Shown here: in pieces, positions 1-64,000 of the stretch | Layout: every line of letters starts with the position of its first letter | How positions within the stretch are numbered: position 1 is the first letter of the stretch | NCBI RefSeq assembly: GCF_007993755.1 | Contig: NZ_CP042467.1 | Location: forward strand, 3,248,001-3,312,000 | Length of the DNA stretch: 64,000 nucleotides | DNA from: Microvenator marinus | Lineage (GTDB): Bacteria > Myxococcota_A > Bradymonadia > Bradymonadales > Bradymonadaceae | Direction of reading: 5' to 3' | Translations under genes and position numbers: made by a program | Notes under the pieces: generated by a model | The model's input: the letters and a program-made list of their open reading frames with translations, nothing else | Told to the model about the DNA's origin: nothing | The model's database searches: none

Positions 1-73
1 GTGTGTCTGCGGTTTCTTGCTTTGGACAGCCCGCGGCGAAGACGATCAACATTAGAATCAGTGCGTATTTCAT
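1..73 (-). CDS. Lipoprotein, C-terminus beyond window (partial)
   Basis: Reading leftwards from an ATG at 73-71, the translation starts MKYALILMLIVFAAGCPKQE. This is a basic start, a hydrophobic core and an FAAGC lipobox with Cys16, typical of a lipoprotein processed by signal peptidase II. Only 24 codons are in the window, so the mature domain and function cannot be judged. The start lies 3 bases beyond the stop of the upstream Lys-rich protein gene, so the two are probably co-transcribed. Confidence 0.7.
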   Translation of the reverse strand, partial: MKYALILMLIVFAAGCPKQETADT

Positions 74-76
74 AGA

Positions 77-616
77 TTATTCTCCCTTTCCTTTGCCTTT
101 ACCTTTTGCCTTACCCTGAGGACCTTTCGCGTTCTGAATACGCTCCATGGCCTTGGCGTGGCGTTTGGCTTCTTTGTCGCGGAGCATTGCTGCCTTTTCA
201 ATCAGCTTATCGTTGCCCTTCTCTTTGCCGATCCCTTCGATACGGTCGATTTGAGCGAGGCGTCGGGCGTGCTTTTCCTTTTCCATTTCGAGACGCTTCT
301 CGTTTGAGATTGGAGCTGCGCCTTCGTCTTCGCCGGTGCCGTCTTCGCCTTCGACTTCCTCGGCTTCTTCGGCGTCATCGTCAGACTTGCCTTTGTCGTC
401 AGACTTGCCTTTGTCGTCAGACTTTCCTTTGCCTTTGTCGTCAGACTTACCTTTGTCGTCAGACTTGCCTTTTTCTTTCTCGTCTTTGTCCTTCTTACCT
501 TTGGCCTTTTCTGAAGCTTCGTCAGACTTGCCTTTGCCTTGTGCGGCAAGAGGAGTTGAACCAAAGGTCAGACCCAGAAGGCCTAAGACCACGAGTACCC
601 ATTTCATTTTCTGCAT
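77..616 (-). CDS. Secreted Lys-rich protein with KGKSDD repeats
   Basis: I do not recognise a family. A signal peptide (MKWVLVVLGLLGLTFG then APLAAQG-type cleavage region) precedes a highly charged low-complexity stretch built from about six KGKSDD/KGKSDE units. A Glu/Asp block follows, then a predicted helical C-terminal part rich in Lys, Arg and Glu, ending in a GKGK tail. The frame is open to 667, but a GGAAGG Shine-Dalgarno lies just before ATGs at 616 and 607, so one of these is the start. It is probably exported to periplasm or surface; the repeats suggest a disordered polyampholyte. The next gene, a lipoprotein, follows after 3 bases. Confidence 0.65.
   Translation of the reverse strand: MQKMKWVLVVLGLLGLTFGSTPLAAQGKGKSDEASEKAKGKKDKDEKEKGKSDDKGKSDDKGKGKSDDKGKSDDKGKSDDDAEEAEEVEGEDGTGEDEGAAPISNEKRLEMEKEKHARRLAQIDRIEGIGKEKGNDKLIEKAAMLRDKEAKRHAKAMERIQNAKGPQGKAKGKGKGKGE
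370..545 (-). repeat. In-frame tandem repeat encoding KGKSDD
   Basis: Imperfect 18-base units (plus strand: tttgtcgtcagacttgcc and variants) are repeated about six times inside the Lys-rich secreted protein, keeping the reading frame. Such units can expand or contract by slippage and change protein length without a frameshift. Confidence 0.75.
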
Positions 617-706
617 TTTCCTTCCTACCAAAATTGCGCGCGCGATTTTAGCCTCCCATAGCGTCAAGAGAATGGCACAGTTTTGAGTTGTGTCAACGAG
701 CGCAAC

Positions 707-2617
707 TTACGAGGACTGAGCCCTCGTAGACTGGTAGAGCGCGGCGTACTCGCCGCCGCGGTGCAGCAACTCAGGATGGGTACCACGCTCAATAACCTGG
801 CCGTGGCGAAGCACCAGAATCTGGTGGGCATCACGAATCGTGCTTAGGCGGTGCGCAATCACAATGGTCGTGCGCCCTTTGGTCAGGCGGACCAGCGCCT
901 CTTGAATCAACGACTCCGTCTCGGTGTCGATAGACGCTGTGGCCTCATCCAGAATGATAATGGGCGGATTGACCAGGAGGGCGCGCGCAAAACTGATGAG
1001 CTGGCGCTCGCCGGCACTCAGAGTGCGCCCTCCCTCCTCCAAGACCTGGTCCAGGCCATCTTCATTACGCGTCACCAGAATCTCGCCGCGCACGGCCTTA
1101 AGCGTCTCGAGGACCGTTTCGTCGGGATACTCCGCGCCGAGCGTAATGTTCTCTCGAAGTGTGCCCGCAAAAATGACCACGTCTTGGGGAACCAGAGCGA
1201 TACCGGCACGAAGGTTGGGGAGCTCGAAGTCGGTCACGAGGCGCCCATCCACACGAATCTCACCTTCGGAGGCATCGTAGAATCGGGAGATAAGCTGCAC
1301 GATCGTGGATTTACCGGCGCCGGTATTCCCAACAAGCGCGACCATCTCGCCGGGCTTAGCCTCAAATGAAATGCCCTTTATGACTTCTTCGGTCGTGCGT
1401 GGATAGGTAAAGCGGACGTCTTTGAACTCCACGCTCCCTTTGACGACCTTGAGATTCGGGTCCGCTGTGCTCAGGGTCTTGATGGTGGTCGGCTGCTCGA
1501 GAATATTGAAGACGCGCTCACCCGCTGTCAGTGCGTTTTGGATGATGTTGAACTTCTCGGCCAGGTTCCGCACAGGCACCCAAACACGACTCGTGTACTC
1601 AATGAACGTGATGAGCACGCCAATGGTCACGAGCCCCTCGGTGACACGGCCGTAGCCCACGATCAACACTAGGGACGTGGCCAGCGCACTCACGATCATC
1701 ATTCCCGGGCGGAGCACGGCCCACGCCTGAACCACGCGGTAAATCGAGGCCTGGTGTGCCTGAGTCAGTGAATACCACTCCGCCTCGCGGCGGCGCTCGC
1801 GGCGATATAGCTGGTTCTCGCGCATGCCAGCGATATTCTCGGCGAGCCACGCGTTCATGCGCGATTGAATCGCGGACATGGTGCGCAAGGACGGCCTCGC
1901 GAGGGCGCGGTAGAGCAAGGCCACGCCCACAAGGAGCGGGAACGAGCCCACGATCAGAATCGATAGCGTGAAGTCCAGTTTGAACATCACCACGCAGAGC
2001 ACGATGACAAAAAGCACGTCTCGAAAACCCTGGGCGAACGCGTCGCTGAAGAGCTCGGAGAGCGACTGAACGTCAAAGGTGGTGCGGTTGACGAGGCGTC
2101 CGACCGGGTTCTTGTGAAAGAACGCAAGTCCTTGGCCGGTGATGTGGTCGAAGACGTCGACGCGCAGGTCGTGAACCACGTGTTGTCCAAGCTTTTGCAC
2201 AAGATACGTGGTCACCGCGGCGATGACCCAACGAAGTGTCCAGGCCGCCAGAAGAATCGCACCGAATGCGATGATCAGCGAGGTCGGCCCATCCTGGGAA
2301 ACTGGCACGGCGGCGGCCATCGCGGTCAAGATGCCGTCGAAGACCCCGTCGCGCGCGCCGGCTTTGCTCACCGCGTCGATCGCGAGACCTACAATATACG
2401 CAGGCAAGGTCATCAGGAGCGATTCGGCCAGACTCAAGGCTACGGCGACCGCCGTCAGGCCTTTGTGCGGCTTTAAGTAGGCCAGAAGTTTCGCGAAGAG
2501 GCGCATGTCGACTTCGTCAGCCTCTACGCGTTCTTCTTCGAGCATTTTGACCAGAATCGGGTCGTTACTAAGGGCGAGCGCCTCGCGCTCAACGCGGCTC
2601 AGGGTCTTGGTCTTCAT
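707..2617 (-). CDS. ABC exporter half-transporter, catalytic-site subunit
   Basis: A 636-residue inner-membrane ABC exporter subunit: an N-terminal six-helix transmembrane domain (about 45-350) fused to an ATPase domain. Visible motifs are Walker A GNTGAGKST (about 428-436), an LSAGERQ signature (about 530), Walker B IIILDEAT with the catalytic Glu (about 549) and an AHR switch His (about 583). It overlaps the partner half-transporter by 4 bases (ATGA), so the two are translationally coupled. Family knowledge (YheH/YheI, LmrCD, TmrAB) says such pairs form heterodimeric lipid or drug exporters. Its altered LSAGE signature beside a partner with a changed Walker B end fits this. The substrate cannot be told. 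Confidence 0.9.
   Translation of the reverse strand: MKTKTLSRVEREALALSNDPILVKMLEEERVEADEVDMRLFAKLLAYLKPHKGLTAVAVALSLAESLLMTLPAYIVGLAIDAVSKAGARDGVFDGILTAMAAAVPVSQDGPTSLIIAFGAILLAAWTLRWVIAAVTTYLVQKLGQHVVHDLRVDVFDHITGQGLAFFHKNPVGRLVNRTTFDVQSLSELFSDAFAQGFRDVLFVIVLCVVMFKLDFTLSILIVGSFPLLVGVALLYRALARPSLRTMSAIQSRMNAWLAENIAGMRENQLYRRERRREAEWYSLTQAHQASIYRVVQAWAVLRPGMMIVSALATSLVLIVGYGRVTEGLVTIGVLITFIEYTSRVWVPVRNLAEKFNIIQNALTAGERVFNILEQPTTIKTLSTADPNLKVVKGSVEFKDVRFTYPRTTEEVIKGISFEAKPGEMVALVGNTGAGKSTIVQLISRFYDASEGEIRVDGRLVTDFELPNLRAGIALVPQDVVIFAGTLRENITLGAEYPDETVLETLKAVRGEILVTRNEDGLDQVLEEGGRTLSAGERQLISFARALLVNPPIIILDEATASIDTETESLIQEALVRLTKGRTTIVIAHRLSTIRDAHQILVLRHGQVIERGTHPELLHRGGEYAALYQSTRAQSS
708..728 (-). 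other. Inverted repeat at the 3' end of the ABC exporter gene
   Basis: TACGAGG and CCTCGTA are a perfect 7-bp inverted repeat around a 7-base loop, overlapping the stop codon of the exporter gene. No T-tract follows on the transcribed strand, so it is at most a weak terminator or a 3' stabilising hairpin. Confidence 0.35.
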
Positions 2618-4467
2618 GCCGCCTCCCCTTTTGCCTGTGATTGCTCGGCCGCGATGCGCGCGTAGTAGCCGTTCTGTGCCAGCAATTCGTCATGAGTGCC
2701 GCGTTGGGTGATTTGTCCGTCCTCGATGACGATGATTTCGTCGGCATCTTGGACCGCGCGCACGCGGTGCGAGATCACGAGGCCTGTTCTTCCGTCGAGC
2801 ACCGTTCGCAGATTCTGAAGAATTGCGGATTCGGTCTTGGTGTCTACGGCGCTCAAGCAGTCGTCGAGGATCAGGACTTTGGGGTCCGCGGTAATCGCAC
2901 GCGCAATGGCCAGGCGTTGGCGCTGGCCACCGGAGAGGTTGACGCCGCGCTCACCGAGCATGGTTTGATAGCCGTCTTCGAAATGCTCGACCTCGTCGTG
3001 CAGGTGCGCGAGGCGCGCCACCCGTACAACCTCTTCTTGGCCCTGGTCGGGGCGCTCGATGAGGTCGTCTCGGGTCATCACGATGTTGCGCGCGACGGTC
3101 GAGCTGAAGAGGAAGGTCTCTTGAGGCGCGAGCACCACCATCTCTCGGAGCGACTCCAAGGTGAGCTCACGAATATCTTCGCCGTCCAAGAAAACTGTGC
3201 CCGCAGGCGGGTCGTAAAGCCGTGTCAGGACGCAGGCGAGCGAGGATTTTCCGCTGCCGACGGGCCCGAAAACACCGAGGGTTTTTCCTGCGGGGATTTC
3301 GAACGAGATGTCGCGCAGGACCGGATGTTTTGGGGCCTTTTGAACTGTTCCGTCTTCGAGCACGCGGTCCGCGGTGTAGCGGAAGGTCAGGTTCTGGACT
3401 TTGAGGCCTCCGGGGCCGGCCGCTGTTTTGGCGTTTGGTGCATTCGTGATCTCGAGCTCGGTTTCGCAGAGCTCGTCGATTCGGTGCATCGAGGCGCGGC
3501 CGCGCTGGAAGAGCGAGACCGACCAGCCAAGCCCGATCATCGGTCCGGAGAGGTAGCGGATCAGGAAGAGGAACGCAACGAAGGTGCCGAGCGTCATGGT
3601 GCCCTTTGCCACGCCGATTCCGCCGAAAATCACCACGAGGGCAGTGGAGACGCCGAGCATGAGGTCGAGCGTCGGCTCGAAGAACGAGCGGACTCGGGCG
3701 AGCCTCAAGTTTTTGCCGAAATGGCGCTCCGAGAATCCGGCAAATCGGCGTCGGTCGTAGACTTCGCGGGCGTAGCCCTGAATGATTCGGATGCCGGCGT
3801 AGGACTCGCGCGCGCGCTCGGTCATGTCCGCGAGGTCTTCCTGGACGTCTTTGAATCGGTCGAATTCGAGGTGCGAGAGCTTGTTCGTGATGAGCAAGAT
3901 GAAGGGCACCGGGATGAGCGTAATAAGCGTGAGTTCCCAGGAGAGGATGCTCAGCATGAGGAGCACGAGCGAGACCAAGAGCAGTGTATCTGCGGCGATG
4001 AGCACACCGGGCCCGAGCATCATGCGCACGGCCTGCACGTCGGAGGTGGCGATCGACATGATGTCGCCTGAGCGAGATTTGTCGTACCAGGACTGGCTTT
4101 GCGCCAAGAGATGGTTTGCGATGCGGCGGCGGATGAGCTGCGTGATCTCGTGCGATGGCACTGCCACCTGCATGAGCATCGGGTATCGCGCGATGTTCGC
4201 AAGTACCTGGAGTACGAGGAAGACAGCCACCGCCGTGATGATCGTGAAGGTATCGGGCGTGATTCCTAGGAGCGCGAGAGGGGTCGGCGTGTTGACTGGA
4301 TCGCCTGTGAACTCGGCCTGAGTGAGCTCGACGGCGAGCGCCATAAAGACCGGCGCGAGCACATCTGAGATGTTGACCACGCCCAGAGAGGCTATACCCA
4401 CCGGATAACGCCACCCCTGCGTTTTAACGAGTTCTACGACTCGCCGAAAATCACCTAATAACGACAT
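2614..4467 (-). CDS. ABC exporter half-transporter, degenerate-site subunit
   Basis: A 617-residue fused permease-ATPase, first gene of the two-gene exporter operon. The transmembrane domain covers about 20-330. The ATPase has Walker A GPVGSGKSS (about 399), a canonical LSGGQRQR signature (about 508) and an SHR H-loop (about 561). Walker B reads LILDDCLSAVD (about 527): the usual catalytic Glu is replaced by Asp. In heterodimeric exporters one of the two ATP sites carries exactly this change, and it pairs with the non-canonical signature of the partner (LSAGE in the next gene). The inferred role is an inner-membrane exporter of lipids or hydrophobic compounds. Confidence 0.9.
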   Translation of the reverse strand: MSLLGDFRRVVELVKTQGWRYPVGIASLGVVNISDVLAPVFMALAVELTQAEFTGDPVNTPTPLALLGITPDTFTIITAVAVFLVLQVLANIARYPMLMQVAVPSHEITQLIRRRIANHLLAQSQSWYDKSRSGDIMSIATSDVQAVRMMLGPGVLIAADTLLLVSLVLLMLSILSWELTLITLIPVPFILLITNKLSHLEFDRFKDVQEDLADMTERARESYAGIRIIQGYAREVYDRRRFAGFSERHFGKNLRLARVRSFFEPTLDLMLGVSTALVVIFGGIGVAKGTMTLGTFVAFLFLIRYLSGPMIGLGWSVSLFQRGRASMHRIDELCETELEITNAPNAKTAAGPGGLKVQNLTFRYTADRVLEDGTVQKAPKHPVLRDISFEIPAGKTLGVFGPVGSGKSSLACVLTRLYDPPAGTVFLDGEDIRELTLESLREMVVLAPQETFLFSSTVARNIVMTRDDLIERPDQGQEEVVRVARLAHLHDEVEHFEDGYQTMLGERGVNLSGGQRQRLAIARAITADPKVLILDDCLSAVDTKTESAILQNLRTVLDGRTGLVISHRVRAVQDADEIIVIEDGQITQRGTHDELLAQNGYYARIAAEQSQAKGEAA

Positions 4468-4558
4468 TTTTTACTCGAGCCGCGCCCACGGCAATCAGTA
4501 CACGAGCCGAGCGCGTGAGTGAAGGCCCTGAGACGAGAATGCAAAAAAAGGCTTATTT

Positions 4559-5398
4559 TTAGGAATTCCAGACCGAATGCATGGGATTGACTGGGGCGAT
4601 ACCTTCGCCGATTTCTGGGGCCATGAGGATGGCCTTGGTGATGAAGTCGCGTGCGTATTCAAGAGCGGCTTCGATGGTGGCGCCCTCGGCGAGTTTGGCG
4701 GTGATCGCGGCCGAGAAGGTGCAGCCCGAGCCGTGCACGCGCGGTGAGCGGATGCGGTCTGCGCCGAATTCCGTAAAGCCTGTGCCGTCGTAGAGGATGT
4801 CGCGCACGATATGGTCGAGGTGGCCGCCTTTGATGAGCACGGCCGGTGCGCCCATATCGAAGATGCGTTTGGCAGCCTCTTGCATGTCGCGAACATCGTC
4901 GACATCGCGGCCGATAAGGGCACGGGCCTCGAATCGGTTGGGCGTGATGATCATGGCGCGCGGCACCATAAGTGCGATGAAGGCTTTGACGGCTTGCTCC
5001 GGCATCAACGGGTCGCCGTGTTTCGAAACCATGACGGGGTCGACGACGAGTTTTTCGATGGGCCGGTCGTCGAGCATTTCCGCCACGAGCCCGATGACTC
5101 GGTCATTGCCGAGCGCACCGGTCTTGGCCGCGGTGGGATTGAGGTCGGACATCACGGCCTCGAATTGGGCTCGGATCACCGCGTCCGGCAACATCTCAAC
5201 CGCGGTCACACCTTGCGTGTTCTGAGCCGTTACGAGCGTCAGAACCGAGGTGCCGAAGACTTTGGAGGCCGCGAAGGTCTTGAGGTCGGCCTGAATGCCT
5301 GCGCCACCGCCCGAATCGCTGCCCGCGATGGTGAGCGCAACTGCGGGTTGGAAGACTTCCTGGCCGTGACCGCCGAGCAATGTAAAGAGGTCCTTCAT
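4559..5398 (-). CDS. thiD: Hydroxymethylpyrimidine/phosphomethylpyrimidine kinase
   Basis: A ribokinase-fold kinase that phosphorylates HMP and then HMP-P in the pyrimidine branch of thiamine diphosphate synthesis, in the cytoplasm. The opening ALTIAGSDSGGGAGIQADLK motif, the internal DPVMVSKHGDPL segment and the C-terminal GSGCTFSAA anion-hole motif are all present; 279 residues is about the usual single-domain length. It is the third gene of uppS - hydrolase - thiD, starting 4 bases after the hydrolase stop, so it probably depends on read-through and coupling. No other thiamine gene and no TPP-riboswitch-like leader is visible here, so the role may be HMP salvage. Confidence 0.93.
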   Translation of the reverse strand: MKDLFTLLGGHGQEVFQPAVALTIAGSDSGGGAGIQADLKTFAASKVFGTSVLTLVTAQNTQGVTAVEMLPDAVIRAQFEAVMSDLNPTAAKTGALGNDRVIGLVAEMLDDRPIEKLVVDPVMVSKHGDPLMPEQAVKAFIALMVPRAMIITPNRFEARALIGRDVDDVRDMQEAAKRIFDMGAPAVLIKGGHLDHIVRDILYDGTGFTEFGADRIRSPRVHGSGCTFSAAITAKLAEGATIEAALEYARDFITKAILMAPEIGEGIAPVNPMHSVWNS

Positions 5399-5402
5399 AG
5401 GT

Positions 5403-6539
5403 CTACTTGGTGTCGATCGTGACGTTTTGTATTGGGAGATTCATGGTGATGGCAGCCTGGTCTTGTGTGCGGCCTTGAAGTGCGGCGCGCAGGAGCATGG
5501 TGCTTGAGCCGTAGGTCAATGTGCGAAGCCCACCATCACTTGGGCCGTCCGCGCAAAGCGTGCACGTAATTCCGCAAGAGTTGTTCGCATCCAACATGTC
5601 GTTATGCCCGTAGGCGTTGGCCAGAAGGAGCGTTGCCGAGACCGAGGCGTCGAAGAATTGTTCGTAATTGTCGCCCTCGGGGGCGCAGGCCTGAAACCCT
5701 GTGGGTCCAAGGCCCGTGCCGATGATCAAGGTCGGAAGGCTGACTGGGAATGCGGTGTTCGCGACGCGAGGCTGTCCACCGAGCGGCCCGCCAGTACCGT
5801 CCACTGGGTCCAGACCAACGATGGCCTGGTAGAGGTTTTGCTCGCGGCGGAGAATGGTCCAGGCGACCTTTGCGCCTCGGCTATGTCCGGAGACGCCAAA
5901 ATGGTCGAAGCTCGGGGTCACGCCGGTCACGGCGGCCAGATTGCCTCTCATCCAGTCATAGACTTCCTGGGCGTCATCGGCTTCTTCGGAGACCGACGGT
6001 GCGCCAAAGGCGCTCGTGCCCATCTGCGGCGCGACGACGATGAATCCATGGCTCGCGAGGTGTTCGAGGTAGTCGCTGTAATATCCCGTGCGCAGCGTAA
6101 ACCCGTGGTGGAAAGCCACGACGGCGTAGATACCGGGCTCGGAGGGGGCGACGACGAGGATCTCGCGCGGCGCGCCGTTATCTCCGTCTTCGAGCTCAAA
6201 GCGCTGCGTCGCAAGAGGGCCTGAGGCGTATGCATCCGTGGTGCTCACATAGAGCGTTTCCGGAGGCATCGTCTGATTGTTTGTAGTGGTTTGGTTGTTG
6301 GTATTTGTCTGGTTGTTTGTGGTGGTCTGATTGTTGGTGGCCGTCTGGTTGTTGGTCTCGTTATTAGTGGCCGTCTGGTTATTGGTCCCATTCGTAGTTT
6401 GATCGGTCTGAGTCTGATTGTTTGTAGTGGTTTGGTTGTTTGTGAGAGGACGCGTGGGCGCCGCCTCATCACCACAGGCCAAGGTGATCACACTCATGAG
6501 TCCGAGCACAGAAAATCGAAGCATATTCTTCATGTTCAT
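5403..6539 (-). CDS. Alpha/beta-hydrolase lipoprotein (chlorophyllase/dienelactone-hydrolase type)
   Basis: A 378-residue secreted lipoprotein. Lipobox ITLAC (Cys22) is followed by a disordered linker of about 60 residues made of NNQT/TTNNQT units (about 33-90), then a hydrolase domain. The nucleophile elbow is GHSRG (Ser220); Asp244 (GLDPVDG) and His312 (AYGHND) complete a plausible triad, and the HHG oxyanion segment is near 144. The arrangement recalls chlorophyllase-like and PET-hydrolase-like enzymes, so esters or lipids are likely substrates; the actual one is unknown. The gene overlaps uppS by 4 bases and is followed by thiD after 4 bases, an unusual partnership. Confidence 0.85.
   Translation of the reverse strand: MNMKNMLRFSVLGLMSVITLACGDEAAPTRPLTNNQTTTNNQTQTDQTTNGTNNQTATNNETNNQTATNNQTTTNNQTNTNNQTTTNNQTMPPETLYVSTTDAYASGPLATQRFELEDGDNGAPREILVVAPSEPGIYAVVAFHHGFTLRTGYYSDYLEHLASHGFIVVAPQMGTSAFGAPSVSEEADDAQEVYDWMRGNLAAVTGVTPSFDHFGVSGHSRGAKVAWTILRREQNLYQAIVGLDPVDGTGGPLGGQPRVANTAFPVSLPTLIIGTGLGPTGFQACAPEGDNYEQFFDASVSATLLLANAYGHNDMLDANNSCGITCTLCADGPSDGGLRTLTYGSSTMLLRAALQGRTQDQAAITMNLPIQNVTIDTK
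6267..6450 (-). repeat. Low-complexity NNQT linker repeat
   Basis: Degenerate 12- to 15-base units rich in ggttgttg/gtctgattg (plus strand) encode NNQT, TTNNQT and TATNNQT. They form the linker between lipid anchor and catalytic domain of the hydrolase. A related NNQT/NNGS linker is in the serpin lipoprotein at about 45.9 kb. Confidence 0.8.
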
Positions 6540-7324
6540 TCCTCTTCAGAGGTCTCGGAAAGCTGTGCACTTGTGAGCCCGAAACGTCTTTCACGGCTTC
6601 CAAAACTATTTAATGCGTCCCTTAGATGCACCTCATTGAAGTCTGGCCACATGGTATCTGTCACAAAAAATTCTGCGTAAGCTGCTTGCCACAAAAGGAA
6701 ATTCGAAACTCTGAATTCTCCGCTCGTGCGGATGATGAGCTCAGGGTCAGGTATATTGCGGGTGTAGAGGTGGTCGGAGACGGTGTGCTCGTCGATATCT
6801 TCGGCACGCAATGTACCGTCAGAAATTTCTTTTGCGATGGCCTTTACGGCCGACAAAATTTCTTCTCGGCCTCCGTAAGAGACCGCAACTTGCAAGATAA
6901 GGTCGGAGTTATGGGCGGTAGCGTCTTCAAGCCCTTCCACGGCGCGGAGCAATCCGGGCGAAAGACGTGAGCGGTCCCCGATCATGCGCATGGCCACGCC
7001 GTTGTCGATAAGACGCTGGCGCTCCTTCTTGATGTAGACGTCGAATAGGGTCATGAGCCCGGTGACTTCGTCCTGTGGGCGGCCCCAGTTCTGGGAGCTA
7101 AACGCGTAGAGCGTCAGGTGCGGAATCTCCAGATAGCGGCAAGATTCTACGGTTCTGCGTACTGCGTTTGCGCCTTCGTGATGCCCCTTGATGCGCGGCA
7201 TCCCGCGACCTTTGGCCCATCGGCCGTTGCCGTCCATAATGATGCCGACATGCTTCGGCATCGGGCCTGTGCAAGTCTTGAGTACAGCTTCATCTACGTG
7301 GAGTTTGGGTTTTCTGGCCAGCAT
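6536..7324 (-). CDS. uppS: Isoprenyl transferase (undecaprenyl diphosphate synthase)
   Basis: A cis-prenyltransferase that condenses isopentenyl diphosphates on farnesyl diphosphate to give the C55 carrier lipid for peptidoglycan and O-antigen synthesis. The signature HVGIIMDGNGRWA is at 25-37 with Asp31 binding the diphosphate. The GHHEGANAVRR segment and the C-terminal IIRTSGEFRVSNFLLWQ motif are also intact. Length is 262 residues, normal for the family. It is the first gene of a three-gene minus-strand operon (uppS, hydrolase, thiD). The usual partner cdsA is absent. Confidence 0.95.
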   Translation of the reverse strand: MLARKPKLHVDEAVLKTCTGPMPKHVGIIMDGNGRWAKGRGMPRIKGHHEGANAVRRTVESCRYLEIPHLTLYAFSSQNWGRPQDEVTGLMTLFDVYIKKERQRLIDNGVAMRMIGDRSRLSPGLLRAVEGLEDATAHNSDLILQVAVSYGGREEILSAVKAIAKEISDGTLRAEDIDEHTVSDHLYTRNIPDPELIIRTSGEFRVSNFLLWQAAYAEFFVTDTMWPDFNEVHLRDALNSFGSRERRFGLTSAQLSETSEEE

Positions 7325-7408
7325 AGTTCACCTCTTGGGCGAGACTGCTATCACAACGCAAATTTTGAGTCTATGAATCAAGTCTATCGAGGCAGACGCA
7401 GCTGAGCT

Positions 7409-7996
7409 TCAGAGACCTGGCTCGGTCTCTTTCAAGACTTGTTCGACGAGGGCAAGAGTCGCCTTTGTGCCGTAAGTCTCGGCCATTTCACGCAGCCGCT
7501 CTCGGTCCCATCGACCGAGCCGCAATGACGCCTCGAGACCTTGGCGAAGCTCGCTCAGCGCGACACCAGCCATTCCGTGGTGCTTGAGCAGATCGATGAT
7601 GAACCACTCGGGAGTAGGATTCTCGGGGAATGCGACACGACGTAGAAGAATCCGCCGCCCCTCAAATTTGAACTCGCCACTACGCTTCGTGTTGTACGCT
7701 AGCGTCACTGCAAACATCGACGTCGACCCAAGGTTGAGGGCATTCCAATACAGCGGGCCGGTCAAAAGGAAAGGTTCGCCGTCCAAGAAGGCACGTAGTA
7801 ACTCCTCGCTCGGCGGCGGTGCAGGTCCAAAACGCGTGGGGATTGGCGCATAATAGATTCCGTGCGCAGCTTCCCGCAGCTTTCCTTCCTTGACCAGCCG
7901 GCGCGCAAGCCGCGAGGGATTAGCACTCCATTGACGTAGTTCACGGGTGCGGTACGCCCGACCGGGCTCGAGTTCAGGTTGTGCGGCTTTGCTCAT
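7409..7996 (-). CDS. AbiEi-like (DUF6088-type) winged-helix regulator without toxin
   Basis: A 195-residue protein. Residues about 12-50 read as the winged-helix part of AbiEi-type antitoxins (YRTRELRQW, then RLVKEGKLREAAHGIYYAP). The rest (about 65-140) resembles the DUF6088/AbiEi C-terminal domain (FLLTGPLYWNALNLG). In known type IV systems this antitoxin precedes an AbiEii nucleotidyltransferase; here the gene downstream is uppS and no toxin is visible. No Shine-Dalgarno is evident, so it may be nearly leaderless. An inverted repeat lies in its promoter region. It may autoregulate or act on the divergent HEAT-repeat gene. Family call is moderate; function is inference. Confidence 0.7.
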   Translation of the reverse strand: MSKAAQPELEPGRAYRTRELRQWSANPSRLARRLVKEGKLREAAHGIYYAPIPTRFGPAPPPSEELLRAFLDGEPFLLTGPLYWNALNLGSTSMFAVTLAYNTKRSGEFKFEGRRILLRRVAFPENPTPEWFIIDLLKHHGMAGVALSELRQGLEASLRLGRWDRERLREMAETYGTKATLALVEQVLKETEPGL

Positions 7997-8000
7997 GTGG

Positions 8001-8033
8001 ACTGTATTAAATCTACCGTAGAAAACATACAGT
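8001..8033. promoter_or_regulatory. Inverted repeat between AbiEi-like and HEAT-repeat genes
   Basis: ACTGTAT (8001-8007) and ATACAGT (8027-8033) form a perfect 7-bp inverted repeat with a 19-base spacer. It lies 5 bases upstream of the AbiEi-like start codon and overlaps a TTTAAT-like -10 on the minus strand. AbiEi proteins are known to repress by binding inverted repeats upstream of their own gene, so this is a candidate operator. A second imperfect pair, GATCC/GGATC, is at 8039-8058. Confidence 0.4.
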
Positions 8034-8148
8034 ATTCAGATCCATTTGACAAAGGATCAGGCCTCTTTGGGCGATTGTTTTTTCTATCCAACCCCATTCA
8101 TATCTGATTTAGTTGGGAGCTATTGCGCTCTTCTTCTCCGGGGAAATC

Positions 8149-11100
8149 ATGGACCATCCAGAACGAGTCAGAACCACAATCCTGGAAGCACGCAGCCTGC
8201 CGCAGTCGGAGAGGCGTGCTAAAATTACCCAACTCTCGCATGGCTTCATGTCCGACCGATGGCTCGCCGTGGTGGTTGCCGCCCACGGTGGCGAATGGGA
8301 TTTTGTTATCAAGGGGCTTCGTGACCCTTCACTATCTGTGCGTGCCAGCGCAGCCGCATTGTCGGCGCGGCATCTGACTCACCTCGACTCAGCTTTATTC
8401 GTCGATCTTGACGACCAGACCTTAGCGGTTTTCACCCGAAACCTACTTCGACGTGGAGGCAAGGATTTGGAAACTATTGCCGATGCGCTCATCGACGCTG
8501 GTCGACTATTTTTCGCTGCCCACCTTTTACCGGCTTGTTCCGAGGATTTCGTTCAAGAAAGACTTGATCTCGCCTGGCCGAATCTGATCTGGGCCCACCT
8601 AGCCAGATATTCACCCAACCCGCTTGTGGCCAATATCACGCGAGAGTTTCGATCGACGAAGCGACCAGATGAAGTTTGGGGGCGATATGACGGGCAGGTT
8701 TGGAAGTATCTTTCGCGTTATCGCCCTGCCGCAGTGATGGAGTGGGTCGAAAAGCACGCCGAAGTTACCCGCCTCCCAGAAGTCATCATTGATGCTGTCG
8801 ATGAGCTTATTCTTCACGATATCAACCGCGTAATCCTCTGGTTATCTAAAGGCTCAAATCTCGGCTATTACCTTCCTGCTAGGCTGGTAAATCGTGCACG
8901 GTATGTGAAGACTGACGACCTCTTACCACTTGGTCGGGTGCTTTTGGAAAGGCGGCCAGAACTTTTTGCGAACTTGATTTCGAAGATGGACTATCCGGGC
9001 CGTGATCGACTCTTCGAGGCCGCGTCGGCAGAGCTCGAGACCAAGAATATTGAGTGGCCTATTGAGATTGTCGAGCGCCTCGGGGCACACCTTAGGGATA
9101 GAGAGGCGGCACGCATGTTGGAGCTTCCGCGGGCCAAAAAGGAAGGTTCTTGGCGCCGACGTCTAATGGGTTTGAGACTTTTGGAAAACGCTAGAGAGGC
9201 GCTGGCACCTGAGATTCGCTCGGCTCAAGCTCAGGAACGCGGTGAGGCATGGGCTGCATTAGTCAATGCGACGCGTTTAAACCGTGATGGATGGGAGCTT
9301 ACGCTTGAGCGTCTACTGAAGACAAAGAATGAACAAGACCCCGTGCGTGCGGCCTATCTCGCCGAATTAGGACGAGTCCCTGGATATCAATTCAAAAGTC
9401 CTGAGCTCTTAGAAAGAGTCCTCGACCCAATCTTCGAGGCACGCGATGTATCGTGGGAGAGTCGACGGGCAGTGACTAAGATCGCTCAAAATCTTATGGT
9501 TTCTAGTGCATCTACACCTGATCTGCCCCAGTTTAGGCTGGGACTGACGCTCCTAGAGAAATTGGCTGGTCATTCCGGAACTCCGAATCTACCACTCCTC
9601 TATCTTGGGCTACCAAAAGGTGCCGAAGGAGCTATTTTTACGGCGATCAAACCTTGGCTTGAGGCTGCAAAATCTCGTCAGATGTACTCGCATATCTACG
9701 AATTCTATTCGTCACTTGGGAAACGAGCGTGGAATGTCAAAGAGCTTGAGGACATGGTCGAAAACATCATGTGGAAGGGTCAAAAGATCGAGGCATATAC
9801 CGCGGCCGAATACTGGTTAAGGAACCCGGCCACACGGGGAGAAAGGGCCCTCAAGATGCTCAAGAAGGACGGGTCTGCGATCCATCTTGACCCGGTGTTT
9901 GTGTATTGCGCTCGTCGGCATCAATCCTTGATGATGCCTCGATTTTCCAAACCTGTGAGAGGTCGATTCAATAGCGGAAAAGTAGATTATGTTCCTCAGA
10001 TCGATCGTGGTTTTTGGAGGTGGACCGAAGAACAACAAAAGGCGTTTGCACGGTTGGTTAGGCGTGCTTCACGAGAAGAAGACCAGTTTGGGCACTCAAG
10101 AGCTTGGATGATCAGGCAGCTCGGATACATCCCGGTGATGGGTATCCGAGACTTTGAAGCCGATTTGAAGTCAAAAGATGTGTTGGTCCAGGAGGCCGCG
10201 CTCGGAGCTCTTGTTTGGCTTGATGATCCGCGTGGTGTCCTCGACGTTTTAATATCTCATTTGCACACGGATAGAGCACGTGTCGCGATGTACGGACTGC
10301 AACGTCTTTCACGCGTCATTCCGGGAGATGAACTTGTGGATGGCTTGGAGGAATTGCTCCAACGAGACCGTCTCAAGGTTACCGTCCATAAGGAAGCTCT
10401 AAGACTCTTAGGCCAGGTGGGAAGCCAGCGCGCTTTGCGACTCCTACACACGCAATTTGGAAAATCGCTGCACCGAGATACAAGGATCGCGACTCTTCAT
10501 TCGGCCCGCTCAACTCTAGACAATCCTTTGTCATGGCAAATACTTGAGGCGGCGACTCAAGACCCTGACAAGGACGTTGTTCGAGCGGTCTTCGAAGTCC
10601 CTGTCGCGAATATTCCCTTGATCCAGCAGCGACGCTATTTGAAGTTGATGCTTGGCATCAGGCCCGCGGATCCCGAAACCTGGCAGAATCTAGCTAAGAC
10701 AATCACCCAGGGTTGGTATCTTGTAGATCTGGACGCGGCGTTAAGGTTTGGCTTTCGTGTTTTGGCGGATCCGGATCCGAACGTTCCATGGCGCTCCATA
10801 CTAAGCTTGCTAAAGCAAGCAATGAGAGAACCCGAATCTCATGACACGTTGGAAACCCTGATTCTTCAGCTTACCGACCGTGCGGATTCAGAGTTTAAAG
10901 TTCAGAAAGACCACGACCAAGACGCATTCTGGCGACTCAAAGAGATTTTTGATGTGTTCATTAACAATCGTCACAAGACATGTCGTGCATTCAATAAGAG
11001 ACTTGGGGCCGAGATTTCCAAGCGTGAAAACTGGTGGGCTGATGGTGCACGACTCTTCTTACTGGGATGTGAGATTGAGGAGCTGTTTTCCGAGTTCAGT

Positions 11101-11391
11101 ACATGGGTTGGACGGTCTTCCAATCCATTGACCATAGTTCGACTCGAAGACGTGGCCAGGGAATTGGCGTCGCATCGTGAAATAGGTTGGGATTCTCAAG
11201 CGGCGTCTGACTTGTGTGAAAGATTCGTGCGTGCAGACGATGCCCAGATGCGCCGAGTAAGTTTGGGTTTTTTGAGGGTGTTCGGAGCGCGATGGCATTG
11301 GGGTCCAGCCTGGGTAGACCTCTTGAATGCCTTACGAGCGGACGAGGATCTTGAAACCAGATTGGCAGCTCGGTCTGTGATTGCGACCTGA
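8149..11391 (+). CDS. Large HEAT-repeat protein, function unknown
   Basis: A 1080-residue soluble protein without signal peptide or membrane segment. Start: ATG at 8149 behind GGGGAA; the frame is open to a TTG at 8113. Helical-hairpin repeats are recognisable near the N-terminus (DPSLSVRASAAALSARHL) and around residues 680-800 (DVLVQEAALGALVWLDDP; LKVTVHKEALRLLGQVG; DKDVVRAVFEV), so an alpha-solenoid is likely throughout. No nuclease, ATPase or protease motif is visible. Base composition and codon use look more AT-rich than the neighbours, which hints at acquisition. It sits divergent to the AbiEi-like gene and convergent with recF. A scaffold or sensor role, possibly in defence, is conjecture. 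Confidence 0.7.
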   Translation: MDHPERVRTTILEARSLPQSERRAKITQLSHGFMSDRWLAVVVAAHGGEWDFVIKGLRDPSLSVRASAAALSARHLTHLDSALFVDLDDQTLAVFTRNLLRRGGKDLETIADALIDAGRLFFAAHLLPACSEDFVQERLDLAWPNLIWAHLARYSPNPLVANITREFRSTKRPDEVWGRYDGQVWKYLSRYRPAAVMEWVEKHAEVTRLPEVIIDAVDELILHDINRVILWLSKGSNLGYYLPARLVNRARYVKTDDLLPLGRVLLERRPELFANLISKMDYPGRDRLFEAASAELETKNIEWPIEIVERLGAHLRDREAARMLELPRAKKEGSWRRRLMGLRLLENAREALAPEIRSAQAQERGEAWAALVNATRLNRDGWELTLERLLKTKNEQDPVRAAYLAELGRVPGYQFKSPELLERVLDPIFEARDVSWESRRAVTKIAQNLMVSSASTPDLPQFRLGLTLLEKLAGHSGTPNLPLLYLGLPKGAEGAIFTAIKPWLEAAKSRQMYSHIYEFYSSLGKRAWNVKELEDMVENIMWKGQKIEAYTAAEYWLRNPATRGERALKMLKKDGSAIHLDPVFVYCARRHQSLMMPRFSKPVRGRFNSGKVDYVPQIDRGFWRWTEEQQKAFARLVRRASREEDQFGHSRAWMIRQLGYIPVMGIRDFEADLKSKDVLVQEAALGALVWLDDPRGVLDVLISHLHTDRARVAMYGLQRLSRVIPGDELVDGLEELLQRDRLKVTVHKEALRLLGQVGSQRALRLLHTQFGKSLHRDTRIATLHSARSTLDNPLSWQILEAATQDPDKDVVRAVFEVPVANIPLIQQRRYLKLMLGIRPADPETWQNLAKTITQGWYLVDLDAALRFGFRVLADPDPNVPWRSILSLLKQAMREPESHDTLETLILQLTDRADSEFKVQKDHDQDAFWRLKEIFDVFINNRHKTCRAFNKRLGAEISKRENWWADGARLFLLGCEIEELFSEFSTWVGRSSNPLTIVRLEDVARELASHREIGWDSQAASDLCERFVRADDAQMRRVSLGFLRVFGARWHWGPAWVDLLNALRADEDLETRLAARSVIAT

Positions 11392-11398
11392 AAGTAGG

Positions 11399-12532
11399 CT
11401 AAATGATATTCCCCTCGGATACGTTGAACGCCTGCACATCATCGTCCAACAGAATGTAGTCGCGATGCGTGGTCGTAATGAAGACCTGCCCGTCTGGCCG
11501 ACCTCTGAGGAAGTCAAACAAGTAGCGGTTTCGCTCGCGATCGAGCTCACTCGAGACATCATCGAGCAAGAGAATCGGTGCGAAACGGTAGCGCTCTTCG
11601 AGGTACCGAATCTCAGCGATCTTCATGGCTAGGACAAAGGCTCGGTGTTGTCCCTGACTTGCGAACGTCCGCACGCTATGGCCGTTCAGGAAGCTCAGGA
11701 GGTCGTCTCGATGCGGGCCGACCATGGTGTAGCCTCGCTCGCGCTCAACGCCCTTAAAGCTCGCGATAGCGCCTTCCAGGCACTTTTCAATCTCGACTCG
11801 CTCCATGGGCAAATCTGAGACCGACTCGTCGTCCTCGTTGTTGAGGTCCCCGTTATGCCAGGGCGTGGAGTAGTGGATGTCGGCCTCGAACTCAGGGTCA
11901 AAAATCTGCCTGAAAGTCGCCACCATCACCGGTCTGAAATTCTCGATGAAATCAAGGCGCCTCATGATGATATCGGTGCCGTACTGGATGAGCTGCTCGT
12001 CGTAGATTGAGAGTAGCGCGGCATCAGGGCGCGGGGTCTTAAGCAGCGCATTTCTCTGCTTAAGCACCTCTTCGTAGTGTTGGGTCTCGAGTGCGAACGC
12101 GGGATGCGCGTTGAAGATGGCGCGGTCCATAAACCGGCGGCGCTCGGCCGGCCCGCCTTTGAGGATCTGGATGTCCTCGGGGCCAAACATCACCACATTT
12201 ACCGTGCCGAAGAAGTCGCTCAGGTTTCGGACAGGATTATTGTTGAGCAAGACCTTTTTGCCGCGTTGATGCACCTGAAGTTTGACGAGTCGCTCGCTTC
12301 CACCGCGCTCTACAAGGGCCTCGAGTTCGGCCTCGGCGTGGCCGTGTTGGATAAGTGCGGCGTTGGTCTGAGGCCTAAAGCTCTTGACGGCGCTCAATAG
12401 ATAGATGGCCTCTAAGAGGTTGGTCTTCCCTTGCCCGTTTTGGCCCCAGAAGATGTTGAAGCGCGGATGCGGCGTCAGGTCCAGAGACTCGATGTTCCGG
12501 AAATGCCTTAGGCGCAAAGCCTGTACGTGCAT
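11399..12532 (-). CDS. recF: DNA replication and repair protein RecF
   Basis: An SMC-like ATPase that loads RecA at gaps through RecOR during recombinational repair. It opens with LRLRHFRNIE, has Walker A GQNGQGKTN at 30-38, the ABC-type FASQGQHRAFVLA signature and Walker B ILLLDDVSSELD near the C-terminus. Length is 377 residues, normal. It follows dnaN by 4 bases in the same operon. gyrB, the common next gene, is replaced by the convergent HEAT-repeat gene. Confidence 0.95.
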   Translation of the reverse strand: MHVQALRLRHFRNIESLDLTPHPRFNIFWGQNGQGKTNLLEAIYLLSAVKSFRPQTNAALIQHGHAEAELEALVERGGSERLVKLQVHQRGKKVLLNNNPVRNLSDFFGTVNVVMFGPEDIQILKGGPAERRRFMDRAIFNAHPAFALETQHYEEVLKQRNALLKTPRPDAALLSIYDEQLIQYGTDIIMRRLDFIENFRPVMVATFRQIFDPEFEADIHYSTPWHNGDLNNEDDESVSDLPMERVEIEKCLEGAIASFKGVERERGYTMVGPHRDDLLSFLNGHSVRTFASQGQHRAFVLAMKIAEIRYLEERYRFAPILLLDDVSSELDRERNRYLFDFLRGRPDGQVFITTTHRDYILLDDDVQAFNVSEGNII

Positions 12533-12536
12533 GGCG

Positions 12537-13661
12537 TCACAGACGCATCGGCATCACCACGAAGAGCATTTCTTCGCGTGAGGTGTCTCGCACAAGAGTT
12601 GGCGAGAGGGTGTCGATGATCTCGATAGAGACTTCGTCGCCGTCGAGGGCGTTGATGACCTCGAGCAGGTACTTGTAGTTGTAGCCGGCTTTGACCGCAG
12701 GTCCCGAATACTCCACAGGAACGGTCTTAAGACCCTCGCCGCGGTCAGGGTCGGTGGCATAGAGCTCAAGGCCGGTATCACTGAGCGAGAGCCGGACGTT
12801 GCTGGTCTTCGAGTTCGAGAAAATGCTCACGAACTTGAGTGCCTGGTGCAGGCTATCTTTGTCCAGGAGCGCCTTCTTGTCGGACTCTTTCGGAAGGACT
12901 TGAGTAAAGTCCGGGAAGGAGCCGTCGATAAGGCGGACCGAGAGCGAGAGTGGCCCATGCTTGAAGACGATATTGTTGTCTTTGAGACCGAATGAGAGCT
13001 CAGGACCTTTGGCGTCAACCACGCGCTTGAGCTCGTTGAGACCTTTGCGTGGGATGATGATGCCGTCGCGCAAAACCTTAGGCGTAGAGCCGCTGACTTC
13101 GAAAGCCTCGGGCTGCGCCTCGATCTTGGAGAGACGGTGGCCATCGGTGGAGACCATGAGCAGCGTGTTGGCGTCCGTGAGTCGGAAGAAGGCACCGGTC
13201 AGGTTTGGACGTGCGTCGTCTGTGGACACGCTGAAGATGGTCTTGTCAATCATGTCGAGCAGGCGCTCGGTGCCGATCGGGAACATCTCGACATCGGTGG
13301 TATCGAGGATTTGAGGGAAGTCGTCAGGGTGTGTGCCTGCGATGCGGCAGTTCACGGTGCCGGACTGAAGTTTCGCCCAGTAGTTGTCCTCAACCTCGAT
13401 GGAGATTTCGCCGTTCTCGAGGTTCTTAACGATATCGAAAAGGTTCTTAGCCGCGAGTGTGACCTTGCCTGGCTCGAGCACTTCGCAAGGGCATGACGTG
13501 GAGACCGAAATATCCAGATCGGTGGCGTGAAACGTCAAGGTTTCGCCATTCGCTTCAAGAAGGACGTTTGAAAGGATAGCAAGGGTGCTTCGCTGACTTA
13601 CGACGCCCTGTACCTTAAAAAGCTCTGATGCAAGGTCTTCTCGAGAAATCCGGATTTTCAT
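12537..13661 (-). CDS. dnaN: DNA polymerase III beta sliding clamp
   Basis: The ring-shaped processivity clamp of replicative polymerase; 374 residues with three clamp domains and the typical start MKIRISREDLASELFKVQGV. The C-terminus ends in LFVVMPMRL, matching the conserved clamp tail (VMPMRL). The frame is open to 13727, but family comparison places the start at 13661. The upstream 370-410 bases carry a cluster of DnaA-box-like sites. With recF directly downstream this is the usual origin-proximal order, though dnaA is not in the window. Confidence 0.96.
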   Translation of the reverse strand: MKIRISREDLASELFKVQGVVSQRSTLAILSNVLLEANGETLTFHATDLDISVSTSCPCEVLEPGKVTLAAKNLFDIVKNLENGEISIEVEDNYWAKLQSGTVNCRIAGTHPDDFPQILDTTDVEMFPIGTERLLDMIDKTIFSVSTDDARPNLTGAFFRLTDANTLLMVSTDGHRLSKIEAQPEAFEVSGSTPKVLRDGIIIPRKGLNELKRVVDAKGPELSFGLKDNNIVFKHGPLSLSVRLIDGSFPDFTQVLPKESDKKALLDKDSLHQALKFVSIFSNSKTSNVRLSLSDTGLELYATDPDRGEGLKTVPVEYSGPAVKAGYNYKYLLEVINALDGDEVSIEIIDTLSPTLVRDTSREEMLFVVMPMRL

Positions 13662-13778
13662 GACGCTTTTGACTCCAACAAGGTTTGTTGAGCCGCACAA
13701 CTCACCATAGCTTAGGGCCTTGTGCAAGCCCTAATTTGCCTCAAGCTTACAAAGCGCTCTTGTACTAGATCTAAAACA

Positions 13779-13797
13779 AATCAAATTTCATTTGATT
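13779..13797. promoter_or_regulatory. AT-rich inverted repeat upstream of dnaN
   Basis: AATCAAAT and ATTTGATT form a perfect 8-bp inverted repeat around TTC, in the most AT-rich part of the dnaN upstream region. It could be an operator of the dnaN promoter or part of the unwinding region of a replication origin. No T-tract follows that would make it a clear terminator. Confidence 0.4.
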
Positions 13798-13832
13798 GGA
13801 TCCTCAGTAGTTTTAGTAGGGGCTGTTGAAAG

Positions 13833-13998
13833 TGTGGAAATCGTCTCTAGGCCTGATATATACTAGATGAGGCGTTCGTCGAATCTCTGTGGAAATCGGT
13901 CATCAATTCGTGGGGAAAGAACTCACTTGGAGTTTTCCACCGAAGATCACAGACTAGATCACAGGCAGATCTCCACACTTTCCACATTTTTTTCCACA
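13833..13998. other. Candidate oriC: cluster of DnaA-box-like sites
   Basis: In this gene-free stretch five sites share the DnaA-box core. TGTGGAAAT occurs at 13833-13841 and 13888-13896 (reverse orientation); TTTTCCACC is at 13933-13941, CTTTCCACA at 13978-13986 and TTTTCCACA at 13990-13998. The last fits the relaxed consensus TTWTNCACA. Between them AGATCACAG is repeated with a 12-base period (13944-13952, 13956-13964). An AT-rich block with an inverted repeat lies at 13770-13800. Position next to dnaN-recF, and minus-strand genes dominating to the left, fit a replication origin. Box matches are not the strict TTATCCACA, so a DnaA-regulated promoter remains possible. Confidence 0.6.
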
Positions 13999-14032
13999 GG
14001 GCACTTCGGGCGGTGAAGTTGTCAGAGAAGAG

Positions 14033-15391
14033 ATGAATCGCCATACTCCCAAGATTACCAGAGAGGTCGTGATGACTGAAGAGAATGAACTGCCGAGGGT
14101 TCAGGGCAAGACGGTGGTGCTTACCGGGGCATTGACTGGAATGACGCGCGCTGAGGCTACGGCTGCTTTGGAGGCGATCGGAGCCTACGTATTGCCTTCC
14201 GTCACGAAGAAGACGGACATGGTGTTCTACGGTGGAAAGCCCGGGTCGAAGCTCGCCAAAGCCGAGTCGCTGGGAATTCCGGTCTATGATGAGAGTGTGT
14301 TGAACGCGCTTTTGGAGTCCGAGCCCATCGTGGCGGTGGAATCTCGGGATGCACCTTCAGCCAAAGTCCTTCAGGAGATCGAAGACGGTGAAGTTGTAGA
14401 GGTCAAGGGCTCAGGGGCGTCTCCTTATCAGGTCAAGAATGTGGGCGGGGTCTATTCGTGTTCATGCCCGGCTTGGCGCAATCAATCGGTCGCTATTGAT
14501 GTCCGGACCTGCAAGCATTTGCGGGCGATTCGCGGCGAGGAAGCTGAGGCTGAGCGATGCGGCGGTGAGCATAATGTTCGCAAGACCGCGAAAACTGAGA
14601 GCGATAAGCCCCAGCTCCTCTTGGCGCAGAGTTGGGAGACCCATGTCGATCCTTCGGGCTGGTGGATGAGTGAGAAGCTCGATGGTGTCAGGGCGTATTG
14701 GGACGGCTCCACGTTCTGGTCGCGGCAGGGAAATGAGTTTTTGGCACCCGATTGGTTCGTCGAAGGTCTTCCCGAGACGCCGTTGGACGGTGAGCTCTGG
14801 ATGGCTCGGGGCGCATTCCAAAAGACGGTGGGGATTGTGAAGCGGCAGGATAGAGGCAAGCTCTGGGCGGACCTAAAGTACGTGGTTTTCGATGCGCCGG
14901 ACCACGGTGGTGTGTTCGAAGACCGCCTGGACTTTCTCCACAAAACTCTCGCGCCCGGTGCGCATGAATACGGGCTCGCCCTTGAGCACGCGCTTTGTGA
15001 AGGCTTTGACCACCTGGCAGAAGAACTGAGGCGCGTGGAGTCGCTCGGTGGCGAAGGGCTGATGCTCCGCGAGAAGGGGTCACTCTATATTGGGAGCCGT
15101 TCAACCACGCTGCTAAAGGTCAAGACGTTCTACGATGCCGAGGCTAAAGTCATTGGCTACACGGACGGTGCTGGGCGTCATCGGGGTCGAATTGGCGCGC
15201 TGATGTTGGCCCGGCCTGACGGTATCACCTTCAATTGCGGGACGGGTTTGTCCGATGCTGAACGCAAAAATCCGCCGGCGCTCGGCACCATAGTAACGTA
15301 CCGATTCCAGGAGCTGACGGATGGTGGTGTGCCGCGTTTCCCCTCGTACATTGGTGTTCGAGCAGACGCTGAATGGCCAGACGATGCTTAG
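14033..15391 (+). CDS. ATP-dependent DNA ligase with N-terminal BRCT and SWIM zinc finger
   Basis: A 452-residue multidomain ligase. Residues about 22-98 form a BRCT domain ([18 protein letters not shown], as at the end of NAD-dependent LigA). Residues 141-165 form a SWIM zinc finger (Cys143, Cys145, Cys160, His162). From about 195 an ATP-type nucleotidyltransferase domain follows, with motif I EKLDGVR (Lys215 accepts AMP), [13 protein letters not shown] and LLKVK motifs, then a small OB domain. The catalytic part resembles small LigE-type ligases, which normally lack both N-terminal modules. A second good start is ATG 14072 behind GAGAGG. Inferred: nick sealing in repair, with the added modules binding DNA or partners. 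Confidence 0.88.
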
Positions 15392-15393
15392 AA

Positions 15394-16956
15394 CTATTCT
15401 TGGATGGGTGTCGGGATACAGACTTTGCGCAATGTTCCGGGCTGATTGAGGCGTTGCTCGACTTCGCACGAGTAGCCCTCACGGCATTCACCGCTTTCGG
15501 TGCATTGAAGCACGCAGCTGCCGTTACCGTCACCCAAATCCACACAGAATGTAGTCGGGCGTCGGGCGAGGTCAGGACAGGTGGTTGTGCACGGCATGGT
15601 GCAAAATCCGCCGGGCAAGTCTGTGTCGCACTGTGTGTCTTGTGAGCACGAATCGCTGGACTCGCACGAGCCACCAACCCAACCATCGTGGGCGTGAGGC
15701 GCAACCCAGTCTGGGTCGCATTGAGGGTTTGTGACGAGGTCATCATTGGGTGAGAGTAGATAGCGGCTCCCCATAAGACGCGTGACGTGCTGGCGAGCAT
15801 CCGCGTATTTTCCAACGCGGTCCACGGATTCAAGGGTGAGTCCGTTGCCGGTATCTGTCATATGGAGCGGTATGTATCGTGCCCCACGAACTTTGACGCC
15901 TTCGGCAGTTCGGGCGAGCCCAAGGTAGAGGATAAGTGTGGAACGCCGAGGTAGTTGGCGCTGCCCGCTCACAAAGTTGCCGTGGGAATACATTACGAAA
16001 GTCTCTCGACCATCGGATGTCACATAGCGCTCCCAGGGCTGAATCACGTGGGGATGATTTCCGAGGATAGCGATGGCACCGGCTTCCAAGAATCGATGGG
16101 CCAGTTGGAACTGTTCGCGGCTTGGGTTGGCCGTATATTCTGCTCCCCAATGCGGTGTCACAATCACCGCGTCCAGGTCGCTGCGCGCGGAAAGTGTCTG
16201 GATCATCGACTCGATCTTGTCCGCGTGTTGAAAGCACATCAAGACTTGCTTGTGAGGGTCAGGGATACCGTTGGTTCCATAGGTGCACGCCAGGAACGCG
16301 ACTTTCCAGCCTTTGGCCTCGACAACGGTCCACCAGTCTTCGCTCGAGCTATCGCTCTTTCGCACGCCGGTGTGAGGCAAGCCACGTTGGTTCAATTCGT
16401 CAATAGTGCGGTCTGCCCCAAGGCTTCGGCGGTCCAAGCTGTGGTTATTCGCTGTGGAAACCACGTCCACGCCGCTTGCCATCAAGTCGTCTAGCAGAGC
16501 CGGGTGGTAGTTGAACATCGGGTAGCTGGTGTAGACGACATTATCATAACGCAGTCCCGGGTCTGGGACGTCGCGACCGTATGCATTGGTTCCGGGAGCG
16601 GTGGGGCCCTCCAGATTTGCGTAGGTAATGTCTGCCTGCTCCATCAGGTCTTTGACCCCGCTCCATAGGCTTATGTAGCGGTCAGGCTCAGCAAAGGCTT
16701 GTTGTTGGAGTCGGGCGTGAAGCAGCACATCTCCAACCGACGCAATGGTTAACTCGTCTCCGGTCTCACACGCCGCATCGAACTCAATGTCTGCACCAAA
16801 TCCGGTGGGCGAATCGGCCTTTCCAGCGACGAATTCTTCGTACTCGTCGCCTTCTTCGGTATCACCCGAAGGATCAAAGTTGAGTTCTTCAGTATCATCG
16901 GTACCGCAGGCCACTAGTGCCGAACACGTCAACGCCAGCCAAAAAATTCGCCTCAT
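15394..16956 (-). CDS. CapA-family lipoprotein (metallophosphoesterase fold)
   Basis: A 520-residue lipoprotein: lipobox LVAC (Cys17), an acidic linker, a CapA/PgsA-type domain (about 65-390; SVGDVLLH, NLEGP, ANNHSLD, LGNHPHV and YSHGNF motifs), and a Cys-rich C-terminus (about 420-510) with at least ten Cys, probably disulphide-bonded outside. CapA-like proteins are linked to poly-gamma-glutamate capsule synthesis, but no capB or capC is present, so the substrate is open. Start at 16956 is supported by GGAGGAG. It converges with the ligase gene, 2 bases apart. Confidence 0.85.
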   Translation of the reverse strand: MRRIFWLALTCSALVACGTDDTEELNFDPSGDTEEGDEYEEFVAGKADSPTGFGADIEFDAACETGDELTIASVGDVLLHARLQQQAFAEPDRYISLWSGVKDLMEQADITYANLEGPTAPGTNAYGRDVPDPGLRYDNVVYTSYPMFNYHPALLDDLMASGVDVVSTANNHSLDRRSLGADRTIDELNQRGLPHTGVRKSDSSSEDWWTVVEAKGWKVAFLACTYGTNGIPDPHKQVLMCFQHADKIESMIQTLSARSDLDAVIVTPHWGAEYTANPSREQFQLAHRFLEAGAIAILGNHPHVIQPWERYVTSDGRETFVMYSHGNFVSGQRQLPRRSTLILYLGLARTAEGVKVRGARYIPLHMTDTGNGLTLESVDRVGKYADARQHVTRLMGSRYLLSPNDDLVTNPQCDPDWVAPHAHDGWVGGSCESSDSCSQDTQCDTDLPGGFCTMPCTTTCPDLARRPTTFCVDLGDGNGSCVLQCTESGECREGYSCEVEQRLNQPGTLRKVCIPTPIQE

Positions 16957-17316
16957 AACTCCTCCATCCATTCATCAAATCAGCACGCGGTTTCTACGTG
17001 AATTCTCAGGGATCGGCAAATGAAGCGACGTTTAGACGTCTTGGTTTTCAATTTGTAGACGAAGAGTCCTATTTTTGTGGTTCGATCAGTGCTTCTAATG
17101 GGGCTTATAAGTATCTGTAAAACAAACGATTTATGGGGTTTTGTATGGACCGCCCCTTTCCGATAGTGCCTGCTTGCACAAAAAATTTCCTCAAATCCCT
17201 AAGCTCCGCTAAGATGGCAGGAGTCGTGCCGTTGCGGGTTTGGAGTGATTGTCACCCGAGCAATGGACATTAGGGTAGTGAAGTAGGTACTTCACTCCGC
17301 CAAGGAGATGGGCCGT
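16957..17316. other. Intergenic region between the CapA-like gene and csrA
   Basis: About 360 bases with no convincing gene. It must hold two divergent promoters. TGGCAGGAGTCGTGCC at 17215-17230 has the GG/GC spacing of a sigma-54 promoter but about three mismatches. A perfect palindrome lies at 17277-17296. Confidence 0.5.
17277..17296 (+). promoter_or_regulatory. Perfect palindrome just upstream of the csrA ribosome-binding site
   Basis: AGTGAAGTA-GG-TACTTCACT, nine paired bases each side, ends 5 bases before the AAGGAG of csrA. In RNA it would form a stem of at least eight pairs with an AGGU loop directly next to the ribosome-binding site; in DNA it could be an operator. CsrA is known to regulate itself by binding GGA motifs near Shine-Dalgarno sequences, and AAGGAG holds one. 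Confidence 0.55.
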
Positions 17317-17505
17317 ATGTTGACCCTGACCAGGAAGGTTGGTGAATCGATACGGATTGGTAACGATATAGAAATCGTCGTCAAAGAGATTCGTCGCAAT
17401 CAGGTTCGTATCGGAATAATCGCACCACGCGACGTGCCAATCTATCGAGAAGAAGTTTACGATAACCTCAAGCCTGAAGACGGTGATGAGGACCCTGAGT
17501 CCTAA
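17317..17505 (+). CDS. csrA: Carbon storage regulator CsrA
   Basis: A 62-residue RNA-binding global regulator that binds GGA motifs in mRNA leaders and blocks or stabilises translation. The sequence MLTLTRKVGESIRIG, then VVKEIRRNQVRIGI and APRDVPIYREEVY, is canonical, with a longer acidic tail. Start at 17317 is chosen because AAGGAG lies 9 bases upstream and the family begins MLxLTR; an ATG at 17308 would sit on the Shine-Dalgarno. It is not in a flagellar cluster. Its stop overlaps the stop of convergent pncB. Confidence 0.95.
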   Translation: MLTLTRKVGESIRIGNDIEIVVKEIRRNQVRIGIIAPRDVPIYREEVYDNLKPEDGDEDPES

Positions 17506-18950
17506 GGCTGCGCAAGCCCTCGGGCCTTGAGGATAAGCTCTGTTTTGAGCGTATGCAGTCTTGCGTCAAATCCCACTGGATATTCATGGGGGTTCATGAA
17601 TCTGCGAATCGACGCGTGGAATTTAAGCAGCTCAGTGCGCGCGCGCCGGCGTGCCGCCTCAGCGCCCGGGCTTTGATAGACACGAGAACCGTCCCTGAAT
17701 ATCGGAACGAGGAGCTCCTCAAATTCAAAGGTCGAGACCGGTTTTCGCCTCGTGAAATCAGCCGGGTCCACAAGCGTTGCGGGTTCATCAATGCCAGAAA
17801 GTTCGTCGTAAATCAGGTCGCCTGCGTAGGTCTGACCATCAAAGTAGCGGCGAACGCCAAGGATGCCAGGCGTGGATACCTTCACCGCTTGTTCTGAGAG
17901 TTTGAGTCGATGTTCCCAATCGCCACCTTTCTCTCGAATCGCGGCGAGCTTGTATACGCCGCCGAGCGCGGGCTGGTCGTAGGCCGTGGCCAATTGTGTG
18001 CCGACGCCCCAGACATCAATTCTTGCGCCCTGAGCCTTCAAAGACTCGATGATATTCTCGTTCAAATCATTGCTCGCCACGATCTTGGCGTCGTTCAGCC
18101 CAGCCTGGTCCAGAATCTTTCGGGCCTCGATCGAAAGATAGGCTAAATCTCCGGAATCCAGACGAATTCCACCGAGTCGGTGCCCCTTTTCCTCAATGAT
18201 TTTGGCCATTTCAGTCGCACGACGCACACCGTCGAGGGTGTCGTAGGTATCCACCAAAAAGACCGAGTTATGAGGCATGGCGCGGGCATAAGCTTCAAAC
18301 GCTTCGCGCTCAGTATCAAAGGACATCACCCAGCTATGGGCGTGGGTTCCCTTCACAGGAATGCCGAATTTCATTCCGGCGAGCACGTTTGACGTGGCGT
18401 CAGCCCCGCCGACATATGCCGCGCGGCTGGCCGCCATGGCGCCATCTGGGCCCTGGGCACGTCTCATGCCGAACTCAAGGAGTTGATCGTCCTTCACGGC
18501 TTCTCGGAGCCGCGATGCTTTCGTAGCGATGAGTGTCTCGAAATTCACAAAATTCAGTAATGGCGTTTCAATCAGCTGACATTGTGAGATAGGACCCCGA
18601 ACTCGGATCAAGGGTTCGTTTGCAAAGACGGGTGTGCCCTCTTCCACGGCATCCACGTCGCATGTGAACTTGAGCTCGGCCATCGCATCCAGAAAGTCCT
18701 CAGAAAACAGACGTTTTCCGTCTGCACCCGTCAGTCTTGAAAGATAGGAGATTTCTTCACTTGAAAACCGAAAGTTCTCTAGAAACTCGGCGGCCCTTTC
18801 AAGCCCACATGCCAGCGCATAACCGCCTTTGAACGGGGGCTTCCTGAAGTAGAGATGGAAGACCGCCTCATCCTCGGCTTTGCCTGACTGGTAGTAGGCA
18901 TCGGCCATGGTGAGTTGGTAGAGATCGGTGAGAAGTACGGAGTGATTCAT
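17502..18950 (-). CDS. pncB: Nicotinate phosphoribosyltransferase
   Basis: Converts nicotinate and PRPP to nicotinate mononucleotide in the Preiss-Handler salvage route to NAD. The 482-residue protein starts LLTDLYQLTMADAYYQSG, typical of the family, and contains GTHAHSWVMSF (phosphoribosyl site), VDTYDTLDGV and IRLDSGDLAYLS segments. It overlaps the end of rph by 4 bases, so both are one operon. It converges tail-to-tail with csrA with overlapping stop codons. Two transhydrogenases nearby suggest a local nicotinamide-nucleotide theme. Confidence 0.94.
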   Translation of the reverse strand: MNHSVLLTDLYQLTMADAYYQSGKAEDEAVFHLYFRKPPFKGGYALACGLERAAEFLENFRFSSEEISYLSRLTGADGKRLFSEDFLDAMAELKFTCDVDAVEEGTPVFANEPLIRVRGPISQCQLIETPLLNFVNFETLIATKASRLREAVKDDQLLEFGMRRAQGPDGAMAASRAAYVGGADATSNVLAGMKFGIPVKGTHAHSWVMSFDTEREAFEAYARAMPHNSVFLVDTYDTLDGVRRATEMAKIIEEKGHRLGGIRLDSGDLAYLSIEARKILDQAGLNDAKIVASNDLNENIIESLKAQGARIDVWGVGTQLATAYDQPALGGVYKLAAIREKGGDWEHRLKLSEQAVKVSTPGILGVRRYFDGQTYAGDLIYDELSGIDEPATLVDPADFTRRKPVSTFEFEELLVPIFRDGSRVYQSPGAEAARRRARTELLKFHASIRRFMNPHEYPVGFDARLHTLKTELILKARGLAQP

Positions 18951-19699
18951 TCGAAAAGTGGGGCGTAGAACGGGTCTTCACCAAGGGCGGCCCGTTGGAT
19001 TTGATTTAGGTCCTTGATGCCTTTTTTGGCGAGCACGAGGAGCGAATCGAGCTCTTCCTGCGTATAGGTGGCTTCTTCGCCGGTTCCCTGAACTTCGATG
19101 AATCGGCCGGAACCGGTCATGACCACGTTCATATCGACCGCGGCTGCCACGTCTTCGACGTAAGGGAGGTCGAGCATGGCCACGCCGTCGACAACACCTA
19201 CCGAGACCGCTGCGACCGAGAAGTTAAGCGGGTTTTCTTCGATCAGGCCCTGATCTTTGAGGCGTTTGCAAGCCTGTGCCAGGGCGACGAACGCGCCGGT
19301 GATAGCGGTGGTTCGGGTGCCACCGTCGGCTTGGAGGACTTCGCAATCGAGCGTGATGGTGCGGGGTCCAAGCTTGTTGAGGTTCATGGCGGCGCGCAGG
19401 CTTCGGCCGATGAGTCGCTGGATTTCTTGAGTACGGCCACTGATCTGGCCACGCCGGCCTTCGCGATTGGAGCGAGGTGTGGTGGACGCGGGGAGCATCA
19501 TGTACTCGGCGGTCACCCAGCCTTTGCCGGGTTCTTCGCGTTGCATCCATCTCGGGACTGATTCCTCGATCGATGCCGAGCACCACAAGATGGTGTCGCC
19601 ACACCGGATGAGTACGGAGGACGCCGGGGACGCCGTGAAATCCGTGGTGATGAGTAGGGGTCGAAGTTCGTCGAGTTCGCGTCCGTCGTGTCTCTGCAT
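18947..19699 (-). CDS. rph: Ribonuclease PH
   Basis: Phosphate-dependent 3'-5' exoribonuclease that trims tRNA and rRNA precursors. It begins [13 protein letters not shown] and carries the [34 protein letters not shown] and [13 protein letters not shown] motifs; 250 residues, normal length. GGAG lies 6 bases before the ATG. It is first in the rph-pncB operon, with sthA divergent upstream. Confidence 0.95.
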
Positions 19700-19812
19700 T
19701 CTTTGCTCCTTTGGTTTACAACTTTGAACTTGGTAGACGACGTGGGGTATGCGGTCAACGCTCTCGGTGGTATAAGCCTTGCCCGAAGATTCCCCGGTCC
19801 AAAGGAACTCAG

Positions 19813-21198
19813 ATGATGTACGACGTGGTGGTGATAGGAAGTGGCCCAGGCGGTGAAGGCGCGGCGATGACGGCCGCGAAGGCTGGGAAGAAGGTGGCGA
19901 TTATCGACCGCTACAAAGAGGTCGGTGGTGGTTGTGTGCACTGGGGAACGATTCCGAGCAAGGTGCTGCGCCACGCGGTGATGGAGTACGTGGATTTCCG
20001 GAAGAATCCGCTCTTCCAGAGTCATATCGAGAATCTGAACGTCACGTTCCCACAGCTTCTCGGAGCGGCCGGGCGAGTGATTGAAAAACAATCGAGCCTA
20101 CGTAAAAGATTTTATGAGCGAAACACCGTTCGCTTTATCGACGGACACGCCCGATTTGTGGACCCGAACACCGTTGAGGTGATGAGTGACGAGAACGTCA
20201 TCGAGCGTGTGACCGGAAAGAAATTTGTGATTGCGGTGGGAACTAAACCCTATCGTCCTTCCGATGTGGATTTCAAACATCCGCGAGTTTTGGACGCCGA
20301 CACGGTGCTTCAGCTGGACACGACTCCAGGCACGATCACCATTTACGGTGCGGGTGTTATCGGTTGTGAGTACGCGTCGATCTTCAGGAATCTCGACTGC
20401 AAGATTAACCTGGTCAACACGCGCGACAAGCTCCTTAGCTTCCTCGATGACGAGATTATTGATGCGCTGAGCTACCATCTTCGCGATCAGGGCGCGCTGA
20501 TTCGGCATAATGAAGAGTACGCCAAAGTGGTGCCTTTTGATGACCACGTGGAGCTTCATCTCAAGTCAGGCAAAGTGCTCAAGAGTGAGTATCTGCTTTG
20601 GGCTCAGGGGCGCACTGGCAATACCAAGGGGCTTGGGCTTGAGAATGTGGAGCTCTCTACGAACTCGAGATTGCAGCTCGACGTTAATGAGAATTACCAG
20701 ACCTCACAGCCGCATATCTACGCCGTGGGCGATGTGGTGGGCTTTCCGGGGCTTGCTTCGGCGAGTTACGATCAGGGGCGTTTTGCGGCGCAACATGCGG
20801 TGCATGGGGAGTGCAATCGGCGTCTTGTGGACAACATTCCATCAGGGATTTGGACCAGTCCGGAGATCTCTTGCATTGGGCCGACCGAGAAGGAATTGAC
20901 CGAAAAACAAATCCCCTATGAAGTCGGACACGCCCTCTTCCGAAGCCTCGCCCGCGCCCAGATTGTGCGCTGTGAGGTTGGGATGCTCAAGATTCTCTTC
21001 CACCGCGAGACGCATGAGATCTTGGCGATTCACTGTTTTGGGCATCAGGCGGCCGAGATCGTACACATTGGACAGGCGATCATGGCCCAGAAGAACGGCG
21101 CGAATACGCTTCACTATTTTGCGGATACCACGTTCAACTATCCAACCATGGCCGAGGCCTACCGTGTGGCCGCGCTGAACGGGCTTAATCGGCTTTAG
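19813..21198 (+). CDS. sthA: Soluble pyridine nucleotide transhydrogenase
   Basis: Cytoplasmic FAD enzyme that transfers hydride between NADPH and NAD. FAD-binding [10 protein letters not shown] at the N-terminus, [13 protein letters not shown] in place of the redox CxxxxC of related disulphide reductases (only one Cys kept, as in SthA), the NAD(P) site [14 protein letters not shown], and [13 protein letters not shown] are visible. Length from 19813 is 461 residues. AAAGGA precedes the start; the frame stays open upstream to 19711. The 3' end overlaps the convergent TVP38-like gene by 14 bases. Confidence 0.94.
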
Positions 21199-21871
21199 TC
21201 CGTTTCTTCAACCGGTTCAGGACCCAGGGAAGGGCGAGGCTTAGCGCGAACAACGCAAGCGCTACGGCACTGCGCGCAGATACCAGTTCGCTCAAGTCTC
21301 CGGCTTGCCACGCCTGCCTGATAGCGCTCCCCATGAACACAAAGACAAACGTGCCGGGGAGGATTCCGAGGAGCGTTCCCCAGAAGAAGTCTCGGAATCT
21401 GATGCCGCTCAGTGGTGCCAAGTAGTTGAGCACTACGAAGGGAACGTAGGCCATCCTCAGGTACGCTACTGCCATGAGCCCCCGAGTGGTCATGAGGTCG
21501 TTGATCTTACTGGTCCACTGGCCCACTCTGCCTTCGGAGCCGAGGACCTCGTTGACCGCGTCGCGGCCGAGATAGCGTGCGATAAAGAAGGACAATGTCG
21601 CCCCGATCATTGCCCCGATGATCACCAGTGCAAACGCGATATGGAGCGGGAAGACAGCGCCGCCGATCAGCGTAATCACAGTCCCAGGAGCGGTGAGCAC
21701 GATAAGTATGGCGTAGCCGACCACGTAGATGAGTGGGCCGAGTAGGCCTAGCTCGACGAGCTTTTCTTCGATCAGGGCGTGGTTGCTAAGTGCGGGAAGC
21801 CCCCAGAACTGGATCAGAATGAGGGCGGCGCCAAGGAAGATGACCAGACCGGTGAATTTAAGCCATTTCAT
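21185..21871 (-). CDS. TVP38/TMEM64 (DedA-related) membrane protein
   Basis: A 228-residue inner-membrane protein with about five hydrophobic segments and the family core [28 protein letters not shown]-like region near 50-75. The re-entrant [10 protein letters not shown] segment (about 112-121) and the [20 protein letters not shown] region follow. Family members (YdjX, DedA) are linked to lipid scramblase or undecaprenyl-phosphate recycling functions. It is the third gene of the OmpA-lipoprotein operon, 17 bases after the preceding gene. Confidence 0.85.
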
Positions 21872-21888
21872 ACTCGATGCCGCGATTG

Positions 21889-22638
21889 CTAAAGGAGTGA
21901 GATTCCGCGGTAGGTCGTGCGCATGACACGCTCAAGGCGTTCGGTTCGGTTTTCTAGAGTTGCGTTGACACGGCGAGCTAGTTCTTCGAGGCGGTCGAAC
22001 TCTTCGCGCGCAGCACGAATGCGGGTCATGGAGAGTTCGAAGTCGTCGTCGGTGTACTCTGGGCGGCGGCGGTTGAGTTCGTTTTCGGTCTGACGAAGGT
22101 CTGCGCGTGCGGCAGCAACCCAGGTCAAGACCTCCTGAATCACGCGCGGTGCCCTAAGGAGTGCTTGGTCGATTTCGGCCTTGTTGTGGCGCAATTTGTC
22201 CACCACTCGAATGGCGTCGAGCGCCTCTTCGCGCTCTGGTGGTGGGAGTTCGTAGAGCGCGGTTTCCAGCGCAGGAAGTGGAGGAACGGCGCATTTGACG
22301 CCCAACTTGTCGGCGACGATTGCAGGCTCGGATTCTGGCTCCACTTCTTCCCAGACGGCTTGCGTGACACATGCCATCGCGGTGTGTTTGAAGAGGTCTT
22401 TTGGGAACGGGTCCTCGTACGAAATCTTGGCGTCGAAGAACCGGGTTTCAAGGGATTCGACCTCCAAAATAGCGCTGCTCAACGAGTTCTCAAGCTCTAC
22501 GAGCTGGTTGAGTCTGCTCTGCGTGCGCTCGACTTGGGGCGCGACTTCTACCGGCGCAAGGCCGGTGGTGCGGCCGCAGCTCAGCCCCAGAACAAAACTG
22601 AGGGCGAGCCCCAAAGATTTAAGAGAAGGTCGTGACAT
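21889..22638 (-). CDS. Lipoprotein with helical domain, function unknown
   Basis: No family recognised. From the start at 22638 (MSRPSLKSLGLALSFVLGLSCG, lipobox Cys21) the protein has 249 residues. The body is mostly helical and charged, with predicted coiled coils at about 25-60 and 170-235. Two Cys in the mature part (near 96 and 118) could form a disulphide. The frame stays open to 22800, overlapping the upstream OmpA gene, but the signal peptide fixes the start. No strong Shine-Dalgarno is seen. It lies 10 bases after the OmpA-type lipoprotein, so the two may act together at the outer membrane. Confidence 0.65.
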   Translation of the reverse strand: MSRPSLKSLGLALSFVLGLSCGRTTGLAPVEVAPQVERTQSRLNQLVELENSLSSAILEVESLETRFFDAKISYEDPFPKDLFKHTAMACVTQAVWEEVEPESEPAIVADKLGVKCAVPPLPALETALYELPPPEREEALDAIRVVDKLRHNKAEIDQALLRAPRVIQEVLTWVAAARADLRQTENELNRRRPEYTDDDFELSMTRIRAAREEFDRLEELARRVNATLENRTERLERVMRTTYRGISLL

Positions 22639-22648
22639 CACGACCAGA

Positions 22649-23485
22649 TTACCCCTCGAGGACTTCTTTTGGAAGCTTCGGGAGCTCGTCGAGGTTCGGA
22701 AGGAGGATGATTTCGATACGACGATTAGCCGCTTTGCCATCATCCGTGCTGTTATCCGCGACCGGGTCAAATTCGCCGTAGCCTGCAGCAGCCATGGCAT
22801 TTGGCGAGACGCCAGCCTCTTGCAGGTAGGTCACGACGTTGACCGCGCGTGCCGTGGAGAGCTCCCAGTTCGACTTAAACCGCCCGGAAGAAATCGGCAC
22901 ATTATCGGTGTGACCAGCGACCAAGAACTTGCGGTTTTGAATGGTCGCAAGGATGCCGGCGAGCTCGGTGAGCGCGTCTTGTCCTTCCTTTTTGACGTCG
23001 GTTTTTCCGGACTCAAAGAGGATATTGTTGGAGAGCTGAAGGACCATATTTCCGTTGCGGATTTTGACCTGGAGCTTTCCGGTTTTGACCATGCTCGCGA
23101 GCTGTTCGGTGAGTTTTCGGTACTCGGCGAGTCGCTTCTCTTGAAGCACTTTTTGTTTGCGCAGCTCGTCGAGTTCCGTTTTGGTTGCCGCAAGAGCTTT
23201 CTCGAGGCCACCCGTCTTATCTTCGTACATAGAGAGCTCGGCTCGAGCATCAGCGATCTCGGCCGAGAGTTGTGTTTCTTTGGTTTCGAGCTCGGCGATT
23301 CGTCCTTCGAGTTCCGCGATTTTTTGATTGAGCGCTGCCTCGTTTTGCTCTTTTTCCTGCTGGGTTTCCGCGAGCTGCATGCGCGTGTTTTCGAGATCTT
23401 TGACTACCGCGTTGTGCACATCTTCGCTGATGCCACAGGCGCTCAAAGAGATTGCGAGCAATGAAAGAATAATCTTCTTGATCAT
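22649..23485 (-). CDS. OmpA-family lipoprotein with long coiled coil
   Basis: A 278-residue lipoprotein: lipobox LSAC (Cys17), a coiled coil from about 25 to 130 (rich in E, Q, K, L), then an OmpA/MotB-like peptidoglycan-binding domain (about 145-260) with GHTDNVPI, NWELSTARAVNV, GYGEFDPV and NRRIEI motifs. It probably tethers the outer membrane to peptidoglycan across a helical spacer. Start at 23485 is supported by GAGG 5 bases upstream. First gene of a three-gene envelope operon. Confidence 0.88.
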   Translation of the reverse strand: MIKKIILSLLAISLSACGISEDVHNAVVKDLENTRMQLAETQQEKEQNEAALNQKIAELEGRIAELETKETQLSAEIADARAELSMYEDKTGGLEKALAATKTELDELRKQKVLQEKRLAEYRKLTEQLASMVKTGKLQVKIRNGNMVLQLSNNILFESGKTDVKKEGQDALTELAGILATIQNRKFLVAGHTDNVPISSGRFKSNWELSTARAVNVVTYLQEAGVSPNAMAAAGYGEFDPVADNSTDDGKAANRRIEIILLPNLDELPKLPKEVLEG

Positions 23486-23621
23486 GTCATCCTCTTGGTT
23501 TGTTGGCTGCGCAGGTGAGTGCGCAAGACCGTTCATTTAAAAACAACTTGGGGCGACCTTACTCGAAAACCGAATGCAGGGCAGCCCCAAATATGTTTCC
23601 AGGGTCAGAGGATGGAGGCTG

Positions 23622-23638
23622 TGGACATTTTATGTCCA
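23622..23638. promoter_or_regulatory. Inverted repeat, candidate activator site
   Basis: TGGACAT-TTT-ATGTCCA, a perfect 7-bp inverted repeat with a 3-base spacer, 108 bases upstream of the sigma-54-like promoter. Enhancer-binding proteins of sigma-54 commonly bind inverted repeats at about this distance. It could also serve the divergent lipoprotein operon. Confidence 0.45.
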
Positions 23639-23746
23639 TGGTGTGCGCATCTGCTGTTTTGGTGAGCAAGCTGTCGCACTTCAGTCCAACCCCGGCGACG
23701 CCGATAACAATCGGAATAATAGGAGCTTATGGCGTTGCGGCAGTTT

Positions 23747-23762
23747 TGGCACGAGTTTCGCT
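23747..23762 (+). promoter_or_regulatory. Candidate sigma-54 promoter
   Basis: TGGCACGAGTTTCGCT matches the sigma-54 consensus TGGCACG-N4-TTGCW at all but one position. The invariant -24 GG and -12 GC are correctly spaced by 10 bases. The predicted start site leaves a leader of about 37 bases before the ATG at 23811. Confidence 0.5.
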
Positions 23763-23810
23763 CTAACACCCTGCATGTCCGAGAGGACGAACAATACGAT
23801 GGAGTTTGAA

Positions 23811-24428
23811 ATGAAAAATGTTCTGATGATGATGGCAGCGACTTGTTTGGTGTTCTTTTCACAAGCGGCGAACGCACAAGAGGCCCAATTGAGCGCTCAG
23901 GAACAGGTGGCGGTTGCGCAGGAGAAGGCCGCTCAGATCAGTTTTGCACACGCGCAAAAGATGGCGGATCGTAAGGCGCGTGCGGGACGACCTGACCTTG
24001 ATGTGACTAGCGACGGTCGAGTCACGAGCTTTGGCCGTGTTCTTGAGGGCGAGGAGCTCTACTACGCACTCGGGAGGCCAGACCTCGCTGAGGCCTACTC
24101 CGAGGCTCAGCGGGATGTCCAGGTTGGCAAGGGTCTGATCGTGGTCGGGAGTGCGGGTCTTGTCATCTCTACGATCATGATGACAGCTGAGCTTGGTAGT
24201 TTTGCAGCATCCTTCGCAACTCCTGCGGGAGCAGGTCGTGGTGCGGTACCCTCAGGGATTTCTTTTGTGGCAGGTATCGCGTCAGTGACCGCGCTCGCTG
24301 GAGGGTTCCATCTGAAGAACCAGACAGTCGACCCGTTGTCACCGAACGAGAAAATTGAGCTTCTGGAGAACCAGTTTGGCGAGGGAGCGGTCAACTCCCC
24401 GAAGTTTCAGGCCACGATGAAGTTCTAA
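23811..24428 (+). CDS. Exported protein with two hydrophobic segments, unknown
   Basis: No family recognised. From 23811 (GGAG 7 bases upstream) the protein has 205 residues: signal peptide [20 protein letters not shown] cut near ANAQE, a helical Gln/Ala-rich segment, a central part, and two hydrophobic helices at about 105-130 and 150-170 flanking a Gly/Ala-rich turn. It may be a small envelope protein inserted in a membrane after export. The longer open frame to 23574 is not supported. The upstream region has a sigma-54-like promoter, so expression may be conditional. It overlaps convergent pntB by 4 bases. Confidence 0.65.
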
Positions 24429-25813
24429 AGGCTCTTGAGGATCTCGTCCACGGTGGCTCTGGCGTCACCAAAGCACATCGAGGTGTTTTCGCGGAAGAAG
24501 AGTGAGTTGCCAACTCCCGCATACCCCGCGGCCATCCCCCGTTTGAAGACGAAGACTTCGCCCGCATGCCAGACCTCGAGTTGGGGCATCCCGTAGATTG
24601 GGCTGTTTCGGTCGCTCAGGGCATCGGGGTTGACGATATCGTTCGCGCCGATCACCAAGACGACGTCGGTTTTTTCGAAGTCGTCGTTGATATCCTCCAT
24701 TTCGAGCACGATTTCGTAGGGGATGTCGGCTTCGGCCAGAAGCACGTTCATATGTCCTGGCATGCGCCCGGCGACGGGGTGAATTCCGAAGAAGACCTGA
24801 ACGCCGGAGTCGCGAAGCTGGCGTGTAATCTGGCTCACGCCGTGTTGGGCCTTGGCCACGGCCATGCCATATCCGGGTACGATCACCACCCGTTTTGCGG
24901 CCTTAAGTTTGGCCGCGACGTCGGCGGGAACCACCGCGCGTACTTCGCCCAACTCGCCGTCTGGTGCGGTGACGGTTTTTCCTTCGGAGGTGCCGAACCC
25001 GCCAAAGACCACGTTCCAGATGGAGCGGTTCATGGCGCGGCACATGATATAGCTGAGGATGGCGCCGGAGCTTCCGACGAGTGCACCTGTGACGATGAGC
25101 AGGTCGTTCGAGAGCATGAATCCCGCGGCTGCTGCGGCCCAGCCCGAGTACGAGTTTAGGAGGGAGACGACCACGGGCATGTCTGCGCCGCCGATGGCCA
25201 TGACGAGGTGGATGCCGAGAACCGAGGCGATGGCGGTGTTGATGAGTAGGAAGTTCAGGCCCGTGTCGCCTGCCGTGGCGAACATCACGCCGAGCACGAT
25301 GATGCCGGCGACCATGGCGATATTGATGGCGTGGCGTGCAGGGAGCAGGAGCGGGGCGCCACCCATTTTACCGGAGAGTTTCAGGTAGGCGATGATGGAG
25401 CCTGTGAAGGTGAGCGCACCAACTGCCACAGCGACGTAGACTTCGATGAGGAAGACCACGGTGTGGGCTGCCGCGTCTTGTCCGAGGTAGGTCGCAAAGC
25501 CCACGAGTGTGGCGGCGAGCCCGACGAAGCTGTGAAGGATGGCGACGAGCTCGGGCATCATGGTCATGGCCACGCGTCTCGCGGCGAACGCGCCCATCGC
25601 GCCGCCTACCGCAAGGGCAGCCAGCATCAGGCCGAGCGCGAGTGTTGGGTCGGCAAAAAACGTGGCTACGATGGCGAGTGTCATGCCGGCGATGCCCATC
25701 GCATTTCCGCGCCGCGCGCTTTCCTCGCGTGAGAGGCTCCCGAGGCTCATGATGAAGAGCACGGAGGCCACGAGATAGACCATCGTGAGGAGGTTGTCGG
25801 GTAGTTCAAACAT
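24425..25813 (-). CDS. pntB: Proton-translocating NAD(P) transhydrogenase, beta subunit
   Basis: Inner-membrane subunit that binds NADP(H) and carries most of the proton channel; the enzyme uses proton-motive force to reduce NADP with NADH. The 462-residue protein has about nine membrane segments (to about 270) and the dIII NADP-binding domain with [33 protein letters not shown] and [12 protein letters not shown]. It overlaps pntA by 8 bases and converges with the exported-protein gene. Confidence 0.95.
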
Positions 25814-27377
25814 GTTGACCTCCTTTGGTTGCTTTGTCCGAACGGAACATCGCGAGCATGCGTTGGGTTACGAGGAACCCACCGAAGACGTTGATGCTGG
25901 CCACCAGCGTGGCGAGTCCACCGAGCGCTAGGACGACTTGTGATGAGTCCGTTTTCATCTGCAGCAGTCCGCCTAGAATGATGATCCCGCTGATGGCGTT
26001 GGTGACGCTCATGAGTGGCGTGTGGAGCGAGGCTTTGACGTTCCAAATCACCTTCCAGCCCACGAAACACGCGAGCACAAAGATGGCCAGGTGTTGAATG
26101 AAATTAGATGGCGCTTTGAGCCCGATGACCACGGCGAGGGTTATGAGAATTAGGCTCGCGATGAAACCCGCGGGTGATTTCTTGGGCGCACTATCTAGCA
26201 GCGGGGCTGGGTCGACGGGTATCGGGGCGCGCTCGGCCGGTGGTGTGTGGGCCGGCGTTTCGAGCGGCGGAGGTGGCCACATCTTTTCGCCGTCTTGGAG
26301 CACGATCATCTGCCGGAAGATATCGTCTTCGAGGTCGATCTTAAACGCGTCGGCTTTGCCGAGAAGGCCGATGAGTTGGGCGATATTCCTGCTGAAGAAG
26401 TCCGAGGCGTGTGTGGGCATTCGGCTTGTGAGGTCCGTGTAGCCGATGATTTGTACGCCGTTGAACTCGACGATTTCATCGGCCTTGGTGAGCTCACAAT
26501 TGCCGCCGGTTTCGGCCGCGAGGTCCACAACCACCGAGCCCTCACGCATGGCCTCTAGCATCTCTTGTTTGACGAGCGTGGGTGCGCGTCTTCCCGGGAT
26601 AGCCGCGGTCGTAATGACGATATCGGTTTTTGGGGCGAGGTCCTTAAAGAGCTTCATCTCAGCGGCGATGAACTCGGGGCTCATGACTTTGGCGTAGCCG
26701 CCTGTGCCCTCTCCAGACTCCTCGAACTCCACGTTAAGCGCCTTGGCGCCGAGGGTTTCGATCTCCTCTTTGACGGCTTCGCGTGTGTCGAAGGCGCTGA
26801 CCTGTGCTCCAAGATCACGTGCCGCGGCGATGGCCGCGAGTCCGGCGACGCCTGCGCCGATGACGAGCACGTTCGCCGGGTCGGACTTTCCTGCGGCCGT
26901 GAATTGAGCACCGAAGCATCTGCCATAGACTTGTGCTGCTTCGATCACGGCTCGGTAGCCGGAGATGGCGGCTTGTGAGCTGAGAACGTCCACGGCCTGC
27001 GCGCGCGAGATGCGCGGGATGGCGTCGAGGGCGAGCACGGTTGCCTTTTGAGCCGCGAGAGTCTCGATGAGCTCTGGGTTTTGTGCGGGCCAGAAGAGGC
27101 AGATGATGATTTGGCCTTCGCGGGCGTTCTGGGCCTCTTCGGTGCTCGGTGGGCGGACTTTGAGGACGATATCGGACTCGGTCCAGATTTCGCTCGAGCT
27201 CGGTACGATACGTGCCCCAGCCTCCTCATAGACCGAGTCTGGAAGACGGGCATCGCGGCCTGCATTGTGCTCGATGAGGACTTCGTAGCCCATCTTGACG
27301 TATTGCTTGACGGTATCGGGAACTGCGGCCACGCGCTTTTCGCGAGCGGCCGTCTCTTTTAAGACGCCGATCTTCAC
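25806..27377 (-). CDS. pntA: Proton-translocating NAD(P) transhydrogenase, alpha subunit
   Basis: The NAD(H)-binding subunit, 523 residues, in the undivided E. coli arrangement. The N-terminal dI domain starts [20 protein letters not shown] and has the [20 protein letters not shown] Rossmann motif and [14 protein letters not shown] Pro-rich hinge (about 370-400) leads to four C-terminal membrane helices. It is first in pntA-pntB, with a LytS-like kinase gene divergent upstream. Confidence 0.95.
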
Positions 27378-27472
27378 GGGAACTCCTTAATTACATTGTG
27401 GAGTTTTTGTACTGCTCTTGCGGCAACTTGTCTACGAGGGCTAGAGTTTGGTCCTCTGCTCTTAGGTCTTGA

Positions 27473-28747
27473 ATGCAGGCATTTGAACTCATACTTCGGC
27501 TACTCGAGAAGGCTTCGGTGCTCCTGGCGGTGGCGCTGACACTTCTCATGGTCCGCCCGGCGCAAGTCTGGTTGCAGGAGACAGGCCGAGAGGCCTCCGT
27601 CCGCCGGCGTCTCTTTCTAGCCGCAGTGCTCAGTGTCGTCGCCATCTGGGGAGTCTTTCTCGGGATGTCGATCGATGGCCAGCGGTTCAACGTGCGCATG
27701 TTGGGCATCATCGTGGCGGGGTTTCTCGGTGGGCGAAAGGTCGGGTCCGTGGTGGGCCTCTTGGCGGGGCTCGTGTATGGCTGGCAAATTGGCATGCCGA
27801 TGGCGTTCTACGCGTGTGCGGCGAGCATTCTGGTGGGCGCGTTGTCTGGGTGGTGGAGCCGTAAGTTTGGGACCGGCGTGTGGACCGTGGCGCTCGGCGC
27901 GACGCTTGTACAGCTGCTCTACCACTTTGGGATCGGTGCTGTGATGGTAGCCGTAGACCCTGAGCTTGCGCTCGTGGAGGCCTCAAACCATACGCTTCAT
28001 ATCGCAAAAATTGTGGCGAACACGGTGGGCGCCGTTGTGTTCATGGCGCTGCTCACCCTGGCCGGAGATCTGGAAAAGCTGAGGGAAGAAGCTCAATCGT
28101 CCAAAGAACAGGCGCATACGGCGAAGCTCGAAGCCCTGCAATATCAGGTGCAGCCACACTTTCTTTTCAATATCTTGAACACCCTCGCGTATCTGATTCG
28201 CACGAACCCCGCGCGCGCTCGGGAGTTGACCTTGGAGCTCTCGGATTTCCTTCGATACACGCTTGCCCGCGACAAAGAAGAGACGACGCTCGCCGACGAG
28301 GTCGAGCAGATCAAACGATATGTGGAGCTCGAGCGCGCCCGCTTTGGTGATGGGCTTAAGTTTGAGGTGGGGGCGTCGGTCAAGCAGTTCAAGCATCTGA
28401 GGGTGCCGCCTTTGATTCTGCAGCCCCTTGTGGAAAACGCGATCAAGCACGCATCACGCGGGGATGAGGTCTGCGTGGAGCTGCGGCTAAGCGAAACCGA
28501 GGACGGTCTTTTGGTAGAGGTTTTGGACGATGGCCCCGGGGTGCCGACGCCGGCTCAGATGGCGGAGCCGCGTGTCAGTGGGCTTGGACTCAAGAACGTG
28601 CAGGAGCGGCTACGTAGATTCTATGCGGGTGATCCCGAGCTTGAGCTCGTGGATCGAGAAGATGGGCAGGGCGCGGTGGCGCGTTTTGTGATCCCACTTG
28701 ACCGCGGGTCGGGAGTTGAGGCAATTGCGCGCAGACTCTTGTCTTAA
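27473..28747 (+). CDS. LytS/YehU-type sensor histidine kinase, orphan
   Basis: A 424-residue membrane kinase. The N-terminal half (about 8-195) has about six hydrophobic helices of the 5TMR-LYT type, with the Gly-rich AGFLGGRKVGSVVGLLAG stretch. The kinase part has the His_kinase motif QYQVQPHFLFN with phosphoacceptor His229, and a GHKL ATPase domain with LVENAIKHA, DDGPGVP and GLGLKNV boxes. Such kinases normally partner with a LytTR response regulator next door; none is present, the next gene being an oxygenase. Ligand unknown. Divergent from pntA. Confidence 0.88.
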   Translation: MQAFELILRLLEKASVLLAVALTLLMVRPAQVWLQETGREASVRRRLFLAAVLSVVAIWGVFLGMSIDGQRFNVRMLGIIVAGFLGGRKVGSVVGLLAGLVYGWQIGMPMAFYACAASILVGALSGWWSRKFGTGVWTVALGATLVQLLYHFGIGAVMVAVDPELALVEASNHTLHIAKIVANTVGAVVFMALLTLAGDLEKLREEAQSSKEQAHTAKLEALQYQVQPHFLFNILNTLAYLIRTNPARARELTLELSDFLRYTLARDKEETTLADEVEQIKRYVELERARFGDGLKFEVGASVKQFKHLRVPPLILQPLVENAIKHASRGDEVCVELRLSETEDGLLVEVLDDGPGVPTPAQMAEPRVSGLGLKNVQERLRRFYAGDPELELVDREDGQGAVARFVIPLDRGSGVEAIARRLLS

Positions 28748-28801
28748 TTGCAGAGTATGAGTAGTTTTCCGCGCAGAGTTTCCTCCACGTAGGCAGTATC
28801 G

Positions 28802-29749
28802 ATGACCGAGCAAACGATTCCCGTAGTGAATTTGAGAGACTATACCCACGGTGGTGCCGAAGAGCGCGAAGCCTTTGTGCAGGCCCTCGGCAAGGCCCTT
28901 CAAGAGCTTGGCTTTGTGGCTGTGGACGGGCACGGCGTGCCTACGGATTTGATACACGAAAACTACCGTCTCTTTGAGTCGCTCTTTGGTCTCGATGACG
29001 AGTCGAAGCGCAAGTACGAACGCCCGGAGACCGGTCGCCAGCGCGGGTACACGTCGTTTGGCGTGGAGCACGCGAAAGGCCACGAGAAGGCGGACCTGAA
29101 GGAGTTTTGGCACGTCGGCCGTGAGCTCCCAGCCGGGCATCCTCTGGCGCGCCGCATGCCGCGAAACGAGTGGCCGAGTGAGATCGAGGACTTCCGAACC
29201 AAGACCATGGCGCTCTACACAGCCATGGATACGTGCGCACAGCACCTGCTTGAGGCGATTTCGGTCTACCTTGGCGAAGCGCCGAATGCGCTCCCGGACA
29301 TGGCCAAAGACGGGAACAGCGTGCTTCGCGTGATTCACTACCCTGTGTGCGATGGATTCGATGACCCGGGTACGATGCGTGCCGCTGCTCATGAGGATAT
29401 CAACCTGATCACGCTCCTGCCTGAAGCGACTCAGTCTGGGCTCGAGATTTTGACGCGCGATGGACAGTGGCTAGAGGTCCCGTCATTGCCAGGGCAAATG
29501 ATCGTGGATACCGGAGACATGATGCGTCGGGTGACGAATGACGTCATTCCCGCGACCACGCACCGCGTGGTGAATCCGAAGGGTACGCCCACCGATCGCT
29601 ACTCGATGCCCTTCTTTACGCACCCTCATCCGGACGCGAAGCTCAAGGTTCTGGCGTCGTGCCTCAAAGACGGCGAGGAGCCTCGGTATCCTGAGCAGAC
29701 TGCGGACGAGTATCTGATGGAGCGGCTGCGGGAGAATAAGGTTGGCTGA
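28802..29749 (+). CDS. Isopenicillin-N-synthase-like Fe(II)/2-oxoglutarate oxygenase
   Basis: A 315-residue soluble oxygenase of the IPNS/plant-dioxygenase family. N-terminal DIOX_N part starts IPVVNLRDYT and has LGFVAVDGHGVP. The iron ligands are His197 and Asp199 (AAHEDINLITLL) and His254 (TTHRVVNP); Arg266-x-Ser268 (RYSMPFF) fits 2-oxoglutarate binding. In bacteria such enzymes hydroxylate or cyclise small molecules; the substrate is not predictable here. The 3' end overlaps the AstE-like gene by 8 bases, so the two enzymes may act on the same compound. Confidence 0.88.
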   Translation: MTEQTIPVVNLRDYTHGGAEEREAFVQALGKALQELGFVAVDGHGVPTDLIHENYRLFESLFGLDDESKRKYERPETGRQRGYTSFGVEHAKGHEKADLKEFWHVGRELPAGHPLARRMPRNEWPSEIEDFRTKTMALYTAMDTCAQHLLEAISVYLGEAPNALPDMAKDGNSVLRVIHYPVCDGFDDPGTMRAAAHEDINLITLLPEATQSGLEILTRDGQWLEVPSLPGQMIVDTGDMMRRVTNDVIPATTHRVVNPKGTPTDRYSMPFFTHPHPDAKLKVLASCLKDGEEPRYPEQTADEYLMERLRENKVG

Positions 29750-30677
29750 TTTCGAGATCGCCGGCCATGAGATACCGCCCGGGGTTCGGTCTGAGATTAT
29801 GATCGATATCGGTAGACTTCCTGATTTTACGGAAGTCGATATGCGAGTGAAGGTGATCCGTGGCGTGGAAGATGGGCCGACTGTCTTCGTGACCGCATGT
29901 ATTCATGGGGACGAGGTCAATGGGCTTGAAGTCGTGCGCAAGCTCGGTCGCGCGCTCAACCCGCAGGAGCTCGCCGGTACCGTGATTCTGGTGCCGATCG
30001 TCAACGTCTTCGGCTTCATACAAAAGTCGCGATATCTGCCGGACAGGCGAGATCTAAACCGGTCGTTTCCTGGGAGCACACGGGGGTCGATGGCTTCGCA
30101 GCTTGCGAACAAGGTGATCGAGCATGTGGTGTGTAAGTCCGACGTCGGGATTGACCTGCATACTGGACCCGAGGGGCGTTTTAACCTTCCGCAGGCCTGG
30201 GTGAACCACGAATGGCCCGAAGCCCGGGAGTTGGCTCAGGCCTTTGGGATGCCTTACACGCTCAAGGACTCGCCGCGCGACGGCTCGCTTAGAAAGGCTG
30301 CTCAGGGCCTCGGTGTGCCCGTGGTGCTCTTTGAGGGCGGCGAGGGCCTGCGATTTGAGAAGCCGGCCATTCAGCAGGCCTTTGAGGGCGTGCTACGCGT
30401 ACTTGGCGCCAAAGGCATGATCGAAAAGATGCCCGAGACGGAGACGATTTGGGTCGAAAATACGCGTTGGGTCAGGGCACGCCGCGCGGGTGTGCTTCGT
30501 CCCAAGGTGCGTAGCGGTGATCAGGTGGAGGAGTCCATGAGCCTTGGGTCGGTGGGCGATCCGTTTGGTTCCAAGCTCTTCAAGATCAGTGCCCCCAAGT
30601 CCGGCGTGGTGCTCTCTCACGCGACTTCACCGCTGGTGAACAAGGGCGACGCCATCTTCAGGATCGGAACCCTCTAA
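29742..30677 (+). CDS. Succinylglutamate desuccinylase/aspartoacylase family hydrolase
   Basis: A 311-residue zinc carboxypeptidase-fold amidohydrolase that releases acyl groups from N-acyl amino acids or related amides. Zinc ligands His55 and Glu58 (IHGDEVNG) and His140 (GIDLHTGPEG) are visible, with substrate-binding DRRDLNRSFPG (102-111) and a likely catalytic Glu in VVLFEGGEG near 205. A C-terminal beta-barrel-like extension (about 240-311) is typical of AstE-like proteins. Start is a TTG at 29742 behind GGAGAATAAGG, overlapping the oxygenase stop. No arginine-catabolic ast genes are nearby. Confidence 0.87.
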   Translation: MADFEIAGHEIPPGVRSEIMIDIGRLPDFTEVDMRVKVIRGVEDGPTVFVTACIHGDEVNGLEVVRKLGRALNPQELAGTVILVPIVNVFGFIQKSRYLPDRRDLNRSFPGSTRGSMASQLANKVIEHVVCKSDVGIDLHTGPEGRFNLPQAWVNHEWPEARELAQAFGMPYTLKDSPRDGSLRKAAQGLGVPVVLFEGGEGLRFEKPAIQQAFEGVLRVLGAKGMIEKMPETETIWVENTRWVRARRAGVLRPKVRSGDQVEESMSLGSVGDPFGSKLFKISAPKSGVVLSHATSPLVNKGDAIFRIGTL

Positions 30678-30680
30678 CAC

Positions 30681-31154
30681 TCATTCTCTCTTGGTCAGAC
30701 GTGACATTTCTGGAATGCATGTGGAGGAGGATCTAGGACAGGTGATCGTGAGTTCATTCATGGATGAGTTTGATGGCCTAACCTCAATCAGCTCGCCAGC
30801 AACTAAAATCGCCAGGTCATCGCCAGACGTGGTCAGTTTTTCAAGACGAGAAACGCCTTCGGGGCCGAGTTTAATGCGATACCTCATAGTGCTGCGCGTC
30901 GGGTATCTAGATATACGCAGGAAGTAGAACTCATTGACTGCGTCGGGTTGGGAGAGCAGGTGCCAGCGACCATCGGGCCCCTGACGCATGTCTCGCTCTT
31001 GGGCATCGGGCATCGCTTGGATAAGTTCGTCCTTGGCAGACGCCGATGCTTCAATCCGCATGACTCCGGTTTCCATGGGTACCAGAGCATCAAGGGCATG
31101 CGCTGATGAAGTCAGCAAGGCAAGGACTGCAAGAATTGGGTAAAAGAGTTTCAT
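30681..31154 (-). CDS. Small exported protein, unknown
   Basis: No family recognised. 157 residues from an ATG at 31154 with GGAG 6 bases upstream. Signal peptide MKLFYPILAVLALLTSSAHA is followed by a mature domain with a hydrophobic-alternating (beta-rich) pattern and two Cys near the C-terminus (TCPRSSSTC) that could form a disulphide loop. It converges with the AstE-like gene (3 bases between stops) and is divergent from the MopE-like lipoprotein gene. Confidence 0.65.
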   Translation of the reverse strand: MKLFYPILAVLALLTSSAHALDALVPMETGVMRIEASASAKDELIQAMPDAQERDMRQGPDGRWHLLSQPDAVNEFYFLRISRYPTRSTMRYRIKLGPEGVSRLEKLTTSGDDLAILVAGELIEVRPSNSSMNELTITCPRSSSTCIPEMSRLTKRE

Positions 31155-31283
31155 ATTTATCTCCAAAGGACAGGTAGCCAGAACGTGTGGGGTTGGACTT
31201 TGGATTTAAGAAAAGTGTGCCTCTTGATTGGTTAGCTCGATTTTTGTAAGTTCCGGCGCCAATTTCGATGTAACGGGTGTTGT

Positions 31284-32726
31284 ATGCTCAAATACGTTCT
31301 TATCTTATCTCTAATCCTCAGCGCGTGCGGGTCCGACGACCCGACCGAAGAAGAGGGTATGCCCAATGAAACCGAGGATTTGAGAGATACGACGCCTCCG
31401 CCAGAGATGCCTCCGGTAGATGAGAACGAGCCTGAGCCAGAACCCGAGCCTGAGCCGGAACCCGAGCCTGAGCCGGAACCCGAGCCTGAGCCGGAACCTG
31501 AACCGTGTGAGTGTACGGTGGGCTTTACGCAATGCCAGGGAGACCTTGAGCAGATGTGCGAGCCTGATCCCTCAAGCACTGACGAGACGTGTGGAAAGTG
31601 GGGCACAGCCATGGAGTGCGCATCGCCGCAACAGGTCTGTATTCTGACCATGTGCGCTACGCCCGACGGTTGCGTGGATGAGGACGGTGACGGATACGGC
31701 AATGGCTGTGATCCTGGGCCGGATTGCGATGATGCGGATGCCACCGTTTACCCTGGGGCGCCGGAGCTCTGTGACGGTAAAGACAATGCATGTACCGGTG
31801 TAGTGGATGGCGGTTTGGACGTTGGGGAGTCCTGTTCGGTGGGAGTTGGAGCCTGTGAAGTCACCGGAGCCTTTATCTGTGATGCTTCGAGTGCGATCGT
31901 CTGTGATGCCGTGGCTGCCGCGCCGGGCGTCGAGATTTGCGACGGAATCGACAACGATTGTGACGGCGAGACGGATGAGGACGACGTGTGCGGCTCGTCT
32001 TTCTGCGACCTGGATTTTAACGAGCCGAATGACTCCGTTGCTACGGCAACGCTGTTGGGCGCGGGTTCGATGACGGTCGGGATTAGTTGTGACGCCGATG
32101 TAGACTATTTTGCTCTCGATGTGACGCCAAACCGGGCGTATCGGTTGAATCTCCCCTACTACGACACCCTTGGGGATGTGGATGTGGAGGTCTTGGCGAA
32201 CGGCACGACCCCGGTTGGGACTGGCGCTACCTTCGGGAGCGGGCTTCGGGTATCGTTCACGGCACAGGCAGGAAGCACTTATGTTGCGCGTGTGAGCAAC
32301 GTTTCCGCTACGGACACCTACTACCAGATATCGCTCGTCGAAGAGCTCTCGTCCTGCCAAAACGAGGATATCTTTGCGCCGAATCAATCGCGTTCGACCG
32401 CTTCGTTGTTGCTCCCGGAGTGGTACATCGACGGCGGGGTGTGCGCCAACACAAGCGATTGGTACAATCTTGGGTCCCTGGAAGTCGGGGATGGCGTGGA
32501 CGTCTACCTCGATATGGCGGCACCAATCGTGGGCGATCTGGACCTATACCTCTGGAACGATCCAGACGGAGATGGGAACTTTACCATCGCGGGCTCATCG
32601 CTACGTCCGGAGGGTGTAGACGAGGATCTCTATCACGTGGTTTCCGTGGCGGGTCCTTACTATATTCAGGTTACGGGTTATCTCGGTGACCCCGGCCCGT
32701 ACCTGCTCGAGTACTACCTCGACTGA
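31284..32726 (+). CDS. Lipoprotein with EP repeat and MopE-like metal-binding motifs
   Basis: A 480-residue outer-surface lipoprotein: lipobox LSAC (Cys15), an acidic part, a Glu-Pro repeat (49-74), then a Cys-rich region with MopE-type putative metal-binding motifs (DEDGDGYGN, DCDDADATVYPGAPELCDG and GIDNDCDGETDED). The C-terminal half (about 255-480) holds two PPC-like beta-sandwich domains (EPNDSVATATLL; DVDYFALDV; DWYNLGSLEVGD). Such architectures are frequent in Myxococcota-like genomes and presumably bind metal or surface ligands. No neighbour points to a pathway. Confidence 0.82.
   Translation: MLKYVLILSLILSACGSDDPTEEEGMPNETEDLRDTTPPPEMPPVDENEPEPEPEPEPEPEPEPEPEPEPEPEPCECTVGFTQCQGDLEQMCEPDPSSTDETCGKWGTAMECASPQQVCILTMCATPDGCVDEDGDGYGNGCDPGPDCDDADATVYPGAPELCDGKDNACTGVVDGGLDVGESCSVGVGACEVTGAFICDASSAIVCDAVAAAPGVEICDGIDNDCDGETDEDDVCGSSFCDLDFNEPNDSVATATLLGAGSMTVGISCDADVDYFALDVTPNRAYRLNLPYYDTLGDVDVEVLANGTTPVGTGATFGSGLRVSFTAQAGSTYVARVSNVSATDTYYQISLVEELSSCQNEDIFAPNQSRSTASLLLPEWYIDGGVCANTSDWYNLGSLEVGDGVDVYLDMAAPIVGDLDLYLWNDPDGDGNFTIAGSSLRPEGVDEDLYHVVSVAGPYYIQVTGYLGDPGPYLLEYYLD
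31428..31505 (+). repeat. Tandem repeat encoding Glu-Pro dipeptides
   Basis: Nearly perfect 18-base units (gagcctgagccggaaccc) repeated about four times encode 13 consecutive EP dipeptides, a rigid spacer lifting the C-terminal domains from the membrane. Copy number may vary between strains. Confidence 0.85.
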
Positions 32727-32827
32727 CGCATAAGTTGCACAAATAGGCGCACTGAGTTTCTGCTTTGATTTAGCGGCCTGACGTCGTAAAAGAGGCGCCA
32801 TAAATTGATTTCTCGCCTGGAGAGAAC

Positions 32828-34462
32828 ATGGTTAGAATTTTTGGATCATTTCTGGTGTGCCTCGCAGCCGCCCTATTGGCCTCACCTGTAGTTGCTCAGG
32901 AAACAGAAGCTCCCGCTGAAGAAGCGCCGGAATCGGAAGAGAGCCTGACTGAGGATACCGAAGAGACAGAGGATGAGGACGAGGAAGAAGACGAGGTTCG
33001 TGAGAGCGCTGACGGCTCCTATGAGTGGAAACCCTCATGGGGTGTAGGTCTCGAGGTCGGCTTCTGGTTCATGGAGATGGAGCGTTGGAACGCCCAACTC
33101 ATTGAGCCTAATGGAGAAACACCGTTCGACCAAACTGGCCTATGGCATTTCGACCTCTTCGTTGAGGCGTCGCTTTTGGAGAACACGCGTATCTCGCTTT
33201 TCGGTGGCTTTCAGACGCCGTTTGGTGACAACCCGAGCCTCTCGGCTTGGTACGTGGGTCTTGAGCCAGCGTTCGCGTTCCGACGGGATATGTGGGAAGT
33301 CGCGTTGGGTGTCGGTGTTGGATTCGGCGCTGTGAGCAACGAGTATCAGAGCGGCAACAGCCTCGACGCAAGCCTTGTCCTGATGCGGCCCTTCCTTGAA
33401 GTTCGTCGCTACCTCACAGACTGGATGGGCGTGTACGGCCGTTTTGGATTCAACCAATGGCTTATCAGCGATCCTGAGCTCGACGGCCTGCTCTTCACTG
33501 TTGCCGGTGACGAGTCCAGCGTAGGAGTCAATCCTGACAACCTGAACGAGGGTGGTCCATTCCTCGCACTTGGTGTGCGTTTTGGCTCATACCCAGAGCA
33601 TGTGCGTGAGATCGGGGATACCGATGGCGACGGCCTCTTGGATGACATCGACGAGTGTCCTGAGGATCCAGAAGATTTCGACAACTTCGAAGATACCGAC
33701 GGTTGCCCTGATTTGGACAACGATAACGACGGGATTCTCGACGTTGACGACAAGTGCCCAGATGTGGCTGGCATTGCTGAGCTCGGAGGATGTCCTGCTG
33801 AGGACACCGACGGTGATGGCATCTCGAACCACCTCGACAAATGTCCAGACGTGGCGGGTGTGGCTGAACTTGAGGGCTGCCCGATTCTCGACGGCGACAA
33901 CGACGGAATTCCTGACCACAAGGACAAATGTCCTGAGAAGGCGGGAGTGCCTGAGAAAGAAGGCTGTCCATACGATCGCGTTCAGGTCACCATGGCCAAG
34001 ATCGAGATTTTGGATAAGGTCTTTTTCGACCTCGACAAGGCCACGATCAAGGAAGAGTCGTTCAGCCTCCTCGACGAAGTTGCATCAACGATTAACGCCT
34101 ACCCACGCATCAAGTTGATCGAGGTGCAAGGGCACACTGACCATGCGGGTAGAGCGGCGTACAACAAGGATCTCTCAGCACGCCGTGCACAATCGGTCGT
34201 GGACTACTTGATCTCCAAGGGCGTTCAGACCGACCGGCTCGTCTCGAAGGGTTATGGAATGGAGCAACCCCTGGTTCCGCTGCCAGAGAATGGCAAGGAG
34301 ACGCCTGAGGGAGCGGAGAAGAACCGTCGCGTGGAGTTCGTGATCCTCGAGCAAGAGGAAGTCACCAAAGAGGTGCCTGAGAACGAATTGCCAGCAGAAG
34401 AGAAGATCGAGAACGTTGAGCCAGTTGAAGGCGAGCCTACGGAAGGCGAGTCCGCTGAGTGA
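32828..34462 (+). CDS. OmpA-family outer-membrane protein with TSP3 repeats
   Basis: A 544-residue envelope protein: signal peptide 1-23 (cut after VVA), an acidic stretch (30-60), a predicted beta-barrel (about 68-255) with aromatic girdle residues, calcium-binding thrombospondin type-3 repeats (264-381; DTDGDGLLDD, DNDNDGILDVDDKCPD and others), then an OmpA-like peptidoglycan-binding domain (390-500; QGHTDHAGRAAYN, LSARRAQSVVDYL, KNRRVEF) and an acidic tail. It should link the outer membrane to the wall. GGAGAG precedes the start and a strong terminator follows. Confidence 0.9.
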   Translation: MVRIFGSFLVCLAAALLASPVVAQETEAPAEEAPESEESLTEDTEETEDEDEEEDEVRESADGSYEWKPSWGVGLEVGFWFMEMERWNAQLIEPNGETPFDQTGLWHFDLFVEASLLENTRISLFGGFQTPFGDNPSLSAWYVGLEPAFAFRRDMWEVALGVGVGFGAVSNEYQSGNSLDASLVLMRPFLEVRRYLTDWMGVYGRFGFNQWLISDPELDGLLFTVAGDESSVGVNPDNLNEGGPFLALGVRFGSYPEHVREIGDTDGDGLLDDIDECPEDPEDFDNFEDTDGCPDLDNDNDGILDVDDKCPDVAGIAELGGCPAEDTDGDGISNHLDKCPDVAGVAELEGCPILDGDNDGIPDHKDKCPEKAGVPEKEGCPYDRVQVTMAKIEILDKVFFDLDKATIKEESFSLLDEVASTINAYPRIKLIEVQGHTDHAGRAAYNKDLSARRAQSVVDYLISKGVQTDRLVSKGYGMEQPLVPLPENGKETPEGAEKNRRVEFVILEQEEVTKEVPENELPAEEKIENVEPVEGEPTEGESAE

Positions 34463-34490
34463 TGGTTGGTTACTTCTGAGTTCTAAATGA

Positions 34491-34521
34491 GCCTCCACGC
34501 CAGCGTGGGGGCTTTCTTTTT
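34491..34521 (+). terminator. Rho-independent terminator
   Basis: GCCTCCACGC-CA-GCGTGGGGGC pairs over its whole length (one G-U pair) and is followed by TTTCTTTTT. It ends the OmpA-TSP3 transcript. Its T-tract stops 10 bases before the start codon of the amidohydrolase. Confidence 0.85.
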
Positions 34522-34530
34522 GGAAAATGT

Positions 34531-36072
34531 ATGAAGACACTTTTTGAGCATGAGACGATCTACGTAGACCCAAATGGAACGCGTACGGACGCGCTCCTGG
34601 TGGAGGCCGGTCGCATTCTGGCGATCGGCGAGGAGGCCCGCAGTGCAGCTACGGACGAGCGAGTGGTGCTCGAGGGAGCCTGTTTGGTCCCGGGTCTGAC
34701 CGACGCGCACATACATCTCTGGGGCCTTGGGCAACGCTCACTTGGTAGTCCAATTGTGGAGCTGCGTGGAGCGTCGGGGCCCGAGGAGTTGCTGCAGAGG
34801 CTGCGTGGTGCAGCCTTATGGGATGGGTGGGTCTTCGGTATGGGCTGGGACGAGAACCTCTGGGGGGATAGCCGACTTAGCCTGAGCCAACTTGATGAGG
34901 CCTTCCCCAATGTCCCGGTGTGTTTGAGGCGAATCGACGGTCATGCGTTTTGGGTGAACTCGCTCGCGCTGCGCCTGGCGGGCATTGACGAAACTACACA
35001 GATGCCGGGCGGCGAGTGCGTGAAAGTGGGTGGGCTTCTCACAGGGTTGCTCGTGGATAAGGCGATGGAACCGGTGTCCGCGATACTGCCTACGGTTCCG
35101 GAGAGTGAGGATGAGGCTGTCTATAGGGAGAGCGTTTCCCGACTGCGAAGCTTTGGTATTACGGGGGCTCATAAGGCGTGGATGCCCGCCAACCGCATGG
35201 GCATGTTGGAGCGATTGAAGGCGCAAGGGGAGTTGGGGATACGTCTCTATCTCTTCCTAGATGGCATGGATCCGGATTTACACGAGGTCTTTGATAGCGG
35301 TCCCTATGGTGACGTGGACCTTGGCGTGGGTTGTGTGAAGTTCTTCGCGGACGGTGCGATGGGGTCGCGTGGTGCGCGTCTTTTTGAGCCGTACCGGGAT
35401 TCTGGTCGTGGAGTTTGGGTCCATGGACCTGAGCTTCTCAACGAGCGCATTCCGTGGTTGGCGGAGCGAGGCTGGCAGGTGGCGGTTCATGCGATCGGGG
35501 ATGAGGCGGCGTCTGCGGTATTGGACGCGTATGCCCTTGTGCCGAACGATGTGCGGAGGGCTGCCAGATTGAGACTCGAACACGCTCAGATGATGCGTGA
35601 TGCGGATATTGAGCGAATGAGGGAGCTCGGCGTGGTTCCCAGTGTGCAGTTCATTCATATGCGTTCTGACGCCGCCTGGCTTGAACAGGTGCTTTCCGCG
35701 CCTCAGCTCTTGGAGCTTTTTCGTTGGAGAGATCTCGCTGAGGCAGGGACATTGGCTGGCGGCTCGGATTTCCCGATCGAGGATCCCAACCCATGGCACG
35801 CGATTTCGTGTGCGATGACACGAAGGGACGCAAAGGGCCGAGTGTTTCACGTGGAACACGCGTTGAGCTTCAAAGAAGCTTTTGCTTCCTACACAACCGG
35901 CGCCGCGTGGGCACGGCATCAAGAGAAGTCACTCGGCAAGCTTGAACCCGGATTTTTCGCTGACTTTGCGATCTTGGACAGAGATCCATTTAGCTCTAGT
36001 GCGGAGGAGATTTGGGAAATGAATTGTCTAGGTGTCGCGCTCGGTGGTGACCTTGATCTCTTTGCCTCCTAA
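34531..36072 (+). CDS. YtcJ-like metal-dependent amidohydrolase
   Basis: A 513-residue amidohydrolase-superfamily enzyme. The metal site starts with DAHIHLWG (His60, His62). Further ligands are likely in the KFFADGAMGSRGA, QVAVHAIGDEA, LEHAQMM and GGSDFPIE motifs, all typical of the YtcJ/AepA group. These enzymes hydrolyse amide or formamide-like bonds; the substrate is unknown. Because a terminator ends 10 bases upstream, its own promoter must lie within or before the hairpin, or expression depends on read-through. A parS-like site is inside the gene at 35843. It overlaps the convergent TPR gene by 4 bases. Confidence 0.88.
   Translation: MKTLFEHETIYVDPNGTRTDALLVEAGRILAIGEEARSAATDERVVLEGACLVPGLTDAHIHLWGLGQRSLGSPIVELRGASGPEELLQRLRGAALWDGWVFGMGWDENLWGDSRLSLSQLDEAFPNVPVCLRRIDGHAFWVNSLALRLAGIDETTQMPGGECVKVGGLLTGLLVDKAMEPVSAILPTVPESEDEAVYRESVSRLRSFGITGAHKAWMPANRMGMLERLKAQGELGIRLYLFLDGMDPDLHEVFDSGPYGDVDLGVGCVKFFADGAMGSRGARLFEPYRDSGRGVWVHGPELLNERIPWLAERGWQVAVHAIGDEAASAVLDAYALVPNDVRRAARLRLEHAQMMRDADIERMRELGVVPSVQFIHMRSDAAWLEQVLSAPQLLELFRWRDLAEAGTLAGGSDFPIEDPNPWHAISCAMTRRDAKGRVFHVEHALSFKEAFASYTTGAAWARHQEKSLGKLEPGFFADFAILDRDPFSSSAEEIWEMNCLGVALGGDLDLFAS
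35843..35858 (+). other. parS-like ParB-binding site 1
   Basis: TGTTTCACGTGGAACA differs at one position from the bacterial parS consensus TGTTTCACGTGAAACA. It lies inside the amidohydrolase gene. The same 16-mer occurs in the opposite orientation at 37550. Confidence 0.8.
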
Positions 36073-37178
36073 ATGAGCATCCGAGCGCTCGCCAGGGAAT
36101 CCGAGTCCACATGGAGTAGGTATGCCAGGAGCCAACGCTCCATCTCGTGGCGCTGCGCTCGGCTGATAAGCTGATAGACGGACGCCGGTAGGACCTCGAA
36201 CTTTAGGGATGATTGCAGCAACCTCACGGCTGCACGTATCTGGTCCTCCTCTACGCCATAGACCTCCCAAGCCTTCGGCTCAGGGTGCGGCATCCAGAAT
36301 AGCTTGCGGGTGCTCCACTCGATGGCCGCAGCCAGATTCAGGGACCCGAGATGGAGGTCGAGGTCATACTCCTGGGATTGCGCCCATAGCCTTTGGGCCA
36401 TGCCCAAGAGTTCCGTAGCCCTCGGTTCAACAGATAGTCGGGCGATGAGCGTATGAAGCCCCTGAGGATGATTAAGCCGCGAGAGACCAAACTCGCCCTC
36501 TATCACCTCCAAATCCACAACATGTAATCCCTTTTGTAGGTGGCGGGTCGCGTCCTCAATGCGAGCGGTTGCGCCTTCTACGTCGAGGGCTCCCTGCAGC
36601 TCGGGGGTGTTGTCTGTGGAGTACTTGGAAAGCGCGGATTTGAGGATATCGATCAGGGTGTCTCGTGTTTGAATCGCCGCGATCCAATCACCTTCTGCCT
36701 CGTAGATGCGGCTCAGAGTTTCGAGTAAATGTGGGTGGGTCGGGAACTGTTCGAGCGCGCCTAGTGTCACTCTTAAGGAGGCCTCCGGTTCATTCATAAT
36801 GAGGAGTGAGCGCGCTACGAGCGGGAGGGACTGAATCGCCTGGTCGGCCTCGGATTGGTCTAGATAGTGAAGCGCCCAGTAGAGGCTTCGAGGGTCTGCG
36901 TACTCAATGCAGAGTGAGGCCAGTGCCTGCAGGGTTTTCGGCTTGTTCGGGGAGGCGGAATGAGCGGCCTCCAAGTGTTGGAGTGCCTGGGTTCGTTGCC
37001 CTGCTCGGTGGTCTAAAACGGCGAGTCGCATGTGCGCGTGTTCCCGCACAGCGGGGTCTTGTGTGGCCTCGAGTGCTCGGGTGTAGTAGCTTCGGGCCTC
37101 ATCGCGGCGTTGGTCAAAGAGGTCGTCAGCCTTTTCCAGAAGCCAGGGAATTGTTTCAATCAGCTGTGGTTCTTTCAT
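36069..37178 (-). CDS. TPR-repeat protein, unknown
   Basis: A 369-residue soluble protein. The N-terminal half (about 10-185) is built from tetratricopeptide-like helix pairs (ARSYYTRALEATQD, ALQHLEAAHSASPNKPKTLQALASL, LETLSRIYEAEGDW). The C-terminal half resembles no family I can name. TPR arrays mediate protein contacts. It overlaps the amidohydrolase stop by 4 bases and is divergent from the AgmX-like membrane protein only 48 bases away. No clear ribosome-binding site is seen. Confidence 0.72.
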   Translation of the reverse strand: MKEPQLIETIPWLLEKADDLFDQRRDEARSYYTRALEATQDPAVREHAHMRLAVLDHRAGQRTQALQHLEAAHSASPNKPKTLQALASLCIEYADPRSLYWALHYLDQSEADQAIQSLPLVARSLLIMNEPEASLRVTLGALEQFPTHPHLLETLSRIYEAEGDWIAAIQTRDTLIDILKSALSKYSTDNTPELQGALDVEGATARIEDATRHLQKGLHVVDLEVIEGEFGLSRLNHPQGLHTLIARLSVEPRATELLGMAQRLWAQSQEYDLDLHLGSLNLAAAIEWSTRKLFWMPHPEPKAWEVYGVEEDQIRAAVRLLQSSLKFEVLPASVYQLISRAQRHEMERWLLAYLLHVDSDSLASARMLI

Positions 37179-37226
37179 GGTACGTGGATGCTAAGATGGC
37201 ATCATCCTCCCGGAGTATTTTAGAGA

Positions 37227-37949
37227 ATGAACCGTTTGCGCGCCAATCTTGTTCCTGCTTTTCTTCTGCTCTGGCTCATCGGTGCAGTGGTGGGAGTAAT
37301 GTTCATGTGGTGGGAGGAGCCAATGCACTTTGCGCCGGTGGATCCGACCGGAGTTGGTGACCGTAGGCCGGGGCAAGAGACGCCTTCTGATGCCGAGTCA
37401 GGTGTTAAGCAGGTTGTGCCTTCGGAGCGGCAACCTTCTGTCTGGCTGAAAGCGCGCCCTGATGCAAGTGACCTTGGTTCGGTGGCTGCAGAGTCGGAGG
37501 TTGTGAATTCTGGTCGAGAGGAAGTTGAGCAGTTGTCGGACCCACGTAGTGTTCCACGTGAAACATGGAACAACCCGATCAACCAGAAAGTGCTCGGTAA
37601 GAAGGCCTGGATGGGTGAACTTAGGCCCGAAGAGGAAGCCAAGATCGAAGAAGTTTTCAACACCCCGATGCCCTCTAAACCAGCTGGAATCGAGCCCCGG
37701 GCCACTTCAATTCAAGCATTCAAAAGCCACGCTGAACGCTGCTACGAGCGATTTCCGACCATTGGCCGAGTAGTGGTGATCTGGAGGATTCGTGGGGACG
37801 GAACACGGGTCGTGATGGACAATCTACACTTTGGTCCGGTGGTGGATGTAGACCCTCAGACTCAGGAATGTTTGCTTGGATTTCAGACCGGACCCATTGC
37901 TTCAGACGAAGTCTTTGAGCGTTGGGTAGAGTATCCGCTCCTATTCTAG
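37227..37949 (+). CDS. Single-span membrane protein with AgmX/TonB-like C-terminus
   Basis: A 240-residue protein with one N-terminal membrane anchor (about 8-28), a variable charged linker (30-160) and a small C-terminal domain. The C-terminal pattern CYERFPTIGRVVVIWRIRGDG followed by a Cys near the end (TQECLLGF) recalls the TonB-like/AgmX-PglI C-terminal domain common in Myxococcota-like bacteria. It is probably an envelope protein facing the periplasm. A parS-like site overlaps the linker coding region. A strong hairpin follows the gene. Confidence 0.65.
   Translation: MNRLRANLVPAFLLLWLIGAVVGVMFMWWEEPMHFAPVDPTGVGDRRPGQETPSDAESGVKQVVPSERQPSVWLKARPDASDLGSVAAESEVVNSGREEVEQLSDPRSVPRETWNNPINQKVLGKKAWMGELRPEEEAKIEEVFNTPMPSKPAGIEPRATSIQAFKSHAERCYERFPTIGRVVVIWRIRGDGTRVVMDNLHFGPVVDVDPQTQECLLGFQTGPIASDEVFERWVEYPLLF
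37550..37565 (-). other. parS-like ParB-binding site 2
   Basis: TGTTCCACGTGAAACA on the plus strand is the exact reverse complement of the site at 35843, with one mismatch to the parS consensus. It lies inside the AgmX-like membrane protein gene. Confidence 0.8.
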
Positions 37950-37954
37950 CTCAA

Positions 37955-37980
37955 TGCGGTACGAGACGTGTCGTACCGCA
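37955..37980. other. Strong inverted repeat after the AgmX-like gene
   Basis: TGCGGTACGA-GACGTG-TCGTACCGCA is a perfect 10-bp stem with a 6-base loop, 5 bases after the stop codon. A-rather than T-residues follow on the plus strand, so it is not a canonical terminator; it may still end or protect the transcript. Confidence 0.6.
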
Positions 37981-38090
37981 AAAGCAGGCTTCGAGAAAAT
38001 TCAGGCAAAGTGTGTTTGTCAGCTTGACGATTGCATCGCATACTTCGCCCGTCTTTAACATCCAAGATTTGCACAAAAGTGGAGAACCCT

Positions 38091-38912
38091 ATGCCCTATC
38101 CTGAGTGGCTTCAGGCCCCAAAAAAGGTGGACCTGTCCAAAATCAGCACCCGCGGCGAGAAAGACCCCAACGGAAAGAAGATTTCACGTGAAAAGGCTGA
38201 GGCCAAACACGCCGAGAATATTGCAGCACTCGAGGAACTACAGTTCAAGCTCAGTGCCGAATCCAAACATAAGATTCTGATCGTCTTTCAGGCCATGGAT
38301 ACGGCTGGAAAAGATGGGGCGATCCGTAAGGTCTTTGGTCCACTCAATCCCCAGGGCGTTCGAGTTCATTCGTTCAAGAAGCCAACCGAAAAAGAGCTTT
38401 CCCACGACTACCTCTGGAGGGTGCATCAACACACCCCTGAGACCGGACACATTCAAATCTTCAACCGCTCCCATTACGAGGATGTTCTGGTGGTGCGAGT
38501 ACACAATCTGGTCCCAGAGGAGCAGTGGAAGAAGCGCTACGAACATATCCGCAACTTCGAAAAATTGCTCGCCGACGAGGGCACCATGATCATGAAGTTC
38601 ATGCTTCATATCTCGCCTGAGGAGCAGAAGGAGCGTCTGGAGAAGCGCCTTCAGGATCCTGAGCGCGTCTGGAAATTTCGCAAGGGCGACCTCGACGAGC
38701 GCAAGCTCTGGGCGAAGTATCAGGAGGCATATGAAGTAGCGATCGAGGAGACCCATAAGGACCACGCGCCGTGGTACATCATCCCAGCCGATAAGAAGTG
38801 GTATCGAAACTATGTGCTCTCGACGATCATGCGGGAACATCTGGAGAGGCTTGACTTGAAATGGCCGCTGGCGGAAGAGGGTCTAGACGAAGTGGTAGTT
38901 GAGGACCTATGA
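38091..38912 (+). CDS. Polyphosphate kinase 2 family phosphotransferase
   Basis: A 273-residue PPK2-family enzyme that moves phosphate between polyphosphate and nucleotides. P-loop-like AMDTAGKDG (about 68-76), the lid region, Walker B-like FNRSHYEDVLVVRVHN and WKFRKGDLDER motifs are visible. Start at 38091 has GGAG 6 bases upstream; the longer frame from 38031 is less likely. PPK2 classes differ in using NMP or NDP, which I cannot assign safely. It overlaps the amidinotransferase-like gene by 4 bases. ppk1 is also in the window (58.7 kb). Confidence 0.9.
   Translation: MPYPEWLQAPKKVDLSKISTRGEKDPNGKKISREKAEAKHAENIAALEELQFKLSAESKHKILIVFQAMDTAGKDGAIRKVFGPLNPQGVRVHSFKKPTEKELSHDYLWRVHQHTPETGHIQIFNRSHYEDVLVVRVHNLVPEEQWKKRYEHIRNFEKLLADEGTMIMKFMLHISPEEQKERLEKRLQDPERVWKFRKGDLDERKLWAKYQEAYEVAIEETHKDHAPWYIIPADKKWYRNYVLSTIMREHLERLDLKWPLAEEGLDEVVVEDL
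38180..38195 (+). other. parS-like ParB-binding site 3 (weaker)
   Basis: GATTTCACGTGAAAAG keeps the perfect 12-base core TTTCACGTGAAA of parS but has four mismatches in the flanks. It lies near the 5' end of the PPK2 gene, 615 bases from site 2. Confidence 0.5.
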
Positions 38913-39874
38913 GCACGCCCGTGTATCTGATGAGCCCGCCCAGGCGGGATTGGACCATCCGAGGAAAGTCCAACAAGAATTCTCAACGTGCGGCGGCGCC
39001 GAATCCGTGGCGCGCGCGCGAGGAGTGGTCACAGCTCGCGGACGCGATTGTGGCTGCGGGCGGTGAGGTCTTGGTGATTCCTCCGCACCCGACGCAAAAT
39101 CTGACCGGGATGCCCTACGTGGCTGAAGCCGGCGAGTACTTCCGGGACCGCGAGGGGCGTCAGAGCTTCATCTTGCCGACCATGAAGTCGGAGCATCGGC
39201 GAGAAGAGGCGAGCTGGATAGGCGGGTTTATGGCTGGCCTGGGCTTTAGGACGCTGCGTGTGCCTATGGTCTGGGAGGCGCAAGGCGACGCGATCCGCGC
39301 GACGGAGGGCTCGAAGATCATTCACACCTTTGGTAGCGGCAGGTTTGGCCGTACGGGTATTCGCGCCTACTCGGCGGTGGCTCATCTCTTGAGTGAGAAG
39401 CACATTCAGATTCATTTCCACGCCGACCCATGGTTTCACGGGAATACCTTCTTGAACGTCTATCAGGCGCCGGCGATGCCACCGCGTTTGAATGAAGACA
39501 CGAACCGTATTCGGGAGGCCGTTTTGGTGTGTCCGCAGGCACTCTTGCCCGGCGAGCTGAATCGACTTGAGGCGTTTCTTCCGCACGCGAGCTTCGCTCT
39601 GATCAACGCACGCGAGTCGGCTGGCTACGATACCAACAGTCTCCAGGTCAACGACACGGTAATCGCGCCCACCACGGTGTCTGAGACGGCGCAGGAGGTC
39701 TTTCGCAGCCTTGGCCTTAGGCTTGAGCGGCTAGACCTCGGCGAGCTCTTTGCAAAGGGTGGTGGCGCCCCTGTGTGTCTGACCAATCGATTGTGGGGGC
39801 TCGATGCCGAGTCCCTCCCTGATCGTGTGAAATGGTCGAAGAACGCGGCCATTGAGGACCACACTGACGTATAG
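38909..39874 (+). CDS. Guanidino-modifying enzyme (amidinotransferase/DDAH-like)
   Basis: A 321-residue protein of the arginine-deiminase/amidinotransferase superfamily. The expected catalytic set is present: Glu123 and Asp127 (WEAQGD), His171 and Asp173 (HADPWFHGN) and the nucleophile Cys290 (GGGAPVCLTNRLWG). Relatives hydrolyse arginine or methylarginines to citrulline or transfer amidino groups. The specific reaction is not predictable, and an ornithine/lysine- or arginine-directed function is only inference. The start overlaps the PPK2 stop by 4 bases, implying a shared transcript. Confidence 0.82.
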   Translation: MSTPVYLMSPPRRDWTIRGKSNKNSQRAAAPNPWRAREEWSQLADAIVAAGGEVLVIPPHPTQNLTGMPYVAEAGEYFRDREGRQSFILPTMKSEHRREEASWIGGFMAGLGFRTLRVPMVWEAQGDAIRATEGSKIIHTFGSGRFGRTGIRAYSAVAHLLSEKHIQIHFHADPWFHGNTFLNVYQAPAMPPRLNEDTNRIREAVLVCPQALLPGELNRLEAFLPHASFALINARESAGYDTNSLQVNDTVIAPTTVSETAQEVFRSLGLRLERLDLGELFAKGGGAPVCLTNRLWGLDAESLPDRVKWSKNAAIEDHTDV

Positions 39875-39961
39875 TTGCAAAGAAGAGGAAAATTTCTGCT
39901 TGACCTGAAAAATCAGTTGGTTAAGCTCAAGACTTCTCAAAGAAGTTCCCCAAAGGGGGGT

Positions 39962-40666
39962 ATGTTGTCGCTGAAACCTGAACAAACAGCCGTAACCGAC
40001 CCAAACGCGCTCAGCGATGATGAGCTGCTTTCCCAGTATGATGGGATCGTAAATCGCATCGTTTTTAAGATCCTGAAGAAGCTAGGTACAGATGTGCCTG
40101 TTGAGGACTTGAAGGGGTATGCCTACCAGGGTCTCTTAGACGCACGGCAAAAGTTTGATGCCACGGGCCGAGTTAGCTTTGGGACCTATGCCTACTATCG
40201 GATTTATGGGTCGGTGCTTGATGGAATCAGGGAGCAAGGCTGGTTGACGCGCAATCATGTGCGTCGGCTTCAGCGACTGAATGCAGCCAATGAAAAGTTG
40301 CGGGAGCAGGCTGAGATCGATGCGCATTCGCCGCGGGCGACGACCTCTGAGGAAGCGTACGATCGTGTGGGTGAAATGGTCTCCGAGATCGGGATGATCG
40401 TCTATTTGACGGACCAAGACACGGACGAGTTGTCCACTGAACCGAAACAGGAAGACCGTCTGCTTAAAGAGCAGAGCACACACGTTCTAAAAGAAGCGAT
40501 GGGGACTTTGACTGATTTGGAGCGTGAGATCGTACGTCGGCACTACTATGAAAACACGCCGATGAAAGAGATTGCAGACGATTATGACCGTTCAAAGTCC
40601 TGGGTATCGCGGATTCATACGCAAGCATTGAAGAAGCTCGCGCAGTTCTTTGAGGAGCATAGGTAG
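39962..40666 (+). CDS. FliA-like sigma-70 family factor
   Basis: A sigma factor of about 234 residues, with region 2 (LLSQYDGIVNRIVFKILKKLG, then VSFGTYAYYRIYGSVLDGIR) and region 4 (LTDLEREIVRRHYYENTPMKEIADDYDRSKSWVSRIHTQ as overlapping segments). SVLDGIRE and the overall layout resemble FliA/WhiG factors. No flagellar or chemotaxis gene is in the window, so it may control other genes. Start at 39962 with AAGGGG nearby; the frame is open from a TTG at 39875. No anti-sigma gene is adjacent. ABC-F gene converges 2 bases away. Confidence 0.87.
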   Translation: MLSLKPEQTAVTDPNALSDDELLSQYDGIVNRIVFKILKKLGTDVPVEDLKGYAYQGLLDARQKFDATGRVSFGTYAYYRIYGSVLDGIREQGWLTRNHVRRLQRLNAANEKLREQAEIDAHSPRATTSEEAYDRVGEMVSEIGMIVYLTDQDTDELSTEPKQEDRLLKEQSTHVLKEAMGTLTDLEREIVRRHYYENTPMKEIADDYDRSKSWVSRIHTQALKKLAQFFEEHR

Positions 40667-40668
40667 CC

Positions 40669-42579
40669 TCAAACGAACTCGCCGAGTTCCAGCCAGCGCA
40701 ATTCAGCGTTTTCGAGCTCGTTGACGAGCGCAGCACGCTCGGCCGTAAGCTCCTGCAACTTCTCAAAATCGGCCGAATGTTCAACCAGAGCCTGGTCAAT
40801 TTTTGGGAGCAACCCTTCGATCTCGGCCATCCGTGCCTCGAGGGTTTCGTACTCGCGCTGCTCCTTAAACGAGAGTTTCCGTTGCGGCTTGGGCTCTGGC
40901 TTAGGGGCGGGCTTCTCGGCAACCGGGGCAGGCTTAGCAGGAGCGTTCTTCTCGGCTCGTTCGGCTTTTTCGAGCTTTTCCTGTTCCGTCTTCCACTCCG
41001 CGTACGCCGAGTAGTTACCTGGGAATTCGTTGATCTCACCGCTCGTCTCAACCAGGAGCAAGTGTTCGCATGTACGGTCGAGGAAATAGCGGTCGTGGCT
41101 GACTACGACGAGCACGCCCTTAAACCCGTCGAGGAAGTCTTCGAGTACGGTCAGGGTATCAATATCGAGGTCGTTTGTCGGCTCATCGAGGAAGATCACG
41201 TTTGGATTTCTGATGAGTGTGCGGAGCAGATAAAGTCGGCGCTTCTCGCCACCGGAGAGAGTCTTGATGTAGACGTGTTGCCGGCCGCGGTCGAACCCGA
41301 ATTTCTCCAACATTTGAGTGGCTGTAAGCACACCCTCTGAGGTCTCAATACGGTTCGAGAGATCGACGATGTATTCGTGAACTCTCTTGGTTTCATCGAG
41401 GTCGTTCGCGTTTTGGTCATAGTAGCCGAGGTTGACTGTTAGCCCGACATCAACCTCTCCGCTGTCTGGAGTTAGACGGCCAGCAAGGAGATTGAGAAGC
41501 GTAGACTTTCCGGCGCCGTTTGGGCCCACCAGGCCAACGCGCTCACCTTTTATAAAGGCGTACGAGAAGTCGTCGACGATCGTACGGCCATCGAAGCTCT
41601 TCGTAACGTGGTCCGCCTCGATGATCTTATTGCCAAGCCTTGAGCCGACGAGTGCGATCTCCTCCACATTAGGTTTCTGAGCGCGCTGTGGCTTGATCTG
41701 AAGGGCTTCGGCACGGTCAATGCGTGCTCGAGCTTTGGTTGTACGAGCTTTAGGGCCGCGGCGGAGCCATTCGAGCTCCTTCTTTGCGAGCTGTTTACGC
41801 TTCTGTTCGGCGATCTCGGCTAACTCCTCACGATGGGCGCGTTTTTCCAGGAATTGCGAATAATTGCCGGTGTGTCGAAAGACGTCGCCGCCTTCGATTT
41901 CGAGCACCACATTCACGACGCGGTCGAGGAAATAGCGGTCGTGCGTGATGAGCAGGAGTGCGCGGCTGCGCGTGGCGAGGTAGCCCTCGAGCCATTGCAC
42001 GGTGTCGATATCGAGGTGGTTGGTGGGCTCGTCCAAAATCAAAAGGTCCGAAGGGCGAAGCAATGCTTGAGCAAGCGCCACACGCTTGAGCTGCCCGCCG
42101 GACATCGTCCCCACCTTCTGGTGTGGGTCTTCAATCCCAAGGCGATTGAGCATGTTTCGGGCGTCATTTTCGAGTGTCCAGCCGTCGAGCGCATCCATCC
42201 GAGAGCCGAGCTCCGCCATGACGTCCGTGAGCGCCTCGTCGTAGGGATTAGTCTCAAGGTCATGACAGGCCTTCTCGTAGGCGCGCACCACCTCGAAGAC
42301 CTCATCACCGTGCGCAAGGACCTCTTCGATTGCGGAGTTCTCGCCGTTGAGTTTCGGGTCTTGCGAAAGCATCACGATCTGCGAGTTGTTGGATCGCACG
42401 ATCCGACCGTCGTCGGGCGGCTCCACACCCATCAACATCTTGACGAGCGTGCTTTTTCCGGCGCCGTTGCGGCCGATGATGCCGATTCGGTCGGTATCTT
42501 CGATGCCGAAGGTGATCGACTTGAAGATGGTGGTCGGTCCGTAGGTCTTTTGCAGATTTTCAACGCTCAGGATGTTCAT
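40669..42579 (-). CDS. ABC-F family ATPase (Uup/EttA-like)
   Basis: A 636-residue soluble protein with two ABC ATPase domains: Walker A GRNGAGKST and GPNGAGKST, signatures MSGGQLKR and LSGGEKRR, Walker B LLILDEPTNHLD and VIFLDEPTNDLD. It has an inter-domain linker of about 80 residues and a C-terminal coiled coil (about 560-636, after a Pro/Ala/Lys-rich hinge). No membrane segments. ABC-F proteins act on ribosomes or branched DNA; the C-terminal coiled coil is as in Uup. AGAGG precedes the start. Divergent from the HupE-like gene. Confidence 0.92.
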   Translation of the reverse strand: MNILSVENLQKTYGPTTIFKSITFGIEDTDRIGIIGRNGAGKSTLVKMLMGVEPPDDGRIVRSNNSQIVMLSQDPKLNGENSAIEEVLAHGDEVFEVVRAYEKACHDLETNPYDEALTDVMAELGSRMDALDGWTLENDARNMLNRLGIEDPHQKVGTMSGGQLKRVALAQALLRPSDLLILDEPTNHLDIDTVQWLEGYLATRSRALLLITHDRYFLDRVVNVVLEIEGGDVFRHTGNYSQFLEKRAHREELAEIAEQKRKQLAKKELEWLRRGPKARTTKARARIDRAEALQIKPQRAQKPNVEEIALVGSRLGNKIIEADHVTKSFDGRTIVDDFSYAFIKGERVGLVGPNGAGKSTLLNLLAGRLTPDSGEVDVGLTVNLGYYDQNANDLDETKRVHEYIVDLSNRIETSEGVLTATQMLEKFGFDRGRQHVYIKTLSGGEKRRLYLLRTLIRNPNVIFLDEPTNDLDIDTLTVLEDFLDGFKGVLVVVSHDRYFLDRTCEHLLLVETSGEINEFPGNYSAYAEWKTEQEKLEKAERAEKNAPAKPAPVAEKPAPKPEPKPQRKLSFKEQREYETLEARMAEIEGLLPKIDQALVEHSADFEKLQELTAERAALVNELENAELRWLELGEFV

Positions 42580-42679
42580 GTTTCCTCTTTGGAAGTCCCT
42601 GCTCTCTCCTCCTTGTCTCGACGTTGGTCAAGTGTAAAGGAGCCTGCTAAACCTTCATGCATCTCATGCGGAGATCCAA

Positions 42680-43747
42680 ATGCGCGCCATCACCATATTT
42701 CTCACCCTATTCTTCTGGTCTTTTGGAGTGTTTGGACATCAGACCGGCGAGAGTACCTATCTCGCGCACGTCAAACCGGACCAGCAGGTGGTGGACGTTC
42801 TGGTCTCCTTTCCTGGCCGGGATGCCGCGCACCACCTAGAGCTTGACGAGAACCAAGACGAGGTCATTTCACCACAAGAAATGCTCGTCGGCTTCGATCG
42901 ACTCAACCGATACGTGGCGAGTCATCTGATGGTCTCCAATGACGGCCAGCCTTGTCAGGTTGTTGAGACGCGGCAGAGCCCCGTGGCGGAAAGCCCGGAC
43001 GCCTATTGGTTGATGCAAAGCTACACTTGCGAGGCCGCGCTCAACGAGATCGAACTCAAGAACTCGGTGCTCCTCGAATCCCGCGGCTCCTACACCCATA
43101 TGGGGCGAGTACAGATCGGCGAGAGGATCGACGCGACGGTCTTCAACACCCAGTTTCCAACCTACAGCTTCAGTCTTGGAGCCCCGCCAACCCTCACCGA
43201 ACTGATCCCTCGTTACCTCTGGGAAGGCGTTGTGCACATCGTTCTTGGACCGGACCACGTGCTCTTTGTGGTGTTGCTGGTGCTCCTTGTACTGGGCGTA
43301 AGAAGGCTTTTGGTCGTGGTGACTTCGTTTACCCTTGCCCATAGCGTGACGCTCATCCTTGCGGCGCTTGAGATCGTGGATATCTCGGCGTCTATTGTTG
43401 AGCCCCTGATCGCGATTTCTATCGGCTATATGGCGCTGGAAGCCATCTTCAGAAAAGAGCCGCCGAAGTATCTGGCGGCCTATACCTTTGCGTTTGGGCT
43501 GATTCACGGCTTCGGGTTCTCTTACGTGCTTCGAGATAACGTCGGTCTTCCGACGGATGCACTGGTGCCGGCGCTGGCCTCGTTCAACATAGGCGTTGAG
43601 CTCGGCCAAGTTGCCATCATCCTGTGTCTTTACCCTCTGCGAAAGTGGGCGGCCGGGAAGCCCTGGGAGACCAAGGCGGTCCGCGTAGTCGCTGGCCTTT
43701 CGCTGGTGCTCGCCGTATTCTGGTTGATTCAACGAGTGTTCTTTTGA
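42680..43747 (+). CDS. HupE/UreJ-like membrane protein
   Basis: A 355-residue protein: signal peptide (1-19, cut at FGHQ), a periplasmic domain (20-180) and a C-terminal membrane domain of about six or seven helices with the HupE/UreJ_2 motif HIVLGPDHVLFVVLLVLL, AHSVTLILAAL and AFGLIHGFGFS. These His- and Asp-containing helices suggest metal (nickel or other) handling, but neither hydrogenase nor urease genes are nearby. GGAG lies 6 bases before the start. BKACE gene follows after 20 bases, probably co-transcribed. Confidence 0.85.
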   Translation: MRAITIFLTLFFWSFGVFGHQTGESTYLAHVKPDQQVVDVLVSFPGRDAAHHLELDENQDEVISPQEMLVGFDRLNRYVASHLMVSNDGQPCQVVETRQSPVAESPDAYWLMQSYTCEAALNEIELKNSVLLESRGSYTHMGRVQIGERIDATVFNTQFPTYSFSLGAPPTLTELIPRYLWEGVVHIVLGPDHVLFVVLLVLLVLGVRRLLVVVTSFTLAHSVTLILAALEIVDISASIVEPLIAISIGYMALEAIFRKEPPKYLAAYTFAFGLIHGFGFSYVLRDNVGLPTDALVPALASFNIGVELGQVAIILCLYPLRKWAAGKPWETKAVRVVAGLSLVLAVFWLIQRVFF

Positions 43748-43767
43748 GTATAGAGCTTGGAGTTTCT

Positions 43768-44634
43768 ATGAGTGATTTGGCGATTTTGACCTGTGCGCTG
43801 AATGGCGTGCTGACCGACCCTGCACAACACCCGGTTCCTTATACACCGGAAGATATGGCGTCCTCGGCGCGCGATGCCTACAACGCCGGCGCATCCGTGA
43901 TTCACTTACACATCCGAGAACAGGAGATGGGCCGCTTCCCGTCATGGGATCCGGACCTCGCCGCCCTATGTGTGGACGCGATTCGAGAGGCTTGTCCGGG
44001 CATTCTGATCAACCTCACCACAGGCGTGGTTGGCCCCGATATCAGTGGTCCGGTCGGGTGTTTGGAACGCGTCAAACCCGAGATAGCGGCGATGAATTCG
44101 GGTTCCTTGAACTACCTGAAGATTCGGCGAGACGGCTCTTGGGCATGGCCACCTATGCTTTTTGATAATCCGGTGGAGAAGGTTTCGAAGTACCTCGACG
44201 TCATGCACGCCCACAACATCATTCCCGAATGTGAGTGCTTCGATACCGGGATTCTGCGCTCGATCGCGATGTTTGAGGCGAACAGCCTTTTGAAAGGCCC
44301 TTACACGGTTTCGCTAGTTCAGGGCGTTTCTAGTGGCATGCCGGCACGTACAGACCTTTTGCCCATTTTGGTGGATGAACTCGGGCCTGGAAAGCACTGG
44401 CAGTCAATCGTGATTGGGCGCGACGAGGTCTGGGAAATTCACCGAAAGACAGCTGAGCTCGGCGGCCATTTGCGATGCGGCGTGGAAGATACCTTCTATC
44501 TGGAAGATGGCTCCAAAGTAGACGGCAACGGGCCGCTGATCGCGGCTCTCGCAAAAGTCGCGGAAGACGCTGGCCGCAAGGTCGCAAGCCCGGATGAAGC
44601 TCGCGAGCTCCTGCGCCCAAGGACAAGTGCTTAG
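43768..44634 (+). CDS. BKACE family beta-keto acid cleavage enzyme (DUF849)
   Basis: A 288-residue TIM-barrel enzyme that splits a beta-keto acid with acetyl-CoA. The zinc motif HLHIRE (His46, His48), GRFPSWDP, LTTGVVG and ECECFDTG, and GGHLRCGVEDTFY near the C-terminus (Arg and Glu in the active site) match the family, whose type member Kce acts in lysine fermentation. No kdd, kal or kam genes are present, so substrate is unknown. Start at 43768 has GGAG 5 bases upstream. It converges with the serpin gene, overlapping by 4 bases. Confidence 0.88.
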   Translation: MSDLAILTCALNGVLTDPAQHPVPYTPEDMASSARDAYNAGASVIHLHIREQEMGRFPSWDPDLAALCVDAIREACPGILINLTTGVVGPDISGPVGCLERVKPEIAAMNSGSLNYLKIRRDGSWAWPPMLFDNPVEKVSKYLDVMHAHNIIPECECFDTGILRSIAMFEANSLLKGPYTVSLVQGVSSGMPARTDLLPILVDELGPGKHWQSIVIGRDEVWEIHRKTAELGGHLRCGVEDTFYLEDGSKVDGNGPLIAALAKVAEDAGRKVASPDEARELLRPRTSA

Positions 44635-46010
44635 CGGGGATCAGCCAGACGGCCGAGGAAGAGAATTGCGTTCGTTTCGACATCACGAATCAGGAAGAGG
44701 AACGGACGATTCAAGTCCAACTCAACATCGGCGACCGGCACGCTCGTGTCCACAATGACCACGGCGGTTGCGGCCGCGGCTTCGGTGCCCTTCTCGTTCA
44801 CATCGATAATCGCCTTATGGATGACGTCCCCGATGGCCAGGTTCAGGTCAGGCGTCATGCCCGAGAAATCGGCGTTTGCCGAGAAGGCCTCGGTCATTCC
44901 TAGGGTTTGAAGGGTTTCGGCCAGCCCAAGCGGAGTCTCGAACTTGAACTTCGGCATCGAGAGGTCAACGGTCTTGGTCTGCAACGCACCGAAGGCATCT
45001 GAAAGCTCGGTGGCCGTCAAACCCGACTCGAGGTCCTGCACGCTCATATTCTTAGGTAGAAGCGCCACAAAGCTCACTTCCTGGCCATCGTAGGGAAGCT
45101 CCACCATATGGTAGTCTGCGCGCTCCACATGTCCGAAGGACTCCATCTGGCTCATGGTTGGAACGCTGACCTCAGTGCCGTCACCGAGCGTGAATGTGGC
45201 GTCCGGCGAATCTTCCGGGAACACGACTCTCCACGAGGCGTTGAAGTAGATTGCGTTCGTCAGAACCGCCACAGTATCCGGCGTGATGGAGTTCGGGGCG
45301 AGCAAGTCTTGGATCATATCTTCGGTTTGGTCCGCCACCCACTCGTTGATGATGATGCGCGAGCCGTCGGCATCGGCCGGGAAGTTCAGAAGGTTCACGC
45401 CGGCCCCGTAGTATTGGCCGAGCACATCGAGGAAGGCCGGCTCAAACGTGGTGCCGGTTCGCAACCAGAGCGCGTTATTGATGTTGAGTTTAAAGGGCGT
45501 GCCGTCCGAGGCACTCGCCCCCTGTCCACGCGATTCAAGTTCAAGCGCAAGTGCGTTGAACGCGGGATGCAGGTCTGTCTGCGGCAAGGTGTAATGCATG
45601 GTTGATGCAATTGCCGTCTCGGTGGCGTTTCGAGCTCCGGCATGTGTCATGCCAAGAGCCGTCGAAATACTATGCGGGGAGAAGACGAGGTTTCCGGCCT
45701 CTGCTGGGCCAACTTCCTTCAAGAGGTCGAGAGCAAACTCGGTGTTTCCGTCCACCAGCTGCTCGAGATGCCCTGCGGGTAGGTTCGGACTGGTGACGCG
45801 TGAAAGCTCCGAGCGCGCCGTCTCAAACTCGGGGGCTACGGTGTTGTTCGAACCGTTATTCGACCCATTATTGGTCGTCGTTTGATTATTAGTCTGAATC
45901 GTCTGGTTGTTCGTGCCGTTGGTATTATTCGGGGTGTCTGGCGTCTGACTGTCCGAATCACCGCATGCAGCAAGGCTTAGGGCGAGTAGTAGAGGAAGGT
46001 AGGGTTTCAT
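44631..46010 (-). CDS. Serpin lipoprotein (protease inhibitor)
   Basis: A 459-residue surface lipoprotein: lipobox LAAC (Cys17), an NNQT/NNGS linker (about 28-58) and a full serpin domain. Diagnostic segments include NLVFSPHSISTALGMTHAGA, NINNALWLRTG, LTNAIYFNASWRVVF and the C-terminal NRPFLFLIRD. The hinge EKGTEAAAATA has the small residues needed for loop insertion, so it should be inhibitory. By alignment to antitrypsin P1-P1' would be Thr-Ser, but three extra residues before NRPF make this uncertain. It may protect the cell from its own or foreign serine proteases. GGAG precedes the start. Confidence 0.92.
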   Translation of the reverse strand: MKPYLPLLLALSLAACGDSDSQTPDTPNNTNGTNNQTIQTNNQTTTNNGSNNGSNNTVAPEFETARSELSRVTSPNLPAGHLEQLVDGNTEFALDLLKEVGPAEAGNLVFSPHSISTALGMTHAGARNATETAIASTMHYTLPQTDLHPAFNALALELESRGQGASASDGTPFKLNINNALWLRTGTTFEPAFLDVLGQYYGAGVNLLNFPADADGSRIIINEWVADQTEDMIQDLLAPNSITPDTVAVLTNAIYFNASWRVVFPEDSPDATFTLGDGTEVSVPTMSQMESFGHVERADYHMVELPYDGQEVSFVALLPKNMSVQDLESGLTATELSDAFGALQTKTVDLSMPKFKFETPLGLAETLQTLGMTEAFSANADFSGMTPDLNLAIGDVIHKAIIDVNEKGTEAAAATAVVIVDTSVPVADVELDLNRPFLFLIRDVETNAILFLGRLADPR

Positions 46011-46160
46011 TGGAGCTCCGTTAAAAATGAGTAAACCATCATTGGAGCCAATATACAGCATCATCCATGCCATCCCCTCACATCAAGGTTTTATGCGGGG
46101 AAAGTGAACTCTTTACCAGCCCGACTGTCGAAATTCTGATGGTTCTCAATCAGTTTTCTG

Positions 46161-46676
46161 ATGTATCTTGAGTTCGGAACCGAAACGGACAACCACGTGG
46201 ATCAATTGCGTGTCAACATAGATATCTCCAACTGGCAGACGGTTGACGATGTGGTCATGGGCGGGAGATCGCGTAGCAATATCGTTGAAGCGGACGGTGT
46301 ACTTCGTTTTGAAGGTGAAGTCTCGCTGGAGAATAACGGTGGGTTCTGCTCCGCTCGAAATGCAGGGCTCTGGGACCTTGGGGGCGCGACCGGGCTGGTG
46401 TGGACCATGCGCGGGTCATCAAGAGATTTTGAAGCTACCTTACGAACGGCGGAGATTCCCGAGAGCACGAGCTTTCGGTGTGCGTTTAGGCCAGAGGCCG
46501 ACTGGCAAGACTTTGACTTCAAGTTCGACGACTTTCGGCTCTTTCGTCGTGGCCAACTGGTCTCCGAAGTCGAGCGCCCGGATCCCTCCCAATTGGTGTC
46601 CTTCGGCTTCCTCTTGGCCGACGCCTCGCCCGGCCCATTTTGGCTGGAGCTAGAGCGCATACTTGCCAATACCTAA
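46161..46676 (+). CDS. CIA30/NDUFAF1-like domain protein
   Basis: A 171-residue soluble single-domain protein with the CIA30 signature WQTVDDVVMGGRSRS near the N-terminus, RFEGEVSLENNGGFCSAR, and WQDFDFKFDDFRLFRRG in the middle: a carbohydrate-binding-like beta-sandwich fold. Mitochondrial members help assemble complex I; bacterial roles are largely unknown. No Shine-Dalgarno is evident at 46161, and a GTG about 36 bases later is an alternative start. Divergent from the serpin; the permease gene starts 56 bases downstream. Confidence 0.8.
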   Translation: MYLEFGTETDNHVDQLRVNIDISNWQTVDDVVMGGRSRSNIVEADGVLRFEGEVSLENNGGFCSARNAGLWDLGGATGLVWTMRGSSRDFEATLRTAEIPESTSFRCAFRPEADWQDFDFKFDDFRLFRRGQLVSEVERPDPSQLVSFGFLLADASPGPFWLELERILANT

Positions 46677-46732
46677 GCGGTCGACAAGGGGTAGCTCCTA
46701 GGTGTAGGGTGTCGTCTTTAAAGGAGATTATT

Positions 46733-48193
46733 GTGCTTCAGAACCCCGATCCGTCGCTTCTGAATGACGATATTGCGCCCACGCCGGAAGGCGGGCGCGT
46801 ATGGTCTGTTCATCATATGGCATCGTTGTGGATTGGTATGGTGGTTTGTGTGCCCACCTACCTCTTGGCCGGAGGCCTCGTGGAGGCCGGCATGAACTGG
46901 TGGCAAGCCGTGCTCACGGTGTGCCTCGGGAATGCCATCGTGCTGATTCCGATGATTCTAAACGGCCATCCCGGCACCAAGTACGGCATCCCATTTCCGG
47001 TGCTCGCGAGGGCTAGTTTTGGAATTCTTGGGGCAAACGTGGCGTCGGTGATGCGCGGGCTTGTGGCGTGCGGTTGGTTCGGCATCAACACCTGGATTGG
47101 TGGCGCGGCTATCTACCAGCTCCTGCTCGCGCTCATGGGGCCCGAAACAGGCGGCGAGGCATTGCCGCTGCTCGGGATCAACGCGCTCGAACTCATCTGC
47201 TTCCTCGTCTTCTGGACGGTACAGGCGGTGATTATCTGGAGAGGCATCGAGTCCATCAAAGTGCTCGAGACTATCGCGGCGCCCTTCCTCGTGATCATGG
47301 GTCTTCTGCTCATGGGTTGGGCGTGGAATAAGGCCGACGGCTTTGGGCCCATGTTCTCTGCGCCTTCGCAATTCATTGAGGGAGGTCCGAAAGAAGGCCA
47401 GTTCTGGTCGGTATTCTTTCCATCTCTGACGGCGATGGTGGGTTTCTGGGCGACCCTCTCGCTCAACATTCCCGACTTCACGCGCTATGCGAAATCACAG
47501 CGCGACCAGATTTTGGGTCAGGCGATTGGGCTTCCTACGTTCATGACGCTCTTTGCGTTCATCAGCGTGGCCGTGACGTCGGCGACCATCGTGATTTACG
47601 GAGAGCCTATTTCGGACCCTGTGGCGCTGCTCGGGCGCATGGGTGGCGGCATCAGCATTATCCTGGCGCTCATCGCCCTCACGGTAGCGACCTTGTCCAC
47701 CAATATTGCGGCGAACGTCGTCTCTCCAGCAAACGCCATCATCAACCTCGCCCCGCAGAAATTCGATTTCCGCGTGGGCGGAATGATCACGGCGGGGCTT
47801 GGTATCGCGATGTTCCCTTGGAAGATTCTGGAGTCCGCCGGAAGCTATATCTTCACCTGGTTGGTGGGTTATTCAGCGCTACTCGGGGCGATTGGTGGAA
47901 TCCTCATCATCGACTACTTCTTGATTCGGAAGACTGAGCTGAACTTAGACGCTCTTTACCATCGTAGCGGCGAATATTGGTACAAATCGGGGTATAACCC
48001 GGTGGCCATGGTAGCTCTCTTTGCCGGCATCATTCCTAACGTTCCGGGCTTTTTGGTACAGGCAGGGTTTCTTGGGGCGGACACGGTCCCCTTGTTCTTC
48101 CAGACGCTCTACACCTACGCGTGGTTCGTGGGCTTTGGTGTTGCGGGCGCGGTGCATTTTGCAGGTACCAAACTTATGTCCAAACCAGATTGA
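46733..48193 (+). CDS. NCS1 family nucleobase/hydantoin permease
   Basis: A 486-residue inner-membrane symporter with about twelve helices, starting NPDPSLLNDDIAPT as in NCS1 proteins. Family motifs GIPFPVLARASFGILGAN, WFGINTWIGG, NIPDFTRYAKS and ANVVSPANAI are present. Known substrates are cytosine, purines, uracil or hydantoins taken up with H+ or Na+. The start is a GTG at 46733 with AAGGAG 6 bases upstream; the frame opens earlier at 46640 but overlaps the CIA30 gene. No nucleobase-degrading enzyme is adjacent. Confidence 0.92.
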   Translation: MLQNPDPSLLNDDIAPTPEGGRVWSVHHMASLWIGMVVCVPTYLLAGGLVEAGMNWWQAVLTVCLGNAIVLIPMILNGHPGTKYGIPFPVLARASFGILGANVASVMRGLVACGWFGINTWIGGAAIYQLLLALMGPETGGEALPLLGINALELICFLVFWTVQAVIIWRGIESIKVLETIAAPFLVIMGLLLMGWAWNKADGFGPMFSAPSQFIEGGPKEGQFWSVFFPSLTAMVGFWATLSLNIPDFTRYAKSQRDQILGQAIGLPTFMTLFAFISVAVTSATIVIYGEPISDPVALLGRMGGGISIILALIALTVATLSTNIAANVVSPANAIINLAPQKFDFRVGGMITAGLGIAMFPWKILESAGSYIFTWLVGYSALLGAIGGILIIDYFLIRKTELNLDALYHRSGEYWYKSGYNPVAMVALFAGIIPNVPGFLVQAGFLGADTVPLFFQTLYTYAWFVGFGVAGAVHFAGTKLMSKPD

Positions 48194-48225
48194 TGTCCGC
48201 CGCTCGAATTTCTGGCTTTTTTTTT
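48185..48225 (+). terminator. Possible weak terminator after the permease gene
   Basis: CCAGA and TCTGG form a short stem with a long loop, followed by a run of nine T. The stem is weak, so confidence is limited. Confidence 0.35.
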
Positions 48226-48287
48226 AGGACTTAGAGATTAAGGTGACCCAACTGACGCGGACGGAACCCGCGTCGACAGGAGGAAAA

Positions 48288-48710
48288 ATGAAAAAGTATG
48301 TGTTGATCCTTATCGCGACTTTGGGACTTAGTTGCGCCACCACCGAAGATACAACCACCGAGGATGTGACTCCAGAGGCAACTCAGCAGGCCCCGGTTCA
48401 GCAACCGGCCGCGGCTCAGGTCCTCTTTGAGATGCAAGTTCATGACGGAGATAAGGTTGTGTCGAACCCCAAGATCAAGACGGTCGAGGGCCACCCGATG
48501 AGTATGTCCGTAAACTACAATGGGACCGAAAACACGAACTTTGATTATACTTGGAGTCTTGAAGAAAACCTGGTCAAGCTCGGGGTCGCAATCAAGGGAC
48601 CTCAAGGCGAAGAGAGCTTTCAAGAGTTGAGATTCGCGCTCGGTGAGGCCACAAAGTTTGAGACTCCAGATGGCCGCTACACGGTGAGTATTACCGCGAA
48701 CAGCCTCTAG
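48288..48710 (+). CDS. Small lipoprotein, unknown
   Basis: No family recognised. 140 residues from ATG 48288 with a strong AGGAGG 4 bases upstream. Lipobox LSCA (Cys16), a Thr/Glu/Pro/Gln linker (20-45) and a C-terminal beta-rich domain (about 47-140; VLFEMQVHDGDKVVSNPKI, TWSLEENLVKLGVAIKG). Probably periplasmic or surface-facing. It converges with the SIMPL gene, 11 bases between stops. Confidence 0.7.
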   Translation: MKKYVLILIATLGLSCATTEDTTTEDVTPEATQQAPVQQPAAAQVLFEMQVHDGDKVVSNPKIKTVEGHPMSMSVNYNGTENTNFDYTWSLEENLVKLGVAIKGPQGEESFQELRFALGEATKFETPDGRYTVSITANSL

Positions 48711-48721
48711 TACTCACGCGC

Positions 48722-49384
48722 TCAAGGATCAAAGGTAGGGAAGGTGCCTGTTGCCGCAACCATCTTGCCGGCCTTGATGGAGAACGCAACGCGCACGGCG
48801 GCTCTCACGGCTATGGACGTCTGTGAATAGGCGCCCGAAGTGTCGAATTCATCGAGTTCATCGAGCTTTGCGTCCAACTCTTCGTCGGGCACTTCTTCCA
48901 CGTGGATCACGCGCCCTAGCTTGATTCCCGCGGCTTCGGCGTATTGTTCGGCACGTTTGAGCGACGCCAAAAACGCGCCCTGGCGCGCCTCGGCGCGGGC
49001 TTCTCGCAGCCGGCTTGAGCGCATGGTGATGCCGTTAAACACGTTCGCGCCGGCGCTCATGGCCCCGCTGATGATCGACTCAAGGCGCTCAACGTCGCGT
49101 ACAGTCAAGTTGAAGTGTGTGGACGCCACAAACTCCTTAACTGTGCCATCGGGCGCGCTCACGGTCTCTATATGAAGCCTGGAGGCGCGTGTGCTCTCGA
49201 CACCCGCTCTCGGGAAATACCCTTTGAGCGTCGCCGCAACACCCTTTACCTGCGCGCTCGCCTCCTCGAGTTTGGCAGATCTCCGACTCACCCCCACGTT
49301 GATGGTGGCGAAATCGGGTTCGATATGGACCACGCAAGAACCGAAGGTGGTCACGCCATTCGGATAGGGCACCGCTTGAGTCAT
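48722..49384 (-). CDS. SIMPL-domain (DUF541) protein without signal peptide
   Basis: A 220-residue protein made of one SIMPL domain (about 10-210): FGSCVVHIEPDFATINVGVS, a VERLESIISGAMSAGANVFNGI segment and the long helix EARAEARQGAFLASLKRAEQYAEAAG. Most bacterial SIMPL proteins are exported (BP26, YggE); here there is no signal peptide or lipobox, so a cytoplasmic location is inferred. Function unknown. A 16-base near-match to parS lies inside the gene at 48894. Confidence 0.82.
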   Translation of the reverse strand: MTQAVPYPNGVTTFGSCVVHIEPDFATINVGVSRRSAKLEEASAQVKGVAATLKGYFPRAGVESTRASRLHIETVSAPDGTVKEFVASTHFNLTVRDVERLESIISGAMSAGANVFNGITMRSSRLREARAEARQGAFLASLKRAEQYAEAAGIKLGRVIHVEEVPDEELDAKLDELDEFDTSGAYSQTSIAVRAAVRVAFSIKAGKMVAATGTFPTFDP

Positions 49385-49445
49385 CGAAACTCCTAATGAT
49401 TAGTCTAGTTCCTGAGGATGCCTCACGCCGGCTCTGGTGGCAAGT

Positions 49446-52400
49446 TCAGTACGTCTGCCTGCGTGTGCGTCGAGTCCTGAGCCTGACACAGACTAAGAGT
49501 AGAAGAATCAACGCGTTCGGTGCGCCCTGTGCTGCTCCACACCCGCAGCCTTTGTCGCCCGCGGCCGTAACGGGCGCCTCGGGGTTCGACGGGTTATCTG
49601 GGTCCGGATTCTCAGGGTTTTCGGGATCCACCGGAGTTTCGGGGCGTACGGGTGGCTCTGGTGGCGAACGCAGGAGCCAGGAAACCGTGCGCTGCACGAC
49701 GGTTTGATTTCCAGCGAGGTCCGAAACGCTGGCACGCACCTCGAGCTCGGGATCACTCAACGGGCTCGCGAGATCTAAGCTAACAACTCCCGCACTATGG
49801 GCTCCCGAAGCCAGATTTGGACCACAGGCATCGCCATCCACAATGCAGACTTCAAGCGACTCGCCATCAACCCCCGAGCCGATATCAGCCGTCCCTACAT
49901 GAAGCCGAGTCAAGCTCGCGCCGTCAATCGTCGCAGCTAGATTCAGCGTAGGCCGCAAAGTATCGCGTCTCTCATCGGGGCCACCAGCCGCGCCGATATC
50001 GATCCACCGCGAGAGTAAACCGAGCTCCTCGGCAGTCATATCCGTGGGGTGGTCCGCTCCAAAGTCGATGTCGTGATAGACCACATCCGACGGGTCGGAG
50101 AACGTCTCATCGGTTCGAAGGTCGGTGCGTTGGTTGGCGGCCTTCCAGTAGAGCAGACTCGCGCGCGAATTGAAGGCTCGGACGTACCGTGTAAGCTGCG
50201 GTCGCCTGAACGTGTGGCCACTTCCGCCCGCACCGGTGGTATGTTTCAGCTCTTCGGGCACACAGCTCTGGGCCTTGTCGCGTACCAAACAGAACCATGT
50301 CGAAGGCGTATCACCACCCTCGGTACCTGGCCGGTCAAGCACGAGTCCTGCTGCCGGAGAGTCCGAGCTATGGCACGAGGCGCAACGTTGCTCGAAGATC
50401 GGCAGGATATCCTCCTCAAAGGTCACCGAAAGGCCAGGCGCCCTGTATTCCAGCAATGAAACCTCGCTGAGCGAGCCGCCAGCCAGAATCGGGACCACAC
50501 CCTCGCCGAGTCTATGAGTGATGTAGTCGGGGCGCGCCGCGAGCGTGTCCTCAAAATCCTCGTTGGAAGGGCGAGAATGTACGTGGCATCCACCGCAGGT
50601 CTTGACTTCGCCCGGGCGCAGACTCTGCCAGGTTTGGTCGGTGTTTAGGGTGCGGCCATCACAGTCGATCCCCTGCATCATGTACGGGATATTCGCAGGA
50701 AACCGGACCAAAAAGCTCGTGTCGTAAGGGTCTTGGGTCTTTCGCACCGGAAACTCTCCCAGAATTCGCACGCGTTCGCCGGCCGTATTCGAGATTTCCT
50801 TCCACGTGTCACGCCCACGATTTGGGAGCAACGCAAGGATGCGAACGCCGCAGAGATCGTCGTCCTGATACTCGATGGTGTCCGTACCCTGTCGGTGAAA
50901 CTGCCCTTCACCCTGGAAACGCAGGCCACCCCACGGATGGGTTTCGCGGTCCACAATCGAGGCGGCGCCGAGGAGTCCGAAAGGCGTTCCAACCTCCAAA
51001 TCTGGGTGACTTGCCCTTAGATCGGCGGGTTCGATGAGCACCGGTTTTTCAATGCCGTGAATGGCCGAGTACGGCACCACCACACGCGCCTGTATCTCGT
51101 GCCAATCCCTCGAATCCACAATCAGTTCAAGGTCGGATGGGTGTGTGGATGGAACCGCCGTGGCACGATAGATGCCAACGTCACACCCTGGGGTATCAAG
51201 TCCAAGCGAGGTGATGACGTTCATGGCGGTACCAGCGCCGGACCCACTCGTTAGTGGTGGAGCTTCCATACCAAGCGCACCAAATATCCCATTCCCGGAG
51301 ACCGTACTACAGGCGCCTTTACCCCAGGCCACCATGAGGTCGTTCCGCGGCAGCGCACTTGGATGACCAACCTTACCGGCAAAGGGCAACGGATCGGAAT
51401 ACTCGGGATGATTGTACGCAGGCTCCGGCATGGGGCGTGCCATATTATCGCCGGACGTGGACCATTGCGTCAGGCGGACGATGTCCCGAGGCGCGAAGAT
51501 ATCGCCCGCCACCTCGGCCTCATGTGGCCCGATGCCTTCTTGCCCTTCTGGCTCGGGCATCACGCCAACCACCACGCCCAGACCCGAGTTGTTGCCGCGA
51601 TAGTAATCTGCAAACCACACGCGCTCATCACTGGTTTGGGTCAAAAAGTGGGCCGCCTTATGGTCCACGTTCGTGGCGCTCACAGGGGTGTGGTCGCCCG
51701 CATGCTGGCCGTAGAAGGCGAACTGCTCAGCCCCATCCGGGTACTGTGTGTAAATATGAAAGAGGTTTCCGATGGTTGTAAAACCGCCGGGCGAGCCGTT
51801 GGTGTGTCGAAAGGCGAGCCCGCCGAAGATTTGCCAGCTCGTGTAGGCGACGCGGCCGTCTTTGAGAGCGAACGGGTGTTGTTCCTGCGCGAGCGAATGG
51901 TGACTCGCGATATCGAGGTTTCTGCCGTCCGGATCCACGGTGTAAATCCTGGAGCCTCGCCCCGACGAATTGGTGCCGAAGACCATGGTCGCCGTATGTC
52001 CCTCACGCGACGAGGTGAACGCAATTCTGCCGTTCGCCAGAAATGTAGGGCCGGCATCAAAAGCCCCCTCTTCATGAGGCAGCTCGCGGACCTCGCCGGT
52101 TTCCACATCAACCAGGTGGAGCTGTGCCTCAGTGGCTGAGAGCACGCGGTTTGGCAGCGTCATACGCTGAGTCTGAGCGTTTTCGGCATCCGGGTGTACC
52201 ACGCGCGGATGGATGGGCTCGGACTGATTGGTGAGGCTTCCTCGGAACACCGAGAACGCGATCGTCTTGCCGTCAAACGAAACCGCGGGGTCCATCGCGG
52301 CGCAGGCGTTCTCCTCGGTGGACGTGTCCGAGCAGCTGTAAAGCACACGTTCTTGACCGTCGGGCTCGCGGAGCACCAGGTCACAGGGTGCCGAAAACCC

Positions 52401-52619
52401 CGAGAAGAAATGGGTGACGTCGGGCATGATATCGTAGACGTCCAGACCTCGCATCGTTCGGGTCACGGATTGAGCTACGCCGCTGAGAACCACGTCCATG
52501 GTCACGTCAAATTCTGCGGTCGTTCGTTCACACCGAACGTAAGCTATTGGATGGTCAATCGCCAGAGCACTGGCCGGCGCTAGAAAGCACGAGAGGGCAA
52601 TTAGGATTCGAGTATACAT
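49446..52619 (-). CDS. HzsA-like secreted di-haem protein with MYXO-CTERM-like tail
   Basis: A 1057-residue exported protein: signal peptide (cut near ASALA), a beta-propeller-like region (about 100-420; GRIAFTSSREG, GRVAYTSW), and a part resembling the hydrazine synthase alpha subunit family. Two c-type haem motifs are visible, CGGCH (about 674) and CASCH (about 743). A Pro/Glu/Asn linker leads to a tail with GCGCGA, one hydrophobic helix and RTRRTRR, as in MYXO-CTERM sorting signals. Anammox is not implied: HzsA-related proteins occur widely with unknown redox roles. No cytochrome partner is next to it. Confidence 0.82.
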   Translation of the reverse strand: MYTRILIALSCFLAPASALAIDHPIAYVRCERTTAEFDVTMDVVLSGVAQSVTRTMRGLDVYDIMPDVTHFFSGFSAPCDLVLREPDGQERVLYSCSDTSTEENACAAMDPAVSFDGKTIAFSVFRGSLTNQSEPIHPRVVHPDAENAQTQRMTLPNRVLSATEAQLHLVDVETGEVRELPHEEGAFDAGPTFLANGRIAFTSSREGHTATMVFGTNSSGRGSRIYTVDPDGRNLDIASHHSLAQEQHPFALKDGRVAYTSWQIFGGLAFRHTNGSPGGFTTIGNLFHIYTQYPDGAEQFAFYGQHAGDHTPVSATNVDHKAAHFLTQTSDERVWFADYYRGNNSGLGVVVGVMPEPEGQEGIGPHEAEVAGDIFAPRDIVRLTQWSTSGDNMARPMPEPAYNHPEYSDPLPFAGKVGHPSALPRNDLMVAWGKGACSTVSGNGIFGALGMEAPPLTSGSGAGTAMNVITSLGLDTPGCDVGIYRATAVPSTHPSDLELIVDSRDWHEIQARVVVPYSAIHGIEKPVLIEPADLRASHPDLEVGTPFGLLGAASIVDRETHPWGGLRFQGEGQFHRQGTDTIEYQDDDLCGVRILALLPNRGRDTWKEISNTAGERVRILGEFPVRKTQDPYDTSFLVRFPANIPYMMQGIDCDGRTLNTDQTWQSLRPGEVKTCGGCHVHSRPSNEDFEDTLAARPDYITHRLGEGVVPILAGGSLSEVSLLEYRAPGLSVTFEEDILPIFEQRCASCHSSDSPAAGLVLDRPGTEGGDTPSTWFCLVRDKAQSCVPEELKHTTGAGGSGHTFRRPQLTRYVRAFNSRASLLYWKAANQRTDLRTDETFSDPSDVVYHDIDFGADHPTDMTAEELGLLSRWIDIGAAGGPDERRDTLRPTLNLAATIDGASLTRLHVGTADIGSGVDGESLEVCIVDGDACGPNLASGAHSAGVVSLDLASPLSDPELEVRASVSDLAGNQTVVQRTVSWLLRSPPEPPVRPETPVDPENPENPDPDNPSNPEAPVTAAGDKGCGCGAAQGAPNALILLLLVCVRLRTRRTRRQTY

Positions 52620-52661
52620 GCGAATGTGTTACCATATTCGTGCTGTGTAGGGAGACTTGAA

Positions 52662-52898
52662 ATGAGCGATGATGGTCGCAAAATAAGGGCGAAAGCCCGC
52701 GCAAATTGGACAATTGAAAAGAAGGCTGTGAAGGATCTACCGGAAATTGAGGTCATCGACGCGCCGCCGAATGTGCTCATAGCTCTCTGTACCCAACTTA
52801 GTCTTCAGGCGTGGGCGATGTCTGGAAAACCACTGCCTACCTACACCCGCGAAAACATGCCGATCAAAGTCTTCAGACCTTCGGACAATAGGTCCTAA
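52662..52898 (+). CDS. Small soluble protein, unknown
   Basis: No family recognised. 78 residues from ATG 52662, preceded by GGGAG at 7 bases. Basic N-terminus (GRKIRAKARANWTIEKK), then a hydrophobic helix-like segment (NVLIALCTQLSLQAWAMSG). A single Cys. It is divergent from the HzsA-like gene and 85 bases upstream of the nucleoside phosphorylase. Confidence 0.55.
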   Translation: MSDDGRKIRAKARANWTIEKKAVKDLPEIEVIDAPPNVLIALCTQLSLQAWAMSGKPLPTYTRENMPIKVFRPSDNRS

Positions 52899-52983
52899 AG
52901 GGTAGCACGACCAACTTTTGACTTTCATTCACTCCTAAGCGCGTCCATTATCCCACTTTGTGTTTTGGGATAAGGAGTAGTTG

Positions 52984-54282
52984 ATGCGCGCTGTAGATAT
53001 CATTGCAAAGAAGAGAGATGGACACGAACTAAGCCCTTCGGAGCTCAAGTTCATGGTGGAATCGTTCTCGAAGGACGAGCTTCCGGATTATCAGATGGCG
53101 GCGTTCCTGATGGCTGTCTTCTTCCAGTCGATGAGTGCCGCCGAGCTTGCGCCGTGGGCCGACGCGATGCTGAACTCGGGCGAAATCATCGATTTGAGCC
53201 AGATTTCGGGCTACAAAGTAGATAAGCATTCAACTGGCGGCGTCGGCGACAAGATCTCCCTCATACTCGCCCCTCTTGCGGTGGCCATTGGCCTCAAAGT
53301 CCCCATGATTTCGGGCCGCGGACTTGGTCACACGGGCGGCACCCTGGACAAGTTGGAGAGCATCCCCGGGTTCAATGTGAACCTGAGCGTGGAGGACTTT
53401 AAGCGCATGGTAGACGAAGTCGGAATGTCCCTGATTGGGCAGACGGCCGAGGTTGCGCCTGCGGATAAGCGGCTCTACGCGCTACGCGACGTGACGGCCA
53501 CTGTGGAGTGCATTCCGCTCATCGCGAGCTCCATCATGAGTAAGAAGCTCGCCGAAGGCATCAATGGCCTCGTGCTGGACGTCAAAGTTGGCACCGGCGC
53601 GTTCATGAAGAATTTGGAGAACGCGCGCCTTCTCGCGCAGACCATGATCGATATCGGTACGCGAATGAACTGCGATGTAACGGCGCTGATTACGGATATG
53701 AACCAGCCGCTCGGTCACATGATCGGGAACGCGCTCGAGGTGCATGAGAGCATCGAGACGCTGCGCGGTGAGGGCCCAAAAGATATCGTGGATCTGAGCG
53801 TGGAGCTCGTCTGGGAGATGGCGAAGCTCGCGCACGGAGCCGACGCGCCATCGCGCGAGTCCATTCACGACACTCTGCAGAGTGGAGCGGCGCTGGAGCA
53901 TTTTGCCAAAACCATCGAGTGGCAGGGCGGCGACAGGCGTGTGTGTGACGACCTTAGTCTGCTTCCGCAAGCCGCAAAAACCATGGTGTTCGAAGCGCCT
54001 GCAACCGGCTTCTTGACCGGCACCAACGCGCAGGAAATCGGGCTCGCGGCCACCGAGCTCGGTGCGGGAAGAAATACCAAAGAGGACACGATCGACCCTG
54101 CGGTGGGCCTGAAGCTCCACAAGAAGCTCGGGGATCGGGTGGAAAAAGGCGAGCCTCTTGTCACACTCTACGTCAATCCGTCTTCGAAAGTGGACGCGTG
54201 CACGGCGAGGCTTGAGGGTGCTTTTGAGTTCGGTGAATCTGCCGTAGCGCCTAAGCTTTTGCTAGACCGTTTGGGCGCATGA
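52984..54282 (+). CDS. deoA: Thymidine/pyrimidine-nucleoside phosphorylase
   Basis: Splits thymidine, deoxyuridine or uridine with phosphate to base and (deoxy)ribose-1-phosphate. 432 residues; phosphate site KHSTGGVGDK at 81-90, ISGRGLGHTGGTLDKLESIPG, and LVLDVKVGTGAFMK are all intact. Whether it is DeoA (thymidine-specific) or Pdp (broad) cannot be told from motifs alone. AAGGAG lies 6 bases before ATG 52984. No other deo genes are adjacent. Confidence 0.9.
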   Translation: MRAVDIIAKKRDGHELSPSELKFMVESFSKDELPDYQMAAFLMAVFFQSMSAAELAPWADAMLNSGEIIDLSQISGYKVDKHSTGGVGDKISLILAPLAVAIGLKVPMISGRGLGHTGGTLDKLESIPGFNVNLSVEDFKRMVDEVGMSLIGQTAEVAPADKRLYALRDVTATVECIPLIASSIMSKKLAEGINGLVLDVKVGTGAFMKNLENARLLAQTMIDIGTRMNCDVTALITDMNQPLGHMIGNALEVHESIETLRGEGPKDIVDLSVELVWEMAKLAHGADAPSRESIHDTLQSGAALEHFAKTIEWQGGDRRVCDDLSLLPQAAKTMVFEAPATGFLTGTNAQEIGLAATELGAGRNTKEDTIDPAVGLKLHKKLGDRVEKGEPLVTLYVNPSSKVDACTARLEGAFEFGESAVAPKLLLDRLGA

Positions 54283-54397
54283 TGTAACTCTGCGGCAAAG
54301 ATTTCATCTATTGGCAGGTAGGAAACCCGCACTTTTTGCGCTACCGTCTTAGGCGTCCTAGAGTTATTGGAATCGGTATGAGCGTTCGAGGTAAACA

Positions 54398-54823
54398 ATG
54401 AGTTCAGCGTGGGGAATTATTCACCACAATTCGCATGTGCTCTTTATCCGACGCTCTTTTGAGGTGGGTCGTGGGGGACAGTGGTGCCCGCCTGGCGGCA
54501 CGATGTGGCGTAACGAAACCCCGGAAGTCGCCTGCGTGCGCGAGGTCTACGAAGAGACTGGCCTGCGTGTTTCCATCCAGCGACCCATCGCGAAATTCGA
54601 CTCCGCGCACTATATTTTGTGCAAGCTCAACAACGAGAATGCCGAGGTCACCCTTCGGCCGCGTGAGTGCATCGACTCGCGCTGGGTCTCACCCAAAGAG
54701 CTCCTAACTCTGGGCACCGTGATGGATTTGCGCCGCATCATTCCGGTGCTGCAGATGGCTGAGTTGGCTACTCCGAGAGTCCCCGATGGACTCAAGTTGA
54801 GTGAGCCCGACCCCTGGGACTAG
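54398..54823 (+). CDS. Nudix hydrolase
   Basis: A 141-residue Nudix pyrophosphohydrolase. The Nudix box G-x5-E-x7-REVYEETGL lies at 34-56 and is complete, so metal-dependent cleavage of an X-linked nucleoside diphosphate is expected; the substrate is not predictable. The PPGGT and WVSPKEL segments recall MutT-like members. Between deoA and gap, on the same strand, with a promoter for gap downstream. Confidence 0.85.
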   Translation: MSSAWGIIHHNSHVLFIRRSFEVGRGGQWCPPGGTMWRNETPEVACVREVYEETGLRVSIQRPIAKFDSAHYILCKLNNENAEVTLRPRECIDSRWVSPKELLTLGTVMDLRRIIPVLQMAELATPRVPDGLKLSEPDPWD

Positions 54824-54844
54824 TCCGCAGTCCGACTCTACTCG

Positions 54845-54874
54845 TTGACAGTTCTGACCCTCGGTGGGTATGAG
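54845..54874 (+). promoter_or_regulatory. Sigma-70-type promoter of gap-pgk
   Basis: A perfect -35 TTGACA (54845-54850) and a -10-like TATGAG (54869-54874) with an 18-base spacer. The start site would fall near 54881, giving a leader of about 37 bases. Confidence 0.6.
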
Positions 54875-54885
54875 AACACGTGTTC
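54874..54885. promoter_or_regulatory. Palindromic operator at the gap-pgk promoter
   Basis: GAACACGTGTTC is a perfect 12-bp palindrome that begins at the last base of the -10 element and covers the expected start site, the usual place for a repressor. The regulator is not known; GAAC-N4-GTTC also resembles LexA boxes of some bacteria. Confidence 0.5.
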
Positions 54886-54917
54886 GATTTTGACTCCTTT
54901 TACATGAGGGTAAGCAT

Positions 54918-55925
54918 ATGAGTATTCGTATCGGTATCAATGGTTTTGGCCGCATCGGCCGTTGTGTTGCACGCATCGCTGCCAAGAATCCAAACGTCGA
55001 TTTGGTGGCAATCAATGACCTCACAAGCGCTGAGCAGTTGGCCTACCTCTTTAAGTACGACTCCACGCACGGCAAATGGGACGGAGAGGTCTCAAGCACC
55101 GAAAACTCCATCACCATCGATGGCGACACCATGAAAGTGTTCTCGGAGCGCGACCCGGCTAACATTCCGTGGGGCGACCTCGGAGTAGATTACGTGCTCG
55201 AGTGCACGGGCATCTTCCGCTCCAAGGAAAAGGCGAGCAAGCATATCGAAGCTGGCGCGAAGTTCGTGCTGGTGTCGGCGCCCGGTAAGGGCCTCGACAT
55301 GACCTTTGTCAAGGGCGTCAACCACGACAAGTTCACTCCTGATATGACCGTGATTGACGTGGCGAGCTGCACCACCAACTGCCTCGCGCCGGTCGCGAAA
55401 GTCCTTCACGAAAAGTTTGGAATTGAGCATGGTTTGATGACCACGATTCACTCGTACACCAACGACCAGGGCCTGCTCGACGCGCCGCACCCATCGGATT
55501 TCCGCCGTGCTCGCGCCGCCGCCATCAATATGGTGATCACCACCACCGGTGCGGCGATCGCTGTGACCAAGGCGCTTCCTGAGCTTAAAGGCAAGCTCGA
55601 CGGAACCTCGATCCGCGTCCCAACTCCGAACGTGAGCTGCGTAGACCTCGTGGCGACCTTCGAGAAGCCCGTGACCGTGGAAGCCATCAACGCCGCCATG
55701 AAAGAGGCAGCTGAAGGCGAGCTTAAGGGAATCCTTGGCTACACCGACGAGCCCGTGGTCTCCACCGATATGATGAACGACCCGCATTCATCCATCTTCG
55801 ACTCACTCGCCACCATGACGATTGGCGACAAGATGGCCAAAATCATCTCGTGGTACGACAACGAGTGGGGCTACTCCGCACGTATGATCGATGCTCTTCT
55901 CTACGTCGATGGAAAGCGGAACTAA
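54918..55925 (+). CDS. gap: Glyceraldehyde-3-phosphate dehydrogenase
   Basis: Glycolytic enzyme that oxidises GAP to 1,3-bisphosphoglycerate with NAD. 335 residues; NAD-binding GINGFGRIGR at the start, Asp34 (INDLT) favouring NAD over NADP, catalytic Cys151 in ASCTTNCLAP, and SWYDNEWGYS near the end. pgk follows after 2 bases on the same transcript. Palindromic promoter region upstream. Confidence 0.97.
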   Translation: MSIRIGINGFGRIGRCVARIAAKNPNVDLVAINDLTSAEQLAYLFKYDSTHGKWDGEVSSTENSITIDGDTMKVFSERDPANIPWGDLGVDYVLECTGIFRSKEKASKHIEAGAKFVLVSAPGKGLDMTFVKGVNHDKFTPDMTVIDVASCTTNCLAPVAKVLHEKFGIEHGLMTTIHSYTNDQGLLDAPHPSDFRRARAAAINMVITTTGAAIAVTKALPELKGKLDGTSIRVPTPNVSCVDLVATFEKPVTVEAINAAMKEAAEGELKGILGYTDEPVVSTDMMNDPHSSIFDSLATMTIGDKMAKIISWYDNEWGYSARMIDALLYVDGKRN

Positions 55926-55927
55926 TC

Positions 55928-57145
55928 ATGGATATCACCGGCATCAGCTTTGTAGACGACCTCAAACTCAAGGGTAAGAAGGTCTTTATTCGCGTGGATT
56001 TCAACGTGCCGTTGAACGGCTCGGAGATTACGGATGACGCGCGAATTCGGGCGGCGATTCCCACCATCGAGTACGTGGTCGAACAAGGCGGCATCCCGAT
56101 TATCGCAAGCCACCTCGGCCGGCCAAAGGGCACGCCGAATCCTAAGTATTCCATGGAACCGGTGGCGCTCAGATTGGCCAAACTCACGGGATATGAGGTC
56201 ATCTTGCCGGAGTCGTTGCACGACCCTGTGATACCGACGCTCATCGCTGATATTAAGCCAGACCAGGTGGTGCTCCTCGAGAATCTGAGGTTCCATCCCG
56301 GCGAGGAAAAGGGTGACCCGGAGTTTGCTAAGTCCTTGGCTGACCTCGCGGATATCTACATCAGTGATGCGTTTGGCGCGATGCACCGAAAGCACGCGTC
56401 GGTCTATCAGATGGTGCAGCATTTTGGACGTGGAACGAAGGCTGCTGGCCTTCTGGTTCGCGACGAAATCCGCGCGTTGGGCGGCCTTTTGGGGCAGCCC
56501 GCGAAGCCGTTCGTGGCTGTGATGGGTGGGGCCAAAGTTTCGGACAAGATCGGCGTGTTGACATCGCTCATCGAGAAGGTCGACAAGGTCGTGATTGGCG
56601 GTGCGATGGCCTATACCTTCCTCGCCGCGCAGGGCCACAATATGGGCGCGTCGCGGGTTGAAGAGGACCAGATCGATACGGCCCTCAAGATCTTGCAGCG
56701 AGCTGCAAAGCTCGGCAAAGAGATCGTTCTGCCTGTGGACCACCGAATCGCGCGAAGCTTTGACGCCAAGAGGGAGGAGGACGTTCAGGTCACCTCAGAT
56801 ATCGCGATCTCAGAAGGCTGGATGGGCCTCGATATCGGCCCGAAATCCGTGGAGCTCTTTGTGAGCGAAATCGCTGAGGCGAAGACGATCTTTTGGAATG
56901 GTCCGATGGGCGTCTTTGAGTCGGAGTTGTTCAGCAAGGGAACCATGGCGGTGGCGCATGCCATTGCGGACGCCAAGGGCTTTACGGTCATCGGTGGTGG
57001 CGACTCTGCGTCTGCGGCGAAAGTCGCCGGTGTGGAGAAGAAGGTCGACCACATCTCGACGGGCGGCGGCGCAAGCCTTGAGCTCATCGAGAACGGCACT
57101 CTGCCAGGCATCGAGGCCCTACGCCTCAACCACCCGTTTTCTTAA
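55928..57145 (+). CDS. pgk: Phosphoglycerate kinase
   Basis: Transfers phosphate from 1,3-bisphosphoglycerate to ADP. 405 residues from ATG 55928, with KGKKVFIRVDFNVPLN, ASHLGRPKG, LLENLRFHPGEEKGD, MGGAKVSDKIG and GGGDSASA motifs complete. A longer frame from 55850 overlaps gap and is not the start. The 3' end overlaps the convergent Hsp90-like gene by 20 bases. Confidence 0.97.
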   Translation: MDITGISFVDDLKLKGKKVFIRVDFNVPLNGSEITDDARIRAAIPTIEYVVEQGGIPIIASHLGRPKGTPNPKYSMEPVALRLAKLTGYEVILPESLHDPVIPTLIADIKPDQVVLLENLRFHPGEEKGDPEFAKSLADLADIYISDAFGAMHRKHASVYQMVQHFGRGTKAAGLLVRDEIRALGGLLGQPAKPFVAVMGGAKVSDKIGVLTSLIEKVDKVVIGGAMAYTFLAAQGHNMGASRVEEDQIDTALKILQRAAKLGKEIVLPVDHRIARSFDAKREEDVQVTSDIAISEGWMGLDIGPKSVELFVSEIAEAKTIFWNGPMGVFESELFSKGTMAVAHAIADAKGFTVIGGGDSASAAKVAGVEKKVDHISTGGGASLELIENGTLPGIEALRLNHPFS

Positions 57146-58679
57146 GCGTACACGTCAATAACAACTCGTTGTCCGCCTTGATGCTCCAACCGCGCGGTAC
57201 ACCAATATACTTAACCAAGAGGTAGGCGGCCCATTCCGGGGCGGTCTCCGCCCTTGCGAGCGTGTCTTGAACAACCTTGTGCGCAAGGTTTAGTACGCAA
57301 ATCTTGGATTCCATGGGCATCTGCGCCTGGTTCTTCTTAAACTCGGTGTACTCCAAAGGCTCAAGCTTCTTAAACCCGACCGCCACCTCGGAAACCACAG
57401 CCGACCCTGGATAGTCAAAGGTCGCGAGCCTGAAGTCTGTCTTCGGATAAAGTTGGGTGAGCACAGTGTTAAGCGACGAGAAAGGCGCCGGGATCTGAGC
57501 GAGCGCGCGTGGAAAAACGAAGGACGCTTCCAGAGAAGGAATCTGGATCTTTCGAAACTCAAAAAGAGAGTTGAAGAGATTTGGGTGGAGTAGGAGTTCG
57601 GCCTTATCCACGTATTCACTGATGTGTCCCGACCCGTGAGTAAAGTACACACGTCCGCGGCGCCAGAGCTTTTGAACCTGACTAAAGCTCAAGGGCTGGC
57701 CACCGCGGGTCGGGAAGATCTCTCGGTCATCCCACTTGTCCCAGAAGTCCCGAAAGGTACGCGAAAGGTTCGTGAGGATCTTGGCCAAGGATTGATAGTC
57801 CTTTATCCCTTGTGGCGAGCTGTCCGGAGCACGTGCGAAGGCCTCGAGGCGCGCAAAAAGTTGAGCCGGAAGCTGCTTCTTCTCCACGTCCCGCAAGAGT
57901 GCCTGGACCTTGTGGAAGTGCTTATCCTCTAGGATCTGGTCGCGGGTCAACGTGTGCTCGAGATATCGCGAGTCGATCTTGAACGTGACAAATGGAATCT
58001 TAGAGGCCGCCTCGGAGAGTGTGAGTCCCCGGTTATAAAAGCCTGCAGCGGGTGAGTATTCATCGTCGTCGTAGCCTGCCACAAGGCGCGTGCCTTCCTC
58101 CTCGTAAGTCACTTTTACGAGGCTCGGGACGTCAAACGGGTCGCGGATATCTTCGGAGTCAAAGTAGATCGGAACGGCCACGTGTCGGCACCACGCTTTG
58201 GTGACCTCCCGAACGCGCGCCTCCATCTCTTTGGCAGCCTTGGCATCCACACGTTTGAGCAGCTGAATCTGAGTACCTTCCACCGGATGTTGGAGGCGAA
58301 TCAGCTCATAGCTACGGTTCGGATGGAAGAGCACTCGCCAGTATTCGCCGCCACGGCCGGTGTCCAGGACGACCAGGTCAGGTTCGATCGCAAACACGGA
58401 CACAAAGCCGATCCCAAAGCGGCCGATCTGCGTGAGGTCGTCCTCTTTGGTTGAGCTGAAGAGCCTCGTCAGTTTGTTCTCAATAATGTCGCGCGTCATG
58501 CCCTCGCCGAAATCCTCGACGAAGATCTTGAACACGCCATCCAAATACTCGGTGCGCACAAAGACCTCTTGTGAGCCGGCATCGATGGCGTTCTGAATGA
58601 GTTCGCGCAAAAAGGCCATCGGATCAGAAAACTGATTGATGAGCTCTTGGAGGACAGAATCGGTATGTAGAGCACTCAT
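57126..58679 (-). CDS. Divergent Hsp90/HtpG-like GHKL ATPase
   Basis: A 517-residue soluble protein. The N-terminal 200 residues form a GHKL ATPase domain: LRELIQNAIDAG with Glu26 and Asn30, DFGEGM (56-61), SSTKE and GRFGIGFVSVF (86-96), closely following Hsp90. The middle region is Hsp90-like (SRYLEHTLTRDQIL), but the protein is about 100 residues shorter than HtpG and the C-terminal dimerisation part is not evident. It overlaps ppk1 by 4 bases as the downstream gene. A chaperone role linked to polyphosphate is inference. Confidence 0.8.
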   Translation of the reverse strand: MSALHTDSVLQELINQFSDPMAFLRELIQNAIDAGSQEVFVRTEYLDGVFKIFVEDFGEGMTRDIIENKLTRLFSSTKEDDLTQIGRFGIGFVSVFAIEPDLVVLDTGRGGEYWRVLFHPNRSYELIRLQHPVEGTQIQLLKRVDAKAAKEMEARVREVTKAWCRHVAVPIYFDSEDIRDPFDVPSLVKVTYEEEGTRLVAGYDDDEYSPAAGFYNRGLTLSEAASKIPFVTFKIDSRYLEHTLTRDQILEDKHFHKVQALLRDVEKKQLPAQLFARLEAFARAPDSSPQGIKDYQSLAKILTNLSRTFRDFWDKWDDREIFPTRGGQPLSFSQVQKLWRRGRVYFTHGSGHISEYVDKAELLLHPNLFNSLFEFRKIQIPSLEASFVFPRALAQIPAPFSSLNTVLTQLYPKTDFRLATFDYPGSAVVSEVAVGFKKLEPLEYTEFKKNQAQMPMESKICVLNLAHKVVQDTLARAETAPEWAAYLLVKYIGVPRGWSIKADNELLLTCTLKKTGG

Positions 58680-60793
58680 GCGGGTGGGAGCTCCTTTAAT
58701 GCATACATTTCAAGCAGTGTGCGCTGGGCGTTGAGCGCATCTCTATCGGGCTCGAGGCGCTCATAAGATCCGTCGGAATTCAGCACCCAGGTCTGCACGG
58801 TATCGTCCAGGTAGAGCTGGAAGCACTCGTGATAAAGGCGCTGCGCCAACTCGGGATCCTCGACCGGCACGCATTGTTCCACGCGCCTGAAGAGATTTCG
58901 GCTCATCCAGTCGGCGCTCGCGAAATAACACTGGAATTCGTCGTTTAAGAAATAGAAGACGCGCGAATGTTCAAGGAAACGCCCAACAATACTGCGGACC
59001 TGGATATTTTCTGAAAGATCGGGCACACCGGGCCTCAGACAACAAATCCCGCGGATGATGAGGTCGATTTTGACCCCGGCGCGCGATGCCTTGTAGAGCT
59101 CTCGTATCACCTGAGGTTCGGTCAATGAGTTCATCTTCGCGATGATCCTGGCGGGCCTTCCCTCAGACGCAGCCTTGGCCTCGGCCTGAATGCGCTCCAC
59201 CAACCAGTCGTGCAGCGTAAACGGCGACTGCTCGAGCTTCTTTAGTCTGAGCGCACGCCCAAACCCTGTGAGCTGGATGAACATCTTGTGTACATCGGCG
59301 CAATAATCAGGATCGGCCGTAAAGATGCCGATATCCGTGTACTGACGGGCCGTCCTTGGGTGGTAGTTGCCGGTCCCAAGGTGTGCGTATCGCCGGAGCC
59401 GCGTGCCTTCTCGGCGCACCACGAGCGCCATTTTGGAGTGCGTCTTGTAGCCCACCACGCCGTACACCACGTGTGCCCCAGCTTCCTCGAGCCGGTGGGC
59501 GAGCTGGATATTGCGCTCCTCGTCGAATCGCGCGCGCAGCTCGATGATCACCGTGACTTCTTTTCCGTTTCGGGCGGCATCGATGAGAGCGGCCGGCAGC
59601 CCCGAATCCACATCGGTTCGGTAGAGCGTCATCTTGATCGCCAGCACGTCCTTATCCGTAGATGCCTGCTTGATAAAATCCACCACCGGCTGAAAGGACT
59701 CGAAGGGATGGTGGAGCATGATATCGCGGGTTCGGATGGCCTCGAAGATATCGCGTCGCTCAAGGATCGTAGGCACAGAGCCAATGAAGGATTTAAACGA
59801 TAGCTGCGGCTCCTGAACCTCGTCTGTCAGGGCCATAAGACGATTCAAGTTCACCGGTCCGTTGACCTGATAGCAGTCCTCGGAGTGCAGGTTGAACTGG
59901 TCGCGCAGAAACGCGATCATGTTCTCTGGGCAATTGTCGGCAACCTCAAGCCGCACCGCATCCCCATAATGTCTGGAGAAGAGCTCGTCCTCAAGCGCGC
60001 GCCTCAAGTCGTCGATCTCCTCCTCGTCTACGAAGAGATCCGAGTTTCTGGTGACCCTGAACTGGTAGCAGCCCGTGACGCGCATGCCAGGGAAAAGGTC
60101 CTCCACATGGGCGTGGATGATCGAGGACAAAAAGACGAACTCGTATTTGTCTCGGGTCACGCTATTCGGCATGCGGATGATCCGCGGAAGCGAGCGCGGA
60201 GCCTGAACCACAGCCACGCCGCTGTCGCGGCCAAACGCGTCTTCACCCTCGAGCGAGACGATGAAATTCAAGCTCTTGTTGAGCACGCGCGGGAACGGAT
60301 GGCTCGGGTCCAAGCCGAGCGGGCTCAAAACCGGGAGCAGTTGCTGATTAAAGTATCGTTTGACCCACCGCCGCTGTTTATCCGTCCAACGCGTGCGGCG
60401 CGCGAATCGGATGCCCGCGTTCTCGAGCTCCGGGATCAGGACCTGGTTCAGGGTCTCGTACTGCTTCTTGACCAGATCGTGTGTGAACAACGCAATCTTA
60501 TGAACCTGTTCTTTGGGGGTAAGTCCATCGGGCCCAGTCTGAATCGAGCCGCCGAGGATCTGGTGTTTTAGACGCGCGACGCGAACCTCAAAGAACTCAT
60601 CGAGGTTTGTGCTCGAGATACACAGGAATTTCAGGCGCTCCATGAGTGGCAGCGACGGGTCGAGCGCGAGCTCGAGCACCCGCAAATTGAACTGCAACCA
60701 GCTCAGCTCGCGGTTGATGAAGTTCTCGGGTTCGCGCAAGTCGAGCTCTTCCTTCTCCTGATGTTCCATGGTTTCGGGCATGTCGATGGCCAT
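58676..60793 (-). CDS. ppk1: Polyphosphate kinase 1
   Basis: Makes inorganic polyphosphate from ATP. 705 residues with the four PPK1 domains; FINRELSWLQFNLRVL near the N-terminus, FNPSHP-like and KMTLYRTD motifs, phosphoacceptor His452 in YKTHSKMALVVRR, LGTGNYHPRTARQYTD, and GICCLRPGVP. Start at 60793 behind GAGGGAAG; the frame extends to 60832. It is followed by the Hsp90-like gene with 4-base overlap. No ppx gene is nearby. Confidence 0.95.
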   Translation of the reverse strand: MAIDMPETMEHQEKEELDLREPENFINRELSWLQFNLRVLELALDPSLPLMERLKFLCISSTNLDEFFEVRVARLKHQILGGSIQTGPDGLTPKEQVHKIALFTHDLVKKQYETLNQVLIPELENAGIRFARRTRWTDKQRRWVKRYFNQQLLPVLSPLGLDPSHPFPRVLNKSLNFIVSLEGEDAFGRDSGVAVVQAPRSLPRIIRMPNSVTRDKYEFVFLSSIIHAHVEDLFPGMRVTGCYQFRVTRNSDLFVDEEEIDDLRRALEDELFSRHYGDAVRLEVADNCPENMIAFLRDQFNLHSEDCYQVNGPVNLNRLMALTDEVQEPQLSFKSFIGSVPTILERRDIFEAIRTRDIMLHHPFESFQPVVDFIKQASTDKDVLAIKMTLYRTDVDSGLPAALIDAARNGKEVTVIIELRARFDEERNIQLAHRLEEAGAHVVYGVVGYKTHSKMALVVRREGTRLRRYAHLGTGNYHPRTARQYTDIGIFTADPDYCADVHKMFIQLTGFGRALRLKKLEQSPFTLHDWLVERIQAEAKAASEGRPARIIAKMNSLTEPQVIRELYKASRAGVKIDLIIRGICCLRPGVPDLSENIQVRSIVGRFLEHSRVFYFLNDEFQCYFASADWMSRNLFRRVEQCVPVEDPELAQRLYHECFQLYLDDTVQTWVLNSDGSYERLEPDRDALNAQRTLLEMYALKELPPA

Positions 60794-60916
60794 ACTTCCC
60801 TCGAAAAAACTTGAGCCAGCAGGGTACACCATCTAGGCGTGTGTTGCAGGAGAATTGCACTGAATTTCGATTCGTGCCAATCATCCTCGTGGAAATTTTA
60901 GGATGAGGCTCGCGAC

Positions 60917-61579
60917 ATGAGTGAACAAGAAAAGAGTGAAAGACCCGCATGGCTCGTGCCCCTTGCCGTGGTTGCGATCGTCGCCGCGGCGGCACCGAAC
61001 TACTTTTTCACCACGCCCTTCCGCCTCTACATAGACGGCACCATGAAAGGCTTTTACGGGCTTTCGATCTGGGCACCCACGATCCTCGCGGCCGCAGCCT
61101 TCTTTGCCGGCACCGATTATTTTGATCGGTTGGTGCCTGCCAAGCCATCTCTGAATGCGATCACGGTCATCGGCACCCTGATGTGGGTGGTCTTTGTGTC
61201 GCAGTGGTTCCCTGGCTATTGGACGAATATTTCGGCCCCGCCTTGGGACGAACTGATCAAGGTGATGCCGCTCTACGCGGGGCTTTTTGCGATTCAATCC
61301 CTCTTCTACCAGGGCTTTTTGCAGCAGACGATCTTGGGCGAGAAGCATCGGTATATTCGGGTGTTTGGTCCGGCTTTGACGGCGGTGGCGATCTGGTTGC
61401 CTTGCGTGCGTCATATGGTGGACATGGACACCTCGTTCAAGGAATTCTTGTTGCCGGCATTTGTGCTCCAATCGCTCTTGTCGGGCATGACGGAAGCCGG
61501 GGCTACGAATGCTCGCGTGATGGCTGTGGCTGCGGTGATGGGGGCCGCATGGGTGTGGTTCCAACAGGGGATTTTCTAG
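60917..61579 (+). CDS. Multi-pass membrane protein, unknown
   Basis: No family recognised with confidence. 220 residues, seven or so hydrophobic segments beginning at about 12, 50 and 80, with aromatic-rich loops (PGYWTNISAPPWDE). YQGFLQQTILGEKHRY near 130-146 and a later His are reminiscent of CPBP-type membrane proteins, but the key Glu-Glu pair is absent. Divergent from ppk1; followed 8 bases later by a small Cys-containing protein and birA. Confidence 0.65.
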   Translation: MSEQEKSERPAWLVPLAVVAIVAAAAPNYFFTTPFRLYIDGTMKGFYGLSIWAPTILAAAAFFAGTDYFDRLVPAKPSLNAITVIGTLMWVVFVSQWFPGYWTNISAPPWDELIKVMPLYAGLFAIQSLFYQGFLQQTILGEKHRYIRVFGPALTAVAIWLPCVRHMVDMDTSFKEFLLPAFVLQSLLSGMTEAGATNARVMAVAAVMGAAWVWFQQGIF

Positions 61580-61587
61580 GAGACTTC

Positions 61588-61842
61588 ATGACGAGCGAGA
61601 GAGAGAAGCGACGAATTGCCCGCGAAGGCGCACAAAAGCTCAAGAATCAGGCGGGGTGGGACACGTCCAAATTCAAGGCGAAGGACCCCATGGAGAAGCT
61701 CCAGGAATTGGTGGCCAAAGAGGCCGCAGAAGGCATGGCAAAAGCCGGTGAGGAATGCGAAGATTGCCGCAAAACGAGGGAAGAACTTAACGATGAAACC
61801 GCGTTGTGCCAGACGCACCTCGCCAAAGCCATGGGATTCTAA
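61588..61842 (+). CDS. Small protein with C-x2-C...C-x2-H zinc-knuckle-like motif
   Basis: No family recognised. 84 residues from ATG 61588 (AGGAG upstream). Charged, helical N-terminus (REKRRIAREGAQKLKNQAG), then ECEDCRKTREELN and LCQTHLAKAMGF giving a C-x2-C-x13-C-x2-H arrangement that could bind zinc. Its stop TAA overlaps the birA start in TAATG, so it is translationally coupled to birA. Confidence 0.65.
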   Translation: MTSEREKRRIAREGAQKLKNQAGWDTSKFKAKDPMEKLQELVAKEAAEGMAKAGEECEDCRKTREELNDETALCQTHLAKAMGF

Positions 61843-62579
61843 TGACCATCCAACTCCTCGACACAGTCGGCTCCACCAACGACCTCGCTATGAAGGCGGC
61901 ACCCAGCGCAAAGCACGGTGACACCTGGGTTGCGGAGCACCAAACTGCAGGGAGAGGACGCCGAGAAATCGGGGGCGACCGGCGACAATGGTTTTCCCCG
62001 CCAGGCGTCAGCCTCTACATGTCCGTTCTCCTCAAACCCGCCATCGAGCCCGCCGAAGCCGCCGGCATCACGCTCGCCGCTGGCGTCGGTGTGTGCGAGG
62101 CCCTGAGCGGCGTTCCCGGGCTCTGGCTCAAATGGCCGAACGATATCTTCATCGGCACCAAAAAAGTCGGCGGCCTTCTCACCGAGGCATCCACACAAGC
62201 TGGCTCCATCGAGTCGATCGTGGTCGGACTCGGCCTCAACGTCAACGTGCAGGCCCAGCATATCCCCAAAGATCTCGAGGCGATCATGACGAGCCTCGCA
62301 ATCGAAACGGGCCAACCCTTGGACCGCCTCGGACTCGTACACCGCATTCACGCGTCGCTTATAAAATGGTCGGAGCGCTACATTGCGGCCGGGTTTGACG
62401 GCATCGAGGACGGCATCAAGAAGTGGGACAAGAGCGCCGGCCGCCGCGTACAGGTGATCGACCCGAGCAAAAGTCGCGAAGGCGTGGCCAAGGGAATCAA
62501 AGACGGATCTCTACTGGTTCGTTTTGACGACGGCGACGAAGCACTGGTATTTGCCGGTGAGGTCAAATTGATTCCCTAG
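61842..62579 (+). CDS. birA: Biotin-[acetyl-CoA-carboxylase] ligase
   Basis: Attaches biotin to the carboxyl-carrier protein via biotinyl-AMP. 245 residues; TVGSTNDLA, TAGRGRREIGG (biotinyl-AMP loop), LKWPNDIFIGTKKVGGLLTE and GLGLNVN motifs are complete, with a C-terminal SH3-like domain. There is no N-terminal helix-turn-helix, so it is the non-regulatory (group I) type. The start, ATG 61842, shares a base with the upstream stop codon. Confidence 0.94.
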   Translation: MTIQLLDTVGSTNDLAMKAAPSAKHGDTWVAEHQTAGRGRREIGGDRRQWFSPPGVSLYMSVLLKPAIEPAEAAGITLAAGVGVCEALSGVPGLWLKWPNDIFIGTKKVGGLLTEASTQAGSIESIVVGLGLNVNVQAQHIPKDLEAIMTSLAIETGQPLDRLGLVHRIHASLIKWSERYIAAGFDGIEDGIKKWDKSAGRRVQVIDPSKSREGVAKGIKDGSLLVRFDDGDEALVFAGEVKLIP

Positions 62580-62625
62580 CCGAACCCTGTACTATGGCGC
62601 AGAATTTTCTCCCAAGAGGTAGCGA

Positions 62626-64000
62626 GTGAACCTTCCAAATCAAGGGCTCAAATTCTCAGAAATGAGCCTTCCAAAACCAACGTTTGAAAGCCTTTCCGAC
62701 ACGATGGGCAGCATCGATAGCCGATTTGACCAAGCCGCGGACGACAAGACGCGAATCGAAGTCGTCCAAGACTGGGACCGGCTCGTCCGCAACTACTCGA
62801 GCTGGGCGGCGATTACTCGCCTGAAGTTCAGCCAGGACACGCGCGACGAGGCCGCCAAGGCCGACCGCGAGTACGTCGACGAGCTGACCCCGAAGTTCAC
62901 CGAGATGAATATCGCGTGGTTGAGGAAGTTGCTCGCGAGCGAGCACCGGCCAGCTCTTGAGGCACATTTTGGCGCGCACGCGTTCCGTATGTGGGCGAAC
63001 GAAGTCCTGACCTTTGAGCCGGCAATCCAGGAAGACCTGGTGCAGGAGAGCAAGCTCAGTGCCGATCACACGGCCTTGACGGCATCCGCCGAGATCGAGT
63101 TCGACGGCGAAGTCTACAACCTTTCGCAGCTCGCGAAGTTCATGGATGTGGCGGATCGCGACACGCGTTACCGAGCGCAAAAGGCGCGCTGGGATTGGGT
63201 GGAAGCGCACTCGGACGAGTTCGACGAAATTTATGACAAGCTCGTCAAACTGCGCCATTCCATGGCCCAAAAGCTCGGCTACAAGAATTATATTGAGCTC
63301 GGCTACCGTCGCATGATGCGCGTTGATTATTCGCGTGAAGATGTGGAGGTCTTCCGCAAAGAGATCCTGCGCACCGTGGTGCCACTCGTGGCCGAGATGA
63401 AAAAGGCGCAGGCCAAAAGGCTCGGAATCGACCGTTGTATGGTCTGGGACGAGTCGGTCTTCGACTCCAAGGGAAATCCAGTCCCCGAGGGCGATGTCGC
63501 CGAGTTGACCGAAAAGGCCAAGTCGGTCTTTGACCAGATGCACCCTGAGCTTTCGAGCTTCTACCGTATGATGGTGGAGCGCGGTTTGCTCGACCTAGAC
63601 TCACGTACGGGCAAGGCTGGCGGCGGGTTCTGCACCTCTTTTGCCGAGTTCGGCGTGCCCTTCATCTTCGCGAATTTCAACGGCACCAAGCACGATGCCG
63701 AGGTGTTCACGCACGAGATGGGTCATGCGTTCCAATGCTACTTGAGCATGGACAAAGTACCTCACGACTACATCTGGCCTACACTTGAGGCGTGCGAGAT
63801 CCACTCGATGAGCCTCGAGTACTTCACCTGGCCATATATGGAGGCGTTCTTCGGCGACGATACCGAGCGCTTCCGCACGGTGCACCTGACCGAGTCTTTG
63901 AGCTTCCTTCCATACGGAACGGCCATCGACCACTTCCAGCACTTGGTCTACGAGAAGCCCGATGCCACGCCACAAGAGCGCCGCGAGATGTGGCTCGAGA
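62626..64000 (+). CDS. M3 family oligopeptidase (PepF-like), 3' end beyond window
   Basis: The first 458 codons of a zinc oligopeptidase. The HEMGH motif (His363, Glu364, His367) lies in EVFTHEMGHAFQCYL, and the third ligand region EACEIHSMSLEYF follows. Family members are about 550-700 residues and degrade oligopeptides in the cytoplasm. The start is a GTG at 62626 behind AGAGG; an in-frame ATG at 62662 is an alternative. It has no signal peptide. The window ends before the stop codon. Confidence 0.9.
   Translation, partial: MNLPNQGLKFSEMSLPKPTFESLSDTMGSIDSRFDQAADDKTRIEVVQDWDRLVRNYSSWAAITRLKFSQDTRDEAAKADREYVDELTPKFTEMNIAWLRKLLASEHRPALEAHFGAHAFRMWANEVLTFEPAIQEDLVQESKLSADHTALTASAEIEFDGEVYNLSQLAKFMDVADRDTRYRAQKARWDWVEAHSDEFDEIYDKLVKLRHSMAQKLGYKNYIELGYRRMMRVDYSREDVEVFRKEILRTVVPLVAEMKKAQAKRLGIDRCMVWDESVFDSKGNPVPEGDVAELTEKAKSVFDQMHPELSSFYRMMVERGLLDLDSRTGKAGGGFCTSFAEFGVPFIFANFNGTKHDAEVFTHEMGHAFQCYLSMDKVPHDYIWPTLEACEIHSMSLEYFTWPYMEAFFGDDTERFRTVHLTESLSFLPYGTAIDHFQHLVYEKPDATPQERREMWLE

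Follow-up and report, generated by a model that had tools for sequence, protein, structure and literature searches.

A putative BUS-type chromosomal origin beside dnaN-recF, with dnaA encoded elsewhere, in Microvenator marinus and its family

The dnaN-recF locus

The question raised by this locus is whether chromosome replication in Microvenator marinus starts at a cluster of DnaA-box-like sequences beside dnaN and recF, where dnaA itself is missing. The genome is a single contig of 5,847,748 bases, and the stretch analysed (the window, 64,000 bases) spans nt 3,248,001–3,312,000; positions below refer to the window unless given in Mb or as genome coordinates. The cluster, at 3,261,833–3,261,998 in the genome, lies in a gene-free gap bounded on the left by dnaN, encoding the DNA polymerase III beta clamp (nt 12537–13661, minus strand; TIGR00663, 294.6 bits, and Pfam), beyond which lies recF (nt 11399–12532, minus strand; TIGR00611, 344.7 bits). 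These HMM matches confirmed both genes, which the preliminary description had named as reading leftward from the cluster. The reported dominance of minus-strand genes was also found: left of 13.9 kb, ORFs totalled 10.2 kb on the minus strand, and the plus-strand total of 3.3 kb was accounted for by the HEAT gene. As had been noted, dnaA was absent from the 64-kb window; a search of the genome located a single copy at 3,353,302–3,354,687, 91 kb to the right of the cluster.

On the right, the gap ends at a plus-strand gene (nt 14033–15391) whose product joins an ATP-dependent DNA ligase to a BRCT domain and to a region rich in Cys and His that by eye resembles SWIM; a position beside dnaN was seen for this gene in M. 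marinus alone, as it was not found there in the loci of relatives. A terminator was searched for at the locus and none was found.

DnaA-box cluster and tandem array

All five DnaA-box-like sites previously listed within 166 bp were present, namely TGTGGAAAT at nt 13833 and 13888, TTTTCCACC at nt 13933, CTTTCCACA at nt 13978, and TTTTCCACA at nt 13990; a sixth box, ATCTCCACA, was located at nt 13969. The site at nt 13888–13896 corresponds to a minus-strand box ATTTCCACA, while a plus-strand tandem array (nt 13933–13998) comprises TTTTCCACC, two GATCACA repeats, ATCTCCACA, CTTTCCACA, and TTTTCCACA, with CACA steps of 12, 14, 9, and 12 bp. The two GATCACA repeats lie in the 9-base direct repeat AGATCACAG of period 12 (nt 13944–13952 and 13956–13964), which proved exact as described, and so did the AT-rich inverted repeat AATCAAATTTCATTTGATT at nt 13779–13797. 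In the dnaN-upstream arrays of the family, TGTG steps of 12 bp (21 cases) and 11 bp (6 cases) predominated, and this 11–12-bp period accounts for the period-12 direct repeat of M. marinus. Upstream of dnaN, at a distance of 382–426 bases, the family member G002 (locus L076) has an unusually regular DnaA array, in which five perfect TTTTCCACA boxes follow one another in tandem at exactly 11 bp.

The earlier suggestion that the box variant would be noteworthy for this lineage did not stand, the variant being not exotic: the boxes of relatives are mostly TTTTCCACA or TTATCCACA, and DnaA retains the DHTTV motif. A lineage-specific status of the TTTCCACA box was dropped.

Single boxes are common, with 310 occurrences of the degenerate box in 1.25 Mb sampled from the 5.85-Mb genome, and this frequency speaks for a chance cluster in intergenic DNA. 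However, the cluster has 6 boxes per 250 bp versus a maximum of 2 elsewhere in the same sample, the Poisson expectation for such clusters is 2e-7 per genome, and conservation across the family (see below) contradicts chance, which is therefore an extremely improbable explanation. The stretch at nt 13833–13998 is an intergenic DnaA-box cluster of the kind expected of an oriC.

A predicted unwinding module between the boxes and dnaN

Recognition of the box cluster in the preliminary description was correct, but the decisive element, consisting of an abutting degenerate box, a spacer, a trio element, and an AT-rich segment at nt 13760–13832, had been missed; the boxes given for the candidate origin stand, whereas its span of nt 13833–13998 was too short and its left limit should be about nt 13760. 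The anchor, putative BUS DnaA-box 1 (ATTTCCACA, nt 13833–13841, minus strand), aligned with TTTTCCACA/TTATCCACA of relatives and is abutted by the degenerate putative box 2 (CTTTCAACA, nt 13824–13832, minus strand), the counterpart of the relatives' second box ATTTCCACA. These are followed by a GC-rich spacer, GGGC (nt 13820–13823; in the dnaN sense GCCC or GGCC in most relatives), a DnaA-trio element (nt 13805–13819, plus strand, 5′-CAG TAG TTT TAG TAG-3′), for which relatives conserve CTA CTA NNN CTA, and a predicted AT-rich DNA unwinding element (nt 13760–13804) that includes the inverted repeat. In the dnaN sense the order is ATTTCCACA-CTTTCAACA-GCCC-CTA-CTA-AAA-CTA-CTG-AGGATCCAATCAAATG, and the trios read away from the boxes are 3′-GAT GAT TTT GAT GAC-5′. 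As expected of the AT-rich element of an oriC, the AT fraction was 0.70–0.75 at nt 13760–13820 versus 0.43 for the window; hairpin folding of the segment was unremarkable (z -1.6).

In described basal unwinding systems (BUS), the spacer length peaks at 10–13 bp and the boxes are in tandem, the upstream one being nearer to the consensus; at least three 3′-NAN-5′ trios no more than 16 bp from a DnaA-box are required (PMC8287927). In M. marinus, 13 bp separate the anchor box from the trios. The trio element is imperfect, with exact TAG in three of five units and TTT in the middle one, and box 2 is degenerate; the middle A is present in four of the five units, two of them before the TTT, which gives a sufficient number if the units may be non-consecutive. 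A scan for a box, 10–13 bp, and a trio returned one place only in the 1.25 Mb sampled, namely this locus. Judged from its sequence, the module left of the cluster is a predicted BUS of a bacterial oriC, directed at dnaN.

These features bear on the possibility that the cluster serves only as a promoter under DnaA control or for DnaA titration, with the origin elsewhere, for example near ~2.55 or ~4.17 Mb. Against this, a trio and an AT-rich segment at fixed spacing are not known to play a part in a promoter or titration site.

Conservation of the module and departure of dnaA

In the family of M. marinus, dnaN was detected in 19 of 21 genomes, and the 18 with enough sequence upstream of it were aligned. 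The order found upstream of dnaN was box arrays, a tandem pair typified by TTTTCCACATTTCCACA, GGCC-CTA-CTA-NTA-CTA, and AT-rich DNA. By eye and by score, the module was present in 15 of these 18 genomes, with a spacer of usually exactly 12 bp; inspection by eye showed a weak trio or none in G009, G002, and G003 and a shortened one in G010–G012.

Throughout the family genomes carrying both genes on one contig, dnaA and dnaN were never adjacent, the distance being about 103–193 kb in G013, G010, G009, and G006 and ~0.5 Mb in G001. An alternative would place the start of replication upstream of dnaA (3.353 Mb in M. marinus) and explain the dnaN-side cluster as a relic or as a dnaN promoter regulated by DnaA. 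One TTTTCCACA is present upstream of dnaA in M. marinus, as are one to three boxes in several relatives; several relatives, however, have no box there, and a scan for box plus trio upstream of dnaA gave no match in 19 loci, whereas the dnaN-side module is conserved, which would not be expected of a relic.

In the sister family (G023, G024, and G025) and other members of the class (G040–G042), dnaA lies directly upstream of dnaN. In these genomes the module sits between the two genes in equal orientation and with 12-bp spacing, and recF adjoins dnaN in their loci as well as in those of the M. marinus family. Since the module is located inside the intact dnaA-dnaN gap of sister families, it would be the origin that stayed with dnaN-recF and dnaA that left. 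The simplest reading of these sequences is that dnaA moved in the ancestor of the family, from a layout that would have been dnaA-[boxes-trio-AT]-dnaN-recF. On G046:C5 and G047:C77, from a further family of the class, about 113–116 kb lie between dnaA and dnaN, which suggests an independent separation.

parS sites, KOPS-like polarity, and GC skew

Two parS-like sites, TGTTTCACGTGGAACA (nt 35843–35858) and TGTTCCACGTGAAACA (nt 37550–37565), were the only ones with at most one mismatch in the M. marinus sample; they lie 22–24 kb from the cluster, as nearby parS sites do at an oriC, and none was found near ~2.55 or ~4.17 Mb. In six relatives, wherever both genes share a contig, parS was nearer to dnaN than to dnaA; in G001 the sites at 4.545–4.562 Mb are 11–28 kb from dnaN (4.533 Mb) versus ~0.5 Mb from dnaA. 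Thus parS tracks dnaN, contrary to an origin on the dnaA side.

The word GGGNAGGG is the E. coli KOPS consensus, which points from ori to ter (PMC2680272). Left of the site, the plus:minus counts of this word in M. marinus were 2:23 and 1:17; on the right they were 17:4 and 40:6, a diverging polarity as expected of an oriC. The reversal at the site, 1:17 against 17:4, had P = 2e-6, and none of 5000 composition-matched word sets was as strong. The best change-point interval, 3,232,900–3,269,227, includes the cluster; the position of dnaA is also tolerated (log-likelihood difference 2.7), so the polarity is compatible with a dnaA-side origin as well. A switch of GGGNAGGG on the far arm at ~0.533 Mb marks the terminus, and an FtsK gamma domain is encoded in the genome; no dif site was found in a search with the proteobacterial consensus. 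Around the origin, GGGNAGGG polarity opposes the local GC skew and is therefore not a by-product of composition.

GC skew of M. marinus was calculated from about 21% of the genome (the 1.25 Mb sampled). It was positive on both sides of the cluster in the window, positive at 2.6–3.05 and 3.18–3.29 Mb, and for the most part below or close to zero at 3.3–4.1 Mb; for about 0.6–0.9 Mb on each flank (samples L012–L017 and L043–L062 and the window), the sign was opposite to that expected for an origin at 3.26 Mb. Instead of one minus-to-plus switch at 3.26 Mb there were two main ones, at ~2.55 and ~4.17 Mb, and the anomaly persisted in third-position skew corrected for gene strand. The cumulative GC-skew check proposed in the preliminary description was therefore disturbed in M. 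marinus itself, with minima at ~2.55 and ~4.17 Mb, although the relative G001 switches at dnaN: in 20-kb samples, its skew changed from minus to plus at 4.52–4.56 Mb and was still positive through dnaA, about 0.5 Mb away. In G013, KOPS and skew samples did not single out an origin position. One 20-kb sample of M. marinus, L027 (nt 1315743–1335742 of the genome), had 34.6% GC in a genome of roughly 55% GC and is probably an acquired island.

These minima favour an origin elsewhere, with the cluster acting only as promoter or titration site; however, GGGNAGGG polarity over 2.6–4.15 Mb contradicts such positions and fits 3.26 Mb, and with the parS result and the module structure this leaves that explanation very unlikely. 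An origin beside dnaA, against which the skew switch of G001 also speaks, is likewise to be given very little weight. Somewhat less improbable, though still unlikely, is that there is no single stable origin: the two minima and the wrong-sign skew on both flanks would then stem from secondary or recently used origins or from a recent shift in the position of oriC, and KOPS would by now have taken the polarity set by the present origin at 3.26 Mb. The odd skew is best explained by rearrangements that took place near the origin in the past, after which selection would have re-polarised KOPS while base composition lagged behind; an assembly error or extra origins may also be responsible. A single inversion spanning the origin was rejected as the cause, because an inversion containing the origin preserves leading and lagging identity around it.

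Taken together, the sequence, its conservation and uniqueness, the polarity, and the parS context make it very probable that the cluster and module are the chromosomal oriC beside dnaN-recF, with dnaA made elsewhere and the module ancestral. The earlier proposal of an oriC next to dnaN-recF without dnaA is thereby supported by the conserved module, parS, KOPS-like polarity, and the skew of G001.

Relation to known origins and proposed initiation

The M. marinus module resembles the B. subtilis BUS and its predicted homologues in having tandem boxes, a short spacer (10–13 bp from the better-conserved box), 3′-GAT-5′ trios, and a position upstream of dnaN (PMC8287927). Unlike that of B. subtilis, it has a non-adjacent dnaA, five trio units including one TTT, and a degenerate second box. 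The nearest precedent for the gene layout is Synechococcus elongatus PCC 7942: in cyanobacteria dnaA and dnaN are encoded apart, and in S. elongatus oriC is near dnaN, with DnaA still the initiator (PMC7198777). M. marinus differs in belonging to an unrelated phylum and in having recF after dnaN, and the separation of dnaA was presumably a separate event in the two groups. The dnaA-oriC-dnaN origins of G023–G025 and G040–G042 share the order of box, 12-bp spacer, trio, and AT-rich DNA and its polarity upstream of dnaN-recF; their trios are in part weaker and, unlike M. marinus, they keep dnaA directly upstream of dnaN. A literature search found no paper linking Bradymonas with oriC, and Myxococcota, oriC, and dnaA occurred together only in a general genomics review. 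The type of origin, a BUS-type oriC, is already known; the unusual point is that dnaA lies elsewhere throughout the family.

M. marinus DnaA aligned over its full length with B. subtilis DnaA (8btg) and keeps the DHTTV motif. The equivalents of I190 and R264, the residues for single-stranded-DNA binding and oligomerisation associated with a BUS, were conserved. Binding, unwinding, and helicase loading can be projected from B. subtilis and other origins. By this analogy, DnaA encoded 91 kb away would bind the array of 11–12-bp period (nt 13933–13998) and the anchor pair (nt 13824–13841) and polymerise leftward from the latter onto the plus-strand trios (nt 13805–13819). The AT-rich segment on the dnaN side (nt 13760–13804) would then melt, and helicase may be loaded there for bidirectional replication.

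Conclusions

The finding fixes the origin for a family in which numbering the chromosome from dnaA would put it in the wrong place. G001:C1 starts at dnaA, though its GC skew points to an origin at dnaN, about 0.5 Mb from there. The finding also shows that KOPS-like polarity can place an origin despite scrambled GC skew. Comparison with the sister family provides a clean case of dnaA leaving an intact origin, and the effect of separating an initiator gene from its origin thereby becomes testable.
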